Shown here piece by piece: positions 1 to 54,723 of a stretch of 54,723 bases of DNA. The stretch's first letter is position 1. Every line of letters starts with the position of its first letter. Source of the DNA: Nitrospira sp. (lineage in GTDB: Bacteria > Nitrospirota > Nitrospiria > Nitrospirales > Nitrospiraceae). The translations under genes were made by a program, and so were the position numbers. The stretch is from the NCBI GenBank assembly GCA_005116945.1, contig SWDH01000028.1, forward strand, positions 83,158 through 137,880, given 5' to 3'. Below the pieces are notes generated by a model, which worked only from the letters and a program-made list of their open reading frames with translations, had not been told where the DNA came from and made no database searches.

Positions 1-764
1 TAGACCTGGAGCCCCAAGGTCCGTTGGAGGCTGCGAAATGCCGTCCATTCGCTACCGTTATCCACGGTGAGCGTCCGCCTCACCTGCCGCGGGAGCGGCT
101 GCAGGATTTTTCGCGTGACGGCCGTGACCTCCGCAGCAGTCCGGCGTGACACCTTCGCTGCAAGGAGAAAGCGACTGCGCCGGTCCACATGTGTGGCCAC
201 GAAGCCGCTCTGGCCTCGACCGACCACCAGATCCCCTTCCCAGTCTCCAATACGCCCTCGGCGGTGGGCGATGGCCGGTCGGTCTGCCAGAGACACTCGT
301 CCTCTGATGCGTGGAGCACGCGGCCCACTACCATAGCGTTTCCGACGCCGACGATGGTGGCGGAGGTACCGGGACCAGGAACCGCCCGTACGGTGATCTT
401 CTGCCAGCCACATATAGATCGTTTGATGGCTGATACGCATTGCAGACGCGTGGGGATAGTCGAGCCGCACACGGTGGGCAATCTGTTCTGGCGACCATCG
501 GCACTGCAGTTTCTCCTGCACATACGTCGCCAACACACCACTCGTCAGACATGAATGTCGAACGGCACGGCGGCGGCGTTGCGCATCACGATGGGCCCAG
601 TAGCCGGCATAAGCCCCGGTTCCATCGCTGTTCCGGCGCAGTTCGCGACTGATGGTACTGGGGGCACGACCCAGTTGGGTCGCAATGTCACGGATGGACC
701 AGCCGAGGATCCACATCGGGGCCATCATCGACCGCTCTTCTAAGGTGAGGTGCTGATAGGGCAT
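1..764 (-). CDS. IS30-family transposase, 3' end cut by window edge
   Basis: An open frame begins with ATG at 764 and runs without a stop to the left edge, giving 254 codons. The N-terminus has the IS30 helix-turn-helix style (LTLEERSMM, then IRDIATQLGRAPSTISRELR). Further on are IGDWEGDLVVG, which carries the first catalytic Asp, and LTVDNGSEW, which carries the second. The third acidic residue of the DDE triad would lie beyond the edge. The enzyme would cut and join the ends of its own insertion sequence. It lies just beyond a truncated integron attC remnant, so it belongs to the mobile part of the island. The right terminal inverted repeat should lie near 790-880 but I could not define it. 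The reading frame shows no internal damage. Confidence 0.9.
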   Translation of the reverse strand, partial: MPYQHLTLEERSMMAPMWILGWSIRDIATQLGRAPSTISRELRRNSDGTGAYAGYWAHRDAQRRRRAVRHSCLTSGVLATYVQEKLQCRWSPEQIAHRVRLDYPHASAMRISHQTIYMWLAEDHRTGGSWSRYLRHHRRRRKRYGSGPRAPRIRGRVSLADRPAIAHRRGRIGDWEGDLVVGRGQSGFVATHVDRRSRFLLAAKVSRRTAAEVTAVTRKILQPLPRQVRRTLTVDNGSEWTAFRSLQRTLGLQV

Positions 765-907
765 GGCAGACTCCTCTTCGCTGGAGGTGACGCGTCTGTC
801 CCACTCTATCGTACAGCCCCACCCAAATCCCCTCGTCGCTGCCGGTGTTGCACTTGTAATTAGAATTCACCAATCACCAGGCCAGAAAAGACTCCCGACC
901 CCTTTTA

Positions 908-949
908 TTCCGCAGCGCGGAAGCGTCCGCTCGATTGGCTGGTTAAAGC
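908..949 (-). other. truncated attC-like half-site after the phosphatase cassette
   Basis: On the minus strand the phosphatase stop codon sits inside a TTTAAC box that resembles an attC R'' box. It is followed by a GC-rich arm and the small palindrome TTCCGC-GCT-GCGGAA. The expected complementary second half and GTTRRRY box are missing. Instead the sequence switches to an AAAAGGGGTCGGGAG motif of the kind seen beside REP-associated transposases. I read this as an attC cut in half by a later insertion or deletion. Confidence 0.45.
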
Positions 950-1449
950 GCACCTGCACGACCTGCAATGAACCTTTTCACCCATTCCCTTTGTTCATAG
1001 GATTCTGGCATGACGCATCCGCGCGACACACGTAGCAAATGGAAAACGTCCGAGACCGGGATCCCAATCTGGTTGAGTACACACGCAGCGATGATTCCAG
1101 TACGCCCTATTCCCGCATAGCAATGTATGGCCACAGCTTTACCCGCAACCAGACTTGCATGAATACTATCAATTAAGAGTGCTGCGTCTTGTTCCGAGCT
1201 AGGGATTCCATGGTCTGGAATGGGAAACGACAGGAATTCAATGCCGAACGTTTCGCAGATCGCCGACTCCTCCGCAACACCGTAATTGTCGGCCTCGCGC
1301 GGCTGGAGCAAGGAAGCGACCACCTCGACTCCAGCGTTGCGCCACGTGGCAACCTGTTCTTTGAGGTCTATGGTTCGAATAGGGCACGATGTGAGTGCGA
1401 GTCGGTGCGGGACTATGTGCTGGACCCAGTGGAGCTTCGGATCGAACAT
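943..1449 (-). CDS. dual-specificity/tyrosine phosphatase family protein, integron-cassette gene
   Basis: This 168-residue protein carries the cysteine-phosphatase signature HCYAGIGRTG, with nucleophile Cys110 and phosphate-binding Arg116. A plausible general acid is Asp79 in the loop PIPDHGIPS. That matches compact DUSP/PTP-like phosphatases, which hydrolyse phospho-Tyr/Ser/Thr or related phosphate esters. The true substrate cannot be told. There is no signal peptide, so it should be cytoplasmic. The ATG lies 6 bases after the attC at 1456-1514 and the stop codon is inside an attC-like box. Such tight packing is typical of an integron gene cassette. It probably relied on a promoter outside the cassette, because there is no room for its own. 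The frame is intact. Confidence 0.85.
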   Translation of the reverse strand: MFDPKLHWVQHIVPHRLALTSCPIRTIDLKEQVATWRNAGVEVVASLLQPREADNYGVAEESAICETFGIEFLSFPIPDHGIPSSEQDAALLIDSIHASLVAGKAVAIHCYAGIGRTGIIAACVLNQIGIPVSDVFHLLRVSRGCVMPESYEQREWVKRFIAGRAGAL

Positions 1450-1455
1450 AGGTGC

Positions 1456-1514
1456 GCTCTAACGTTTGAGTTCACCGGCCGCCGAAGGCAGCCCGGTGCA
1501 ACGAAGGGTTAGGC
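1456..1514 (-). other. attC recombination site (59-base element)
   Basis: Read on the minus strand, the site starts with GCCTAAC (fits RYYYAAC) and ends with GTTAGAG (fits GTTRRRY except its last base). Inside, CCGGTG and CACCGG pair around a GC-rich centre containing GCCTTCGGC. The total length is 59 bases, the classical size. The ORF before it reads into the site and stops there, and the next gene starts 6 bases after it. This is how integron cassettes are arranged. No integrase gene is visible in the window. Confidence 0.75.
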
Positions 1515-1771
1515 GTTCCGTCAGAATCTTGGATGCACCCCATAATCTTTGCTACCCATTCTCCGATGTAAATGAAATCGTGCGGCCAGACCTGATTGTC
1601 ATTCTCTCGGAACTGCCACACCGGTAATGTACCACTGAATACCATTGGGGTCAGAGTGTATTTTCTGAACGCAGCTCGTGAACAATGAGCCATGCCGTTG
1701 TCACAATCAATCATGAGGACGGGCCCATGTCTCGCAGGTTCCAGTGCCAGCCAGCAAACCGGCTTTCCCAA
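1472..1771 (-). pseudogene. hypothetical cassette ORF ending inside attC, probably truncated
   Basis: This 99-codon frame has no recognisable domain. Its last 14 codons (TPNPSLHRAAFGGR) are simply the translation of the attC site, a common feature of cassette genes. The middle part (FIYIGEWVAKIMG) looks like ordinary protein. The first 40 or so residues cross a GGGGTCAGAG motif at 1647-1656 and probably do not belong to the original gene. An alternative start is the Met at about 1645. I take it as the 3' end of a cassette gene whose 5' part was replaced. Function unknown. Confidence 0.4.
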
Positions 1772-1846
1772 ATCGATCCACCTAGCGTCTGGGACGAATC
1801 ACCAGCTCAACCCCTTCAATCATCCTCGAAATCGCGCTCTGACCCC
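1647..1846. repeat. inverted pair of GGGGTCAGAG motifs (REP-transposase scar)
   Basis: GGGGTCAGAG occurs on the plus strand at 1647-1656 and on the minus strand at 1846-1837. They frame about 180 bases with no convincing gene. A related AGGGTCAGAG lies at 3948-3957, at the end of the broken REP-associated transposase, and a GGGGTCGGGAG lies at 893-903. Motifs of this type commonly border Y1-transposase elements. The pair probably marks a former insertion. The rest, up to the CHAT gene end at 2006, shows nothing recognisable. Confidence 0.4.
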
Positions 1847-2005
1847 TATTCTTTTGCGTCTCTCGGGACGATACGGATCTCCCCTTATCAGGGTCGCCGC
1901 GGTGAGGCGCTCATGACCGCTGCCCCCTCGGTACAGAAGGAATGGGTTGCTCCGAGTGGTGAAGTGAAGATCGAGTGAATTTCAGCCGTAGGACATTATG
2001 ACTAG

Positions 2006-3745
2006 CTAGTTATTACTGGGTGGTGCCACCTGGACCCGCTTCTCTTCAGCGCGGGAAACAACCTCGTCGTCCAGCTTGCTGAGCAAATCGTCGATATTGC
2101 GGTAGCGCAAAACCGGCTTCACGACGTTCTCGCGGCGGAAAATATTGTCGGTGGTCGCGTAGGGTTTACCGGTCTGGTTTATGATTGGGACGACGGGGAC
2201 GGAAGCGTATTGGGGCACGATCGCCTGCAGTTCGGCCTGGATACTCTTTGGTTCGCTCAAGTCCGCGACAATGAAGCGCGAGAGCGATGCAAACGCGGTG
2301 ATGGATTCAATCAAATCCCGTTCCTTCGGTTTATCGTAAACGAAAAGTTCCGGGATATAATGGTTTGGATGTTGCCTAAGATGATCCTGGATGGCCTTGA
2401 GGACCTTGAGACGCCGCCCGGTGAATCGACCGAGGATCAGCACGCGGCACTTAATCGACTCCGAGGCTATTTCAGAGAAATTCATCTGGTCGAGCGTGCG
2501 AGCCTGTTCCTGGGTTCGCTCGATCGTTTCGTTGAAGTCGCGGCGAACTTCCTCTTGCCGCTCGTTCAATGTGCGCGAGGGTTGCCTTGGAAAGAGAAGC
2601 GACTGCGGAGAGGGCATGTAGACCATGAACAAGCCCCAATCGAACATTCCTTCGTTCTGCCCCCACCGCATCAGATGCAGGCGCGCTCTGGCGACAGCTT
2701 CATCGAGCGTCAATCCGACCGCCAACGACTCATAAAGCTTCGCGCAGAACTCGATGGAACTTTGGGAGCTGACCGCACCATTCACGCCCACAAGGGCGGG
2801 AAGCCCGGCATCGAGCATCGGTTTTACGACTGGCCAATATCCGCTGTTGCAGGCGCTGAAGACTGCAAAGCGAGTTCCCCACTTTTTCATTAGCTTCGCC
2901 AGGTCCGAAGAGTAGAGCTTCGGTGCATGGAAAAGAGAGGCGGTTGTGGGCATTTCCCGAACGAGGTAGGGGCGATCCTCCGAATCGAAATCGCAGTGGC
3001 CCGCGTAGTGGAAGATCGCAGCGTCGCGCCCGCTTTCGTGTTCAAAGGCAGCCTTATCGGTGGCCACGAAGAATTCAGGCGCTATGAACTTTGCAACCGG
3101 CTTCAAGGCCTCACGCAGCAGCGAATATTCCTGGTAGACCTGCCAGCCGTCCTTTCCACCCTCCCAAAGAGTCCCAGCAAACGCGAAACCACGATCATTT
3201 TCCAAAGGTTTGAGAGCGATGACGGGATTCGCTTGTTGACGCACCAAAGAGATGCGCGGATCTAGCAGAAGAAACGACGACATGGCGTTGTCGTGGCGGC
3301 GATCGGGCCTGAGGACATATTCCCACGGCAGGTCCACCAGAGTTTCATCCAGCGCCAGCCGAATTCTAACGCCGCCCTTAAGGTGATTCATCGCATTGGC
3401 CAGACTCTGCGCGAATAATCTATAGACGGGTGCCGGAAAGAGGACGGGACAAAGCTCCTTCCCAATCTGTGCTGCTTCGTCCATTTGGATGGTCATGCGC
3501 CCCGCGCCGCCGGTGACCATGTTGCTGCGGAAACTGTCGCGAATTTTGTCGGCAAGAGCGGCCGGGAAGTCGATGGGCGCACTCTTGGCCATTTTGCCAG
3601 CTGAAGATGCAGCGACGCGGATTGAAATACGGCTGCGGCTTTTTCGCGCTCCCTCGATAACAAAGTCCGCGTAGTCGGTTGCGCCGGTGCTTGCTGCGGG
3701 GGTGGCTATGCGGCCCTGGAAGTTTGGTCGAATTGAAATGGCCAT
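2006..3745 (-). CDS. CHAT-domain protease with C-terminal TIR/deoxyribosyltransferase-like domain
   Basis: The protein has 579 residues. Residues 1-180 form the usual CHAT-associated N-terminal region (LPWEYVLRP, LLDPRISLVR). Residues 185-385 are the caspase-like CHAT fold, with dyad His250 in HYAGHCDF and Cys299 in FSACNSG. After a charged linker, residues 430-560 form a Rossmann-type module (CRVLILGRF, then FIVADLSEP) resembling TIR-like or nucleoside deoxyribosyltransferase-like sensor domains. The start is firm: AAAGGAG lies 8 bases before the ATG. CHAT proteases act as regulated peptidases in bacterial conflict and cell-death systems. The target here is unknown. The neighbourhood of cassettes, transposases and a possible nuclease fits a defence island. 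It could also be a solitary signalling protease. Confidence 0.85.
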   Translation of the reverse strand: MAISIRPNFQGRIATPAASTGATDYADFVIEGARKSRSRISIRVAASSAGKMAKSAPIDFPAALADKIRDSFRSNMVTGGAGRMTIQMDEAAQIGKELCPVLFPAPVYRLFAQSLANAMNHLKGGVRIRLALDETLVDLPWEYVLRPDRRHDNAMSSFLLLDPRISLVRQQANPVIALKPLENDRGFAFAGTLWEGGKDGWQVYQEYSLLREALKPVAKFIAPEFFVATDKAAFEHESGRDAAIFHYAGHCDFDSEDRPYLVREMPTTASLFHAPKLYSSDLAKLMKKWGTRFAVFSACNSGYWPVVKPMLDAGLPALVGVNGAVSSQSSIEFCAKLYESLAVGLTLDEAVARARLHLMRWGQNEGMFDWGLFMVYMPSPQSLLFPRQPSRTLNERQEEVRRDFNETIERTQEQARTLDQMNFSEIASESIKCRVLILGRFTGRRLKVLKAIQDHLRQHPNHYIPELFVYDKPKERDLIESITAFASLSRFIVADLSEPKSIQAELQAIVPQYASVPVVPIINQTGKPYATTDNIFRRENVVKPVLRYRNIDDLLSKLDDEVVSRAEEKRVQVAPPSNN

Positions 3746-3803
3746 TTTGAACTCCTTTAGACAGCCGAGTGATCATCAGTGCTATCTCAGCTGATTAATT
3801 GGA

Positions 3804-3809
3804 ATTATA
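3804..3809 (-). promoter_or_regulatory. possible -10 box for the CHAT gene
   Basis: The minus strand carries a perfect TATAAT about 60 bases upstream of the CHAT start codon. It overlaps the stop codon of the DUF4279 scrap. No good -35 box is found at standard spacing, so activity is uncertain. Confidence 0.35.
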
Positions 3810-3946
3810 GCTGCCGCGTTTTTGCAATGCGATGATACCGGCCGAGCAGCTCATCGCCCTTCCGAAAGGCATTCGTGGGCTGATGGCCGAGGGCGCGGCT
3901 GATCTCCAGTGGGTCAATATCGTCCCCAAAGAAGCGGTAACGAAAA
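3805..3946 (-). pseudogene. DUF4279-like gene fragment
   Basis: A minus-strand frame of about 46 codons ends at 3805. It contains FRYRFFGDDIDPLEISRALG followed by HQPTNAFRKGDELLG. The pattern of a short strand, a 'D.DP.EIS..LG..PT...RKGD' motif and a turn matches the beginning of DUF4279 proteins. It has no start codon and is cut off exactly where the transposase end motif begins, so it is a remnant. DUF4279 proteins are often immunity or antitoxin-like neighbours in accessory DNA, but nothing about function can be claimed here. Confidence 0.5.
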
Positions 3947-3951
3947 TAGGG

Positions 3952-4401
3952 TCAGAGAACAATTTCCTGGCGAGCCACTCCTTTGGGCCGTCCCCGAGTT
4001 TCCCCGATCAATCGTCTCCCGACCTTCCCACCAATTTCCGCCTGAAACGATTCACTTTCGACCACTCGCCCCTGCTGCGTCGCTGTCCGGATGCTATCCC
4101 ATTCACCGCCAGACACCGAGGCCTCGAGCCACTCGGCATAGATCATTGCGCGGGCCTCTGGACTATTTCCCAATGTGGTGTACCAAGGATCCTCATCAAG
4201 CAACGGATCTGGCCGCCCTAGAGCACGTCCGTGATAGCTGCTCCATCGGGAGTCGCGCGGGTGGCCGACCATTCCCGCACGGACGGGGTTCAATTCAATG
4301 TACCGGCTACATGCGATCAGATATTCATTACGACTCACCACCGCACTCTTGAAACGCCCTTCCCATAAGGTGCCTGTTCGTTCATATGTGTCATTGAGTA
4401 C
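3952..4401 (-). pseudogene. REP-associated tyrosine transposase (RAYT/TnpA_REP), 5' truncated
   Basis: The frame is open for 150 codons from 4401. It contains the family's C-terminal landmarks: TYERTGTLWEGRFKSAVV, then RYIELNPVRAGMV and SSYHGRALG. The N-terminal half, with the catalytic HUH motif, is missing, and a stop lies just upstream at 4404-4402. The stop codon at 3952 runs into the GGGTCAGAG motif that borders such elements. The intact enzyme is a single-strand Y1 transposase that moves REP hairpins. This copy cannot be active. It separates the DUF4279 scrap from the next gene. Confidence 0.8.
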
Positions 4402-4413
4402 TTAGAGCCCCTG

Positions 4414-4980
4414 CTACCAGCCCTCTATTGCGCCCGATGAGGCAACTGTGAGAATTCGGATTCCGGTACGGCGAATAAGCGGAGCATTGCGCCAGCCCTC
4501 CGCCAGTTCTCGGAAGCGCTCGCCGGCAGGAACCGCCACGGCCAATAGGGCATTGTCAGGGACTTCCTCGATGGTCAGCAACTGCCCCAATGCTTCGCGT
4601 AGCAATGGATATTCGGCGGAACTCTTGGACCTGGTGAGTGGTCCTTTTTTAGCTTCAGCGATGAACATGTGCCCGGTGCCGAGAGTTGTGGTTACGTCAC
4701 CCAAGCCGGATTTGGAGTGAACGTAAATTTGGACGCTTGCCCTGGGATTGACGTACACGCCTTGCCAACGTGCGGTTGTTGATTCGGCGAGCCACCCGAG
4801 CTGTCGCATGAATGCTACAATATTGAAGTGTTCGGTCTGTCCGACTTTTACTTGTGCTCCGTCGATCGCAACAGAAATCGGAGTCGTTGCGCGACCTGAA
4901 GAGGCTAAGTGCACAGCGAGACGAAGACTCACTTCAGCCTCGGACATGCGCGCGTCGAACGAAATAAATGCTCCCTCCAA
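4414..4980 (-). CDS. hypothetical protein, possible PD-(D/E)xK nuclease fold
   Basis: This 188-residue protein was not recognised as a named family. In the middle, Asp95 (SGLGD) is followed by FIAEAKKG, giving Glu109-x-Lys111. That spacing and the following helix (LLREALGQLL) resemble the PD-(D/E)xK nuclease core. The C-terminal strand-helix pattern (LLAVAVP, FRELAEGW, GIRILTV) fits the same fold. If so, it would cut nucleic acid and could be a defence or restriction component. The coordinates use a TTG codon. An internal ATG at 4947 is an equally likely start. It ends 10 bases before the broken RAYT, and a hairpin repeat lies upstream. Confidence 0.6.
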   Translation of the reverse strand: MEGAFISFDARMSEAEVSLRLAVHLASSGRATTPISVAIDGAQVKVGQTEHFNIVAFMRQLGWLAESTTARWQGVYVNPRASVQIYVHSKSGLGDVTTTLGTGHMFIAEAKKGPLTRSKSSAEYPLLREALGQLLTIEEVPDNALLAVAVPAGERFRELAEGWRNAPLIRRTGIRILTVASSGAIEGW

Positions 4981-5000
4981 GCTCGCTCGTTATCTCTCAG

Positions 5001-5095
5001 GGATGGGGGCTGATTGATCTTCCACTGCGCGCGTCCAACGAGGGCCTTCTGAGGCCGCGCGTTGCGCGAGCACAGAAGATCATCAGCCTTCATCC
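5001..5095. repeat. intergenic hairpin repeat, type A copy 1
   Basis: A 45-base core (5025-5069, starting CTGCGCGCGTCCAACGAGGG) is flanked by arms at 5001-5022 and 5075-5095 that pair with each other (GGCTGATTGATCTTC against GAAGATCATCAGCC). The same core occurs identically at 9981-10025 and in altered form at 7955-7999, but with different arms. It directly follows the cysNC stop codon and may act as a terminator or RNA-stabilising structure. Confidence 0.75.
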
Positions 5096-5102
5096 CCTCC
5101 TG

Positions 5103-6947
5103 CTAGATCGAATACTGAAAGATCGGCTTCGCCCCAATCGCTTGAGCCAGGACTCCACGGCGCTTGAGCTCTTCAAGAATCCGTCGTGTCGCCGTATCAA
5201 AATCCGTCGGGCCTGACAGCACGATATCCGTATTGGGCGGGGCTTCTTCGGGCGTCTTGCTCATGTGGACGGCGATCACCGGGACCGGATGGACGAGTGT
5301 GCGGATGACCTGTGCCGCTTCGACATAGGCCATGCCGAAGGGATTGGTCGTCGAGACGACAATCAGTCCAGTATCGACTAATAGCCGGGCCACCTCGCCA
5401 TAGCGGCGAGCCATCTCAGCCGCCTGACCTCGTTCTCCCTGCGAAAGATCTGCATCGAGACCGCGGCGGAGATTCTCTCCGTCGAGCAGATACGCATGCC
5501 GGCCATCAGCGACAAGCCTCGCCTCGATGGTCCTCGCCAGGAAAGACTTCCCTGTATGCCGCCCACCTGTCACCAGGACAATGGCGGCGCGGTGGCCATA
5601 CTGCTGTGCGCGATCCTCAACGCCGACTTGACCCTTCACCCAAGCAAAATCGCGCTGCCGCGCTTCTTCTCGGAGAAACTCCTGATCGTCATGGACCAGT
5701 TCTGTCACGATGCCACCACCGGCAATGTCGTACTCATCCACGAGCACGAACCGGCCAGTCGACTCAAATGAGGCTGAGAGGTCGAAGGCCATCGGCGTTT
5801 TGGTTCGAATGGTCAATTCAGCGACCTGATTCTTATTCACCACGTTGCTGCCTTGTTGCTGAGCCAGATCCATCGTGTCGATGATCCGGTGAATGGTCGC
5901 CACTTCACAATCCACTTCCTTCGTCGCCACTCTGAGCTGATAGCGCCGTCCACGTTCCAATGGCTTCCGGCCCAGCCAGAACACATTGGCTCGAAAGGCT
6001 GTCGACACGAGCGGGAGAGCATCTTGATGCGAAGCGACTTCTCCCCGCTCCACAAAGATCTGTTCATCGAGCGTGACACCGACCGACTGGCCTGCCTGGC
6101 CCTCTGTTGGTGGAGGATCGATGTTGAAGGCTTCGATGGACTTGACCGTCGCCCGTTTGTTCGACGGAGAAAACACGAGGGAATCGCCGACCTTCACTCG
6201 CCCGGCTGTGACCCGCCCTGTAATGATGCGGCGGGCGTCGAATTTATACACGTCTTGGATCGGCAGTCGCAGTGGCTGTTCGGAACGTCCTGGTTCCTTC
6301 CGAAAGGCACTGAGCGCGTCCAGCACGGTGGGGCCGCTGTACCACGGCATCTGCTCGCTCCGGTTGGCGATATTATCTCCGAGCTTGGCGCTGACCGGAA
6401 TAATCTGCTGGGGAACCGCCTTGAACTGCCCGAGGAACTCCCGATATTCCTTTTCAATCCCGTCGAAGACGTCCTGCCGATAACCGACCAGATCCATCTT
6501 GTTCACGACGACGGCAAACTGACGGACACCCAGAAGCGATAAGAGATAGCCGTGCTTCTTGGATTGTTCCTTCACGCCTTCCAAGGCATCGATCAACAGC
6601 AACGCCCCCTCGGCGCGCGCTGCTCCAGAGATCATGTTCTTGAGGAACTCTTTATGACCCGGCGCATCGATGATGATGTAGTACCGGCCCTTCCAGCCAA
6701 AGAAGGTCCGCGCCGTATCGATGGTGATACCCTGCTCCTGTTCTTCAAGAAACGCATCGAACAGGAACGCGTACTCGAATTCCTTCCCCTGCTGCCGACA
6801 GATCGCTTGAACCTTTTCAAGCTTGCCATCCGGCAACGACCCCGTGTCGGCATAGAGCCGCCCCAGCAGGGTAGACTTCCCATGGTCCACATGCCCGACG
6901 ATGACGATGTTCAGATTGTCCGATGGCTTTTGGGTTTGATTGTCCAT
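5103..6947 (-). CDS. cysNC: sulfate adenylyltransferase GTPase subunit fused to APS-kinase-like domain
   Basis: The protein has 614 residues. Residues 10-440 are the CysN GTPase: P-loop GHVDHGKS at 18-25, then [15 protein letters not shown] and NKMDLVG, plus the two beta-barrel domains. With CysD it makes adenosine phosphosulfate (APS) from ATP and sulfate, using GTP hydrolysis. From about 454 a CysC-like domain follows, with P-loop GGRHTGKS and [11 protein letters not shown]. It is only about 160 residues long. It lacks the FISP.R motif (here NPFGMAY) and the GLYKKARAG/FTGIDS.YE substrate lid, so APS kinase activity is doubtful. The operon also carries an APS reductase, which needs no PAPS. 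Last gene of the operon; the upstream spacer to cysD holds a hairpin repeat. Confidence 0.92.
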
Positions 6948-6963
6948 ATTCCTGTGCCTTATT

Positions 6964-7088
6964 GAGGATGATCAAAAAGACCCTCCAGCGAGGCCCGAGG
7001 CGAGTCGAAACCGGAGGCGTACCCTCTCGGGTACGTTGAGGATTTCGATGAGCCGAGAACGAAGCTGGGGGGCTTTTTCATCATCCTC
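6964..7088. repeat. intergenic hairpin repeat, type B copy 1
   Basis: Outer arms at 6964-6988 and 7064-7088 pair along almost their whole length (GAGGATGATCAAAAAG against CTTTTTCATCATCCTC). Inside are a small GTACC/GGGTACG hairpin and the words GAGAACGAAGCTGG shared with copies near 13330 and 13450. It fills the whole cysD-cysN spacer. Confidence 0.75.
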
Positions 7089-7089
7089 G

Positions 7090-7887
7090 TTACATGTAGC
7101 CGTCTTTGCGAAGCAACTCCATCCCCCGCCCTTCATCCTGCGCGCGGCCCGATCGCTCCGCGACCGTGGTGTGCCGCAACTCCTCAATGATGTCATCCAC
7201 GGATTTCGCGGTCGACTTGATCGGCGTCGTACAGGGCGCACAGCCGAGGCTGCGGTAACGGGTCCCGTCCCCTTTGTCGAGATAGAGATCGATGAAGGGA
7301 ATGTTTTCATACTTGATATATTCCCAGATGTTGATTTCCGTCCAGTCCAGCAGCGGATGGATTCGGATGTGCGTTCCAGGCGGAAACGTCGTCTTAAATT
7401 GATCCCAGAGTTCCGGCGGCTGATCACGGAAATCCCAATCGCCATGTTTGTCACGGGGCGAGAAATAGCGCTCCTTGGCTCTCGTCCCTTCCTCGTCTGC
7501 CCGTACACCGAGAATGATACCCGTGTAGCCCTTTTGCTCGATCAATTGTTTGAGCCCATTGGTTTTCAAGGCCGTACAGCAGGTCACGCGCCCCAGTGTA
7601 TGGTTCATCCCGGCCGCGAGGGCTTCCTTGTTTTGCCCCACGACCAACTTGAGACCCCACTCACGGGCGACGCGATCGCGGTATTCGATCATGGCGGGAA
7701 TTTTGTAACTCGTGTCGACGTGCAGGAGCGGGAAGGGAACGTGGCCGAAAAAGGCCTTCCTGGCCAGCCACAGCAACACGGTCGAATCTTTCCCCATCGA
7801 CCACAGCATGCCTAGATTGTCAAAATGCTTATAGGCTTCCCGAAGAATGTAGACGCTCTGGTCTTCTAGCTGACGAAGGTGTTGCAC
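7090..7887 (-). CDS. cysD: sulfate adenylyltransferase subunit 2
   Basis: The protein is 265 residues, slightly shorter than the common 300. It begins with the CysD signature [13 protein letters not shown] and has the PP-loop SMGKDS near residue 30 for binding ATP. It also has [35 protein letters not shown], and the C-terminal [10 protein letters not shown] segment. It catalyses adenylation of sulfate together with CysN, in the cytoplasm, as the first step of assimilation. It precedes cysNC with a 142-base spacer occupied by a paired repeat. The spacer to the TrpD-like gene before it holds nested repeats. No sign of damage. Confidence 0.95.
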
Positions 7888-7906
7888 GGATTCGATCCTC
7901 TCCTAG

Positions 7907-8075
7907 CAGGATGCTGAAAAAGTGGGAATGGGGTAGCTGGGATGATCCCCTTGCTCGCGCAACGCGCGGTCGCGGACTCCCCTCGTTGGACGCGCGCAGT
8001 TGGGATCATCCCACCCACCCCCTATAAACTGACCGCTCGCTGCGGCCTTGCCGGACGGCCATTTTGAGCATCCTG
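7907..8075. repeat. nested hairpin repeats: type B arms around type A copy 2
   Basis: Outer arms CAGGATGCTGAAAAAG at 7907 and TTTTGAGCATCCTG ending at 8075 belong to type B. Inside, arms at 7930-7949 and 8002-8021 pair in 18 of 20 positions (both carry GGGATGATCCC on one strand) and enclose a type A core in the opposite orientation to copies 1 and 3. The core differs from the others only in its central ten bases. It fills the spacer between the TrpD-like gene and cysD. Confidence 0.7.
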
Positions 8076-8157
8076 CGATTATTTTGCTATCATCGCCATA
8101 TCTAAGATTCAATTTACGCTTTATGTATAAACCAAGTTGCTCCGCAGCCTGCTATGC

Positions 8158-9219
8158 TCAATGCAGCCGGCTGGTTATACCGATTCCCACCGGCTCCTGA
8201 GTCAACTCCTCCAACTTACGTGCTGCCGATCCATCTTCAAGCGCTCGACGCGCCAGTGGGACGCATGACACCCACGTCGCCCCTTTGCCTGCAGCATACA
8301 GAATCAACGCCGCATTCATCACGACCCAGTCGCACGGTCCGCCAGGCACTTGATGATGAAGAATCCGTTTCAGCAGATCCGCTTCCTTGCCTCGCTGATC
8401 CGATGGGAAGCCGGCCATGTCTCGTGGCGTGCCCAGCGGCAATCCGGCATCTTTTGACGCAAACGAAAGAGGCGTAATCCGCTCATCCCGCAATTCCAGC
8501 ACTCTGGTAAGAGCCGCAATCGAGAGCTCAGGATCGCCTTCCACTCCACTCACCACCAACGCCCGCGAGCCACCGAGCATCCGCAACACTTCAGCCGTCT
8601 TTTCAAAATGAGGAGGATGGGACAGGCCGACGATCTGCGACAAGGTGCGCGCCGGGTTCAACAGCCTGGCAATCGGATGAAAAAGATTCCGCGCTCCCAG
8701 CTCTTGACGCATCTCTAAAAATCGATAGACCGCAGGGTGGTAGAGCGCGATGTCGAGATAGGCGAATCCGTGCTGTACTACCGCCTCTGCTGCGACTTTT
8801 GGCTCCATATCGATCGACAAGCCCAAGGCCTTGAGCACCCCGGCATTGCCCGCGCGACCGGGTATCCCGTCATATCCATGCATCAAGACCGATGCGCCTG
8901 CCGACGCAGCCACAATGGCAGCGGCCGCAAGGGCATGGAAGGTTTCTTGTTTCCCCGCGTAACTCGGTAGATCCACGACGCCGAGTTCTCGCGGAATCGG
9001 CACGGGCGCCACATAGGAGCGCGCGGCTGCGGTCATTGAGGCCAGTTCGGTGACGGACTCCATCTTGACCCGCATGGCCATGAGAAAGGCCCCGACCTGC
9101 GCCTGCGTGGCATCCCCCTCAATGAGCGCTTTCATCGCCCGCTTCGCCTCGTCCCAGGTGAGGTCCTTAGCCGCTCGCGGCCCCTTGGCAATCTTGGCGA
9201 TAAATTCTTGCATCGACAT
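8158..9219 (-). CDS. anthranilate phosphoribosyltransferase-like (TrpD family) protein in cys operon
   Basis: The protein has 353 residues from ATG 9219, whose A is the last base of the cysH stop (TAATG). That makes the genes translationally coupled and fixes the start. The helical N-terminal domain (DLTWDEAKRAMKALIEGDAT, FLMAMRVKMES) and the later GNAGVLKALG match glycosyltransferase family 3/TrpD. The PRPP-binding GTGGD.....N.ST motif of real TrpD is missing; VVDLPSYAGKQETFHAL stands in its place. It is therefore unlikely to make phosphoribosyl anthranilate. Its place between cysH and cysD suggests a role in sulfur or siroheme metabolism, but that is inference only. Confidence 0.8.
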   Translation of the reverse strand: MSMQEFIAKIAKGPRAAKDLTWDEAKRAMKALIEGDATQAQVGAFLMAMRVKMESVTELASMTAAARSYVAPVPIPRELGVVDLPSYAGKQETFHALAAAAIVAASAGASVLMHGYDGIPGRAGNAGVLKALGLSIDMEPKVAAEAVVQHGFAYLDIALYHPAVYRFLEMRQELGARNLFHPIARLLNPARTLSQIVGLSHPPHFEKTAEVLRMLGGSRALVVSGVEGDPELSIAALTRVLELRDERITPLSFASKDAGLPLGTPRDMAGFPSDQRGKEADLLKRILHHQVPGGPCDWVVMNAALILYAAGKGATWVSCVPLARRALEDGSAARKLEELTQEPVGIGITSRLH

Positions 9220-9950
9220 TATGAGGCCTTGTGTAATCCGCACTCGGTCTTGGTAAAGTTTTTCCACCGTCCCGCGCGGGGGTCTTCGCCGGACATCACC
9301 GGGCTTGTGCAGTAGGTGCAGCCGATGCTGGGATAGTTGCGGTCATGCAACTCGTTGTAGGGCACTTCATTGACACGAATGTAGGTCCAGACATCTTCCC
9401 ACGTCCACTTCGCGAGTGGATTGACTTTCGCCAACTGAAACTTCTGGTCCCACTCGATCAATTTCGCATTGGCTCTCGTGGGAGATTGATCCCGCCTGAT
9501 CCCGGTGATCCAGGCGTCGAATCCCTTCAGCACACGGGTGAGCGGCTCCACTTTTCGCAGCTCACAACATTGATCGGGCTGGCGCGCCCATAGGGCCTCG
9601 CCATGCTGAGCTGCCTGTTGCTCCGGCGTGAGCAACGATTTCACCTGCATCACTTGTTGAGGCTGCAACCCGTAGCGCTCGATTACGCGATCGCGCGTAG
9701 CATAGGTCTCGGGAAAGAGAAAATCCGTGTCGAGATAGAACAGCGGCACGGAGGGATCGATGCGGTGAACCATGTCCAGGAGCACGACGTCCTCCGCCCC
9801 GAAACTGCAAGCGAGCACAATCTTCGGCGCATACCGTTCGATTGCCGCAGCCAGCACCTCTTGCGGCTGCTTCATCTCGAACGACTCACCCCACGCCTTC
9901 AGTTCTTCCAATGAGAGACTTGTCATCGCGCTCTTTTTACTCCCACTCAC
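9219..9950 (-). CDS. cysH: assimilatory adenylylsulfate (APS) reductase
   Basis: The protein has 243 residues. LACSFGAEDVVLLDM is the adenylyl-sulfate-binding PP-loop region and DTDFLFPETY follows. Cys128-Cys129 (in QCCELRK) and Cys211/Cys214 (GCTYC) are the ligands of a 4Fe-4S cluster, present in APS but not in classical PAPS reductases. Cys237 in ECGLH near the C-terminus is the catalytic cysteine. The enzyme reduces APS to sulfite with thioredoxin or glutathione-type electrons. This fits an operon lacking a sound APS kinase. An internal Met9 is an alternative start. It overlaps the next gene by one base; a type A repeat separates it from the sulfite reductase gene upstream. Confidence 0.94.
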   Translation of the reverse strand: MSGSKKSAMTSLSLEELKAWGESFEMKQPQEVLAAAIERYAPKIVLACSFGAEDVVLLDMVHRIDPSVPLFYLDTDFLFPETYATRDRVIERYGLQPQQVMQVKSLLTPEQQAAQHGEALWARQPDQCCELRKVEPLTRVLKGFDAWITGIRRDQSPTRANAKLIEWDQKFQLAKVNPLAKWTWEDVWTYIRVNEVPYNELHDRNYPSIGCTYCTSPVMSGEDPRAGRWKNFTKTECGLHKAS

Positions 9951-9962
9951 ACTTCAAGCGGG

Positions 9963-10044
9963 GAGAGGGATGATTTCCGACTGCGCGCGTCCAACGAGGG
10001 CCTTCTGAGGCCGCGCGTTGCGCGAACAAAGGAAACATCCCTCT
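9963..10044. repeat. intergenic hairpin repeat, type A copy 3
   Basis: The core at 9981-10025 is identical over 45 bases to that at 5025-5069. Its arms (AGAGGGATGATTTCC at 9964-9978 and GGAAACATCCCTCT at 10031-10044) differ from those of copy 1 yet pair with each other. It lies between the sulfite reductase stop and the cysH start. Confidence 0.75.
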
Positions 10045-10050
10045 GCCACG

Positions 10051-12543
10051 CTATTCCACTTTTTCGACCAGAATCCGGAAATGATCTGCGGCGGCTTCGA
10101 GTGGTTCCTGCAGCAGCAACAGATGTCCGTCGTTTTTCAAACTCATCGGAACATTCTTAATCGGTTCACCTGCATCGAGCCAAACCTCCAACCGTTCACC
10201 TGCATCCATCATCTCCAGCTTCAGTTTCGTTTTTACATAATTCATGGGGCAGGCAACTCCGCGCAAATCGTAGACCGGTGCGCTGGATGCAGCGGGCGTA
10301 GATACGGAAGAAACCGGCTTGACCTCAGGCTGTACATTGGTCGTCACCGCCGCAGCCTTCTCCGCTGGCGCCAATTTCAGATCTTTGCCCATCTGCTCCG
10401 TGGCGGCACGACAAGCGTCGACGAATCCTTTGGCAAACACCATCTTGTCGCGGGCCGATTCGCCAGTCGTGTCCTTGGGCCCTAGATCGCCGACGCTCTG
10501 TCTCAAGTCCCGATACATGGCCGGCACAACGCCTTTTTGTGCGATCCGGATGTCGAATTCGATGAAGGTTTCTGAATCCGTTGAGGGTTCAAGTCCTTCC
10601 GTGACCAGCAAGGCCTTGGCAGCGGCTAACACCGCGCGATACGACTTGTTCACCGAGACGGAATACTGATGGTTATCGACGAGTAGTTTCGCCTGATAGA
10701 GTTCTTGATCGGCTTCGAGAATGCCGTTCTCAATCATTTCAAGCGCGCCACCTGCGCACTCACCTGGCCCGAGATCTTCTAGGACAAATTCTGCTTCGCC
10801 TTCCCAGTCGTAGTAAAACGTTGGATCGTCTTGAAAGGACGGCACGATGGTGTATGGGATCAATGCATCCTTGAGTTTGATCTTGCCAACGCGATCGATG
10901 AAAGCCGGCAGCCCTTCGCCGGAGAGACGGTCACGCCGATACACCTCGATCAAGTGCGTAATCGCCGCCGACACACTCTTAGCCGGCAACTTCACCACCA
11001 TCTGTCCGATCTTTGCCGCCCCGTCAACCCGTCCGCCTAAATGCAATTCATAGAAGGGCGCGACATGCTCGCCAATGCGCTTCCCCACTCCATGCAAGCC
11101 GATTGTGGCGATATGGTGTTGGGCGCAGGAATTGTGGCACCCGCTGATCTTCACACTCACATCCTTCAGATCCTCGGGAACCCGACCAGCCGGGAACACC
11201 TCTGCCAACGCTCGCGCGAGCCCCTTTGAAGACGTGATCCCCAAGCCGCATGTGTCGGTGCCGGGGCAGGCGATAATATCTTCGACCAACTCCGCGCCGG
11301 GATCAGCCAGCCCATGTGAGGCCAAGTCGGCGTAGAGGTCGGCAATGCGCGATTCCGGTATCCATCGAATGATCATATTTTGATTGATCGTTGTCCGAAT
11401 GTTGCCATTGGAGTAGCGATCCGCAAGATCGGCGATGTGCAACATCTGCTCTGCCGTCAGATCACCCATGAATAATTTGGTCACGGCGGCGACATAGCCC
11501 TCTTGTTTCTGACGCACCACGTTGGTCCGACGCCACATCTCGAACGGCGTCTCCACCGGCGCGCCATTGGCATGACCATTAGTCTGCACAGCTGCCCGCT
11601 TCGACCCATTCGACGTTGGCATGATGAGGGGGACGGGCTCATCCGGATACGACAACAATTTGATCGGCTCATGCGTCGGACGCGCATGGCCCATCGACAC
11701 ATAGGCCTCTTCCCATCGACGCTTGAATTCCGCGAAGCCCAGCTTTTCGATGACAAACTTCATCCGGGCTTTCGTGCGATTTTTTCGATTGCCCAAGGTA
11801 TCGAACACCCGAATCACGGCTTCCACACTCGGGATGAGCTCGTCCATCGGGGTGAATTCACGAAGAACCTGCGCGATTCGTGGGGCTGAACCCAGGCCGC
11901 CACCGGCGACCATGCGAAAGCCGATGACTCCATCCGCGCGCCTGGCGGCGAGAAGTCCGATATCGTGAATCGGCGTGAGCGCACAGTCCTGTTTGCAGCC
12001 CGAAAAGGCAATTTTAAATTTGCGCGGGAGGCTCTGGTTTAGCGGATTCCGCAGCAGATGCAGCGCAACGGTTTTCGCATAGGGCGTCACGTCGAAGACT
12101 TCGCCCTGACAGATCCCGGCAAGGTGGCAAGCCGTGACGTTGCGGACCGTGTTGGCGCAGGCTTCTCTCGTGGTCAAGCCGACTTCAGCCAGCCCGCGCA
12201 TGATGGTCGGGACGTCCTGTAATTCAACAAAATGCAGCTGAATATCCTGACGCGTGGTGACATGGCCGACGCCGGTCGCATAGTGTTCGGTGAGTTCTGC
12301 AACCCGGCGGAGCTGATTCGCCGTCAACCCCCCGAAGGGAATCTTGATACGGACCATCTGGACACCGGCCTGCCGTTGGCCGTAAATGCCGTACTGCAGA
12401 CGGAAGGGCCTGAAAAGATCGCCTGACACATCGCCGGACGCCATGCGCTTGGCCTCGGCCTCGAAGGTCTCGATCTCCTCCAGAATGTCAGGAGGAATAG
12501 GCTCCGTCTTTACTGAAACCGTGCTGAGTAATGTAGGACTCAT
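10051..12543 (-). CDS. nitrite/sulfite reductase fused to HEPN-like and TusA domains
   Basis: The protein has 830 residues from ATG 12543, which has a GAGG ribosome site 7 bases before it; a TTG 12 bases upstream is less likely. Residues 1-560 form the siroheme/4Fe-4S reductase with two ferredoxin-like half-repeats. Cluster and siroheme cysteines are Cys426 and Cys432 (CPGTDTCG) and Cys469 and Cys473 (GCHNSC). Residues of about 600-720 are helical and resemble a HEPN domain (VNKSYRAVLAAAKALL). Residues of about 755-830 are TusA/SirA-like, with Cys765 in ACPMNYVKTKL. Sulfite is reduced to sulfide; the TusA domain could accept sulfur as persulfide. It overlaps or abuts the rrf2 gene. The operon context favours sulfite over nitrite as substrate. 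Confidence 0.9.
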   Translation of the reverse strand: MSPTLLSTVSVKTEPIPPDILEEIETFEAEAKRMASGDVSGDLFRPFRLQYGIYGQRQAGVQMVRIKIPFGGLTANQLRRVAELTEHYATGVGHVTTRQDIQLHFVELQDVPTIMRGLAEVGLTTREACANTVRNVTACHLAGICQGEVFDVTPYAKTVALHLLRNPLNQSLPRKFKIAFSGCKQDCALTPIHDIGLLAARRADGVIGFRMVAGGGLGSAPRIAQVLREFTPMDELIPSVEAVIRVFDTLGNRKNRTKARMKFVIEKLGFAEFKRRWEEAYVSMGHARPTHEPIKLLSYPDEPVPLIMPTSNGSKRAAVQTNGHANGAPVETPFEMWRRTNVVRQKQEGYVAAVTKLFMGDLTAEQMLHIADLADRYSNGNIRTTINQNMIIRWIPESRIADLYADLASHGLADPGAELVEDIIACPGTDTCGLGITSSKGLARALAEVFPAGRVPEDLKDVSVKISGCHNSCAQHHIATIGLHGVGKRIGEHVAPFYELHLGGRVDGAAKIGQMVVKLPAKSVSAAITHLIEVYRRDRLSGEGLPAFIDRVGKIKLKDALIPYTIVPSFQDDPTFYYDWEGEAEFVLEDLGPGECAGGALEMIENGILEADQELYQAKLLVDNHQYSVSVNKSYRAVLAAAKALLVTEGLEPSTDSETFIEFDIRIAQKGVVPAMYRDLRQSVGDLGPKDTTGESARDKMVFAKGFVDACRAATEQMGKDLKLAPAEKAAAVTTNVQPEVKPVSSVSTPAASSAPVYDLRGVACPMNYVKTKLKLEMMDAGERLEVWLDAGEPIKNVPMSLKNDGHLLLLQEPLEAAADHFRILVEKVE

Positions 12544-12551
12544 GGGTGACC

Positions 12552-13001
12552 TCAAATGTGATACATCAACGACCGCTCTTGCTCGATCACTCGCTGCTGT
12601 CCGGCTAATTCCTCCACGCTGATGGCCTCAAGAACATGGCGCTCGGCTTGATGCACCTGCTCCCAAATTTTCCCGAGTAATAGTTCCGGTTTACTGGGTC
12701 GTCGCCCCTGCCCACGTTCAGTTCCACCATTCGAGAATAACAATGGACCATCGAGCGCCTCAAGGATCTCGACGACCGATACCTCAGATGGTTTCTTTGA
12801 GAGTACGTACCCCCCTTGGGCTCCACGAAGACTCGACACAAGGCCGGCCTTCTTCATCCCATGCAGGACCTGCTCAAGAAAGCGAGCGGGAATGGCCTGT
12901 CGACGGGCAATTGTTTTGGCTTGGACAGGCGCTGTCCCACGCTGCATGGCCAGGTCAACAGCCGCCATAATTCCATAGGTTGCTCTAAGCGATACTTTCA
13001 T
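12552..13001 (-). CDS. Rrf2-family transcriptional regulator of the cys operon (CymR-like)
   Basis: The protein has 149 residues. MKVSLRATYGIMAAVDLA and the winged helix (AIPARFLEQVLHGMKKAGLV, then GAQGGYVLSK) are typical of Rrf2. It contains no cysteine at all, so it cannot hold the Fe-S cluster of IscR or NsrR. It is more like CymR, which senses cysteine supply. It is the first gene of the sulfate-assimilation operon and its stop abuts the sulfite reductase start. A palindrome ATTCC-N4-GGAAT lies 8 bases before its own start. This suggests autoregulation and control of the whole operon by cysteine or sulfide status. Confidence 0.9.
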   Translation of the reverse strand: MKVSLRATYGIMAAVDLAMQRGTAPVQAKTIARRQAIPARFLEQVLHGMKKAGLVSSLRGAQGGYVLSKKPSEVSVVEILEALDGPLLFSNGGTERGQGRRPSKPELLLGKIWEQVHQAERHVLEAISVEELAGQQRVIEQERSLMYHI

Positions 13002-13009
13002 ACACGAGT

Positions 13010-13023
13010 ATTCCGGTAGGAAT
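13010..13023 (-). promoter_or_regulatory. CymR/Rrf2-like operator
   Basis: ATTCCTACCGGAAT on the minus strand is a perfect ATTCC-N4-GGAAT palindrome. It sits between the predicted transcription start and the rrf2 start codon. The arms and spacing resemble the known CymR site (AATTCC-N4-GGAATT type). Binding there would block transcription of the cys operon. Confidence 0.6.
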
Positions 13024-13040
13024 TAAGTACTGCGGTGCAC

Positions 13041-13068
13041 TTTATCTTCCATGAAAATGAATTGTCAA
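13041..13068 (-). promoter_or_regulatory. sigma70-type promoter of the cys operon
   Basis: On the minus strand, TTGACA (13068-13063, perfect -35) is followed after 16 bases by GATAAA (13046-13041). This places the start of transcription just before the operator and about 35 bases before rrf2. Confidence 0.6.
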
Positions 13069-13119
13069 GCTCCTGCGCGAATAAATTCAGCCTCATCGGG
13101 CAGCCACAGGGTCATTTCA

Positions 13120-13345
13120 AAAACTCCTGAGGCTGCTCAAAATTTCCACCAGCAAAACCGCATGAAGAAGTAGTAGCGCAGTTCCGGTTAATCAAACAGG
13201 TGGCCAACGAGGCCGCAGGCGAAAAAACACCGGAGGCGTGACATTCTCACCCGCCCAACCCCGAGCTGCCGGAGCAGCTCATTCCCGAGTCGGGTACGTT
13301 GAGAATTTTTTCGAGCTGAGAACGAAGTGAGTATTCTCTTTTCCG
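13120..13345. repeat. degenerate type B repeat with inserted hairpin
   Basis: The stretch has type B words (GAGGCTGCTCAAAATTTCC, GGTACGTTGAGAATTTTTTCGAGC, GAGAACGAAGTGAG). Inside it is an extra segment beginning CTCACCCGCCCAACCC and containing the hairpin GAGCTGCC-GGA-GCAGCTC. The same extra segment occurs at the same relative place in the copy near 52980. No gene is visible between rrf2 and 13478. Confidence 0.55.
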
Positions 13346-13352
13346 GAGATTC

Positions 13353-13479
13353 AGGCGGCTGCTCAAAGTTTCCGCCAGCAAGGCCGCAGAGAGCGGGACG
13401 ACTGAGGCGTACCCTTGGGTACGTCGCAGGGAGGCACGCGACTGAGAACGCAGCTGGAGGGAATTTTCAGCGGCCGCCT
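13353..13479. repeat. intergenic hairpin repeat, type B copy
   Basis: Arms at 13353-13379 and about 13453-13479 pair (AGGCGGCTGCTCAAAG against GCGGCCGCCT and neighbours). An inner GTACCC-TTG-GGTAC hairpin and the GAGAACGCAGCTGG word are present. The repeat begins within the stop codon of the 89-residue gene at 13478, so it forms the 3' end of that transcript. Confidence 0.7.
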
Positions 13480-13747
13480 AGAGGTCGCGGATGGCGCCCT
13501 GAAGAACCGTAATCTGCGTCACCGGATCGCCGGAAGATTTCAATTCTGCGCGGATTTGCTCTTTGAGGTAGGAGGAGTAGCCCACGCGGTCGACTAAGAG
13601 ATCGAGAAACCGTTCGACTGGGAGAAGGCTCTGAGCCTTGAGCTCTTCCACGATATCATCGCTGACGGGCACGTAGCTGCTCCCCATGTGGAACACCACG
13701 TTGTAGTGGCGGTTTTTCCCGATGCGCTCGAATCGCAGTCCCTTCAC
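13478..13747 (-). CDS. hypothetical protein
   Basis: This 89-residue protein was not recognised. It starts with a short strand-rich part (LRFERIGKNRHYNVVFHMGSSYVPVSDDIVEELKAQ), then two or three predicted helices. There is no cysteine, signal peptide or membrane segment. It stands alone between the lipoprotein gene and the cys operon, all on the minus strand. Its stop codon lies at the edge of a hairpin repeat that probably ends the transcript. Codon use looks like its neighbours, so I take it as real. No function is proposed. Confidence 0.6.
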   Translation of the reverse strand: MKGLRFERIGKNRHYNVVFHMGSSYVPVSDDIVEELKAQSLLPVERFLDLLVDRVGYSSYLKEQIRAELKSSGDPVTQITVLQGAIRDL

Positions 13748-13865
13748 CGATTCCTCTTCTTATGGATTTCCTACGAGTAGGCACATTCTAGATAAGCGTT
13801 CCGTAGAAGACAAGGGCGTATAGCCACACAGTATATTGAGAAATTCAGCCGGCAGCGCGCGTGAA

Positions 13866-13900
13866 CCCGGGAAGCATATTTCTGAAATATGCTTCCCGGG
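13866..13900. repeat. perfect 16-bp inverted repeat with 3-base loop
   Basis: CCCGGGAAGCATATTT (13866-13881), loop CTG, then its exact reverse complement (13885-13900). There is no T-run on either side, so it is not a standard terminator. It lies in the gap between the lipoprotein gene and the 89-residue gene and may be an operator, cruciform or transcript-end structure. Confidence 0.7.
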
Positions 13901-13991
13901 CAACACCTAAGCGAAGGTTGAGCAAAGAGGACGGCCGAACATACACGGGTGCATGTCCTCACTCAGCATCCGCTGAACTTCGTCTCGTGCG

Positions 13992-14021
13992 GCTCTCGAG
14001 ACAGGTACCTGCCTCGAGAGC
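13992..14021 (-). terminator. long hairpin right after the NTF2-like lipoprotein stop codon
   Basis: GCTCTCGAG...CTCGAGAGC encloses the palindrome CAGGTACCTG, forming a 30-base inverted repeat with one A/C mismatch. It begins at the last base of the stop codon. A T-run is lacking, so it may stabilise the 3' end rather than terminate alone. Confidence 0.5.
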
Positions 14022-14965
14022 TACTCTCCGGGCGGCAATGCGGATGAGTGATGGTTCGCGATCAGCCAATCATATCCGTCCCACTTGTACATGAAGGTGT
14101 AGCGGCCCTTGATTTGGGTGCCCGTCTTCTCAAAGTTGAAGGTGTAGAGTCCTTCGTCAATCGCCGTGTTGCAATCAATCTCGATCGTACGCTGATCGAT
14201 GTGCCCGACCGGCTTCTTCTTCAAAAAGTAGTGAAAGTAGTCTTCTTTATCGTCGAGGGTCAGTAGAGGCCTGTTCGATAGCAGGGGGATCAGAACAGAC
14301 GTTGCCGCGTAGTTGGCCACAACGCTATGAGCATGACCCGTCTTCAGTGAATCGTTCCAACGGTCAAACAAGGATGCAATTTCCTTCTCGTCCGTCTCCT
14401 CGCAGGCTTCCGAGTGTTCGGTAATGGCATGGCGGGCATTCGTCGGAATGATTTCCTCCGACTCCAATCTCGACGAGTGATGGCTCGTGATCAGCCATTT
14501 TTGTCCGTCCCACTTGTACGTGAAGGTATAGCGGCCGCTAACTTGAGCTCCGGTTTTCCCGAACGTGAAGGTGTAGAGACCGCCGTCGACCGCTGTGTTG
14601 CAGTCGAACTCGATCGAGCGTGAATCGATGCGTCCGACCGGCTTGTTCTCCAAAAAGTGATGAAAGTAGTCTATTTTATCCTCGCGCGTCAGGCGCGGTC
14701 TTTTCGATAACGTGGCGATCAAGACCGACTTCGGCGCATAGTTGTCAGCGACCTTGTTGGGATCTCCAGTTTTGAGTGAATTGTTCCAGCGGTCGAACAA
14801 GGCCGCGATCTCTTCCTCACTCTCGGCCACGCACACTTCTGTGTGGTTCACGGCGTGACGGTGGGGACTTGGCGGACTCCCGGACGCTTTCTGACCCACT
14901 GCGCAACCCGACATGGCGACAGCGGCAACGGCTGCTAACAGAAACGCAAACCCTTTCATGTTCAT
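14021..14965 (-). CDS. lipoprotein with two tandem NTF2-like (SnoaL/SgcJ-type) domains
   Basis: The protein has 314 residues. A signal peptide ends in VAMSGC, making Cys21 the lipidated residue. Two clearly homologous repeats follow at about 48-170 and 190-312. Each starts EEIAALFDRWNNSLKTGD or EKEIASLFDRWNDSLKTG and ends YTFTYKWDGQKWLITSHHSS or its match. That is the cone-shaped NTF2-like fold of SgcJ/EcaC-type proteins, which bind small molecules or form multimers. Paralogous repeats in one chain would mimic the usual homodimer. It lies just after the DAB carbon-uptake operon in the same direction but is separated from it by a terminator. A link to inorganic carbon is only suggested by position. 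Confidence 0.85.
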   Translation of the reverse strand: MNMKGFAFLLAAVAAVAMSGCAVGQKASGSPPSPHRHAVNHTEVCVAESEEEIAALFDRWNNSLKTGDPNKVADNYAPKSVLIATLSKRPRLTREDKIDYFHHFLENKPVGRIDSRSIEFDCNTAVDGGLYTFTFGKTGAQVSGRYTFTYKWDGQKWLITSHHSSRLESEEIIPTNARHAITEHSEACEETDEKEIASLFDRWNDSLKTGHAHSVVANYAATSVLIPLLSNRPLLTLDDKEDYFHYFLKKKPVGHIDQRTIEIDCNTAIDEGLYTFNFEKTGTQIKGRYTFMYKWDGYDWLIANHHSSALPPGE

Positions 14966-15036
14966 AATCGATACCCCCCGGCGTCTCGGTTAAAATACGT
15001 ACGAGAATGAATACGTCACACTTCTGATCGGCTCAC

Positions 15037-15074
15037 AAAAAAGCATCCGCCATTCTTTGCAGAATGATGGACGC
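15037..15074 (-). terminator. rho-independent terminator of the DAB operon
   Basis: On the minus strand a 14-base arm GCGTCCATCATTCT, loop GCAA, and arm AGAATGGCGGATGC (11 of 14 paired) is followed directly by TTTTTT. It lies 150 bases after the PII-like gene, the last of the operon. The rest of 14966-15226 shows no gene. Confidence 0.75.
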
Positions 15075-15226
15075 CTTTGTCCGTTGACTTTGGTCACAAA
15101 CCTCAATTAGGGCGCCATTGCCCCTTCAACTCGACGGAGGTTTTGTAGCACTCCCTTTCAGAAAGCGTCAACCCATACTTTCGTATAGGCCGGCGCTCCA
15201 GCAGCGCTCTTCGACATCGTCACACG

Positions 15227-15574
15227 TCATGAACCGCTCCGCTTCTTGCCGAAATATTCTTGCCGGCTGACGGCCACATCCGTGACAAGCATCATGCCGG
15301 AATGACGTTCGAAGAGCGGTCGAAGTCCCGCCAGAATGGGCTCAACTTTTTCTTCCGGGACGACCGTCATAATCATCTCAAGGCTTTCCTGCTCGGTGGA
15401 CATGAAGTGCGCTTCTCGCACGCCATGATGGCCTTTCCCTGACACATTGCCGATGATGGTATAGCCGGTCGCTTTGACCTGATCCAGCAACTCGGTGACA
15501 AACGCCCGGTGCTCCCCCGCGACGATCACACGTATCTCCTTCATCGGATGCAATGTCAACACGCCCATCTCCAT
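15227..15574 (-). CDS. PII-like signalling protein associated with DabA
   Basis: This 115-residue protein has the ferredoxin-like PII fold pattern: KEIRVIVAGEHRAFVTELLDQVKATGYTI, a glycine-rich T-loop-like stretch (NVSGKGHHGVREAHF), then MIMTVVPEEKVEPILAGLRP and a final strand with GMMLVTDVAV. The T-loop is short compared with GlnB. PII-like proteins next to DabA or other carbon transporters are thought to sense adenylates or bicarbonate and regulate the transporter. It starts 15 bases after the DabA stop, so it is in the same transcript and followed by the terminator. An internal start (MKEIRV) would leave a more usual PII length. Confidence 0.82.
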   Translation of the reverse strand: MEMGVLTLHPMKEIRVIVAGEHRAFVTELLDQVKATGYTIIGNVSGKGHHGVREAHFMSTEQESLEMIMTVVPEEKVEPILAGLRPLFERHSGMMLVTDVAVSRQEYFGKKRSGS

Positions 15575-15588
15575 ACTCCTTCTCTGTG

Positions 15589-18500
15589 TTAAGTGTGATG
15601 CTCCACCTGCGCTGAGTCAACATTCACGGGTATCCATTCTCCACTCGGTCGATACCGATACCATACTCCATCAACGGGGTCGAGCGCGACGAGGTGAACC
15701 CACTCGTTATGATAATAGTGCTGCAAGACGTCGTGGCGTGCAATTAATTTGTCTATCCGGGACCGCGGCGCTTCCACGACGGTCAAGAGCCGCATCGGTT
15801 CATGATAGGGCATCTCGCCGTTCATCACGGTCTGTCGTGCCAGTCCGAGCCGGAGATCGCTCCAGGGGCCTGACATGATGCCGATGCGTCCCACGACATT
15901 GTGATAGATCTTGCTCCCGCTGCCATAGACCTCGTTGTCGACCGCCGAAAAATAATGCTCCATATTGATCCATTGGGCCACGACTTGGGGAGCAGTCAAG
16001 AGCACTTCCAAGAGCCGGTTACTCGGATCTTCCCGATAGTCGTAGGAATGCAAAAAGACACGCCCGCCCAGATCAAGCCCCTTGGTGAGTTCTCGGCGGC
16101 CGACGACAAAGGCCGTATTCCCTGAGAGCCCCCACTCCGGCCGGATCTGACTCCAATCACTGCTGCGCCGGCGCACGTGCGACTCAGCCTGAGGACCTTC
16201 AAGCGGTCCCCGAATCTCAGGGAACCGCCCGCAGCGCTCCTGGCTCGTCAGTTCGGACGCTTCTTTTAAATCCTCTTGCAATCGCGCCAAGTCCGCGCGA
16301 TGAGTCGAAGGCACGTCTTCGAGATCGAACAGCCGAACCTCGTCGGTCGTCGTATCCATTTGGCCCGCTAAAAAATGCGTATCTGAGGGAATCTCGATTC
16401 CGTTCTTGACCACGCGCTCTCTCACGCTCGGATTGTTTGCCATGATCGCCAGCACACGCGCGTTGGGTTTACCTTCGTTCCCCCCGCAGGCGCCGCAATC
16501 GAGCGCAGATTCATAGGGATTGTTCTCCGACGTGCTTCCGTGGCCGCAGAACAAGACAAGCCGCGCGAGTCGTTTGGTCAGCCCCATCATGCGCAAGGCC
16601 GTATCGACCGTGAGGACTTGCTCTTCGAGCGTGAACCCGGTCCTTGTAATCCGCTCCTTGTGCCGCGAGGCCGACCGCGCGTTCAGATCGTACTGCCGCT
16701 GCAAGCTATTGATCAGACGATCCAGGTCTTCCGTGGAGATTCCTACCTGCGTGGCGGCATCAAGGAAGAACGGCTCCGGGTCTCCATCCCCATTGAGCGC
16801 GCGCTGCCGCAACCCCTCGACAAGCGCAGGCGTAATGCGCGAACTGCGCAGCCCGATCAGTTCCTGAAGCGCTTTTCGCACAATCGCCTGCTGTTCCGCA
16901 GCCAACATCTCAGCCGTCTCAGCCGGCGGCAGCTTCGCGACGGTCAGCGTTGTCGCAATAGCGGGAATCATCAGGCGCTGCAGCCACGCTGTCCAACGAC
17001 AGTAGAGCGCGGGAATAAACGTCTTGCCGAAAATGGGCAGCCCATAAAACCAGCCGAGGGATTCCACCATCACATAGGGCGTGACGACATTCTCTTTAAG
17101 GTCGTGCAAGAGTGTATGACCTGCATGAATCCATCTGGCGCGAATTTCGTGGCGTGAGACCACATGATCGAGGTAACTCCGGGGGATTTCACGCACTTCG
17201 TTCTTCGCGCGCATGATCACCGGGAACTGCTCGGTGTCGTGCTCCTTTCCCCAGGCCCGATACCGGATGAACGCCGCGAAGAATCCGGCGAAGCCATAGG
17301 TCTCGTGTGCCCCCACCGATTCAAGATGTCGACGAAAGGGTTCAGATCGTACATCGATACAATAGACCGATTGCGAATAGGGTCGGGCCGGTTCCAAGAC
17401 GCTGTGCTCGGAGACAGGCTGCGACACAGCCCTATTCATCTGGCCAAGCAGACGCGTGTGGTAGCCGGCCTCGAAGGCATGAAGCCAGACTGGACCGTGC
17501 TTGGACTCAGGGAACGCATCCATCCATGCAAGGATGGTGTTCAAGTCTGCTGGGGCACTCTCGGCGAGCGCGGTCGGATCGATCCCGAGTGCACGAGCGA
17601 GTCCGAGCAACCGCTTGGCTGCGCCGCGTCGCGCCGCGACTTCCTGGCGAGGAACGACCTCCGTACGGTAGCGCTCGATGAGATTGCCCCACGTCTTGTC
17701 TTTCTGATGGCCCAACCGATCGACTTCTTCGGCATAGAGTGCCGGGAGACGGCCTGCGACCCGCTGCCGCCTTAAGTAATGCTCTTCTGAATTGTTTCGC
17801 ATGTAGGCGATGACGGCGTCGTAACGACCGTCGATGCCCAGTTCTTCCCGGCAGGCCTTCTGTACCAATTCGCGCGCGTACCAGAGGCGAATGGCCAGGA
17901 ACTTGACCAAGCCGACGGGATAGGCCTTCTGCCACACATAGTCCCTCTCTTCCGCACGCCACTTAATGAACCCGGCCCAGCCCGGCAACGCGGTCAATTG
18001 CAACGACAGGTAGTCCTGTCGCAACTCCGCTGGAATTCCGAGCGCATCCAAGCTCTCCAGCAGCGCATCTTCGGGATGATCGGGAAGTCGCGAGATCTTT
18101 GTGCCACTGTCTTCAATTCCACAGGGAGACCATTCGTGCGCCGCGAGCGCCTTCCACGCGAGGTACAGTCCCTTTTCTCGTCCCGGCATGGTCCAGGTCG
18201 CGTGTCCTTCGTCCAGAAACGCTTCACACCATTTGATCATTTGTTCATTGATCTGCCGGACAATCTGCGTCCCGAGCGTGTCGTCGCACCAATGCGAAAG
18301 CGTCAACCAATGTCCCAACGCCGCTTCGTCGCCCTCTACGATCGTGCGAATCCGATCGCCCAGATCCTGAAAAAGGAGGACGGACCCCAGTCGTGCCGCA
18401 ACCTGCTCGATCAGCTCGTCCATAGGATCGAAGAGCTCTGCATCGAGCGGCTCCACGATCGGCGCACAGAGGCCGTCGGTCAAACAGGCCCTCAAGACGT

Positions 18501-18831
18501 CGTCGTGCGCGACCCTGCGCAACCCGATATTCACGTGGGCATCAGCGGCCAATTGCTTTAAGGCCGCATCGAGATGGTCGACCGTGATTCGGCCCGCACG
18601 CACATACCCGCGATAGATATCACCGGGCAAATACCCATTCCCGCCCATGAATTGCTTGCCGCGCCGGACGGTTTCCTCGAAAGGCAGATACTCAAGACTA
18701 TGGAGCGGATTGTGATGCACGAACGTCCGCATCGGCCAGTATTGGGCGATGACTTCTCCTGCGAGTTGGACGATCCCTCGCAGCTCCATCCGTCTGGTTT
18801 CGATGTTGATCGACGGGGTTACTTGTTCCAT
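15589..18831 (-). CDS. dabA: DabA inorganic carbon transporter subunit (DUF2309/UPF0753)
   Basis: The protein has 1080 residues, the usual upper size for the family. The N-terminus has YWPMRTFVHHNPLHSLEYLPFEE. The beta-carbonic-anhydrase-like zinc site can be read from Cys491 and Asp493 (YCIDVRSEPFR), His764 (FCGHGSTSENNPYESALDCG) and Cys779 of the same stretch. With a membrane DabB partner, DabA hydrates CO2 to bicarbonate one-way, powered by the ion gradient, so that inorganic carbon accumulates in the cytoplasm. The protein is peripheral, without clear membrane helices. Its start overlaps the NuoM/N-like gene by 13 bases, and the PII-like gene follows. All zinc ligands are present, so it is probably active. 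Confidence 0.94.
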   Translation of the reverse strand: MEQVTPSINIETRRMELRGIVQLAGEVIAQYWPMRTFVHHNPLHSLEYLPFEETVRRGKQFMGGNGYLPGDIYRGYVRAGRITVDHLDAALKQLAADAHVNIGLRRVAHDDVLRACLTDGLCAPIVEPLDAELFDPMDELIEQVAARLGSVLLFQDLGDRIRTIVEGDEAALGHWLTLSHWCDDTLGTQIVRQINEQMIKWCEAFLDEGHATWTMPGREKGLYLAWKALAAHEWSPCGIEDSGTKISRLPDHPEDALLESLDALGIPAELRQDYLSLQLTALPGWAGFIKWRAEERDYVWQKAYPVGLVKFLAIRLWYARELVQKACREELGIDGRYDAVIAYMRNNSEEHYLRRQRVAGRLPALYAEEVDRLGHQKDKTWGNLIERYRTEVVPRQEVAARRGAAKRLLGLARALGIDPTALAESAPADLNTILAWMDAFPESKHGPVWLHAFEAGYHTRLLGQMNRAVSQPVSEHSVLEPARPYSQSVYCIDVRSEPFRRHLESVGAHETYGFAGFFAAFIRYRAWGKEHDTEQFPVIMRAKNEVREIPRSYLDHVVSRHEIRARWIHAGHTLLHDLKENVVTPYVMVESLGWFYGLPIFGKTFIPALYCRWTAWLQRLMIPAIATTLTVAKLPPAETAEMLAAEQQAIVRKALQELIGLRSSRITPALVEGLRQRALNGDGDPEPFFLDAATQVGISTEDLDRLINSLQRQYDLNARSASRHKERITRTGFTLEEQVLTVDTALRMMGLTKRLARLVLFCGHGSTSENNPYESALDCGACGGNEGKPNARVLAIMANNPSVRERVVKNGIEIPSDTHFLAGQMDTTTDEVRLFDLEDVPSTHRADLARLQEDLKEASELTSQERCGRFPEIRGPLEGPQAESHVRRRSSDWSQIRPEWGLSGNTAFVVGRRELTKGLDLGGRVFLHSYDYREDPSNRLLEVLLTAPQVVAQWINMEHYFSAVDNEVYGSGSKIYHNVVGRIGIMSGPWSDLRLGLARQTVMNGEMPYHEPMRLLTVVEAPRSRIDKLIARHDVLQHYYHNEWVHLVALDPVDGVWYRYRPSGEWIPVNVDSAQVEHHT

Positions 18832-20126
18832 GCAAACAATCCTGTCACGGCGCTCGTCAGCGCCGGGGCCGAGTCAGGCCCCAACAATCCGGCCGGAATC
18901 ACTCCCAGCGCGATGACGACCAGCACGACCATCAGCAGCGCGGCGAACTCCGATTGCTGAAGGTCTGTGAAGGGAAGATCCGGCCGCTGCTGGCCGAAGA
19001 GCAACCGCTGCACCGCGTCGAGGATATACCAGGACGTGGCCAGCCACGCGAGCAGAATGGCGAACAACGCGGCCGGCGAGGCAACCGGTGACGTCAGCAG
19101 CAAACCCATGAAGCCGGAAAACACGCCAAACGGGGGAAGACCCATCACCGCCAAGGCCGTGAGAGACAACAGCACGGCAAATCGCGGCATGGTTGAGGCC
19201 AGTCCGCTGACGGCCTGTGGATCCACATCGTCGCCATATCTGGTCCGAATGGCCTGCCAGGCGAGCAAGAGCCCGCTTGTGCCGAACGACACCGCCCCGA
19301 CGAAGACCGATGCCCAGGCCGTGGTGATCCCTGCCGCAGCGGCAAACCACCACAGCATGGAGAAGAGCGAGAGGCTGCTATAGGCAAGCAACAACCGCAT
19401 GCGAGATTGCGCCAGAGCTCTGACGGCGCCGTAGAGCGCGCCGATCACGGCCAGTCCCATGATCGTCACCGCCACGTTGTTCGGCAGCACCGGCGTCAGC
19501 ATGACGAGGCCGTGCAGACCGACGGCGGGAAAAAGAACAACTATGAAGGAGGGCAAATTGCCCGGCAATCGTGTCAATGCCGTGAAGTATCCACTGTGAA
19601 GCGGGACGAGCGGCAACAGAACCGCGCAGGCCAGCAAGGAGGCGATGGTGGAGATCGGTGGCTCAGTCATGGCAGACGTCACGGCCGCCGCCGCACCCAG
19701 ACCATAAACGCCGATTCCCCACCACGACATCGGCCACAACGAGCTATGGTGCCGGAATAAGAGTCCGATGACCAACCCGAACAATACTAATAACGCCAAC
19801 TTGCCTAGGACGCCGTGGCTCCCAAGGATGCTCACGCCGAGTCCGAGGAAAACCAACGTCAGGACCCAGGCGGATCGGTGGGTCTCGTGGGTCGGTTGTC
19901 CAAGAATCGATACACATGCGGCCAGCGGGAGCAGGTAGAGCAACAGAAAACCTTCCGGAGGCACTGTGAGAAATGGGGAAAGTGCAATGGTCGCGCCTAA
20001 GCTGATCATCGTCATGACAATCGCTGTCTGCTTCACATGAGCTGGCCGTGACCAGACGGTAAGGCACAGAAGTGCCCCGATAAACGGGACACTGGCCAGC
20101 AGCGCGGTGACGATCTCGTTCATCAT
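18819..20126 (-). CDS. NuoM/NuoN-like proton-translocating membrane subunit in DAB operon
   Basis: The protein has 435 residues from ATG 20126, which overlaps the previous stop (ATGATGA). The longer open frame to 20510 is overlap noise. It consists almost wholly of hydrophobic helices. Segments such as SRMRLLLAYSSLSLFSMLWWFAAAAG and LTALAVMGLPPFGVFSGFMGLL match the antiporter-like family of complex I/Mrp subunits (ND2/ND4 type). Canonical DAB has only DabA and one NuoL-like DabB, so this is an extra channel-type subunit. Overlaps of 4 and 13 bases with dabB and dabA imply co-translation and a common complex. Confidence 0.82.
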   Translation of the reverse strand: MMNEIVTALLASVPFIGALLCLTVWSRPAHVKQTAIVMTMISLGATIALSPFLTVPPEGFLLLYLLPLAACVSILGQPTHETHRSAWVLTLVFLGLGVSILGSHGVLGKLALLVLFGLVIGLLFRHHSSLWPMSWWGIGVYGLGAAAAVTSAMTEPPISTIASLLACAVLLPLVPLHSGYFTALTRLPGNLPSFIVVLFPAVGLHGLVMLTPVLPNNVAVTIMGLAVIGALYGAVRALAQSRMRLLLAYSSLSLFSMLWWFAAAAGITTAWASVFVGAVSFGTSGLLLAWQAIRTRYGDDVDPQAVSGLASTMPRFAVLLSLTALAVMGLPPFGVFSGFMGLLLTSPVASPAALFAILLAWLATSWYILDAVQRLLFGQQRPDLPFTDLQQSEFAALLMVVLVVIALGVIPAGLLGPDSAPALTSAVTGLFAWNK

Positions 20127-21832
20127 CGTTGCGACCACCCCTGCGCGTGCTTGTCGATTCGATGCAGCAGGCGCAGCAGAAATTTCCCGGCATGCTGATA
20201 GGCCTGTTCCACATACAATCGATTCATGAACAAGACATAGAGCCTGATTCTCACCCCATCCACCCAGGGCGGCATCCAGACCGAGCGGCCGTGCGCGCGC
20301 AGGTAGAGGTACAACCAGCCAAGAATCGTTGAGAGGGTCGCGCCGAGAAGGAGCAAGTCGAACAGCCAGTTCGGCAAATCTGCAGCCTGGAAATACGAGG
20401 CGACTTCCGCCGGATTGGGGTACAGAAAGGCGGTGAAGGACTCCACGGCGAAGAGATACACCAACACCACGAACAGGAGCGTCAACAACATGGCCGTGGA
20501 CACTTGCCAAGAGGCAACAGCGCGCAAACGCGTCAATGTCAAGATCGCCTGCGACGAGGTCACCCAGATAAAGAACAATAAAATTACCGCCCCCTGAGAC
20601 TCCAACAAGGGGATGCGCAGAACGCCGTGGGTGGCCAGCAGGATGATGAGCGGAATCACGAGCGTGGTGAGGAGACCCGTCGACCAGGTGAGTCCGGAAA
20701 AATGTTCTTCCTCCTCCCGCTGATCGACGTGGGGAAACTCCGGATCCTGACGGGCCTTGTGGATCACATTGCCGCAGTTCAAGAACACCGTGGCCTTAAA
20801 CAATCCATGGGCAATGAGATGGAATACCGACAGCGAGAACGCGCCCAAGCCGCATTCCATGATCATGTAGCCCATCTGGCCGATGGTGGAAAACCCGAGC
20901 GTTTTCTTGATGTCGTTCTGCGTCAGCATCATGGTGGCGCCCAGGACCGCTGTGAGCGTGCCGACGACGAGCGCCACATGCAGCGTCGCCGGGCTCTGGC
21001 CGAAGAGCGGAGCCAGGCGATTGATCAGAAACCCGCCGGCATTGATGATGCCTGCATGCAGCAAGGCGTGCACCGGGGTCGGGGCATAGAGGGATCGTGG
21101 GAGCCAGATGAACAGGGGGAACTGGGCCGATTTTCCCATCCCGCCGATAAACAGAAGCAAGGTCACCGCGGTCGCGCCGCTGATCTCGACCCCAGGCAGT
21201 AGGGAGAGGGTGGCCGTCGATTCGGCTGCCCGCGCAAACAATTCCTGGAACTCCAAGGTGCCGTAGAGAGAATGAGCCAGCACGATCCCGGCGAGAAATG
21301 CTACGTCGCTTAGCCGCAAGAGGGTAAAGGTTCGGAATGCGCCGTCCAATGTCCCCGCATGCGAGTGGTTATGCGCCAAGATATACAACAGATAACTCAA
21401 GATCTGCCAAAACAGAAACAGCATCATGAGGTTGGCGCTCGAGACCATGCAGAGGAGCACGAAGGTTGTGCCTCCGATCAACGCAAGGTACCGGGGTGCA
21501 TGAGCGTCCTGATACATGTATCGGATGGAGTAGGTGTAGATGATGCTCCCGACGCCTGAGATCAAGACCATCATGACTGCACTCAGTCGGTCGACATAGA
21601 AACCGATGGGAAACGCGAACGACCCCACAGATGCCGGATCATACAATCGAAGCGTGATCGGTCCCTGCGTGGCCACGAGGTAGAGGGTTGCGACGGAGGC
21701 GCAGAACGCTGCGCCGATCGGATACGCCGCGAGCTTTGCACGCTGGGATAGCGTGCGGTCTGGGCCGATCCCCACCAGGCATGCGGCTAAGAGAAAGAGC
21801 AGCGGGACGCCAAGTACGAGCGACACAAGCAC
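20123..21832 (-). CDS. dabB: DabB, NuoL-like proton-conducting membrane subunit (copy 1)
   Basis: The protein has 569 residues and starts with GTG after a GAGGTGATGAG ribosome site. It has the NuoL/antiporter core: ISGVGSIIYTYSIRYMYQD, LMMLFLFWQILSYLLY, GKSAQFPLFIWLPRSLYAPT and NDIKKTLGFSTIGQMGYMIM. There are about 15 membrane helices and a C-terminal amphipathic part (IRLYVLFMNRLYVEQAY). It should carry the cation flux that drives DabA. A close paralogue lies 215 bases upstream. The two share a run of 57 identical bases, hinting at gene conversion. The complete helix set makes this the likely functional DabB. Confidence 0.9.
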   Translation of the reverse strand: MLVSLVLGVPLLFLLAACLVGIGPDRTLSQRAKLAAYPIGAAFCASVATLYLVATQGPITLRLYDPASVGSFAFPIGFYVDRLSAVMMVLISGVGSIIYTYSIRYMYQDAHAPRYLALIGGTTFVLLCMVSSANLMMLFLFWQILSYLLYILAHNHSHAGTLDGAFRTFTLLRLSDVAFLAGIVLAHSLYGTLEFQELFARAAESTATLSLLPGVEISGATAVTLLLFIGGMGKSAQFPLFIWLPRSLYAPTPVHALLHAGIINAGGFLINRLAPLFGQSPATLHVALVVGTLTAVLGATMMLTQNDIKKTLGFSTIGQMGYMIMECGLGAFSLSVFHLIAHGLFKATVFLNCGNVIHKARQDPEFPHVDQREEEEHFSGLTWSTGLLTTLVIPLIILLATHGVLRIPLLESQGAVILLFFIWVTSSQAILTLTRLRAVASWQVSTAMLLTLLFVVLVYLFAVESFTAFLYPNPAEVASYFQAADLPNWLFDLLLLGATLSTILGWLYLYLRAHGRSVWMPPWVDGVRIRLYVLFMNRLYVEQAYQHAGKFLLRLLHRIDKHAQGWSQR

Positions 21833-22047
21833 CTCATCACCTCTAGCTTTTGGTCATCCTGTCGCCCTCCGTCCGGGAATCATTCATCACGGACGCGCTC
21901 ATCATTAATACGCTGCGTAGACTCGCGTCAAGGACTAGATGGGACAGGAGTCCAACCCAGACAGATCCTGGATTGAAGACCCATCTCTCGTGTGCAGGCA
22001 CAGAGACAACAGCCGTCTCGGCGCAGCCCTGTATCATCTATTACTTA

Positions 22048-23550
22048 TTATGGCGCCCTTCGCTTCGCACGGCTGTCAATGCTGCGGATAACGTGTGTGA
22101 CAGCCCAGCCAAGTCGCTCATTAGCCTGGTCCACATAGAGCCGGTTCAAGAACAGCACATACAAGCGGTGGCGGAGGCCTTCCGTCACGTTCGGCACCCA
22201 CATCGTCTGGCCGTGGGCTTTGGCATAGATATAGAACCACCCGAGAATGATGACCAAAGCCGTTCCGCCAATGAGACCATCAAAGAGCCATGTGGGGAGC
22301 GCTGCCGCCTGGAAGTATGTCGCGACCTCGGCCGGGTTTGGGTAGAGGAATTTGGTGAAGGATTCGACGGCGAACAAGTAGTTGAACACCACGGTGAATC
22401 CCGTGAACCAGGTCAGGCGCGAGAACTCCCGTTCTTCGGCGTGAGGGTCCGCATGGGGGGATGCCGGCTCCTGGCGAGCCTTGTGGATCACGTTGCCGGA
22501 ATTCAGGAACATCGTGGCCTTAAACAGTCCATGGGCGATCAGATGAAACACAGCCAGCGAGAAGGCGCCTAATCCGCACTCCATGATCATGTAGCCCATC
22601 TGGCCAATCGTCGAAAAGCCGAGTGTGTTCTTAATGTCGTTCTGGACTAACATCATGGTCGCGCCAAGGACCGCCGTGAGTGCGCCGACCACAAGCGCCA
22701 CATGCAGTGTGGTCGGGCTCAAACCATAGAGCGGGGCTAAGCGATTAATGAGAAATCCTCCGGCGTTAATAATCCCCGCATGCAGCAGCGCTGTCGCGGG
22801 TGTTGGCGCATAGAGATAGCCGGGGAGCCAGATGAACAGAGGAAATTGTGCCGACTTACTCATGGCTCCGATGAACAGGAGCAAGGTCACCGCGGTTGCC
22901 CCACTGATCTCGATCCCCGGCAGAAGAGGCACGGTGGCTGTCGATTCGGCTGCTCGCGCGAACAATTCTTGGAATTCCAAGGTGCCGTAGAGAGAATGAG
23001 CCAGCACGATCCCGGCGAGAAATGCTACGTCGCCGACCCGCAAAAGGGTAAAAGTTCTGACAGCTCCTCTGCGCGTGGCATCATGGGAGTGATTGTGGGC
23101 AAGCAAATAGAGCAAACAGCTAATAACTTGCCAGAGCAGGAACAGCATCATGAGGTTGGCGCTCGAAACCAAGCAGAGCAGCACAGAGACCGTAAAGCCG
23201 AGGAGTGCCAGAAACCGGCGATCGTGGTGATCCTGATAGAGGTGGCCGATGGAATAGGTGTAGATGATAGTACCGACACCGGAAATCAGCACCATCATGA
23301 CCGCGCTCAAGCGGTCGATATAGAAACCTATGGGAAAGGTCAGGATTGCGAGAGAGGCAGGGTCATAGAAACGAATGGTGATGGGCCCCTCCGTCGCCAC
23401 CAACCACAGGGTCGCAATGGCGCCGAGAAAGGCTGCGCCGATGGGACAGGCCGCGATTTTGGCCCGCAGATTCCTCGATCCCTCATCGCCTACGAGCACA
23501 ATGAGCGAGGCGAGAAGCGGGAGCAAGGGAACTAGGATGACAGCAAACAT
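22048..23550 (-). CDS. DabB paralogue lacking about 70 C-terminal-half residues (copy 2)
   Basis: The 500-residue protein is collinear with the neighbouring DabB through the antiporter core and again from YLFAVESFTKFLYPNPAEV to the end. Between FSRLTWFTG and NYLFAVESF about 70 residues are missing in frame. In copy 1 these include roughly two membrane helices (TTLVIPLIILLATHGV and MLLTLLFVVLV). Residues near the conserved lysine also differ (PATALLHAG instead of PVHALLHAG). It is the first gene of the operon, ahead of copy 1. It may be a specialised subunit or a decaying duplicate. The frame is intact. A GAGGGA ribosome site precedes the ATG. Confidence 0.85.
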   Translation of the reverse strand: MFAVILVPLLPLLASLIVLVGDEGSRNLRAKIAACPIGAAFLGAIATLWLVATEGPITIRFYDPASLAILTFPIGFYIDRLSAVMMVLISGVGTIIYTYSIGHLYQDHHDRRFLALLGFTVSVLLCLVSSANLMMLFLLWQVISCLLYLLAHNHSHDATRRGAVRTFTLLRVGDVAFLAGIVLAHSLYGTLEFQELFARAAESTATVPLLPGIEISGATAVTLLLFIGAMSKSAQFPLFIWLPGYLYAPTPATALLHAGIINAGGFLINRLAPLYGLSPTTLHVALVVGALTAVLGATMMLVQNDIKNTLGFSTIGQMGYMIMECGLGAFSLAVFHLIAHGLFKATMFLNSGNVIHKARQEPASPHADPHAEEREFSRLTWFTGFTVVFNYLFAVESFTKFLYPNPAEVATYFQAAALPTWLFDGLIGGTALVIILGWFYIYAKAHGQTMWVPNVTEGLRHRLYVLFLNRLYVDQANERLGWAVTHVIRSIDSRAKRRAP

Positions 23551-23559
23551 CGGTCCCTC

Positions 23560-23578
23560 ATCATGTTCACAGCATGAT
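23560..23578. promoter_or_regulatory. possible operator before the DAB operon
   Basis: ATCATG-N7-CATGAT forms a short inverted repeat 10 bases upstream of the first start codon. It could be an operator for carbon-responsive control. Chance occurrence cannot be excluded. Confidence 0.3.
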
Positions 23579-23661
23579 TTCTAGCAAGGGCGCAACATTC
23601 TATCGGCACGTGTAGCACCACGAGAATATCGCTCTAGCAGCCTACAGCCTGCTGAAGCATC

Positions 23662-23724
23662 CTGCTAAAACACAAAAGCCAACCGGCACCCTCGACAGCT
23701 ATTCGAGGTCACTCCAGTTGGCTT
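23662..23724 (-). terminator. terminator-like hairpin in the leader of the DAB operon
   Basis: On the minus strand AAGCCAACTGG (23724-23714) pairs with CCGGTTGGCTT (23686-23676), with an inner CCTCGA...TCGAGG hairpin, followed by TTTGTGTTTT. It lies 110 bases ahead of the first DAB gene, in the same direction, and no gene precedes it on that strand. It could be an attenuator or the end of a small RNA. The rest of the 510-base gap holds a plus-strand promoter and an unconvincing 64-codon minus-strand frame at 23763-23957. Confidence 0.55.
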
Positions 23725-23971
23725 GTACTACAACCAGCCATTCTGTCGAATCGCTGGCCGCCCTACGGCCTCTGTCTATTGAGATCGGCGTCTCCGCCTG
23801 TTTGTGAATACCACGGAACCGGAGGCGCGCCGTACAATGAAACCCGCCCATTCAATAATACGGTTCCTTGACCGGCGTCAAGCTCCTGAGAGAGATTGGC
23901 TCTCTTGCCCGTCACGCGATGGTCCGAAAGCCCTACGCCGCCGGATTGGTCGGACAAAGGACTGACAGCCC

Positions 23972-24000
23972 TTGTTCGAGCAAGGGCGCCCCCCTATAAT
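23972..24000 (+). promoter_or_regulatory. sigma70-type promoter for the DUF2294 gene
   Basis: TTGTTC (23972-23977), 17-base spacer, then perfect TATAAT (23995-24000). Transcription would start near 24007, about 55 bases before the DUF2294 start codon. Confidence 0.65.
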
Positions 24001-24060
24001 CCTGCACCAGGCTGGCTACAGGCAGGAAGATCCCGGCCTCACTCGAAATTAGGACACCAC

Positions 24061-24405
24061 ATGGAAAACGCTATCCGTAACGCCATCATCAAGTTTGAAC
24101 AAGAATTCATGGGCCGCGGACCGGATGAAGTGCGCGCCTTCATCGTGCGGGATCTCGTCGTAGTCCGGCTCAAGGGGGTGCTGACCCCGGCTGAACGTCA
24201 GCTGGCGAAAACGGTGGAAGGTGTCGACATGGTAAAGCGATTACGGCAGAACTTGATCGCACTTGGCCGTGACAAACTCTGCGAGCAAGTAAGCGAAATC
24301 ACCGGCGCCAAAACCCTCGCGCTCTTTACCGATATCGATGTGCAACTAGGCGAACGGGTCTTTGTCTTCACAGTCGATCGCGATATCCATGTCGTTACTC
24401 GATAG
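24061..24405 (+). CDS. DUF2294 domain-containing protein
   Basis: The protein has 114 residues from ATG 24061; an in-frame extension upstream is not needed. The pattern EQEFMGRGPDEVRAFIVRDLVVVRLKGVLTPAERQLA, then GVDMVKRLRQNLI and a C-terminal VFVFTVDRDI, matches DUF2294, a small family of unknown role found in autotrophs and other bacteria. It has no signal peptide. It is divergent from the DAB operon, sharing the intergenic region, and 41 bases ahead of selO on the same strand. A role in carbon physiology is possible but rests on position only. Confidence 0.8.
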   Translation: MENAIRNAIIKFEQEFMGRGPDEVRAFIVRDLVVVRLKGVLTPAERQLAKTVEGVDMVKRLRQNLIALGRDKLCEQVSEITGAKTLALFTDIDVQLGERVFVFTVDRDIHVVTR

Positions 24406-24445
24406 AGTGGGCCGTCATCCTGCGAGACCCGGCACGATTGCGTTC

Positions 24446-25921
24446 ATGACCAAGCACAGCCTGGAAACCCTCTCCTTCGACAACTCCTACGCCCAGTTGC
24501 CAGAGACGTTCTATGCGAAGTTGAACCCGACTCCGTTTTCCGAGCCTCCACATCTCGTCAGTTTTAATCCCGCAGCTGCAGCACTCATCGATCTCGATCC
24601 GGAGCAAGCGGCGCGGCCTGAATTTGCCGCGTTGTTCGGTGGCAGCATGCTTGCCCCAGGGATGGAGCCTTTGGCGATGCTCTACTCCGGCCATCAGTTC
24701 GGGGTCTATGTGCCGCAGCTGGGAGATGGGCGCGCCATTCTCTTGGGCGAAGTGCGGAACGGGCGGGGTGAGAAATGGGATTTGCAATTAAAAGGAGCAG
24801 GCCTCACACCATTTTCGCGCGATGGTGATGGCCGTGCCGTCCTACGCTCGAGCATCCGTGAATATCTCTGCAGCGAAGCGATGCACGGTCTTGGCATTCC
24901 GACGACAAGGGCGCTCTGTATCGTCGGCAGCGATCACAAAGTCTATCGCGAACAGGTCGAGACCGGCGCGACGCTGGTGCGGATGGCGCCGTCGCATGTG
25001 CGGTTCGGTTCGTTCGAGATCCTCTACTATCGGAAACAGCACGAGCAGCTCAAAGTCCTCGCCGATTATGTGATCGCGCAGCACTATCCTCATCTCGTCG
25101 ATGCGTCGGGCAAGTACACACAATTCTTCTCCGAAGTCGTCGAGCGCACCGCAAAGCTGATTGCCCAATGGCAAGCCGTCGGCTGGGCGCACGGAGTCAT
25201 GAACACCGACAACATGTCGATCTTGGGGATCACGCTCGACTATGGTCCATTCGGGTTCATCGACGACTACGATCCTGGCTTCATCTGCAACCACTCCGAC
25301 CACAACGGCCGCTATGCGTTTAATCAACAGCCCTATATCGGTCTCTGGAATCTCAGCTGTTTGGCTCAGGCGCTGATCCCGTTGGCTCCGAAGGAAGACT
25401 TGAAGGCCACGCTCGACCGTTATACCCCCCTCTGCGAAGGACGGTACATGGAGCTGATGCGGGAAAAGTTCGGGCTCATCGAGGCGAAGGAAGAGGATGC
25501 ATCGTTGATTCAAGACCTCTTGGCGCTCATGCACCTACACCACGTCGATTACACAAGCTTCTTTCGTGCCCTGGGGCTATTTCAGACTGGATCCGCAGCG
25601 CTGAATGAACCGCTTCGGGACTTCTTTTTGGATCGTGAGTCGTTCGACAAGTGGGCACGCCGCTACGAGAGCCGGCTCCGCGAAGAGGGAAGCCGAGACG
25701 AGGACCGTCTGGCACGTATGAACCACGTCAATCCCAAGTATGTGCTCCGGAATTATTTAGCCCAGACCGCGATCGAGAAGGCTCAGAAGAGGGACTACTC
25801 CGAGATCGATCGGTTACTCACGCTGCTGCACGATCCGTACAGGGATCAACCGGGCATGGACGCCTATGCGGCTCCGCCTCCCAACTGGGGGAAACATCTG
25901 TCCGTGAGTTGTAGTTCGTAG
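24446..25921 (+). CDS. selO: protein adenylyltransferase SelO (YdiU family)
   Basis: The protein has 491 residues from ATG 24446; an in-frame ATG at 24389 that overlaps DUF2294 is an alternative. The pseudokinase-fold signature YSGHQFGVYVPQLGDGRAILLGEV is clear. Also present are LQLKGAGLTPFSRDGDGRAVLRSSIREY (read as separate motifs), HGVMNTDNMS and DYGPFGFIDDYDP for metal and nucleotide binding. It transfers AMP to Ser/Thr/Tyr residues of target proteins, in E. coli linked to redox stress. The C-terminus ends SCSS, with cysteine in the place of the selenocysteine of animal SelO. It probably shares the DUF2294 promoter. Confidence 0.95.
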   Translation: MTKHSLETLSFDNSYAQLPETFYAKLNPTPFSEPPHLVSFNPAAAALIDLDPEQAARPEFAALFGGSMLAPGMEPLAMLYSGHQFGVYVPQLGDGRAILLGEVRNGRGEKWDLQLKGAGLTPFSRDGDGRAVLRSSIREYLCSEAMHGLGIPTTRALCIVGSDHKVYREQVETGATLVRMAPSHVRFGSFEILYYRKQHEQLKVLADYVIAQHYPHLVDASGKYTQFFSEVVERTAKLIAQWQAVGWAHGVMNTDNMSILGITLDYGPFGFIDDYDPGFICNHSDHNGRYAFNQQPYIGLWNLSCLAQALIPLAPKEDLKATLDRYTPLCEGRYMELMREKFGLIEAKEEDASLIQDLLALMHLHHVDYTSFFRALGLFQTGSAALNEPLRDFFLDRESFDKWARRYESRLREEGSRDEDRLARMNHVNPKYVLRNYLAQTAIEKAQKRDYSEIDRLLTLLHDPYRDQPGMDAYAAPPPNWGKHLSVSCSS

Positions 25922-26039
25922 CCGATTCCCTTCTTGCAGTCCCCCTCACTATCTGTTGTACAGTGGCGCCACCAGTCTCACGGGAATTGAACCGGCGGGC
26001 ATGCCCTACGGCTGACCACGGAAACGGACCGTTCTCTCA

Positions 26040-29000
26040 ATGGCCAAAAAAGGATCCGGCGACTCAAAAATTGCGATGGCCGGCGCGCTCGCGCTTGTGC
26101 TGGGCATTGCCGGCGTGGTCATGGTGCAACAGCCCTTGAAGAGCACCAGGCCTCCCTTGATGGGGGGCGAGCTGAGGCCGCAAGTCGCAGAAGGTGTGGC
26201 TCGAGCCAGGTTGTGGGAGGACCCGCTTGAGGCCGCGCGCCGTGTGGCGAAATTTGACGGCGAGGGCAAGTCGGCTGCCAAGGATCTGAAGGATGACGTC
26301 GATCGGGTCAGAGCGATCCGCCAAGAGCTGGATGACAAAATTGACCAGAACCCGAAGCAGCCCATTACCGTCCTTCTCGTCACGACGGAAGGTGGATCGT
26401 CCGGGGAAAATAGGGAGACCCGCCTTCGGGATCGATACGCGATTGGCTCCGCCCTCGGCACAGCCTGCTATGTCCCGCAAAATGACGATCAACTCTCCTA
26501 CGTCGAATGGCGTGATCAGGCAGGCACAAGCCAAGTCCTGCCGTACGAGTGGTACCGGGAAGGGCAGCGGAAGTGTTCGTCCGAAAAAACCTGGGCGCAG
26601 GGTGTGCTCGTCCTGTGGGTCAGCAGTGAAATCACCGGAGACCACCCCATCGGCGCTCTGCAAAAACTGGTGCAGTCCATCCTCTGCCAGGAAAGCGCGA
26701 TCCGAGGTCATACCTGCCAGACAAGTCGTGACGGCATGGTATTGCTGGACCTGAAAAGGGAACGGCACGTGCGTTTCAAGATCCTCGGGCCACGGAGCTC
26801 GTCAGCCTTCCGGAACCTGCTCGAGGAGGCCGTCAACACTCTCCAGGGTCGCGAAGATCACCTGATTTGGGCGAACGCCGGCGGTCGCGTGGAACTGTAC
26901 TCGCCTTGGGCCACGACCTCGCCAAGGCTTCTGACGCATGAGCTGAGTGTGACGGCCAAGCCGCCGCAGTCCGCGGAGTGCCTGTCATCCGATCCGAACC
27001 AGGAGAAAATCTGTTGGATTCTGCTGCGTGCAGGGATCGAGCTCAAACACACGATTGGATCAGACGAGCCACTCTTGCGCGCCTTAACCCAGGAGCTGGA
27101 ACGTCGTCAGGTGAAGTTTGAACGGGACGCTGTGATTCTCATTTCAGATTGGGACTCATTCTACGGTCGGGTTCTGCCGGTCGAATTCACTGCCACTGTT
27201 TGCCATCATATTGCCCATCGGTCTGATGCGGAGAACCACACCATACCTGCAGAACGTTTGGCGCTCATCCGATCGGGATGTCCCACGATCGATCAGGCAG
27301 TCGATCTCCAAGTGAAAAGCCCGAAAGGGACGAGAGGACTTGGCCTGAACGTGTGGCGGTACAGTTACCTTCGTGGGCTCGATGGAGAAATCCCCGGTGG
27401 AGATAGGTCCGACGCAACCAAAGGGAGCGGCTCGAAGGCGATGAAGAACGCCCTGTTCGATACCAGGGTTCTCGAGCGGCCGGTCGGCACGGGCCAGTTC
27501 GATTACGCGCAACGGCTGGCAGACCGCATCGAACGTGATATGGCCGAAATGGCGGCGGGGAATAACAACAGGAATCCGGTCGCCGCCATCGGGATCCTCG
27601 GCAGCGATGCCTACGATGCGCTGCTCATCCTACAAGCGATGCGTGACCGATTTCCCGGCGCGGTGTTCTTTACCACCGATCTCGACAGCCGGTTGGTCTA
27701 TGCAGACGAGTATCGCTGGACAAGGAATCTCGTGACGGCCTCTCACTATGGCTTGGAATTATACGGCAGATTGCAGCGCGACGTGTCCCCCTTCCGAAGC
27801 AGCTATCAAACGTCTGCCTACTTCGCCACACTCCAAGCCGTAGGGCATGTCAGGCCGTTGGCCACATGCCCGACCAGCGACACGAGCCAGTCGAATTCGC
27901 AGGCTGGAACGGCGCTACAACCCTGCGGGTACAAGGCGAACTTGACGGACGACAAGGTGTGGTTCAGCGCAGTTGAGCTTCCTCGCTTATTCGAGGTCGG
28001 TCGGCACGGCGCAATCGATGTCACGGTCGGCGCGATTGAGAATGGCTGGACCCTGCATGCACCTCGCGTGGATCTCTCTGAAGAACCTCCCCAAACGAAT
28101 GGCCGGCGACCCCAATCCGGCGTCATTTACGGAAGTGTCGGCTTGATCTATATGATCGGGTTCGTGCTCTTATGGACCAAGCCAACGTCCAACCGCTGGT
28201 TGACGGCGCATTCAGGGATCCTTGTGCTGAGTGCCCTGTCCGCGCTCGGCCTCGCCTTCTTCGTCGACCACTTTGCGCTCGTTGCGGTCCTGGAGGACCA
28301 TGACCAGGGCGAACCGTTTTATTGGTTGGAAGGAGTCAGCCTGTGGCCGACCGAAATTCTGAGGGGACTCGCCACGCTGTTGGCGCTAGGATTTCTGATC
28401 AAAGCCTGGCGGGATCTCACGTCGAATCTTGAAAGCATGTCGGAGCAGTATGGCTTTACCTCTCAGGCCAAGGAGACCAACCCTGGAGGGTGGAGACGCT
28501 ACATCATGACGGCGCAGTGGGTGTTATCCCCCAGTCGACTGCACGGAGACGAGCATGTGGGGAACTCGTGGAGTCTATACCGGGAAGCCGGCTCAGTCAT
28601 GCATCGTCTCCCGCGTATTCTGCTGTTCGTGACAGTCTACGCCCTGTCTTTGGTGTTTCTGTGGAAGGTCATGGGGGCTGAAAACTTTACGGGACCCTGT
28701 CGAGGCACATTCAGTTGCCGTCTGGATGAAGTGTTCGCACTGGCCAGCTATCTGTGCGCTGCCGTCCTCAACCTGTTCGTGTTCGAAGCGGTGCTCCTCT
28801 GTAGACGTTGGATCGGCTCTCTCGCACAGGCAACAGAGGGCTGGCCCCAGAAGCTCACGGAGAGCCTGAAATTGCAGTCCGTCGAGAATGTGTCCAAGGC
28901 CCGTGAATTGATGAAGATCGAACTGATCGCGCAGCGGACCGAAGTGGTCACCCGCCTGGTACGGTATCCCTTCATCGTACTTCTCCTCATGATGGTGGCT

Positions 29001-29330
29001 CGCAACCACTATTTCGACAACTGGGATTTTCCCCTCACCATGATCGTGGGGTGGGTGGTCAACGTGGCGCTGGCGGTCGCGGCAGCACTGCTGTTGTACC
29101 GGGCAGCGGAGCAGGCGCGCGATGCAGGACTCGCGCGGCTCAATCAGCAAGTTTTCCAGGGGCTGGATGGCGGGTCAGCCCGCGATGGCGACGTCAAACT
29201 GACCCGCCAGATCATCGAAGACATTGAGGCCGTGGGCCAGGGAGCCTTTGTTCCCATATGGCGGCAGCCAGTCGTCGAATCGTCGTTTTACGGACTGCTG
29301 GCCCTCCTCCAATACCTGTACCTGAGCTAA
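26040..29330 (+). CDS. large orphan membrane protein with periplasmic receptor-like region
   Basis: This 1096-residue protein was not recognised. One membrane helix lies at about 12-30, followed by roughly 660 residues that should be periplasmic. Within these, AIGILGSDAYDALLILQAMRD followed by AVFFTTDLDSRLVYADEY looks like part of a type I periplasmic-binding fold. From about 700 there are six or seven helices (GVIYGSVGLIYMIGFVLLW; GLATLLALGFLIKAW; YPFIVLLLMMVARN; MIVGWVVNVALAVAAALLLY). There is no kinase, GGDEF or transporter motif. It starts 118 bases after selO and is followed 24 bases later by a hydrolase. It may sense a ligand outside and signal through the membrane part. The frame is intact, so it is under selection. 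Confidence 0.8.
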   Translation: MAKKGSGDSKIAMAGALALVLGIAGVVMVQQPLKSTRPPLMGGELRPQVAEGVARARLWEDPLEAARRVAKFDGEGKSAAKDLKDDVDRVRAIRQELDDKIDQNPKQPITVLLVTTEGGSSGENRETRLRDRYAIGSALGTACYVPQNDDQLSYVEWRDQAGTSQVLPYEWYREGQRKCSSEKTWAQGVLVLWVSSEITGDHPIGALQKLVQSILCQESAIRGHTCQTSRDGMVLLDLKRERHVRFKILGPRSSSAFRNLLEEAVNTLQGREDHLIWANAGGRVELYSPWATTSPRLLTHELSVTAKPPQSAECLSSDPNQEKICWILLRAGIELKHTIGSDEPLLRALTQELERRQVKFERDAVILISDWDSFYGRVLPVEFTATVCHHIAHRSDAENHTIPAERLALIRSGCPTIDQAVDLQVKSPKGTRGLGLNVWRYSYLRGLDGEIPGGDRSDATKGSGSKAMKNALFDTRVLERPVGTGQFDYAQRLADRIERDMAEMAAGNNNRNPVAAIGILGSDAYDALLILQAMRDRFPGAVFFTTDLDSRLVYADEYRWTRNLVTASHYGLELYGRLQRDVSPFRSSYQTSAYFATLQAVGHVRPLATCPTSDTSQSNSQAGTALQPCGYKANLTDDKVWFSAVELPRLFEVGRHGAIDVTVGAIENGWTLHAPRVDLSEEPPQTNGRRPQSGVIYGSVGLIYMIGFVLLWTKPTSNRWLTAHSGILVLSALSALGLAFFVDHFALVAVLEDHDQGEPFYWLEGVSLWPTEILRGLATLLALGFLIKAWRDLTSNLESMSEQYGFTSQAKETNPGGWRRYIMTAQWVLSPSRLHGDEHVGNSWSLYREAGSVMHRLPRILLFVTVYALSLVFLWKVMGAENFTGPCRGTFSCRLDEVFALASYLCAAVLNLFVFEAVLLCRRWIGSLAQATEGWPQKLTESLKLQSVENVSKARELMKIELIAQRTEVVTRLVRYPFIVLLLMMVARNHYFDNWDFPLTMIVGWVVNVALAVAAALLLYRAAEQARDAGLARLNQQVFQGLDGGSARDGDVKLTRQIIEDIEAVGQGAFVPIWRQPVVESSFYGLLALLQYLYLS

Positions 29331-29354
29331 TCCTGTAGCAAATCGCGATATGAT

Positions 29355-30074
29355 ATGCCCATAGCTCAACTCGGAGGTCTCACTGTTCGCCTTTCCGGTG
29401 GCACAGACGGCAAAGGCGGAGGCAACGGCCCTGTCGTGGTACTCTTGCACGGCTTCGGCGCGCCGGGAAACGATCTCGTGCCGCTGGCCGATGTCCTGGA
29501 CGTGCCAACCGGCACGAGGTTTATCTTTCCCGAAGGACCGCTCACGTTGAGCTTTGGGCCGAGGGACGCGCGCGCCTGGTGGCTCATCGACATGGCGCGC
29601 ATGGCTCAGGATCAAGCGGCAGGGCGGCCACGTGATCTCTCGAACGAGATTCCCAAAGGTCTGGCTCCGGCGCGCGAGACCATGCTAGCGTTCCTCAAAG
29701 AAGTCGAACGCACATTCGGCGCAGATCCGCGCAAGACAGTGCTCGGAGGATTTTCCCAAGGCGCGATGCTCACGTGCGATGCAATGCTCCACACGGATCG
29801 ACCCTATGCCGGACTGGTGCAACTGTCCGGAACGCTCCTCGCCCAGCAAGAATGGGGTCCGTTGCTTCAGAAGCGCAAAGGGTTGCCAGTCTTTCAAAGC
29901 CACGGGGTGCAGGACGAGATCCTGCCCTATATCGGAGCGTCGCGACTTCGCGACACACTGAGCCAGTCCGGCCTCGCCGTCGAATGGCACAGATTCCGCG
30001 GCGGTCACGAAATTCCAACACCAATCCTTCAACGACTCGGGGTCTTTCTCACGAAAGTGCTCACCAAACCATGA
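29355..30074 (+). CDS. phospholipase/carboxylesterase-type serine hydrolase
   Basis: The 239-residue alpha/beta hydrolase has LLHGFGAPGNDLVPLADVL, nucleophile Ser134 in GGFSQGAM, Asp187 in SHGVQDEIL and His218 in FRGGHEIP. It matches the carboxylesterase/lysophospholipase (YpfH/EstB-like) group that hydrolyses short ester bonds. It has no signal peptide. Its stop overlaps the start of a second hydrolase gene (ATGA), so the two are co-translated. The substrate is unknown. Confidence 0.9.
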   Translation: MPIAQLGGLTVRLSGGTDGKGGGNGPVVVLLHGFGAPGNDLVPLADVLDVPTGTRFIFPEGPLTLSFGPRDARAWWLIDMARMAQDQAAGRPRDLSNEIPKGLAPARETMLAFLKEVERTFGADPRKTVLGGFSQGAMLTCDAMLHTDRPYAGLVQLSGTLLAQQEWGPLLQKRKGLPVFQSHGVQDEILPYIGASRLRDTLSQSGLAVEWHRFRGGHEIPTPILQRLGVFLTKVLTKP

Positions 30075-30826
30075 GCGTACTCGAACCCTTCCACCTCACT
30101 GGACCCGACGGCAAGCGCATTCGCGGAGATCGCGCTGTGGGAAAAGAACGCCTGATGCTCTTCATCACCGGCTTCCTCTCGAAACGCTGGGGCAATAAGA
30201 GCAACGCGCTGGCGCAATGGTGTGAAGGGCAAGGCTGGGGATTCTGCTGCTACGATGTGCGCGGCTTCGGGGAATCGGAAGGGCGCTTCATCGACTACAC
30301 CCTCTCAGATTGGATCGCCGATGCACGAGCTGTGCTTGATCTCATCAAGAAGGGTCCGCCGATTACCGTTGTCGGCAATTCACTCGGCGGCTGGATTGCC
30401 TGGCTCATGGCGCAAGAATGTCAGGAAATTGAACGGCTGGTGCTCATCGCTCCCGCCTTCAATATGATGGGTCTGCGCGCGCAATCGATCGATCCAGAAC
30501 GATGCCACGATTGGCATAGCGGCGGCTGGATGCCCTGGGACGACGACCCATTGCACAAAGATTGGCCGCTCTCGTGGAAATGGGTCGAGGAAAGCGAGGC
30601 CTATTGGAAGACCAGCTTCGATCGGCTACGGCCTGTCAGCACCGCCATCCTCCACGGCCAGCAAGACACGGTGATTCTGCCGAGCGGCAGCAGCCAGTTT
30701 GTCGAGCAGCTACGATCCCTGGCTCCCTCGTTTCCCGTCGAACTCCATCTGGCTCCAGGAGACCATAGGCTGAGTGGCCCTGAACATCTGGAACTGTTTC
30801 AGCGATTGGTCCAAAGGAGAAGCTGA
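30071..30826 (+). CDS. alpha/beta hydrolase
   Basis: The protein has 251 residues from ATG 30071, which overlaps the previous stop by 4 bases. The longer frame from 29774 only shadows the upstream gene. Landmarks are CCYDVRGFGESEG, nucleophile Ser104 in GNSLGGWIAW, ILHGQQDTVI with the acid Asp, and GDHRLSG with the catalytic His. It is a cytoplasmic hydrolase of the dienelactone hydrolase/serine aminopeptidase-like type. It is sandwiched between another hydrolase and a 55-residue protein with coupled starts, suggesting a joint task. Confidence 0.9.
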   Translation: MSVLEPFHLTGPDGKRIRGDRAVGKERLMLFITGFLSKRWGNKSNALAQWCEGQGWGFCCYDVRGFGESEGRFIDYTLSDWIADARAVLDLIKKGPPITVVGNSLGGWIAWLMAQECQEIERLVLIAPAFNMMGLRAQSIDPERCHDWHSGGWMPWDDDPLHKDWPLSWKWVEESEAYWKTSFDRLRPVSTAILHGQQDTVILPSGSSQFVEQLRSLAPSFPVELHLAPGDHRLSGPEHLELFQRLVQRRS

Positions 30827-30993
30827 TGCTGGTGTTGATTCACAAAGAATGCGGCGGGCCCGCCCTGGACGAATCGCCGGTCGGCGAAGTCTGCGCCATC
30901 CCCACAGACCGGTTTCCCTTTACCTGCTTCACCTGCCTAGAAGAAATCGACGACGAATCGGAAGTGCGGCTGTCGCAAGAAATGGGCTTCTAA
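30826..30993 (+). CDS. small cysteine-containing protein coupled to the hydrolase pair
   Basis: A 55-residue frame starts with ATG at 30826, the last base of the preceding stop (TGATG). It carries four cysteines: Cys9 (HKECGG), Cys23, and Cys34/Cys37 in FTCFTCLEE. This could make a small metal-binding or redox site. The acidic C-terminus (EEIDDESEV) suggests a soluble protein. One-base coupling to an operon and protein-like composition support it being real. It is too short for homology to be judged by eye. Confidence 0.65.
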   Translation: MLVLIHKECGGPALDESPVGEVCAIPTDRFPFTCFTCLEEIDDESEVRLSQEMGF

Positions 30994-31192
30994 CAGGCTC
31001 CGTTCCAGCCTCCCTCATATGGCCGACAAGTATCCGATGCAGACTTGAGCGCTCCCACCAGTCACCGTCGAACCATCTGAACCCTTGCGGAGCCAACAAT
31101 TGCGCAGCCCCCTTGGAAGGCCAGCGCTCCGCTCAGCCCACAGAGCAATAAAAGGGAAGAGTGGGAGAACGTGAGGCGAGGAGCCTGTAGGC

Positions 31193-31570
31193 TCATACCT
31201 TCGCAACAACCTGTTGAACAAAATTTTCTAATTCTTTCCGGTCTACCTGTTGATTGCTCTCCGCGGCTTTGGCTGCGCCTGCCTCTATTCCTTTTTGAAC
31301 CGCTTCAGCACGGTTTAGGGACGTGATGGCTCCAGGAAGCCCTTTCAGATAGCCCACGGCAGCATTGGCCGCGGCTTCAGCCACTTTATCGCCGATGGCC
31401 ACATTGACAGGCACCGAGACCGCGAGGGTGGGAGACAGGGTGATATAGGCCTTCCCTCCTTGCACAAAGGCGTGGTCAGTCCCCGTTGTGGAGCCGACAT
31501 AGGCACAGCCGTGATTGAACAGGATCAGCCCACCGACGAAGATGATTGAAACAGCATGTGTGAATGTCAT
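31193..31570 (-). CDS. small putative lipoprotein
   Basis: The protein has 125 residues from ATG 31570; a start 27 bases upstream is also open. A hydrophobic segment (AVSIIFVGGLILFNHGC) ends in a lipobox-like cysteine, so export and lipidation are likely. After a short beta part (AYITLSPTLAVSVPVNVAIG) the chain is alanine-rich and helical (AEAAANAAVGYLKGL; AVQKGIEAGAAKAAESNQQ). No domain was recognised. It stands alone, convergent with the hydrolase operon. Confidence 0.65.
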   Translation of the reverse strand: MTFTHAVSIIFVGGLILFNHGCAYVGSTTGTDHAFVQGGKAYITLSPTLAVSVPVNVAIGDKVAEAAANAAVGYLKGLPGAITSLNRAEAVQKGIEAGAAKAAESNQQVDRKELENFVQQVVAKV

Positions 31571-31976
31571 TGCGCACTCCAAGAGTCGTGAACACAAGAG
31601 GCGGTCATGCTCGTGCCTCGTTGGTTCGGCTTACGCCAATACAACTGCAACGCGGAAGGATACGCCAAAACCCTTAGACCTGTAAACGAACGCGATGGCC
31701 GTGGTCCATTTGGAACGACCCCGTCCTTAGCCCGCATTATTCATTAGCGCTTCTGCTACAAGCGTGGATACGCGGCTGCGACGGGCAGTCTCGCCGCTCA
31801 CCCCTTCGACATACTGCACGAGTATGCCTCAGGACTTTACGCCTCCAAGTGCCCGTCTTGCTTCGCGTCTGCACACTTTCGCGACGAACCTTCATGAATA
31901 ATTCGGGCTAGTGGAAATATTCGACAGATCCAGGGTAAGGTGTCACCCGGTCCATTGCACAGATACGAGATCAAAC
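31571..31976. other. intergenic region without recognisable gene
   Basis: About 400 bases between divergent genes. A short hairpin CATACT-GCACG-AGTATG at 31811-31827 and words like those of the local repeats (GCCTCAGGACTTTACGCCTCC) are seen. No RNA gene or good promoter could be named. Confidence 0.4.
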
Positions 31977-32783
31977 ATGTCATCATCACGCCAACATAAT
32001 AGCGGGCCGGACTCAGAGGGTCCTGACGTTCCTGAACCGTCCCATGCCGAGCGGGCCAAAACGCTTGTGTACTTACAGTCAACGGGTAGTCTCTCGACGC
32101 TCTCGCGCAAGCAGCATGGCTGGCCCTTCGGGTCGGTGATGCCCTACGGGTTGGACGACGAGGGGCAACCGGTCTTTCTGATCAGCACAATGGCGATGCA
32201 TACGCAAAATCTCCTGGGCGATCCACGGGCCAGCTTACTCGTGACACCGCCTGAAAGCCGCAGCGATCCGCTGGGCGCGGCCAGGGTGACGTTGATGGGG
32301 TCGGTGACCAAGGTGCCGAAGGAGGACGCCGTCGCGATTCGCGAACGCTACCTGGCACGCCATGCCAATGCCTCCTACTGGGTGGATTTCCAGGACTTCG
32401 GTTTTTTCCGCATGGCACTGGCGGAGATCTATTTTGTCGGGGGGTTCGGGTCGATGGGTTGGGTCATGCCGGATGACTACGCGGGGGCGGCCGTGGACCC
32501 ACTCGCAGATGAGGCATCGAACCTCATCCGTGAATTCAATACAGAGCAGGCGGACACGTTGCTGCTCCTGGCCCGTGCGTTTGGCAATGTGGAGGCGCAG
32601 CAGGCGACGGTGACGGCATTGGACCGATTGGGTTTTCACCTTCGGCTCACCACGCCAGGCCGCATGCAGGGTGGGCGGGTGGCCTTTCCCAATCCCGTAC
32701 GAAACGCGGCGGAGGCCAGGGCTGGCCTTGCCGGCTTGGCCGTTCAGGCGAACGCGGGACTCCAGATCCTGCATTCGCTGTAG
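31977..32783 (+). CDS. HugZ-like pyridoxamine 5'-phosphate oxidase-family protein with DUF2470 domain
   Basis: The protein has 268 residues from ATG 31977. Residues 20-165 form the split-barrel flavin/heme-binding fold: GSLSTLSRKQHGWPFGSVMPY, FLISTMAMHTQNLLGDPRASLLV, ARVTLMGSV, FGFFRMALAEIYFVGGFG. Residues 185-265 are DUF2470-like (LIREFNTEQADTLLLLARAFG). HugZ/HutZ proteins bind heme and may break it down for iron. Other members are plain flavin oxidoreductases. Heme ligands cannot be assigned with certainty. Confidence 0.85.
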   Translation: MSSSRQHNSGPDSEGPDVPEPSHAERAKTLVYLQSTGSLSTLSRKQHGWPFGSVMPYGLDDEGQPVFLISTMAMHTQNLLGDPRASLLVTPPESRSDPLGAARVTLMGSVTKVPKEDAVAIRERYLARHANASYWVDFQDFGFFRMALAEIYFVGGFGSMGWVMPDDYAGAAVDPLADEASNLIREFNTEQADTLLLLARAFGNVEAQQATVTALDRLGFHLRLTTPGRMQGGRVAFPNPVRNAAEARAGLAGLAVQANAGLQILHSL

Positions 32784-32865
32784 TCGGTACCTGCACAGGT
32801 TCCTGTGAGCATCCGGCAACATTGTTCTTTTCAACTTACCAGTTCATCACTACGTAGAGGAATGC

Positions 32866-34548
32866 ATGGCAACTACAAACGATAAGCAAGTTATTTTCTC
32901 ACTCGTTAATGTCGGCAAGGTCTATCCACCAAAGCGGCAGGTGCTGCGGGAAATCTATCTTGGCTTTTATTTCGGCGCAAAGATCGGCGTGTTGGGCCTC
33001 AACGGATCGGGCAAGAGTTCGCTGCTCAGAATCATTGCCGGAATCGACCAGAACTACACGGGCGAGATCACCCGTTCGAAGGGCTACAGCGTCGGTTTAC
33101 TCGAGCAAGAACCGCAGCTCGATCCGGATAAGACGGTGAAAGAAATCGTCGAAGAGGGCAAGAAAGAACTCGTGGCGATGCTGCGAGAATACGACACCGT
33201 CAGCAACAGCATGGGCGAAGCCACGCCAGACCAATTAGAGAAGTTGCTCGAAAAGCAGGCGCAGCTGCAAGAGAAGATCGAAGCGGCGAACGGGTGGGAG
33301 TTGGACAATGTGCTGGAGCTGGCGATGGATGCGCTACGCTGTCCACCGCCGGACGCGAAGGTCGGAGTGCTCTCCGGTGGCGAAAAGCGCCGGGTGGCCC
33401 TCTGCCGCCTGATGATTCAGGAGCCCGACATTCTCTTGCTCGACGAGCCGACAAACCATCTGGATGCCGAGTCGGTGCAATGGCTGGAGCAGCATCTTCA
33501 GCAATACAAAGGCACGGTCATCGCCGTGACGCACGACCGCTACTTCCTCGACAACGTCGCCGGCTGGATTCTCGAACTCGATCGCGGCCACGGTATTCCG
33601 TTCCAGGGAAACTACACCTCCTGGTTGGAGCAGAAGCAGGTGCGGCTAGAAAAAGAAGAAAAGGCCGAATCGAAGCGCCGCAAATCGTTGGAGCATGAGT
33701 TGGAATGGATTCGCATGTCCCCGAAAGCTCGTCAGTCGAAGGGCAAAGCGCGGCTTAACCGCTATGAGGAATTGGTCAATCAGAAACAGGATGAGCAGGC
33801 CGCAGATCTGGAGATTTATATCCCGCCGGGCCCACGGCTGGGTGATGTGGTTGTCGAATGCAAGGGCGTCAGCAAAGCCTATGGTGACAAGGTCCTTTAC
33901 GAGAATGTGAACTTCAGCCTCCCCAAGGGCGGAATTGTCGGCGTGATCGGTCCGAACGGCGCCGGCAAGACGACGATGTTCCGCATGATCATCGGGAAAG
34001 AGAAACCGGATGTGGGTACGATCAAGATCGGTGAAACGGTCACGCTGGGCTACGTAGACCAGGACCGCAGCCTGGATCCGAGCAAATCCGTCTACGACAT
34101 CATTTCTGAAGGCCACGAGACCATTATGCTCGGCAAGACCGAAGTCAATGCCAGAGCCTACTGTGCCCGATTCAACTTCGCAGGCACCGATCAGCAGAAG
34201 AAGGTGAAGGATATTTCAGGCGGCGAACGCAACCGGGTACATCTGGCCCGCATGTTGAAAGAGGGTGCGAACCTTATCATCCTCGATGAACCGACGAACG
34301 ATCTCGATATCAACACCTTGCGCGCCCTGGAAGAAGGATTGGAACGTTTCGCCGGTTGTGCCGTCATCAGTAGTCACGACCGCTGGTTTCTGGACCGGAT
34401 CGCGACTCACATCATGGCGTTTGAAGGCGACAGCAAGGTGGTCTGGTATGAAGGGAACTACAGCGAGTACGACGCGGATCGGAAGAGGCGCTTGGGTAAG
34501 GAAGCCGATCAGCCGCACCGGATACGCTATCGCAAACTCACACGTTAG
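32866..34548 (+). CDS. ettA: energy-dependent translational throttle protein EttA (ABC-F)
   Basis: The protein has 560 residues, matching EttA. It has two ABC cassettes: Walker [10 protein letters not shown] and GPNGAGKTT, signature LSGGEKRRV and ISGGERNRV, Walker [13 protein letters not shown] and [12 protein letters not shown]. The linker between them is charged ([22 protein letters not shown]), followed by [21 protein letters not shown]. It binds the ribosomal E site and slows or lets through the first peptide bonds according to the ATP/ADP ratio. AGAGGA lies upstream of the ATG. The dTDP-sugar reductase-like gene starts 12 bases later. Confidence 0.96.
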
Positions 34549-34559
34549 TCCTTTTCACC

Positions 34560-35441
34560 ATGGCACCTCGCGCAGTCATCACTGGGGCAGCGGGACTGAT
34601 CGGGCAGTATCTGGTGAAGACTGCCTCACGATGGGCTCCCGGTTGGGATATCCATGGACTGTCCCGATCGGAGCTTGAGCTGACCGATACCCCGAAGGTA
34701 GACGCTCGAATCCGTGCGTTGAAGCCCGACCTCCTCATCCATTGCGCCGCGCTCAGCCGAACCAAGGCCTGCGAGCAAGATCCCGCCCAAGCCCGCCGCG
34801 ACAATGTAGAAGTGACCGCGCACCTCGCGAGGCTCTCCCCGGATGTTCCCTTCATTTTCCTCTCCAGCGGGGAAGTCTTCGACGGGAAAACCGGCTGGTA
34901 TAGCGAGACGGATGAACCGAACCCGATCAACGTATACGGCCAGACCAAGCTTGAAGCCGAGCGGGTGGTGTTGCAGAATCCCCGGCACACGGTTATTCGG
35001 ATCGTGCTGACATCTGGGACTTCAAACAGCGGCGACCGGAGTTTTGTGGAAGATATGTGCCGGGCCGCTAAGGCCGGCAAAGATGTGACGCTCTATGCCG
35101 ATGAGTTTCGTTGCCCACTTCCAGCCTCGGTCATTGCCCGGGCCTGCTGGGAACTCGCCGATCGTCGGCAGCCGGGCCTCTATCACCTGGGCGGGAGCGA
35201 ACGGCTCTCGCGCTGGGACATCGGTGAAGCCTTGTTGCCTTGGTATCCAGAGTTGAAAGACCGGCTGGTGAAAGGCTCGGCACGGAACCACATTGGGAGT
35301 CCCCGGCCCGCCGACCTCTCGCTCCGCTGCGATAAGATCCAACGGCTCCTGTCATTTCGCGTTCCGGGGTTTCGTGAATGGCTCACCGGACGCTCATCCC
35401 GAGGCTCAGACCTGTGGAATTTTCCCGATGATCGTCCATGA
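34560..35441 (+). CDS. NAD(P)-dependent sugar-nucleotide reductase (RmlD-like SDR)
   Basis: The protein has 293 residues. An N-terminal Rossmann motif GAAGLIGQYLV is followed by LELTDTPKVDARIRALKPDLLIHCAA, then SSGEVFDGKTGWYSETDEPNP, and the active site Tyr-Lys pair in VYGQTKLEAE. The layout matches dTDP-4-dehydrorhamnose reductase and related extended SDR enzymes. The product is probably a deoxysugar nucleotide, or the protein is a MAT2B-like homologue. It lies 12 bases after ettA and converges with the hybrid kinase gene. The substrate cannot be assigned. Confidence 0.88.
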   Translation: MAPRAVITGAAGLIGQYLVKTASRWAPGWDIHGLSRSELELTDTPKVDARIRALKPDLLIHCAALSRTKACEQDPAQARRDNVEVTAHLARLSPDVPFIFLSSGEVFDGKTGWYSETDEPNPINVYGQTKLEAERVVLQNPRHTVIRIVLTSGTSNSGDRSFVEDMCRAAKAGKDVTLYADEFRCPLPASVIARACWELADRRQPGLYHLGGSERLSRWDIGEALLPWYPELKDRLVKGSARNHIGSPRPADLSLRCDKIQRLLSFRVPGFREWLTGRSSRGSDLWNFPDDRP

Positions 35442-35470
35442 AACGTGAAAGATAGGGACCGGAACCTCGT

Positions 35471-37678
35471 TCATAATGAACCCTGCTGGTTAGGCAGCCA
35501 CCGCGCAAGGGCTGCAAACAGATCCTCTCGGTTGATCGGCTTCGCAAGGAAATCGTCCATCCCAGCATCCAGGCACTTCTGACGATCCTCCGGTAACACA
35601 TTTGCGGTCAACGCGATGATCGGCATCCGGCGGCCCGGCGACTCGGAGGACCGAATGCGACGTGCCGCCTCAAATCCATTAATCTCCGGCATGAAACAGT
35701 CGAGAAAGAACAGATCGTACCGCTTCTGTGCAAGCGCCGCGAGGGCTTCCACGCCACTTGCCACCACATCGACACGATAGCCTCGCCGTTCGAGCAACCG
35801 GACGACAAGCATCTGATTGGGCTTGTTGTCATCAGCCAGGAGAATGCGCTCAGCTTGCTGGGCGCGCCCCTCCGCAAGCGTATGACGCGTGACGAGCCCA
35901 GGCTGACGGGGGATGCTGTGGGGGACTGTTTCATCACCGACCCTTGTGTCAACGGAGAGGTCGCCGGAGCCGATCCCCCCTGATGACTGAGCCAGCACGA
36001 CGCGGAGGCATTCGTACAGCTGGGCATAACGGAGCGGCTTCGCCAGATACCCCGAGGCACCTGCCTCCGTAGCACGCGTCGCTTCGCCTCTCTGCCCATA
36101 CGACGTCAGGATAATGACCGGAGTGGCAGCGATCAATGGATCCTGCTTAATCATGCGTACGAGATCGATCCCATTGGGCTTCGGCATGCTGATATCGACA
36201 AGCGCCACGTCAAATGGACAGTGCTGCTGCGCTGCCCACCGCAGCAGAACCAAGGCGCCCGAAGCATCCGCGGCGCAGCTGGGCTGCATCGACCACGATG
36301 TCGTGTACTGTTCGAGAACTTTCCGTCCTGCCGGGTCATCATCCACTATGCAGACTTTGCGATGGCGAAGTTCGGCCACCGGAAGTTGACCCGACCGCTG
36401 TAGCCATGGCTGCACAACCATCGGCACGGTGATCCAGAACCGCGCTCCCTGGCCTATCGTGCTCTCGACACCGATTGTCCCGTTCATGAGCGTCACGAGC
36501 CGTTTCGCAATCGAGAGGCCGAGGCCGGTCCCGCCAAACTGTCTCGTGGTCGAGCTGTCAGCCTGTGAGAACGCGTCAAAAATCGCGACCTGCTTCTCCG
36601 GTGGAATTCCGATGCCGGTGTCGGTCACGTCGAAGAGCAGTGTCACGTTGTCTCCATGGTCTTCGGTTGCTCTGACCTGGAGCACCACGCGTCCTTGCTC
36701 GGTAAACTTTACGGCGTTTCCGACAAGATTCATCAGAATCTGGCGAAGGCGACCTGGGTCCCCTTGCACGGCGATAGGCGTGGAGGCGTGAATTAACGAC
36801 ACGAGCTCAAGCCCTTTCCGTTGAGCCTGCTCCGCAAGTAGTTCCGTGACGGACTCGACGGCTGCGCGCAAATCGAAGTCGATCATCTCGAGATCAAGTT
36901 TCCCGGCCTCCATCTTTGAGAAATCAAGAATGTCGTTGATGAGCATGAGGAGATGATCCCCTGATCTCCACACGGTTTTGGCATACGCTTGCTGTTCGGC
37001 GTTTAAATCTGATTCGAGGAGGAGGCCTGTCATGCCGATGACTGCGTTCATCGGGGTGCGAATCTCATGGCTCATGGTAGCCAGAAACTCCGACTTGGCC
37101 TGGGCCGCCGCCATCGCCTGATCACGCGCATGACTGAGATCAGTCGTGCGCTCGACGACCATCCGTTCGAGATCGCTCATTTTCAGCCGGGCCTGCTGCG
37201 CGAGGTTCCACTTCCTGGTCAGGGAAGCAGCCAGCTGATGGACTTCGATCGCGTCGAAGGGCTTGCGGAGGATGAGAAACTTGTCCCGCTGCGCCAACGT
37301 TGTGACGACATCCTCCCATGCATGATCGGAAAAAGCCGTGCAGATCACAATCTCTATATCTGGATCGACCTGCCACAAACGGGTGACGGTCTCGACTCCG
37401 TCCCATCCCGGCGGCATGCGCATATCGACAAAGGCCAACGCATACGGCTTCCCTGAGCCGACCGCCAGTTCAACCATACTGAGGCCCGCTTCTCCCCGTT
37501 CGGCAAAATCCACCGAGAAAGATTCGTCGTGAGTCTCCTTCATCACCTCACCGAACAGCGACGCCCTTGCCTGATCGAGCGCGCTGGAAGCTTTCGCCGG
37601 CACCAGGACTTTTCCGAAATCCTCAAGAATCTCCACATTGTCGTCGATGATAAGGATTCGCCGATTATCGGAGGCCAT
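35471..37678 (-). CDS. hybrid histidine kinase with three receiver domains
   Basis: The protein has 735 residues. Residues 6-155 are a receiver (Asp85 in FVDMRMPP) with an unusually long insert before its second strand. Residues 195-265 are HisKA, with His204 in [10 protein letters not shown]. Residues 310-425 are the ATPase domain ([35 protein letters not shown]). There follow two further receivers with LVDISMP and [14 protein letters not shown]. No membrane helix or PAS domain is seen, so the input comes through the first receiver. It should act as a phosphorelay hub in the cytoplasm, passing phosphate to partners unknown here. It is a single gene, convergent with the SDR gene. Confidence 0.94.
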
Positions 37679-38075
37679 GATGCTCCTGTCCTAATCAATG
37701 GGTGAGGCAGGGCCGAAGCAGTCAACCCGCTTGTTTCAGTTCTTGTCCTCAAAAACATCTCGATACGTAAGCATACGTGAATCACCCTCGTTTGCCAGAG
37801 ATCATCCTTTTCTCAACGTGTGCGGTCTTCCGTCATTTTTCAGTGCGAATGTCTCTGACAACGCTGTCTGATTCCAATTCCTACGGGCTGCAACTCCTTC
37901 GCGATGCACAATACGCCACGCCAACAAGATGCAGCGCCTTCTGTCGTGTTGTCTTCGGGGGGTTCGTGAATGATTCAATGAGTGTTCGCGCCGAGGTGTG
38001 GTTGTCTCGTGGCACACTGCGAATGCAAAACAGGTGTATGGCAGAGATCTCAACCACTTGCACCGCAATTGCTCA
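37679..38075. other. intergenic region without recognisable gene
   Basis: About 400 bases between the hybrid kinase and the PilZ gene, both on the minus strand. The open frames on each strand have no protein-like composition. No repeat, RNA gene or clear promoter was identified. Confidence 0.4.
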
Positions 38076-38405
38076 CTAGCTTCTCGCTCGATCCAGAAAC
38101 CGATTCAGCCTCGCCCGCGACGTATCGCTTATCGTTTGGATCTCCCACCCAGCATCACGTCCGGAAGACCAGCGAACGATCGCGGACTCGATCAAGAGGT
38201 ACTTGGACTCTCCTTCACCGGGAGGCAATTCGATATACACCGGCATCACCATTCCCTGTGTGACCGGACAGTCTCCCGTCGCTCGCCAGCCGGATATCGA
38301 CAGATCCCAGAGATGCCCTTTCCCGTGGAAACCCGGACCATGATAGACAAAGGGATACCGGGTCGAAATGCGCTGCCCCGCTCGAACGGCATAGTTCTTG
38401 GCCAC
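38076..38405 (-). CDS. PilZ-domain protein
   Basis: The 109-residue protein is a single PilZ domain. It carries an arginine-containing RISTRYPF stretch where the RxxxR motif is expected, and the DLSISGWRATG motif (D-x-S-x-x-G) after the first strand. These two parts bind cyclic di-GMP. PVYIELPPGE and AIVRWSSGRDAGWEIQ continue the beta-barrel. Such stand-alone domains change conformation on binding c-di-GMP and act on motility, secretion or polysaccharide enzymes. It is preceded by the hybrid kinase gene's long upstream spacer and has no operon partner. Confidence 0.85.
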   Translation of the reverse strand: MAKNYAVRAGQRISTRYPFVYHGPGFHGKGHLWDLSISGWRATGDCPVTQGMVMPVYIELPPGEGESKYLLIESAIVRWSSGRDAGWEIQTISDTSRARLNRFLDRARS

Positions 38406-38696
38406 CTTATTCCCCCCGGTGATTGCGCTCCCTTGGACGGCGTCTCCTTTAACTATAGCAGGGTCATTCTAATGCGCCACCGCGGGAAACCCGTCAGGAG
38501 GAAGGATATTTCTGAGAGGGAACCCTGGATCGCGCGTGATCGGAAGACGTGAGTCGGGGGCTAGGATGTCCGGGCAGAACCCACCCGCATGATGTGTGAG
38601 GCTTCCGCTGCAAGCGCGGCTAGGACAAGCCGTCCCGCTGTGCGTCTGCGCGCATTCGCGGAAAACGTTCATACCTCATGCAGCTAGGAACCTGTG

Positions 38697-38921
38697 TTAC
38701 TTGAGTGCGGCAAGACGTGCGCGTGCGGTTTCTGCCTGCGGGCTGGAAGGGTGGGAACGGACAATCTCTTCGTATAACTGCTTCGCGTGGACGACGTTGT
38801 GTTGTCGCTCTTCGAATTCGGCGGTCTCGAGCAGTTCCTGAGACGTATCCCCGCTGCAGGCAACCAGGACCAAACAGACCACCACCGCCCCTATCAGGAC
38901 GCTGAAAAAGTCCGCCAGCAT
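38697..38921 (-). CDS. small TPR-like lipoprotein with repeat-derived signal peptide
   Basis: The protein has 74 residues from ATG 38921. MLADFFSVLIGAVVVCLVLVAC is a lipoprotein signal with Cys22 in VACSG. The rest (ELLETAEFEERQHNVVHAKQLYEEI, then HPSSPQAETARARLAAL) is a short helical hairpin like one TPR unit. The first nine codons lie inside a type B intergenic repeat (38895-39016), so the repeat supplied the start codon and the beginning of the signal peptide. A longer frame to 39095 would run through the whole repeat and is unlikely. It probably sits in the inner leaflet of the outer membrane as part of a complex. Confidence 0.65.
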   Translation of the reverse strand: MLADFFSVLIGAVVVCLVLVACSGDTSQELLETAEFEERQHNVVHAKQLYEEIVRSHPSSPQAETARARLAALK

Positions 38922-39016
38922 CGTTCTCGCATCGCTCAGAGGCTCAACGTACCGAAGCGTACGCCTCGCCTCTTCGCTCGCTGCGGCCTTGCTAGACGGC
39001 CTTTTTGAGCATCCTG
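38895..39016. repeat. intergenic hairpin repeat, type B copy overlapping a gene start
   Basis: Outer arms CAGGACGCTGAAAAAG (38895 onward) and CTTTTTGAGCATCCTG (ending 39016) pair. An inner ACGTACC/CGTACG hairpin and the CGCTCGCTGCGGCCTTGCTAG stretch (read in two parts) resemble the copy at 7907-8075. Its left part encodes the start of the small lipoprotein. Confidence 0.7.
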
Positions 39017-39060
39017 AGGGTACTTGATGTCTTAGCTCCATCTGAATATTTCCACGGTGT

Positions 39061-39378
39061 TTACAGACGAGTCGACTCCGATGGATCAATCCCATAGCGG
39101 GGTGACGCGATGGCTTCGCTTCGACAATGCGGGCAGCGGCTTGGGCTTGTCAAACGGCGGCGATCACGAAAGACAAAGCTACAGTCCTGGCAGCGTGCCG
39201 GGTCCAGAATGAATCGCCTCGTCTTGTCGCGTGCCACAGTTTTCACGACGTGTGCCAGATGCTCCTCGACCTGTCGCTCACGAATACCCAACAGTTGAGC
39301 CAATTGATACGACGAGCACCTCGTGCCCGTGATCGCCTCGATGATCCGTTGACGAGGTGTCCGTTCGGGGGGCAACAT
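39061..39378 (-). CDS. HTH plus zinc-ribbon transcriptional regulator (COG3357-like)
   Basis: The protein has 105 residues. The N-terminal winged helix-turn-helix (RQRIIEAITGTRCSSYQLAQ, then LGIRERQVEEHLAHVVKTV) is followed by a zinc ribbon with two CxxC pairs (RCQDCSF and RCPHCRSEA). The layout matches predicted regulators of the COG3357 type. It would bind DNA, with zinc needed for folding. It is divergent from tldD with about 105 bases between the starts, so it might control that pair, but no operator was identified. Confidence 0.8.
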   Translation of the reverse strand: MLPPERTPRQRIIEAITGTRCSSYQLAQLLGIRERQVEEHLAHVVKTVARDKTRRFILDPARCQDCSFVFRDRRRLTSPSRCPHCRSEAIASPRYGIDPSESTRL

Positions 39379-39484
39379 GATACGGTATCGTAGGGGATCG
39401 TGTGAGAAAAACCAAGGTCACGGTCGCCTGTTTCATACAAGATGAGTTGAACGACGCCGATGTCTCTGCCAGGATAGCGATACG

Positions 39485-40951
39485 ATGCCCGATCATTTGA
39501 GTCCTCATCAGGACGAACTCGCAGAACTCGCGCTGAAACGCGTGGTGGCCTCCGGAGCCGACTACGGCGATATCCGACTTCTCGACAGCACGACCCAGAC
39601 GATTCGCGGCGAAGACCGCCGCATCGCGTCCATTCGAGAGGCGCAGGACAGCGGGTTCGGAATCCGCGTCCTCTATCATGGCGCCTGGGGCTTTGCGGCC
39701 AGCTCGGTACTGTCACTGGAAGAAGCCCCGCGCGTGGCTGACTTGGCGATCGACATTGCCAAAGGCTCCGCATCCCTTGCACGTGAACGGGTAAAACTCG
39801 CCGATGAGCCGGTCCATCGAGACCGGATCGTGACCGCAAGGCGAATCGATCCATTTGCCGTGCCCCTCGACAAGAAAACGGCGCTGCTCCTCGAAACCAT
39901 GGAGTCTGTGCATCGTCAACCCGGCATTGTGCGGAGCAGTGCCAGCCTGTGGGCTCGTCGCGACCGTAAGCTGTTTGTCTCAACCGAAGGGGCGCGCCTG
40001 GAATTCGACCTCCTGGCCCTGAGCGGCGATTTCGATGCCACAGCAATTCATAACGGACGATTTGCCTCGCGAAGCTTCAATACACCGCATCTTCGGATGG
40101 GCTATGAATTGATCGACGACGCCAATTTCCTTGCCGTGGCCCCACGCATCGCGTCTGAAGCCGTTGAGAAGGTGAAGGCGCCGGCCATAGATCCCGGACA
40201 GTACGATCTCGTCCTCGACCCGGAACATCTGTCGCTCACCATGCACGAATCCTGCGGCCATCCGAGCGAACTCGATCGTGCGCTGGGGTACGAGGCTAAC
40301 TATGCCGGCACCAGCTTTTTGACGACCGACACACAAGGAACCTTCCGATACGGCTCCTCGCACGTCAATCTCGTGGCCGATAACTGCGAACCTGAGACCC
40401 TCGCTGCCACCAGCTACGACGACGATGGCGTGACCTGCCAGCAGTGGGACATTGTGCGCGATGGGATCTTCGTCGGCTATTGTACGAACCGTGAGGTCGC
40501 CCCCAAAATCGGCGAGACGCGCTCGCGCGGCTCCAATCGCGCAGACAGCTGGGGTAGCGTCCCGATCGTGCGTATTGCCAACATTGGACTTGAGCCAGGC
40601 TCCGCCACCCTCGACGAGCTGCTCGCCGATATCACACGGGGTATCTACATCGAAGGCCACGGATCCTACAGTATCGATCAACGACGGTATAATTTTCAGT
40701 TCGGTGGCGATGCATTTTGGCTGATCGAGAATGGAAAGCGGACCCACATGGTTCGCGATGTTGTCTATCATGGAATCACGCCGGAGTTCTGGGGCAGCTG
40801 CGACGGAGTCGCCGATCGGTCGCACCGCCGAAAATATGGATTCATTACGTGTGGAAAAGGTCAGCCGGCCCAGTCGGGCTGGATGACCCACGCGGCCTCC
40901 CATGCGCGGTTTCGCAAGGTCAACGTCATCGGAGGGCAGGCGGGTTCATGA
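39485..40951 (+). CDS. tldD: metalloprotease TldD
   Basis: The protein has 488 residues. The zinc motif HExxxH is seen as His254-Glu255 and His259 in TMHESCGHPSE, followed by YAGTSFLT. The N-terminus has GADYGDIRLLDSTTQTIRGED-like strands, and the late GSYSIDQRRYNFQFGG matches the family. TldD forms a heterodimer with TldE that degrades unfolded peptides and matures peptide antibiotics in E. coli. The stop overlaps the tldE start (ATGA), so equal production is ensured. No substrate peptide gene is evident nearby. Confidence 0.95.
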   Translation: MPDHLSPHQDELAELALKRVVASGADYGDIRLLDSTTQTIRGEDRRIASIREAQDSGFGIRVLYHGAWGFAASSVLSLEEAPRVADLAIDIAKGSASLARERVKLADEPVHRDRIVTARRIDPFAVPLDKKTALLLETMESVHRQPGIVRSSASLWARRDRKLFVSTEGARLEFDLLALSGDFDATAIHNGRFASRSFNTPHLRMGYELIDDANFLAVAPRIASEAVEKVKAPAIDPGQYDLVLDPEHLSLTMHESCGHPSELDRALGYEANYAGTSFLTTDTQGTFRYGSSHVNLVADNCEPETLAATSYDDDGVTCQQWDIVRDGIFVGYCTNREVAPKIGETRSRGSNRADSWGSVPIVRIANIGLEPGSATLDELLADITRGIYIEGHGSYSIDQRRYNFQFGGDAFWLIENGKRTHMVRDVVYHGITPEFWGSCDGVADRSHRRKYGFITCGKGQPAQSGWMTHAASHARFRKVNVIGGQAGS

Positions 40952-42291
40952 GTACGACGAGTCACAAGACGTGGCCAAAGTTGACGAGCCAGGAGGAATT
41001 CCGATTCCTTATGGAGTTGGTGCTGAACCGTTCGACCGGCGATCACACGCTGATATCGTTGCATGATCAGCACAGTGGGACGACGCGGTTTGCGAACAAT
41101 CAGATCGTCCAGAACGTCGACATGAGGCGTGGGTCTTTGAGTGTGACGGTGGCATTCGGACAGCGGCACGGCACCGCAAGCACCACAGACTTTACCGCAG
41201 GAAAGGTACAAGAGGCTGTCGCCAGAGCGACGCACATCGCAGAGCGATCACCGGACGATCCGGAATACCTCCCGCCGGTGGGACCACAACACTATGCAAC
41301 GACTCCTACCGCACGACCCGAAACTGCCTTCGCAGGGCCGTCCCGCCGGCTGGAATATACCAGCGAAGCGATCGGGCAATGCCGGATGGAAAATCTGGGC
41401 GCAGCAGGAATCGTGTCGTCATCGATGGCGACAGTCGGCGTGGCCGCAAGCACTGGACTCTTTGCCCATGAAGCACGGACCGATGCACGATTCAGCCTGA
41501 CGGTTCAGACCGGCGACGCCACCGGATGGAGCGCCGCCGCTCATCGGTCCATCGATCATCTGAAGATCCAGGAGCGGACACTCACCGCGATCGATAAAGC
41601 CAAGCGGGGCCTGGAGGTGCGCGAGCTGCCGCCGGATCGCTATACCGTCATTCTTGAGCCGGCTGCCGTCGCAGGACTGTGGTATTCGCTCCTCTGGGCA
41701 CTCGACGCGAAATCGTACGAGAAAAATACGAGTGCATTGTCGGGAAAATTAGGCCGACAGATCGTCGACACACGACTGACGTTTCGTAATATGCCGTCGC
41801 ACGAGGACCTCCTCGGTATGGGATTCACCCAAGATGGGCTGCCTACCGTGGCATCCGACTGGATTACCGACGGAGTGCTCACACAGCTTTCCTACGATCG
41901 GTTCACGGCGAAGGCGCGGGGAATCGATCACATTCCCACGCTCGATGCCCCACGCCTCTCAGCCAGTGGGTCACCCTTGCCGACGCTACAGGACATGATC
42001 AAGCACACGGAGCGCGCCATCCTCGTGACAAACTTTTGGTACATCAGAACGGTCAATCCGACCGATCTCACTCTCACCGGCATGACGAGAGATGGCACGT
42101 TTCTCGTCGAGAATGGGGCCATTGTATCGGGGGTGAAAAACTTTCGCTTTCACGAAAGCCCGCTACGAGTGTTCAACCGGATCGAGGCTTTCACCAATCC
42201 CACTGAAGCCATCACGTCCGAAACAGGCAAGCTCCTCGTGCCGGCGATGAGACTCAGCGACTTCAATTTTTCCAGTGTCACTCGATTCTAA
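40948..42291 (+). CDS. tldE: TldE/PmbA-family protease subunit
   Basis: The protein has 447 residues from ATG 40948, overlapping the tldD stop by 4 bases. The longer frame to 40717 shadows tldD. Family features are TRFANNQIVQNVDMRRGSLSV (read as strands), the middle LEPAAVAGLWYSLL, and LTGMTRDGTFLVENGAIVSG near the end. The HExxxH site is absent, as expected for TldE. It pairs with TldD to close the proteolytic chamber. It is somewhat divergent from E. coli PmbA, closer to other two-gene TldD/E sets. Confidence 0.93.
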   Translation: MSTTSHKTWPKLTSQEEFRFLMELVLNRSTGDHTLISLHDQHSGTTRFANNQIVQNVDMRRGSLSVTVAFGQRHGTASTTDFTAGKVQEAVARATHIAERSPDDPEYLPPVGPQHYATTPTARPETAFAGPSRRLEYTSEAIGQCRMENLGAAGIVSSSMATVGVAASTGLFAHEARTDARFSLTVQTGDATGWSAAAHRSIDHLKIQERTLTAIDKAKRGLEVRELPPDRYTVILEPAAVAGLWYSLLWALDAKSYEKNTSALSGKLGRQIVDTRLTFRNMPSHEDLLGMGFTQDGLPTVASDWITDGVLTQLSYDRFTAKARGIDHIPTLDAPRLSASGSPLPTLQDMIKHTERAILVTNFWYIRTVNPTDLTLTGMTRDGTFLVENGAIVSGVKNFRFHESPLRVFNRIEAFTNPTEAITSETGKLLVPAMRLSDFNFSSVTRF

Positions 42292-42375
42292 CGTTCGTCA
42301 GCCATGAGGGATACTTTCCCATCCATTTGTTGACTCGAGGGGAACTCACGGGTAGACAAGAGACGGGGGACATAC

Positions 42376-42753
42376 ATGGATATGATGAAATGGTGCCTGT
42401 TGACTGTGCTAGGAGTGAGTCTGTCCGTGGCCGGTTGCAACGGGACGAGAACGTCGGGGCAAGAGGACCTTGGGCAAGGGATCGTGCGGGGGACGCTTGG
42501 CGCCCAATTGGCCGACGATGGGCACCTCCCCATTCCACCACATGTCGCGGTGTTAACCGGCCAGGTGACAGCGGTGGAGGGCGGCGCCTATGTGATTCGA
42601 GAGGCCAGCGGCATCGAGCAGCGGGTGGCACATGACGAGAATACTCGAATCGATCGGCCCGCTCATGTCGGGGACCGAATTGAAGCCTATATCGATCACA
42701 AAGGGCGTGCGGTACTTATTCAGAACATTGAGCAGCGCGAACGAGTGCGGTAA
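42376..42753 (+). CDS. small putative lipoprotein with beta-rich domain
   Basis: The protein has 125 residues. A signal peptide ends SLSVAGC with the lipidated cysteine near residue 21. The mature part (VAVLTGQVTAVEGGAYVIRE, RVAHDENTRIDRPAHVGDRIEAYID, GRAVLIQNIEQ) looks like a small OB or SH3-type barrel similar to DUF5666-like proteins. It starts 84 bases after tldE and is followed at once by the TPR protein gene, so the two may be co-transcribed. The function is not known. Confidence 0.7.
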   Translation: MDMMKWCLLTVLGVSLSVAGCNGTRTSGQEDLGQGIVRGTLGAQLADDGHLPIPPHVAVLTGQVTAVEGGAYVIREASGIEQRVAHDENTRIDRPAHVGDRIEAYIDHKGRAVLIQNIEQRERVR

Positions 42754-42781
42754 ATCAAGCCCAGGACGGAGAACGTTTTTC

Positions 42782-44440
42782 ATGCAGGTGGGGGGAGGAT
42801 CGATGGTTGCCACGCGCTTGGCGATAGGTATCGCCTCTTGCCTCATGCTGAGTTCACCGTCGCACGCGACGCCTCCCGATCAGGCCGATGCTCCGCCGCT
42901 CTTCGATAATCTCGGCTCCCTCCACCACCCCATCACCACCACATCGGAACAGGCCCAACGGTATTTCGATCAAGGGCTCCAACTCGTGTACGCCTTCAAC
43001 CATGAAGAGGCGATCCGGTCGTTTGAGGCGGCAATCCAACAGGATCCGCAGGCAGCGATGCCCTATTGGGGGGTGGCACTGGCACTCGGCCCCAACATCA
43101 ATAGCACCATGGGGAAGAACGCCGAACATCGGGCCATTGACATGATCCAGAAAGCTCGACGACTGGCCGACCACACCAGGCCCGAAGAACAAGCCTACAT
43201 CGAGGCGTTGGCCGCACGGTATGTGAGTCGGAAAGCCTCCAAGCGCAAAGGACTCGATGAAGCCTACGCGAAGGCCATGCGATCGGTGGTGCAACGGTTC
43301 CCGGAAGACGATAATGCAGCCACGCTGTTTGCGGAAGCGCTGATGGATTTGCGTCCTTGGGATTTTTGGAAACCGGATGGACAACCGCAGCCTGGCACAG
43401 TCGAGATCGTCGCGACGCTCGAGTCCGTGCTCGCACGAAACCCCGATCATCCCGGGGCCTGCCACTACTATCTGCATGCGATCGAGGCGTCACTGCAACC
43501 GGAACTGGCCTTGCCTTGCGCGGAGCGGCTGCCGCGCCTCATGCCTGGCGCTGGCCATCTCGTCCATATGCCCGCGCACATTTACATGCGGATGGGAAAG
43601 TACCACGAAGCGGCGGAGCAGAATCAACAAGCCGCCCACGTCGATGAGCAATACTTGGCTGATCAACATCCAACCGGCGAATACGCCGACGGCTATTACA
43701 CGCACAATCTTCATTTTCTTTGGGCATCCTTGGCAATGGAAGGGCGTAGCGTCGACGCCTTGAAGGTGGCTCGCGATTTGACGGCGACGATCACAGAGGA
43801 GGAAGCCCGCAAAGACCGCGGGAAGGAGCTCTATTTACCAACGCCGATCTTTTCGATGATTCGCTTTGGCCGGTGGGACGAGTTGCTCAGGGAACCCCCA
43901 CCACCCAAGGGATTGCGCTTATTGGAAGGGATGTGGAGGCTGGGGCGAGGGCTCGCTCTCGTTGCGACGGGCCGACTCCCTGGAGCTGAGGGTGAACACG
44001 TCGTCCTTGCCGGCCTGACAAAACAGATCCGCCGCCATCGCGCGACGGAAGAAAAGACCGAACGGGCACTGCTCAAAATTGCTGAACGGGTCCTGTCAGG
44101 AGAGATTGCCGCCCGTCGCCAACACTACGATGACGCGGTTCGGCTGTTCGAGGAAGCGATCAGGATAGAAGAGGGGCTGCCATACTCGGAGCCGCCGCTC
44201 TGGCCATTGTCCGTGCGGCACCACTTGGGGGCGGTGCTCTTATCGGCCCATCGCCTATCTGAGGCTGAAGCGGTCTATCGTACGGACCTTCTGCGGCAGC
44301 CGGACAACGGCTGGGCACTGATCGGATTGATCCAGAGCCTCAAGGCCCAACGGAAGGACGACCTCGCGGAGGAGGCCGAAGATCGTTTCAAGAAGGCCTG
44401 GGCCCATGCCGACTTCGTTCCTGCTGCGTCTCGAATGTAA
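42782..44440 (+). CDS. exported TPR-repeat protein
   Basis: The protein has 552 residues from ATG 42782; Met8 (ATG 42803) is an alternative start. A signal peptide (RLAIGIASCLMLSSPSHA) leads into TPR helices: TSEQAQRYFDQGLQLVYAFN, EEAIRSFEAAIQQDPQAAMPYWGVALALG. More units run to the end (HHLGAVLLSAHRLSEAEAVY). The middle has HYYLHAIEAS and HMPAHIYMRMGKYHEAA, motifs common in a widespread family of exported TPR proteins. It is probably periplasmic and binds other proteins. No enzyme motif is seen. Confidence 0.8.
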   Translation: MQVGGGSMVATRLAIGIASCLMLSSPSHATPPDQADAPPLFDNLGSLHHPITTTSEQAQRYFDQGLQLVYAFNHEEAIRSFEAAIQQDPQAAMPYWGVALALGPNINSTMGKNAEHRAIDMIQKARRLADHTRPEEQAYIEALAARYVSRKASKRKGLDEAYAKAMRSVVQRFPEDDNAATLFAEALMDLRPWDFWKPDGQPQPGTVEIVATLESVLARNPDHPGACHYYLHAIEASLQPELALPCAERLPRLMPGAGHLVHMPAHIYMRMGKYHEAAEQNQQAAHVDEQYLADQHPTGEYADGYYTHNLHFLWASLAMEGRSVDALKVARDLTATITEEEARKDRGKELYLPTPIFSMIRFGRWDELLREPPPPKGLRLLEGMWRLGRGLALVATGRLPGAEGEHVVLAGLTKQIRRHRATEEKTERALLKIAERVLSGEIAARRQHYDDAVRLFEEAIRIEEGLPYSEPPLWPLSVRHHLGAVLLSAHRLSEAEAVYRTDLLRQPDNGWALIGLIQSLKAQRKDDLAEEAEDRFKKAWAHADFVPAASRM

Positions 44441-44447
44441 CAGGCTC

Positions 44448-44918
44448 CTAGGGAGTGGGTGCGCCGGATAGCTGGCCTTTTTCGAGAAGGATGCCGGAGT
44501 TGTCGAAGGACATGCGACCGTCTTTCAGGTGAAGCCGCCCCGTGATGTCGTACGAAAGGTCTTGCGCCTCGGAAAAGCTGAGAAGCTGACGTACCACGTC
44601 GAGCGTCGAGGTGCTGGTCTGAACTGAGACGACGGTGTCGCTGAGTCGGGGGACTGTGATGGCGGTGTTGCCCAATCCTCGGGCCAGCCGTTTCCCGTTG
44701 AGGTTGAGGGTAAAGTCGATGCCCGTCGCGAGCAAATCGAAATCGTTTGGATTGCGGATACGGAGGTCCACTTGCAATCGTTGTTCGAACGCGGTTCCTT
44801 CTAAGGGTGTGATATTCGTGACGAGCACCTCCGGCGGTTCGCCTTTCATCAGCCAAGACGCGCACCCGACCAGAGTGACGAGGAACAGGCACGCGAGGGA
44901 ATGGCCAATGGTCCGCAT
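44448..44918 (-). CDS. LEA14-like (type 2 LEA/WHy) lipoprotein
   Basis: The protein has 156 residues. A signal peptide ends FLVTLVGC (Cys19). Then comes a water-stress-hypersensitive (WHy) type fold: VLVTNITPLEGTAFEQRLQVDLRIRNPNDFDL (in two strands), FTLNLNGKRLARGLGNTAITVPRLSD, YDITGRLHLKDG. The phrase 'R.RNPND.DL' is a hallmark of LEA14 proteins. It is a membrane-anchored periplasmic protein of uncertain role, possibly protective under stress. It converges with the TPR gene, with 7 bases between the stop codons. Confidence 0.82.
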   Translation of the reverse strand: MRTIGHSLACLFLVTLVGCASWLMKGEPPEVLVTNITPLEGTAFEQRLQVDLRIRNPNDFDLLATGIDFTLNLNGKRLARGLGNTAITVPRLSDTVVSVQTSTSTLDVVRQLLSFSEAQDLSYDITGRLHLKDGRMSFDNSGILLEKGQLSGAPTP

Positions 44919-45018
44919 TGTGCCGGATCATACAGGAACGTCCAAAGCAGCGCCATGCCCGTAGAGCGTGTAAGAGTTCATCGCGCTATTCGACTGAATC
45001 AGTGAGGAGGGCCGTATC

Positions 45019-45648
45019 ATGAAAAGACAAGCTGCTCTATCCATTTTTGCCGTGACGGTGTTTCTCATCGGAGCCTGGAGTTTCGACAGTGTCCACACGA
45101 CCAGCCAGGCTGCGACAGATGCGGCTCCCGGCAAAGCCTATTTCGCGGGAGGATGTTTTTGGTGCATGGAAGAAGCCTTCGAGAAGGTTGACGGGGTGTC
45201 GTCTGTAATCTCGGGATACATGGGGGGAACGGTCGCCAATCCGAGTTATGAGGCAGTATCCGCTGGACGAACGGGACATGCGGAAGCGGTCGAAGTGGTC
45301 TATGACCCGGCCAAAGTGAGCTACCAGAAGCTGTTGGATGCCTTTTGGCTGAACATTGATCCGGTCACGCCGAACGCACAGTTCTGCGACCACGGCAACC
45401 AATATCGCTCCGCCATTTTCTTTCAGACCGATGGAGAAAAACGTGCGTCGGAGACCTCCAAACAGTCGATCGAGCAATTGAAGCGATTTCAAGAACCGAT
45501 CGTCACGCAGATTGTGATGGCCTCGCAGTTTTACCCAGCCGAGGAATACCATCAAGATTTCTACAAAAAGAACCCCATCCGCTACAAATACTACAAATAT
45601 AATTGCGGCCGCGCCCAGCGATTGGACGCGTTGTGGGGAAAACCATAG
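45019..45648 (+). CDS. msrA: peptide methionine sulfoxide reductase MsrA, exported
   Basis: The protein has 209 residues. An N-terminal hydrophobic segment (LSIFAVTVFLIGAWSF) is a signal peptide or anchor, so the enzyme works in the periplasm. YFAGGCFWCMEEAFEKVDGV holds catalytic Cys46. YMGGTVANPSYEAVSAGRTGHAEAV and FWLNIDPVTPNAQFCDHGNQYRSAIF (read as separate motifs) are family signatures. A C-terminal Cys196 (NCGRAQ) is a likely resolving residue. It reduces methionine-S-sulfoxide in proteins damaged by oxidants. A GAGGAGGG ribosome site precedes the ATG. Confidence 0.94.
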   Translation: MKRQAALSIFAVTVFLIGAWSFDSVHTTSQAATDAAPGKAYFAGGCFWCMEEAFEKVDGVSSVISGYMGGTVANPSYEAVSAGRTGHAEAVEVVYDPAKVSYQKLLDAFWLNIDPVTPNAQFCDHGNQYRSAIFFQTDGEKRASETSKQSIEQLKRFQEPIVTQIVMASQFYPAEEYHQDFYKKNPIRYKYYKYNCGRAQRLDALWGKP

Positions 45649-45742
45649 CGTAGAACCCGCAACCTTACGATCATCGGGCCGTTCGCAAGAATCCCGCGAC
45701 AAGCCTCACGCCCTCAGTGTATATTTCCATTCCAAGCAATCG

Positions 45743-46288
45743 GTGCCGATATCTTTCCCCAGTGAGGTCCGCTCTGTGAAAAATCCCCCTATCCGACAGT
45801 CGACCAGAAAACCAGTGATCGGTGTCATGGGTCCAGCCAAGGCTGGCGCCCAGGAATTGACTGATGCGAAAACGTTGGGAGAGCTCATCGCACGTCAGGG
45901 ATGGGTGGTGTTGACTGGAGGGCGTGCGAGCGGTGTGATGGACGCGGCCAGTGAAGGAGCGAAGTCGGTGCCAGGCAGCCTGACGATCGGAATTCTTCCG
46001 GATGGCAAAGCACGGGTGTCTCGATATGTGGACGTGGCGATCGTCACGGACCTGGGTCAGGCACGCAACAACGTGAACGTGATGTCCAGCGATATTATCG
46101 TGGCCTGTGGGCTCGGCGGTACCGGAACGGTCTCAGAAGTTGCGCTGGCGCTGAAGGCCAAGAAGATCGTGATTCTGTTGGGGGCCGACAAGGACGGGGT
46201 GGGTCTCTTCAAAAGTCTCGCACCGCATCTTGTGTATGCCGCAGCCTCGCCAGAAGAGGCAGTGAAGCTGATCGGTGACCTGCTCTAA
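45743..46288 (+). CDS. TIGR00725/LOG-like nucleotide-binding protein
   Basis: The protein has 181 residues. Near the N-terminus is VIGVMGPAKAGAQELTDA, then WVVLTGGRASGVMDAASEGAKSV and CGLGGTGTVSEVALALKAKK. This is the PGGxGTxxE-type motif of lysine-decarboxylase-like/LOG Rossmann proteins. LOG enzymes release the base from nucleoside monophosphates; TIGR00725 members are uncharacterised relatives. The start is uncertain; an internal GTG (45776) is possible. It lies alone downstream of msrA. Confidence 0.85.
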   Translation: MPISFPSEVRSVKNPPIRQSTRKPVIGVMGPAKAGAQELTDAKTLGELIARQGWVVLTGGRASGVMDAASEGAKSVPGSLTIGILPDGKARVSRYVDVAIVTDLGQARNNVNVMSSDIIVACGLGGTGTVSEVALALKAKKIVILLGADKDGVGLFKSLAPHLVYAAASPEEAVKLIGDLL

Positions 46289-46401
46289 CCCGATTCCGCC
46301 TTCTCCGGCACCGCAACCTGATTCCCGGATAGATCTGCAGCAAACACCCCTAGAAACGGATAGGTCGAACGGGTGAGAGAGTCACTCTCTACCGCGTCCT
46401 G

Positions 46402-46770
46402 CTAGAGATTGGCCTTCATAATGATAGCTCGAACTCGTTCACGCTGGGCCGGTCTAATCCCGGTAAACTCGAGACCGAACATTCCACCGTTGACCCACCG
46501 CACCAGGGCTTCATCGATGCGCAGAGGCCATTTCTGGTCGTGAAGAAACAGGGATAGGCGGAGCGTCATGCCGACGTGCAGCAGGATAAGAGACTTTGCC
46601 TGACAACCGTTCGTGGAAAGATCGATGACCGTCGCCTCGCCCTCAAAGTCATCCTCTCCAAAAAAGAATAGGCGGCAACCCAGACTGAGGCGGCGACCCC
46701 GACGTTCCGCCATCGCGGCCTCGTGGTCTGGGCTTGGAGCACTGGTGGACATGGAATCTTTCGCTGCCAC
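46402..46770 (-). CDS. PilZ-domain protein
   Basis: The protein has 122 residues and starts with GTG; an ATG 18 bases later is an alternative. ERRGRRLSLGCRLFFFG corresponds to the RxxxR part. VIDLSTNGCQAKS is the D-x-S-x-x-G part of the c-di-GMP site. RLSLFLHDQKWPLRIDEALVRWVNGGMFGLEF (in strands) completes the barrel, and a helix (RERVRAIIMKA) ends it. It is a single-domain c-di-GMP receptor. The 430 bases upstream to the zinc-ribbon gene show no gene that I can support. Confidence 0.8.
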   Translation of the reverse strand: MAAKDSMSTSAPSPDHEAAMAERRGRRLSLGCRLFFFGEDDFEGEATVIDLSTNGCQAKSLILLHVGMTLRLSLFLHDQKWPLRIDEALVRWVNGGMFGLEFTGIRPAQRERVRAIIMKANL

Positions 46771-47202
46771 GGACTACATCCTTTCCCTCGATCAGCTAGA
46801 AAAGAATTTCATCGACCGTGAAGGTTCGCACAGAGCGACTTGTCGACCCACGTTCCTCACGAGGAGCAATCCCAAAAAAAAGTCAAGAGGATCCTGCTCG
46901 CAGTATAACCAATTCAATCATGTATGGAACGAAAACCTCGTAATCTGCATCGAGTTCGAACCGACCGCTATCAGCGTCAGAGTAGAAAGAGGGTTTGAAC
47001 TATCTGGAATCCATCTGCGACGAGAGGGACTTGACGATTGAGACGTGATACGCCGAAGGAACAATGCGTTACTCAGCGAATGGCCGTATTGGCCCATTCG
47101 GAAATTCGAGCAATGATTCATGCTCGTCACAGGCGATGCGGCATGGAGGGACGTCTAGTCGCAATTCGATGGATCGGCCGGACGCCTATACCTACTCCCC
47201 GT
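46771..47202. other. intergenic region without recognisable gene
   Basis: About 430 bases between two minus-strand genes. Plus-strand frames at 46613-47041 and 47064-47255 have a composition unlike proteins, and no ribosome site was noticed. Presumably it includes the PilZ promoter. Confidence 0.35.
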
Positions 47203-47382
47203 TCAATGGCCCATCTTGGGGCCGGCAGCGTTGTCTCCCTGCGAGACAAGCGTGAAACGAACGGTTGATCCGCATTGAGGGCACTTTGCACGGATGGTTC
47301 CCTCATTCAGCTGTTCATACTGGTCTTCTTTCAACCACATCAGCTGTGCGCACTTAGGGCAGGTTCGTACTTGCGTTGCCAT
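47203..47382 (-). CDS. small zinc-ribbon protein
   Basis: The 59-residue frame is too short for a usual cut-off. Two CxxC knuckles (Cys8/Cys11 in RTCPKCAQ and Cys34/Cys37 in AKCPQCGS) are spaced for a zinc ribbon. Between them is MWLKEDQYEQLNEGTIR, a typical short loop. Similar tiny proteins are common; their role is unknown, perhaps RNA or DNA binding. It is divergent from the GNAT gene, and its stop codon lies well before the region without genes. Confidence 0.75.
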   Translation of the reverse strand: MATQVRTCPKCAQLMWLKEDQYEQLNEGTIRAKCPQCGSTVRFTLVSQGDNAAGPKMGH

Positions 47383-47443
47383 GATGTTCCTCGTACACTT
47401 CGTATCACGTAGTTGCTGTCGCTGGGAGATAATCTAGTACAAG

Positions 47444-47875
47444 ATGCCCCCTACCCTCAAGCCCGTCATCATCTTTGCTGAAAAGAAGGACCTTGACCCA
47501 GCCAAACTCGTTCGCCTCTACCAGCAAGCACCATGGGCCAAAGGGCGGACACTTCACGATGCACGCGAGATGCTGCGCCACACCGATATCGCTGTGACCG
47601 CATGGGATAGTGACCTGCTGATCGGATTTGGCCGGGTATTAACGGACTATGTCTACAGGGCAACCATCTGGGACGTGATCGTCGATAAGGCCTACCAGGG
47701 TCAGGGCATCGGATCGAATATCGTCCAGCGAATCTTGAACCACCCACGCCTCAAAAAAATTGAACTATTTTGGCTTTGCACAAGCCGTCCAGGTTTTTAC
47801 GAAAAACTGGGGTTCAGCTCCAAAGAACAGACCGGCATGGTCTGGTCGCGCACCAACCACTCTCGCCTCGAATAA
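47444..47875 (+). CDS. GNAT-family N-acetyltransferase
   Basis: The protein has 143 residues. The acetyl-CoA motif A is seen as VIVDKAYQGQGIGSNIVQRIL (Q-x-x-G-x-G/A), preceded by WDSDLLIGFGRVLTD and followed by LFWLCTSRPGFYEKLGFSSKE, in which the tyrosine after the last strand is the usual general acid. It transfers an acetyl group to an amine in a small molecule or protein. The substrate is unknown. It is a single gene. Confidence 0.88.
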   Translation: MPPTLKPVIIFAEKKDLDPAKLVRLYQQAPWAKGRTLHDAREMLRHTDIAVTAWDSDLLIGFGRVLTDYVYRATIWDVIVDKAYQGQGIGSNIVQRILNHPRLKKIELFWLCTSRPGFYEKLGFSSKEQTGMVWSRTNHSRLE

Positions 47876-48130
47876 TCCGATCGTTTCTTATTCTCTCCGT
47901 ACAAGAATGCATGGAACATCTGGCGACTTGCCCAAGGCCTGACAGTGAAGCCCGCTGAGCGCGAGATGTACATTGCAGTCCTGCCAGGAGAAGGGTGTCA
48001 ACGCTCTGCCATTGATGAGACCCACGACATTCCGTCGCTGCGATGGTCTTGGCGAGGGTGTGGGGAGACCAAAGCAATTTGTCACCGCATCGAGCAGACG
48101 CTAGATGCGGTGACAGACAGAATCCTGAAG

Positions 48131-48763
48131 TTAGAAGGTGTAGCGAACACCGACTAAGAGACTGATTGAGGACGCGTCGACCGAGCCGGCATCTTGATTA
48201 TTGATTTCGAGCCCACCCCGGTTCCGTTTCCACGCTGCTTCCGTATTCAGCATGAGATTCTGTGTCAGCGGGAAATCCAACCCGCCCGCTAGTCGATAGG
48301 CAAAGGTGTTGGACGGGCTGATATTCACCGCATTATTGTCCTCACTGAATGAATTCACATTCACACCGATACTCGTCGAGAGATAGGGTGTGACCCCTGA
48401 GAAATGTCCTGGGCGAAACTCCATCGTCGGTAATAGTGAGATGGTGTTCAACGTACCGAGGTCGACATTTGGATTGCGATTGTTAATCGATCGACGCTCC
48501 CACTCCATCATGAAGCCGACGCGAATCCACTTACTAATTCCGTACATGGCCTGAAGATTGAATGGTGTTGGACCAACGCTGGTCTTCGTATCTGCGGCCC
48601 AACTTTGCGTCGGGATATTGAAGCCGGTCCGAGCCCCGAGGGTCCATTTGCCTTCATTGGCTTGCCCCTCATGCACCCATTCGGCCTGGGCAGAACCAAC
48701 CGAGCACCACCCCAGAACCGCGAGCAATGCACCAACACCAACTACGAGATGTCTTGTACGCAT
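48131..48763 (-). CDS. outer-membrane beta-barrel protein
   Basis: The protein has 210 residues. A signal peptide (VVGVGALLAVLGWCSVGSAQA) is followed by alternating amphipathic strands (GKWTLGARTGFNIP; YGISKWIRVGFMMEWE; YLSTSIGVNVNSF). It ends in SLLVGVRYTF, with the terminal Phe that the BAM complex recognises. The size suggests an 8-10 stranded barrel of the OmpW/Opa-like kind. A role in transport or adhesion cannot be told. It follows the LpxC-ZnuB gene on the same strand after 292 bases, which show no gene. Confidence 0.8.
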   Translation of the reverse strand: MRTRHLVVGVGALLAVLGWCSVGSAQAEWVHEGQANEGKWTLGARTGFNIPTQSWAADTKTSVGPTPFNLQAMYGISKWIRVGFMMEWERRSINNRNPNVDLGTLNTISLLPTMEFRPGHFSGVTPYLSTSIGVNVNSFSEDNNAVNISPSNTFAYRLAGGLDFPLTQNLMLNTEAAWKRNRGGLEINNQDAGSVDASSISLLVGVRYTF

Positions 48764-49055
48764 CGATACACTCCTCCTTGATACAGTGAATGGCTGCGTT
48801 AATAAAAAATCTTTCGAAAAACTTTCCGCCGCTGGAAACTACCGCCGATGATAGGCCTCACATTGAGCAAGTCCTATGCCTTGCGACATCATGTTCTGAG
48901 GTAATCCTCCTTCCATAACAATCAGCCGATTCTGAGATTTCTGCATCAACCCAGAACATGGCCAGTACCATATTGTGCCTTAGGAGGCTACGACTGACTC
49001 GTGAATGACACAGTTGTTGCACGCAAAACCCTATAGTCAAGTTGAAATGAGGAAT

Positions 49056-50504
49056 CTAGTGCACGTGAGCACGAGTAGGAGATTTCATTCTTTTAGGGGA
49101 GAGCAACACCGAAACAAAGAACACGGTCGTAGCGAGAAGGACGATCGCCGGCCCCGAAGGCACATCCCAGGCGGCAGAAATCAACACTCCTGCGACAGAC
49201 GTCGTGATGCCGATGATGACCGAATAGAGGGTAAGTGTCATGAGGCTGGACGTGAGTTGGTACGCGGTGGAGGCAGGAATCAATATCATGGCAAACACGA
49301 GAATGGCGCCGACAGTTTTCAACGAAACGACGACCGTGAGCGCGACCAGCGTGAGCAGAAGAAAAAACATGCGTCGCGCTGGAACGCCGGAGGCCTCGGC
49401 CATCTCTTGATCGAACGCGATAAAGTAGAGTTCCTTCGAAAACAAGAGAATGAGACCGAGCACCAGGATGCTCAACCCGCCGATGATTTGCAGCTCTTCA
49501 CTCGTGACCGACAGTACGCTGCCGAATAAATAGCCGTACACTTCCGCGTTATACCCTTTCATGAGACCGATGAAGAGAATGGCCAGCGCCATCGTGGTGG
49601 TGTAGAGAATGCCGATCGAGACGTCCAGCTTCATCCGGCCTTTTTCTTCGACCCAGCCTGTGATCCACACGGTGGCAAGACCGAAGATGATCGCCAGCCC
49701 CAACGGCGGCCAGCCCATGAGGTAGCCCAGCGCCACGCCGGCAAAAGCCGCATGCGACGTCCCCGCCCCGACAAATGCTCCGATCAAGTCCAGGATCTTG
49801 TGTCGCACAAATTCATTCGCAAAGCGAAGACCTGATTCATTGAGAATGCCATCTTGAGAAAGAACGATCGTATTCTCTAAGTTGCCGCCTTGGCCAAGCC
49901 CGCGAGCCCATAGGGCTTCCACTTCTTGCAAAAACCCGAATGTCCTGGCATTCGCGATCTCGTGCTCAAACGCATGGGCAGAGTGCTCATAGACGTAGGT
50001 CTGAGTCTGGATCAACGGGTGATTGTAATGAATGGAGTAGGTGATCTTGGCAGTCGAAGAGGGCTCGATGCGAACTCGACGAGCTCCATCCACAACTTCG
50101 AGAGGCCTTGTGATCTTCAGATAGGGTTGCCGCCTGCCCTGGGACGCAATTCCAGCTGACCGAATCAAGCGAACAAAGTGTGCGGCACTGCCGTCCATGG
50201 CAGGCGCCTCACCTGCATTCAGCTCCACATAAGCGTTATCGACATTGAGCCCGGCTAAGGCTGCCAAGACGTGCTCAATCGTCTTGACCTGGAAACCATT
50301 ACCACTAATAGCGGTGCAGAGCTCAGTAGGTACCACATGCTTGATAGAAGCCGCGAGGGAGGCTCCGTTGTGGCCATTTCGGTTGATGAAAACGACGCCT
50401 GTACTGATAGGCGCAGGCTTCAGCGTGAGGGTGACCGGCTGTCCAGAGTGGAGCCCAACTCCTGTACAACTCACTGCATTCGCTAATGTTTGCTGAGTTC
50501 TCAC
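49056..50504 (-). CDS. in-frame chimera: LpxC N-terminal two-thirds fused to ZnuB-type ABC permease
   Basis: The protein has 482 residues, with GTG start and a GGAG site 7 bases before. Residues 1-242 are LpxC, the zinc UDP-3-O-acyl-GlcNAc deacetylase of lipid A synthesis: QQTLANAVSCTGVGLHSG, Glu77-His78 in TIEHVLAALAGL, and His235/Asp239 in VRHKILDLIG. The chain switches at residue 243 to FVGAGTSHAAFAGVALGYLMG and continues as a ZnuB/MntB-like permease with about six helices. LpxC thus loses its last part, including the catalytic Asp and His after HKILD. The permease loses its first helices. Neither half is complete, so normal activity is unlikely. No znuA or znuC is adjacent. It could be a real deletion fusion, a new protein or an assembly join. 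Confidence 0.9.
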   Translation of the reverse strand: MRTQQTLANAVSCTGVGLHSGQPVTLTLKPAPISTGVVFINRNGHNGASLAASIKHVVPTELCTAISGNGFQVKTIEHVLAALAGLNVDNAYVELNAGEAPAMDGSAAHFVRLIRSAGIASQGRRQPYLKITRPLEVVDGARRVRIEPSSTAKITYSIHYNHPLIQTQTYVYEHSAHAFEHEIANARTFGFLQEVEALWARGLGQGGNLENTIVLSQDGILNESGLRFANEFVRHKILDLIGAFVGAGTSHAAFAGVALGYLMGWPPLGLAIIFGLATVWITGWVEEKGRMKLDVSIGILYTTTMALAILFIGLMKGYNAEVYGYLFGSVLSVTSEELQIIGGLSILVLGLILLFSKELYFIAFDQEMAEASGVPARRMFFLLLTLVALTVVVSLKTVGAILVFAMILIPASTAYQLTSSLMTLTLYSVIIGITTSVAGVLISAAWDVPSGPAIVLLATTVFFVSVLLSPKRMKSPTRAHVH

Positions 50505-50830
50505 ACCATTACTCCAATTAACACATGGTCGTTATAAGCAACAGGCATGCCAGTTTGCAGTATCGGGATAAACGAACGTATGTATTTGAAAATACAATAT
50601 AAGTTACCTTGCATGTCGATATGCTCTCATGTTGTAAAAACACGACACCTGTGACTTTTCAAGGATTATTGAATCGAATTGACCATCTTTACCCATGATA
50701 AGTCAGGACGAGCCAACAATCGCTCACGGGCTCTGTGTGGTCAGCAAGATCACGAGGCAATCCATCGGTTCAGGCGGAACGGGCAAGTCAGTTGCGGGAC
50801 AAACTCGTGTCCACTCAGCAGCTTAAACAA
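50505..50830. other. intergenic region upstream of the lpxC-znuB chimera
   Basis: The 326 bases are AT-richer than their surroundings. A small palindrome GTATT-TGAA-AATAC lies near 50583. No Zur-type operator or clear promoter was recognised, and there is no gene. Confidence 0.4.
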
Positions 50831-51502
50831 CTATGGCCGTGGATCTAACTCAATAAGTCCTTTCCGTATGGCCAGGATCGCCGCTTGCGTGCGGTCGTAT
50901 ACTTGTAACTTATGAAAAATGTTGCGCACATGATTCTTGACGGTCTTTTCGCTCAGGTCCAAGTTATTGGCGATTTCCTTGTTCGTCTTGCCATCTGCGA
51001 CCAAGCGTAAGACGGTAATCTCTCGTTCCGTCAGGTCGTGCTCGACCCATCCAGGCTTTTTCCCCTTCTTCTGGGACATCAAGGAAAACTCCGCCAAGAT
51101 CTTACTCGCGACGGATGGATGGATCAGTGACTCGCCTTTATAGATCGCACGAATCGCGGCGACGATCTGGGAGGACTCGGAATCTTTCAAGAGATATCCC
51201 GTGGCGCCGGCACGCACCAAATCAAAGATATATTGTTGCTCGTCATACATAGTCAGCGCCACGATTCCGATGTGAGGAAACTCACGCTTGATTTGCCTGC
51301 TCGCTTCGACTCCGCCCATCCGTGGCATGCTCACATCCATTAGCACAACGTCGGGGAGCAACGTCCTCACCTTCTCGACTGCTTCCATACCATCCTGAGC
51401 CTCACCGACAATATGAATGTCGTCTTTCGTCTTGAGAATTGCGGCCAATCCTTCGCGCACAACGCGATGATCGTCCGCGATGAGCACCTTAATTTTCTCC
51501 AT
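50831..51502 (-). CDS. NarL/LuxR-family response regulator
   Basis: The protein has 223 residues. The receiver domain has KIKVLIADDHRVVREGL and phospho-acceptor Asp56 in VVLMDVSMPRMGG, and ends with GYLLKDSES. The C-terminal LuxR-type helix-turn-helix is LTEREITVLRLVADGKTNKE, then IANNLDLSEKTVKNHVRNIF. It is the partner of the kinase whose gene overlaps its start by 14 bases. Phosphorylation should dimerise it and change transcription of unknown targets. The gene after it on this strand is the lpxC-znuB chimera, 326 bases away. Confidence 0.94.
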   Translation of the reverse strand: MEKIKVLIADDHRVVREGLAAILKTKDDIHIVGEAQDGMEAVEKVRTLLPDVVLMDVSMPRMGGVEASRQIKREFPHIGIVALTMYDEQQYIFDLVRAGATGYLLKDSESSQIVAAIRAIYKGESLIHPSVASKILAEFSLMSQKKGKKPGWVEHDLTEREITVLRLVADGKTNKEIANNLDLSEKTVKNHVRNIFHKLQVYDRTQAAILAIRKGLIELDPRP

Positions 51503-52601
51503 GGGATATCATCTCCTTTTTCGCCAGGGGAATGTCGACGACGATGGTCGTGCCACGCCCTTTCTTAGACTCGATCTTGGCTTCACCACCCACGAGTCGA
51601 GCCCGCTCCATGATTCCGCGAATCCCAAAATGGTCCCATTTATTGGGATCGCGCAGCACGGTATCCATATCGAATCCCACGCCGTTGTCCTTGATGGTGA
51701 CCTTGAGACGTTCAGGGTCGATATCCAGACCCACAGTGACTCGAGTCGCTTTCGCGTGCCGCTCCACGTTGCTCAGCGCCTCTTGCACAATGCGAAAGAG
51801 AAAGATCTTGGTACGCGGGAACAAAATCTGTTCATCGCCGGAAACGCGGAACTGCGTCTTGATATGGTACTGGGTCTCATACGAGGTGAGATAGTTGGTC
51901 AGGGCCGGAAACAGCTCCATCTTGTCGTAGTGGAGAGGACGAAGATTGAAGATGACCTGCCTCGCTTCCTGGATGGCCAGCTTCAGCTGGGCTTTACTCT
52001 CCCGCACGGTGGCCAGGCCGACTTTCGGGCTTTTTCGAATCTGTTGCAGACTCAAATCCAGCTTGAAATTCACCCCAGCTAAGTTCTGCACAAGGCCGTC
52101 GTGCATCTCACAGGCAATGCGTGTCCGTTCCTCTGTGACTGCCACACCTGTCTCCTTGACATACAATCGATAGAGCGATTGGTATTTGTTCAAGGTTTTT
52201 TCGATCTCTGCCGTGGCGCGGATGCGGGCTTCGATGAGTTCCCACATAAATTTTGCGCTGGCTCCGCCGATAATCGTGACACCCATCCGATGGAAATCCT
52301 GGAGCAACTCCCAGACCTTTGCGTTACCAGACACGTCGATAATGAGATCGACGCGCTCAAGGTCCAACAGTCGCCGGTAATCACGAGTCACAGGGATCCC
52401 AAGCCGTTTCGCTAGTGCGACGCCCGGAGCATTGACTTGGATCTCGGCTACACACACGATTTTGACCAGTGGGTCTGTCGCAAAGATCTCGATCAGCGCC
52501 TTGCCGCCGCGGCCTGCGCCGATGATCGCCACATGCGTACCGCTTGGCGCTCCGGTCTTGCGTAGTTGCTTAGGAGACTTGGGTTCGATTGTCGGAATCA
52601 T
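51489..52601 (-). CDS. NarX-type histidine kinase with N-terminal Rossmann domain
   Basis: The protein has 370 residues. Residues 20-125 form a nucleotide-binding Rossmann fold: HVAIIGAGRGGKALIEIFAT (GxGxxG at 28-33), VCVAEIQVNAPGVALAKRLG, VDLIIDVSGNAKVWELL. Residues 158-235 are HisKA_3, with His167 in RIACEMHDGLVQNLAG. The ATPase domain follows (LFRIVQEALSNVERHAKAT; DNGVGFD; FGIRGIMERARLVGG). There is no membrane helix, so the sensor domain is cytoplasmic and may read NAD(P)H or a related metabolite. It forms an operon with the NarL-like regulator. Confidence 0.92.
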   Translation of the reverse strand: MIPTIEPKSPKQLRKTGAPSGTHVAIIGAGRGGKALIEIFATDPLVKIVCVAEIQVNAPGVALAKRLGIPVTRDYRRLLDLERVDLIIDVSGNAKVWELLQDFHRMGVTIIGGASAKFMWELIEARIRATAEIEKTLNKYQSLYRLYVKETGVAVTEERTRIACEMHDGLVQNLAGVNFKLDLSLQQIRKSPKVGLATVRESKAQLKLAIQEARQVIFNLRPLHYDKMELFPALTNYLTSYETQYHIKTQFRVSGDEQILFPRTKIFLFRIVQEALSNVERHAKATRVTVGLDIDPERLKVTIKDNGVGFDMDTVLRDPNKWDHFGIRGIMERARLVGGEAKIESKKGRGTTIVVDIPLAKKEMISHGEN

Positions 52602-53168
52602 GACGCGTACTCTCAGAGTCAGTCAGCCGAAGTCTTCGCTCGGGCTCCAGGTGTTGCACTTCAACCTTGAATTCAAGAGCGTCTGCATTCAAGATCCTCG
52701 CGCAACAGGTGGTGAAAGGCATGAGCCGGACCGTGACAGCTCGGAGCCTTTCGCGACCGATCGTTGAGCGTCGCTGCAACCGCTTGATCTCGCGCCGAGC
52801 GAGTCGATTGAACTGGGTGCCTGAGGGAAAGAATTGGCGCGGCGGTCTGTCGTTGATAGGTAGAGGACTGTTCGAGCCGAGAACGGAGTTGGGAGTCTTT
52901 TTCAGAGGCTCCAGAGGTTGCCAAAAATTTCCGGCAGCAAGCCTGCAGGGAGTGGGACGACTGAGGCGTAACTTTCTCATCCGCCCAACCTTGAGCTGTC
53001 GCAACAGCTCTATTCCCCTATGGACCCTGCCAGGTGGAGTTAGTCGCACGAGAGGCACATGGGGTCCTAGAGGGCGTTGTGTGCCCGTGCTTCGCCCATC
53101 CCTCGAGGAGTTCAGCCTCCTTGGGTCAGTTGACAGGATCAGCGAGTCACGCACACATCTCGAAAAGC
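52602..53168. repeat. gene-free region with degenerate type B repeat
   Basis: Between the kinase and the NAGPA-type gene no real gene is seen. At 52871-53015 there are type B words (GAGCCGAGAACGGAGTTGGGAG, read in parts; GGACGACTGAGGCGTAAC) and the inserted CTCATCCGCCCAACC...GAGCTG...CAGCTC hairpin also present near 13260. The open frames here on both strands are products of this sequence. Confidence 0.5.
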
Positions 53169-54071
53169 TCATCTGTCCGTAGTCTTGGCGCCGGGTTGTT
53201 CGCGGCGCGGGCTGATCCCGATGACGGCTGGGAGTCCAATGTGAGTGGTGAGGCTGCCTTCTAGCAGGGGGATCCAGCTGTGTGCACCGGCCATCTTCGA
53301 CGTGGCTTCCCGGAGGTAGGGGCTCACGGCAACGTCGGAAGAGGATCCTCCATCCATGGCCATGACCTGGCGTAGGGAGGGATAGACATCCCGCAAACAT
53401 TCCCCAAGGGCATAGAGTGACGCCGCCTCCGTGGTCTTCAGGACGAGGAGATGCCCATCGCCTTGTTCTGCGACGAGTGTCTGCTGTGCGCGTTTCCCGG
53501 TTTGGCGCACACGGACTTTGCCGGTTCGGTCGAGGAGCATGAGCGATTGCGCGACTTCTCGATAGGGAATGTGCTGTTCGTCAAAGGTGTCGAAGGTCAA
53601 GTCCAATACCCTTGCGCGTCGCAATGAATGATCCGCCGCCGGCTCTGCCGCAAACAGTCCCAGCCAGGTCGAGTGACGCTTGCTTCCCAACGAGCGTCCG
53701 TTTCCATAGAGCAGCCCGAGATACGCATAATTCTCACGGAAGAGCCCGGCATTGAAGATCAGATCGTGGCCTGTTTGTTCTTGCCACTCTCGAATATCAG
53801 GCGGTTCCGAGAGACCGTGTTGCTGGTAGTGATGCACAGTAAAACGATAGCGGTCGGGATCGATCTCGACCGCGACCAATGGCGCGACATCGGGGCACTG
53901 TGTGTGGGGATCCCACACCGAAATGGATAAACCGTTTCCGAGTCGATCCCCCGTGAGGGTCTGACCCGATGACATCGATGGTCCGCCGAGCATGACGAAG
54001 ATAATACCCAGTAGAGGCAGGGCGACAGAGGTGAAAGAGAGAGACCGGTAGAAGCTGTTGTCTTGTACCAT
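53169..54071 (-). CDS. exported NAGPA/phosphodiester-glycosidase-family protein (DUF2233-like)
   Basis: The protein has 300 residues. An N-terminal hydrophobic segment (LSFTSVALPLLGIIFVMLGG) acts as signal. The family's marks are VAVEIDPDRYRFTVHHY, DLIFNAGLF, NGRSLGSKRHSTWLGLF and, near the end, QVMAMDGGSSSDVAV. The last is the typical DGGxSS motif of the phosphodiester glycosidase (uncovering enzyme) domain. Bacterial members hydrolyse sugar-phosphate diesters outside the cytoplasm; the true substrate is unknown. It is a single gene on the minus strand, preceded by a stretch with nine G in a row (54170-54178). Confidence 0.85.
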   Translation of the reverse strand: MVQDNSFYRSLSFTSVALPLLGIIFVMLGGPSMSSGQTLTGDRLGNGLSISVWDPHTQCPDVAPLVAVEIDPDRYRFTVHHYQQHGLSEPPDIREWQEQTGHDLIFNAGLFRENYAYLGLLYGNGRSLGSKRHSTWLGLFAAEPAADHSLRRARVLDLTFDTFDEQHIPYREVAQSLMLLDRTGKVRVRQTGKRAQQTLVAEQGDGHLLVLKTTEAASLYALGECLRDVYPSLRQVMAMDGGSSSDVAVSPYLREATSKMAGAHSWIPLLEGSLTTHIGLPAVIGISPRREQPGAKTTDR

Positions 54072-54261
54072 AGTGTCTCAGGGCCGAGTATAGAGGGAGC
54101 CTATCTGTAGCGTCAAATCAGCCGAAGAGGTAGCGCTTCGACTACGACGGTGTCTTGCGTGGTTCGTGTGGGGGGGGGTACACAGTGACAACACATGATC
54201 CGAGCCCTTGCCGGCCACGACCTGTCGGGATGCGACACATCGGTCCTCAACCGGGCCTTCG

Positions 54262-54723
54262 TCACACGCTTGCAGGAACGTGACCGCGCTGGTCAGAGCC
54301 CTCGGGTGGCGGTTCGTTGATCACGCCCCAAAACACACCAAGTTCTTTCACGGCGGTGATGAACTGGTGAAACTCGACCGGCTTCACCACATAGGCATTA
54401 GCACCCAACGCATAGCTTTTGGATAAATCGCACTCCTCGCGCGAGGAGGTGAGCATGACGACAGGAATCGGTTTGAGATTCACGTCGCTCTTGATGGTTT
54501 TCAACACTTCGAGCCCATCAACCTTTGGCATCTTGAGGTCCAGAAATACGACCGCGGGATTACCCTGCTGCCTGGAGGAAAAGATTCCGCGGCAATAGAG
54601 ATAGTCGAGGACTTCAGCTCCATCGTGGCAGACCACCACTTTGTCGGCGATGTGATGTTCTTCCATGGCGGCCATCGCGAGCTCGGCGTCACGCGGATTA
54701 TCTTCGGCAAGCAGGATGGGCTT
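54262..54723 (-). CDS. single-domain response regulator, 5' end cut by window edge
   Basis: A frame of 153 codons is open to the right edge, so only a few N-terminal residues are missing. KPILLAEDNPRDAELAM holds the acidic pocket. VVFLDLKMPKVDG carries the phospho-acceptor, and VVMLTSSREECDL and ANAYVVKPVEF the conserved Thr/Ser and Lys. No output domain follows. It resembles the Rcp1-like CheY family that works with bacteriophytochromes and hybrid kinases. Its partner is probably outside the window. Confidence 0.92.
   Translation of the reverse strand, partial: KPILLAEDNPRDAELAMAAMEEHHIADKVVVCHDGAEVLDYLYCRGIFSSRQQGNPAVVFLDLKMPKVDGLEVLKTIKSDVNLKPIPVVMLTSSREECDLSKSYALGANAYVVKPVEFHQFITAVKELGVFWGVINEPPPEGSDQRGHVPASV

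Follow-up and report, generated by a model that had tools for sequence, protein, structure and literature searches.

How can three repeats in one stretch of DNA share a middle when their flanking arms are unrelated between copies yet pair within each copy? A preliminary description of the window (the whole 54,723-nt stretch of Nitrospira sp. DNA analysed here) had noted three such repeats, and proposed either that a constant core inserts into the loops of existing hairpins such as terminators or that the folded RNA is under selection. The three copies proved real, at essentially the positions first given, and lie among the following features.

4947..5101, plus strand: A-type repeat unit of 155 bp, made up of the broken left half-core of a host hairpin, then a tail, then hairpin copy 1
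5001..5097, plus strand: copy 1, an A-type hairpin (arms 5001-5025 and 5073-5097; core 5026-5072)
6964..7088, no strand assigned: a separate long-hairpin family with a GTAC core, between cysNC and cysD; a comparison case and not a member
7906..8076, no strand assigned: terminal-inverted-repeat element around copy 2 (GCAGGATGCTGAAAAAG at 7906-7922 and CATTTTGAGCATCCTGC at 8060-8076)
7929..8021, minus strand: copy 2, a C-type hairpin (core 7952-7998)
9961..10046, plus strand: copy 3, a hairpin (core 9982-10028)

Copies 1, 2 and 3 had folding energies of -62.7, -60.9 and -50.8 kcal/mol (z-scores of -7.3, -5.7 and -4.9; 0 shuffles as good) and either strand can form the long hairpin (z-scores between -4.1 and -7.3). 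Copy 1 is antisense to both flanking minus-strand genes, and some 6 nt separate its right end from the cysNC stop (5103); the right end of copy 3 is about 5 nt from the stop (10051) of a sulfite reductase-type gene. In the 155-bp unit, the host hairpin's broken left half-core is TGCGCGCGTCGAACGA (4947-4962), and the tail that follows it contains TCCAAGCTCGCTCGTT. This A-type unit was found again in many places across congeners at roughly 90-98% identity, which suggests recent spread. Arms of the GTAC-core long hairpins, represented in the cysNC-cysD spacer, also covary between congeners.

The three copies belong to a large family. The 14-mer GCGCGTCCAACGAG, which opens the core, occurred with at most one mismatch at 78 places in the window's genome (G000), compared with 9 for its reversed control. 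A covariance model built from eleven copies detected at least 128 copies in G000 and between 14 and at least about 100 in each of 24/24 congeners searched; with the same model, 15/16 genomes of other genera in the order had no copies and the remaining one gave a single weak match. Among the matches listed in a pattern scan of named genomes, all were Nitrospira or Nitrospirota records, including the complete genome of Ca. Nitrospira defluvii and the CG24A, C and E assemblies. The family is genus-wide in Nitrospira. Rfam returned nothing at the gathering score and only chance-level matches at a relaxed threshold, and the open literature, to which our search was confined (subscription papers being outside its scope), held no earlier description in Nitrospira. 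A phage or plasmid origin was rejected, as the 155-bp unit had no match in phage and plasmid collections.

The constancy of the core noted in the preliminary description holds within a sub-type. About 45 core bases are identical in copies 1 and 3, and the core of copy 2 deviates in its apical loop; across copies, changes are compensated, giving CGCG/CGCG, CGCA/TGCG and GCCG/CGGG in one set and CAACG/CGTTG, GAACG/CGTTC and GAGCG/CGCTC in a second. Conservation of the core, an apical stem, is mainly structural: the helices covary, and the TC bulge, mismatches (G opposite A, A opposite G) and loop TC are fixed, with T43, C44, G38, A80, A50, G68 and G70 as near-invariant unpaired positions. When 129 matches were aligned to the model, 88.4% of cells fell in standard pairs, compared with 70.0% on shuffling and 33-54% when the partners were slid, and the covariation score was 0.497 versus 0.181, with all three helices covarying; both figures are favoured by an alignment that was fitted to the structure and whose G000 loci were mostly fetched via a model containing the arms. 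Independently of that alignment, elements of G000 found by core sequence gave an arm-pairing score of 13.3 with their own partner, 6.3 (sd 3.5) when arms were swapped between copies and 2.5 when the right arm was shuffled. Arms also covary in other genomes, where 208 elements, mostly fetched by core pattern or by flanks, scored 13.9 with their own arms versus 6.0 when swapped. Among 128 copies, we distinguished 50 arm clusters (sequence types). Unpaired bases that stay fixed within freely varying helices would be the mark left by recognition of a folded strand.

Mispairs in the stems pointed to which strand folds. On the top strand, as defined by the core, there were 156 G.T and 37 A.C pairs, counted only when flanked by Watson-Crick pairs and with an aligner that treats both alike. 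The excess persisted after collapse to the 50 arm clusters (98 vs 31), with one copy per small cluster (47 vs 11) and in other genomes (232 vs 69). On the simplest reading, the top strand itself, as ssDNA or as RNA from that strand, would have to fold. When replication direction was judged from GC skew, no replication-strand preference was found outside tandem-gene contexts.

An RNA-level element, in which an mRNA 3'-end hairpin acts in stability, processing or termination and RNA selection keeps the arms paired, agrees with the covariation of the helices and with genomic position. A right-hand gene running toward the element had its stop codon no more than 30 nt away in 51/86 cases, only 7/114 elements lay that close to a gene on the left, and 56/67 copies between co-directional genes shared one orientation, antisense, a placement that insertion preference or selection might each produce; these orientations and distances come from a simple codon-usage caller that missed cysH in the window, and are approximate. 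In antisense copies, however, the mRNA is the bottom strand, on which G.T becomes A.C, yet their top strand carried 69 G.T and 12 A.C pairs (sense copies, 20 vs 2). That the excess extends to antisense copies speaks against a hairpin acting in mRNA and in favour of one folded strand being recognized. A transcription-linked mutation bias should change sign between the sense and antisense classes, and the excess is present in both. The lack of an Rfam match and the variable presence of elements among close relatives also weigh against an RNA-level element, which an antisense transcript could rescue and which we regard as unlikely. Of the earlier suggestion that folded RNA is selected, the constraint on folded structure stands, and the strand asymmetry argues against the mRNA hairpin.

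The other earlier suggestion, insertion into hairpin loops, was borne out in altered form: what inserts is a whole hairpin with its tails and not the bare core, and most of the hosts seen belong to the family itself or are the GCAGGATGCT terminal-inverted-repeat element, none of them a demonstrated terminator. Whole hairpins were found within loops of other family members, repeatedly at a TTC of the apical loop, and many half-cores are interrupted. Outer half-arms flanking a complete hairpin pair well in six copies, of which the weaker are uncertain because a few random half-arm pairings score similarly. Approximately 17 inserts of several types have their right end joined to the (C)TTC of a host apical loop, in hosts with different loops, and about 5 further TTC junctions were found in other genomes; the right ends of TTC-joined inserts often read CCCATC. 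In clear nested cases, the left side retains the host loop through TTC, as at C14:45125, where GGGCCTTC precedes the insert and TTCTGAGGCC follows it. Several nested inserts have TTC on both sides, which is compatible with a target-site duplication and with an element end alike. The junction differs between sub-types: A-type inserts join within the host core, at GTTC, and the majority of C-type copies, copy 2 included, lie inside the terminal-inverted-repeat element, at another point.

Comparison of orthologous sites gave a mixed picture of what precedes insertion. Copy 2 is nested within the terminal-inverted-repeat element at 7906..8076, and in relatives these outer repeats enclose a GTACC..GGTAC hairpin. 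It is also present at the same site in one congener (G017) and missing from most; in most congeners the site is a spacer of 18-48 nt with no hairpin, and in three the outer repeat element is there, enclosing another hairpin. A pre-existing hairpin, as the preliminary description had envisaged, is thus seen where family members act as hosts and is not always needed. Of the two outcomes that the preliminary description named as refuting its idea, arms that fail to covary in other genomes were contradicted by the data, and empty sites lacking a hairpin were found in some cases. At C40:112767, the host hairpin is intact in a close relative (G042), and in G000 an A-type hairpin lies within that same host. 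The same composite occurs elsewhere in the genome, so this insert may stem from gene conversion.

Could the family have spread with no transposition at all, template switching within each hairpin keeping the arms paired, and gene conversion and core recombination spreading copies and inserts? Cores and arms do recombine as modules. An identical 47-nt core occurs with up to 4 arm clusters, and one arm cluster occurs with several core types; C35:91219 and its orthologue L223 have the same arms and a different apical loop, in flanks 95-96% identical; and C23:61170 is a deletion chimera. The shared core, the loop swap and the chimera all favour spread by recombination, through which some nesting, C40:112767 included, could have arisen, and such exchange of cores or apical loops between hairpins with different arms is close in spirit to the preliminary idea of a moving core. 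However, template-switch repair of the arms would yield no difference between G.T and A.C, and the strong asymmetry argues against it. Elements such as copy 2, at sites where most congeners lack a hairpin, need insertion or repeated loss, and the TTC junction is common to several insert and host types. We consider an origin by recombination and template switching alone improbable.

Arms also turn over in place. At C22:268047, seven genomes, counting G000, have a hairpin in the same orientation with unrelated arms, and at the site orthologous to copy 3, six genomes (G023, G017 and four others) have a hairpin that points the same way and has other arms. Among orthologous loci fetched only via their flanks (loci found by core pattern, which are biased toward element presence, were left out), 31 sites lacked the element, 12 had other arms and 6 had the same arms; many of the 31 represent the copy 2 site alone, so the tally is descriptive and gives no rate.

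Three Y1_Tnp matches in G000 raised the possibility of REP-like elements moved by the genome's Y1 (RAYT/TnpA) transposase, a reading that agrees with the high copy number, the intergenic palindromes, the strand-specific hairpin and the junctions 3' of a short fixed motif. Y1/RAYT genes were present in 19/32 congeners and absent from 13/32, including G001, a 99% complete genome with at least 85 copies. Only 2 elements lay in the 90 kb around Y1 genes, compared with about 3.4 expected at average density, and no tnpA was found within the elements or linked to them. Y1_Tnp/RAYT was rejected as the partner, being unlinked to the elements and missing from many copy-rich genomes; the elements also lack a GTAG foot, and their CGTC is not an unpaired end tag, which together make movement by Y1 very improbable. 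Inspection by eye revealed no evident shared transposase between neighbouring copies. The genes between neighbouring copies, also judged by eye, were ordinary genes and several apparent toxin-antitoxin pairs, with no gene evidently dedicated to the elements.

We favour, as probably correct, the reading that these repeats are non-autonomous, strand-specific mobile DNA hairpins that target their own loops and are moved by a putative trans-acting recombinase. The unit would consist of a pyrimidine-rich left tail, a long paired stem free in sequence, the apical core and a short right tail. The core would be recognized by its shape and by its fixed unpaired bases, with its top strand as the form that must fold. 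The recombinase that we infer would recognize this folded single strand, presumably ssDNA as the mobile form, and attach the unit to the 3' side of TTC in a single-stranded target, the presumed direction of the reaction. Resident hairpin loops would be suitable targets, so that new hairpins enter old ones and the outer arms later decay; a site would thereby retain a hairpin in the same orientation as its arms turn over. Exchange between hairpins, probably by gene conversion, would further reshuffle cores or apical loops. Counting against this reading are that no enzyme was found among Y1/RAYT genes or, by eye, between neighbouring copies, that the junctions differ between sub-types, that core recombination could account for some of the nesting, and that the lagging-strand template was not preferred.

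Known systems share parts of this pattern. MITEs are small non-autonomous intergenic repeats defined by constant terminal inverted repeats. The Nitrospira copies are likewise small, non-autonomous, intergenic and present or absent between species, but have no constant terminal inverted repeats, their outer arms varying across the 50 clusters. Integron attC sites act as one folded strand with free stem sequence and fixed extrahelical bases; each follows closely on a stop codon, its active strand being antisense to the gene, and the conserved boxes are at the base of a hairpin whose tip varies. The Nitrospira hairpins resemble them in the one-strand fold, free stem, fixed unpaired bases, proximity to stops and antisense orientation, and attC was considered because of their GTCCAAC/GTT motifs and stop-codon position. 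It was rejected because the geometry is inverted: the conserved part is apical, the base is variable arm with no RYYYAAC or GTTRRRY boxes, and the flanking genes are ordinary chromosomal genes common to several species. IS200/IS605 elements have no conventional terminal inverted repeats and insert on the 3' side of a short target motif, and their chemistry predicts a preference for the lagging-strand template. The Nitrospira unit shares the hairpin, the junction 3' of a short motif and the lack of conventional terminal inverted repeats, and differs in having no transposase gene, a single internal hairpin and no replication-strand bias. IS200/IS605 ends are ssDNA hairpins (PMC6006769), and the strand asymmetry of the Nitrospira hairpins is consistent, if only indirectly, with strand-specific cleavage of such a hairpin.

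REP/BIME sequences are intergenic palindromes, many per genome, often near gene 3' ends and in composites; RAYT systems recognize an ssDNA hairpin, and CGTC REPs lack a known enzyme (PMC3733652, PMC6006769). The Nitrospira palindromes are similarly numerous, intergenic, often near gene 3' ends and composite. REPs, however, measure 20-40 bp, have a conserved stem and carry their unpaired tag on one end (PMC3733652, PMC6006769), whereas the Nitrospira hairpin is about 90 nt, its arms are free in sequence and its conserved part is at the tip. No constant GTAG/GTGG foot tag was present, the feet varying by arm type, which places the family outside the GTAG REP definition, and no RAYT gene was flanked by an element. 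CGTC REPs have an unpaired CGTC at one end, an 8-9 bp stem starting with A/T pairs and a CCA tail (PMC3733652). That assignment, tempting from the CGTC in the core, was rejected: the CGTC is internal, with its CG paired and CATC as a variant, and the stem is much longer. Volvox carteri organelle DNA contains small, selfish, intergenic palindromic hairpins, often inserted into one another as composites, and the part of that account drawn on here leaves their mobilizing mechanism unsettled (PMC2670323). The Nitrospira hairpins are likewise small, intergenic and nested; the Volvox repeats differ in being organellar, AT-rich in the mitochondrion and 50 nt on average, and the same part of the account does not report a structured core with a fixed bulge, strand asymmetry or a TTC loop junction (PMC2670323).

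If a dedicated loop-targeting recombinase exists, there is a case for something new in kind. More tentatively, the family may represent a new class of mobile DNA, in which a folded single strand is moved into old loops by a putative recombinase that reads the shape of the tip, the hairpin site being inherited and the stem replaced. Bacterial palindromic repeats are normally recognized by a fixed stem; here a structured tip would be recognized and the stem left free, and free stem sequence could let such elements evade repeat finders. Self-targeted nesting in loops would offer a concrete, testable mechanism for a pattern noted, and left unexplained, in organelles. Each genome may hold more than 100 natural, covarying variants of a single recognition site in ssDNA (or RNA), which would make the partner protein searchable biochemically. 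The hairpins affect gene borders throughout Nitrospira, comammox species included.

A family of long hairpins with a GTAC core, distinct from the present one, occupies the intergenic region between cysNC and cysD (window 6964-7088) and is present at this site in nearly all congeners examined, among which its arms show strong covariation (GAGGATGATCAAAAAG / CAGAATGTTCAAACAGGCA types).

The sequence CACCCGCCCACCCACTGGCACGCCGAGACGTGCC represents another short hairpin family, seen at L109, L088, L111 and other loci; these hairpins recur within the broken cores of the present family as well as within the GCAGGATGCT element, and have a junction point of their own. Yet another repeat, containing inverted GTGAAACG / CGTTTCAC parts, occupies sites in the close relative G042 (L155 and L161) at which the window's own genome, G000, has an element of the present family. 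The element with GCAGGATGCTGAAAAAG ends (window 7906-8076 and other C-type copies) is likewise often directly adjoined by a stop codon, which sometimes lies at the element edge (CATCCTGC/TA, the slash marking the edge).

Among predicted proteins in the window, 2006-3745 encodes a CHAT-domain protein, and 10051-12555 one that joins nitrite/sulfite reductase domains to a TusA domain at the C-terminus and also matches HEPN weakly. Elsewhere in G000, small gene pairs that appear toxin-antitoxin-like, by eye only, lie between neighbouring copies:

C12:32619-33322, toxin-antitoxin-like small gene pair
C22:268946-269408, toxin-antitoxin-like small gene pair
C40:55603-56233, toxin-antitoxin-like small gene pair

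Follow-up and report, generated by a model that had tools for sequence, protein, structure and literature searches.

LpxC (UDP-3-O-acyl-N-acetylglucosamine deacetylase; PF03331, TIGR00325) is required for lipid A synthesis and is essential in most Gram-negative bacteria. A genuine fusion of this enzyme, the bifunctional LpxC-FabZ protein, has been described for Chlorobium (PMC516016) and was the sole LpxC fusion found in our search of the literature. The minus-strand frame 49056-50504 of a draft Nitrospira genome joins LpxC to another partner, a metal permease of the ABC-3 family (ZnuB/MntB type, PF00950). Compared with the LpxC-FabZ model (NF009667), in which the partner is FabZ, the frame scored 217 bits against a cut-off of 465, and the LpxC part alone matched. 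In its surroundings the locus resembles chimeric metagenome contigs, with which it shares joined loose ends, lost flanks, nearby gaps and another chimeric frame elsewhere on the scaffold, but it differs from them in that a long shared repeat is absent at the LpxC-permease join. In all probability, the frame is an assembly artefact in which two unrelated places were glued together, and not a new fusion protein.

The analysed window is a stretch of 54,723 nucleotides (G000:C21:83158-137880) from a genome assembly of 3.39 Mb in 46 scaffolds that is 82% complete. The scaffolds of this assembly contain many gaps of exactly 100 bases and some of exactly 10, and the window corresponds to exactly one piece flanked by two 100-base gaps. 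The frame comprises 482 codons with a GTG start and is free of internal stops. Both NCBIfam and Pfam recognized LpxC followed by a metal ABC permease (ABC-3), and each half was assigned to the same family when searched alone with profiles. The LpxC domain was matched at residues 4-250 (E 5.6e-89, profile positions 1-244 of 268) and the permease domain at residues 243-468 (E 4.8e-62, profile positions 32-257 of 258). DNA comparison with relatives placed the changeover at 49778, where a single base (G) fits both sides. Thus, the sequence-only reading, which had divided the protein into LpxC (residues 1-242) and a zinc/manganese-family permease (residues 243-482) joined at about 49778, described the frame correctly.

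The LpxC part (residues 1-242; 49779-50504, minus strand) matches LpxC throughout and is 95% identical at the DNA level to its counterpart in Nitrospira sp. CG24A. The enzyme has about 310 residues in relatives, and the C-terminal portion of about 70 residues that bears the catalytic Asp and His is lacking from the frame. Comparison with intact relatives and LpxC structures in the PDB showed that the zinc ligands His78, His235 and Asp239 are all present, whereas the catalytic Asp following HKILDLIG has become Ala243 and the histidine of the SGHA motif is gone. The permease part (residues 243-482; 49056-49778, minus strand) lacks the start of its gene. It matches the profile from position 32 to the end and is intact from about residue 41 of the permease on, whereas the intact permease of a relative was matched from position 2; positions 1-258, expected of a full-length permease, are therefore not covered. 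In relatives, the permease gene is preceded by znuA and znuC, and genes for the ATPase and binding protein that should adjoin a ZnuB/MntB permease are present there but not next to the fused frame. All this agrees with the earlier observations that three zinc ligands are kept, that the catalytic residues after HKILD are lost and that the first permease helices are missing; the permease loss amounts to some 40 N-terminal residues.

A search of related genomes for the same junction had been suggested by the sequence-only reading as a check, and here its outcome was negative. The fused copy occurs in none of the 60 related genomes, in which the LpxC and permease halves match separate places, and is likewise absent from the 75 loci fetched from genome contigs. 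When searched as a degenerate pattern, the junction peptide DLIGAFVGAGT matched this genome only (1 of 32 in the genus, 0 of 31 congeners). A junction recurring in independent genomes, as expected of a genuine fusion, was hence seen neither among the 60 relatives nor among the 31 congeners. A possible second fusion in G035, the one relative whose permease lies in a long open frame (490 codons), turned out to be an ordinary znuA-znuC-permease row.

The two halves have their closest matches in different metagenome-assembled genomes, LpxC in Nitrospira sp. CG24A (G028; 99% protein identity) and the permease in Nitrospira RSF6 (G007; 96% identity). These and the other closest matches assign the organism to Nitrospira. 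DNA that is about 93-95% identical to these two close relatives changes locus exactly at the join, and collinearity with their contigs switches at 49770-49778. On one side, the znu-neighbourhood arm (39443-49778) is collinear with positions 32659-22623 of G028:C19 (CG24A contig NEWT02000026) and with G007:C18. On the other side, a 2.85-kb island carrying lpxC, a response regulator and a histidine kinase gene (49770-52623) is collinear with G028:C28 89682-92534 (NEWT02000034) and with G007:C3. As G007 and G028 are mutually collinear at both the lpxC and the znu locus, the departure belongs to the present assembly. Together with the response regulator and histidine kinase genes that precede it, lpxC (window 49770-52606) forms a conserved neighbourhood in Nitrospira relatives, and the histidine kinase has an apparent N-terminal dinucleotide-binding domain. 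Two further synteny breaks lie at window position 39443 and near 120.4 kb of C19. Both breaks were considered as extra chimeras and set aside, as CG24A has a 100-base gap of its own there (G028:C19:32736-32835), at which its order differs from that of the present genome; the break at 39443 may be an error of CG24A.

In several congeners, lpxC and the permease gene are only about 7 kb apart and on opposite strands, an arrangement from which a simple inversion could produce the fusion together with its mirror image. This was rejected because the genes sit on different contigs in the nearest relatives and the assembly lacks the mirror pieces, the permease start and the LpxC end. Collapse of a repeat at the junction itself (49770-49780, minus strand) was rejected as well. 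The parental sequences have one base in common, no repeat spanning the junction was found within the window stretch, and the exact 16-mers across it had no second occurrence in the 0.6 Mb of genome compared.

The sequences cut off at the junction are missing from the assembly. Following the lpxC break, 1043 bases are absent, among them the LpxC C-terminus and a further stretch of about 0.85 kb, and the region downstream of lpxC in relatives resumes at C40:73073, the first base past a 100-base gap. Upstream of the permease, relatives carry znuC, znuA and further genes. Here, znuA, znuC and the permease start were not found in the assembly, and the sequence that precedes znuA resumes after 6359 missing bases at C19:140923, again the first base past a 100-base gap. 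Each missing stretch is therefore bounded by a scaffold gap at one end and by the junction at the other, and what adjoins both genes in relatives is found here on three scaffolds, C19, C21 and C40, and lacks its adjoining parts. A synteny switch at the join combined with cut parts that are either absent or stop at scaffold gaps is the pattern expected of an assembly chimera. The complete lpxC and znuABC that the sequence-only reading would have sought elsewhere in the genome are not in this 82% complete assembly: it contains no other LpxC, neither znuA nor znuC and, besides the fused frame, one weak ABC-3 match. LpxA is present at full length.

The lpxC island is disturbed at its opposite end, too. 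Its match to relatives stops at 52623, and directly adjacent lies a second join, a 55-bp exact inverted copy (52624-52678) of a neighbouring contig end (G000:C21:83002-83056). A length of 55 bp is typical of assembler k-mers and might tie the join to a particular assembler. After a stretch without match follows an arm (53171-54723) collinear with G028:C28 6930-8480, which is about 81 kb from lpxC in G028; it extends to the end of the window at a 100-base gap. In relatives, the row of lpxC, response regulator and histidine kinase genes is flanked by three genes (G028:C28:92535-96251) that, from their translations, we take to be nrdR, glyA and rplI. All three are absent from the draft genome, and this flank of the island picks up again at C21:226994. 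There, on the same scaffold, an in-frame chimera (G000:C21:226177-227268) joined without N consists of AmoC (PF04896) and, after it, a Dna2-like helicase (PF13086) reduced to its C-terminal part; the intact form of this helicase is found in G028:C28. The AmoC-helicase join lies at the amoC 3′ end, a repeat with three copies on scaffold C21.

An assembly chimera accounts for nearly every one of these observations, and a plausible course of events can be outlined. The real genome would contain a complete lpxC of about 310 codons downstream of the histidine kinase and response regulator genes, and a complete permease gene behind znuA and znuC. The assembly would have lost about 1 kb past the lpxC break and about 6.4 kb ahead of the permease break, and the two loose ends would then have been joined during metagenome assembly, the frame staying open by chance, which should happen in about one in three cases. 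One point speaks against such a chimera. The join contains neither a run of N nor a long shared repeat, the overlap being one base, so that plain repeat collapse fails to explain it, and a few reads or k-mers spanning it, at least, would be required by an assembler. We infer that the join would find no support in reads of the true genome, and we likewise infer the exact assembler step behind it. Of the two origins offered by the sequence-only reading, an assembly error is thus favoured by synteny and the missing flanks, while a simple deletion joining a second lpxC to a znu locus is not supported, as the assembly has no second lpxC and the flanks are distributed over C19, C21 and C40.

An open frame of 482 codons and a join free of N would also suit a true recent rearrangement in one Nitrospira lineage, in which illegitimate joining, resembled by the one-base overlap, left a truncated permease with a non-functional LpxC domain attached. 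Lipid A synthesis would then be sustained by an intact lpxC elsewhere, unassembled or unbinned, and in a genome that is 82% complete a second copy could be missing; similarly, both cut flanks could have been lost from a truly rearranged genome if binning was incomplete. Such an event is nevertheless improbable. The junction occurs in no relative, and the same scaffold holds another chimeric frame. One rearrangement would not account for the loss of both cut flanks along with two neighbouring core genes, glyA and rplI. Moreover, the codon differences between the LpxC half and CG24A comprise 15 silent ones and no replacements, a pattern without sign of relaxation. Judged from these counts, the LpxC half has been under strong purifying selection until very recently, as suits an intact gene cut by the assembly. 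Any real fusion would need a rearrangement that is lethal or compensated, and several unrelated flanks would have to be lost in addition. A functional fusion with the LpxC zinc-binding domain working together with the zinc permease, e.g. as a zinc sensor or a zinc-fed enzyme, is scarcely credible despite the retained His78, His235 and Asp239 and a permease intact from about residue 41, as the catalytic Asp and His, the LpxC C-terminus and the permease start are gone, znuA and znuC are neither adjoining nor in the assembly, and a single draft genome carries the frame.

Given an assembly error, the link through zinc between enzyme and permease, to which the sequence-only reading had drawn attention, is a coincidence. 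If the join were true, it would pose a puzzle, namely the destruction of an enzyme that most Gram-negative bacteria cannot do without. As an assembly chimera, the locus is a caution that a chimeric frame open by chance mimics a new fusion protein of a striking kind and will be annotated as one by gene predictors. For this Nitrospira, the draft genome would wrongly seem to be without a working LpxC and ZnuABC.
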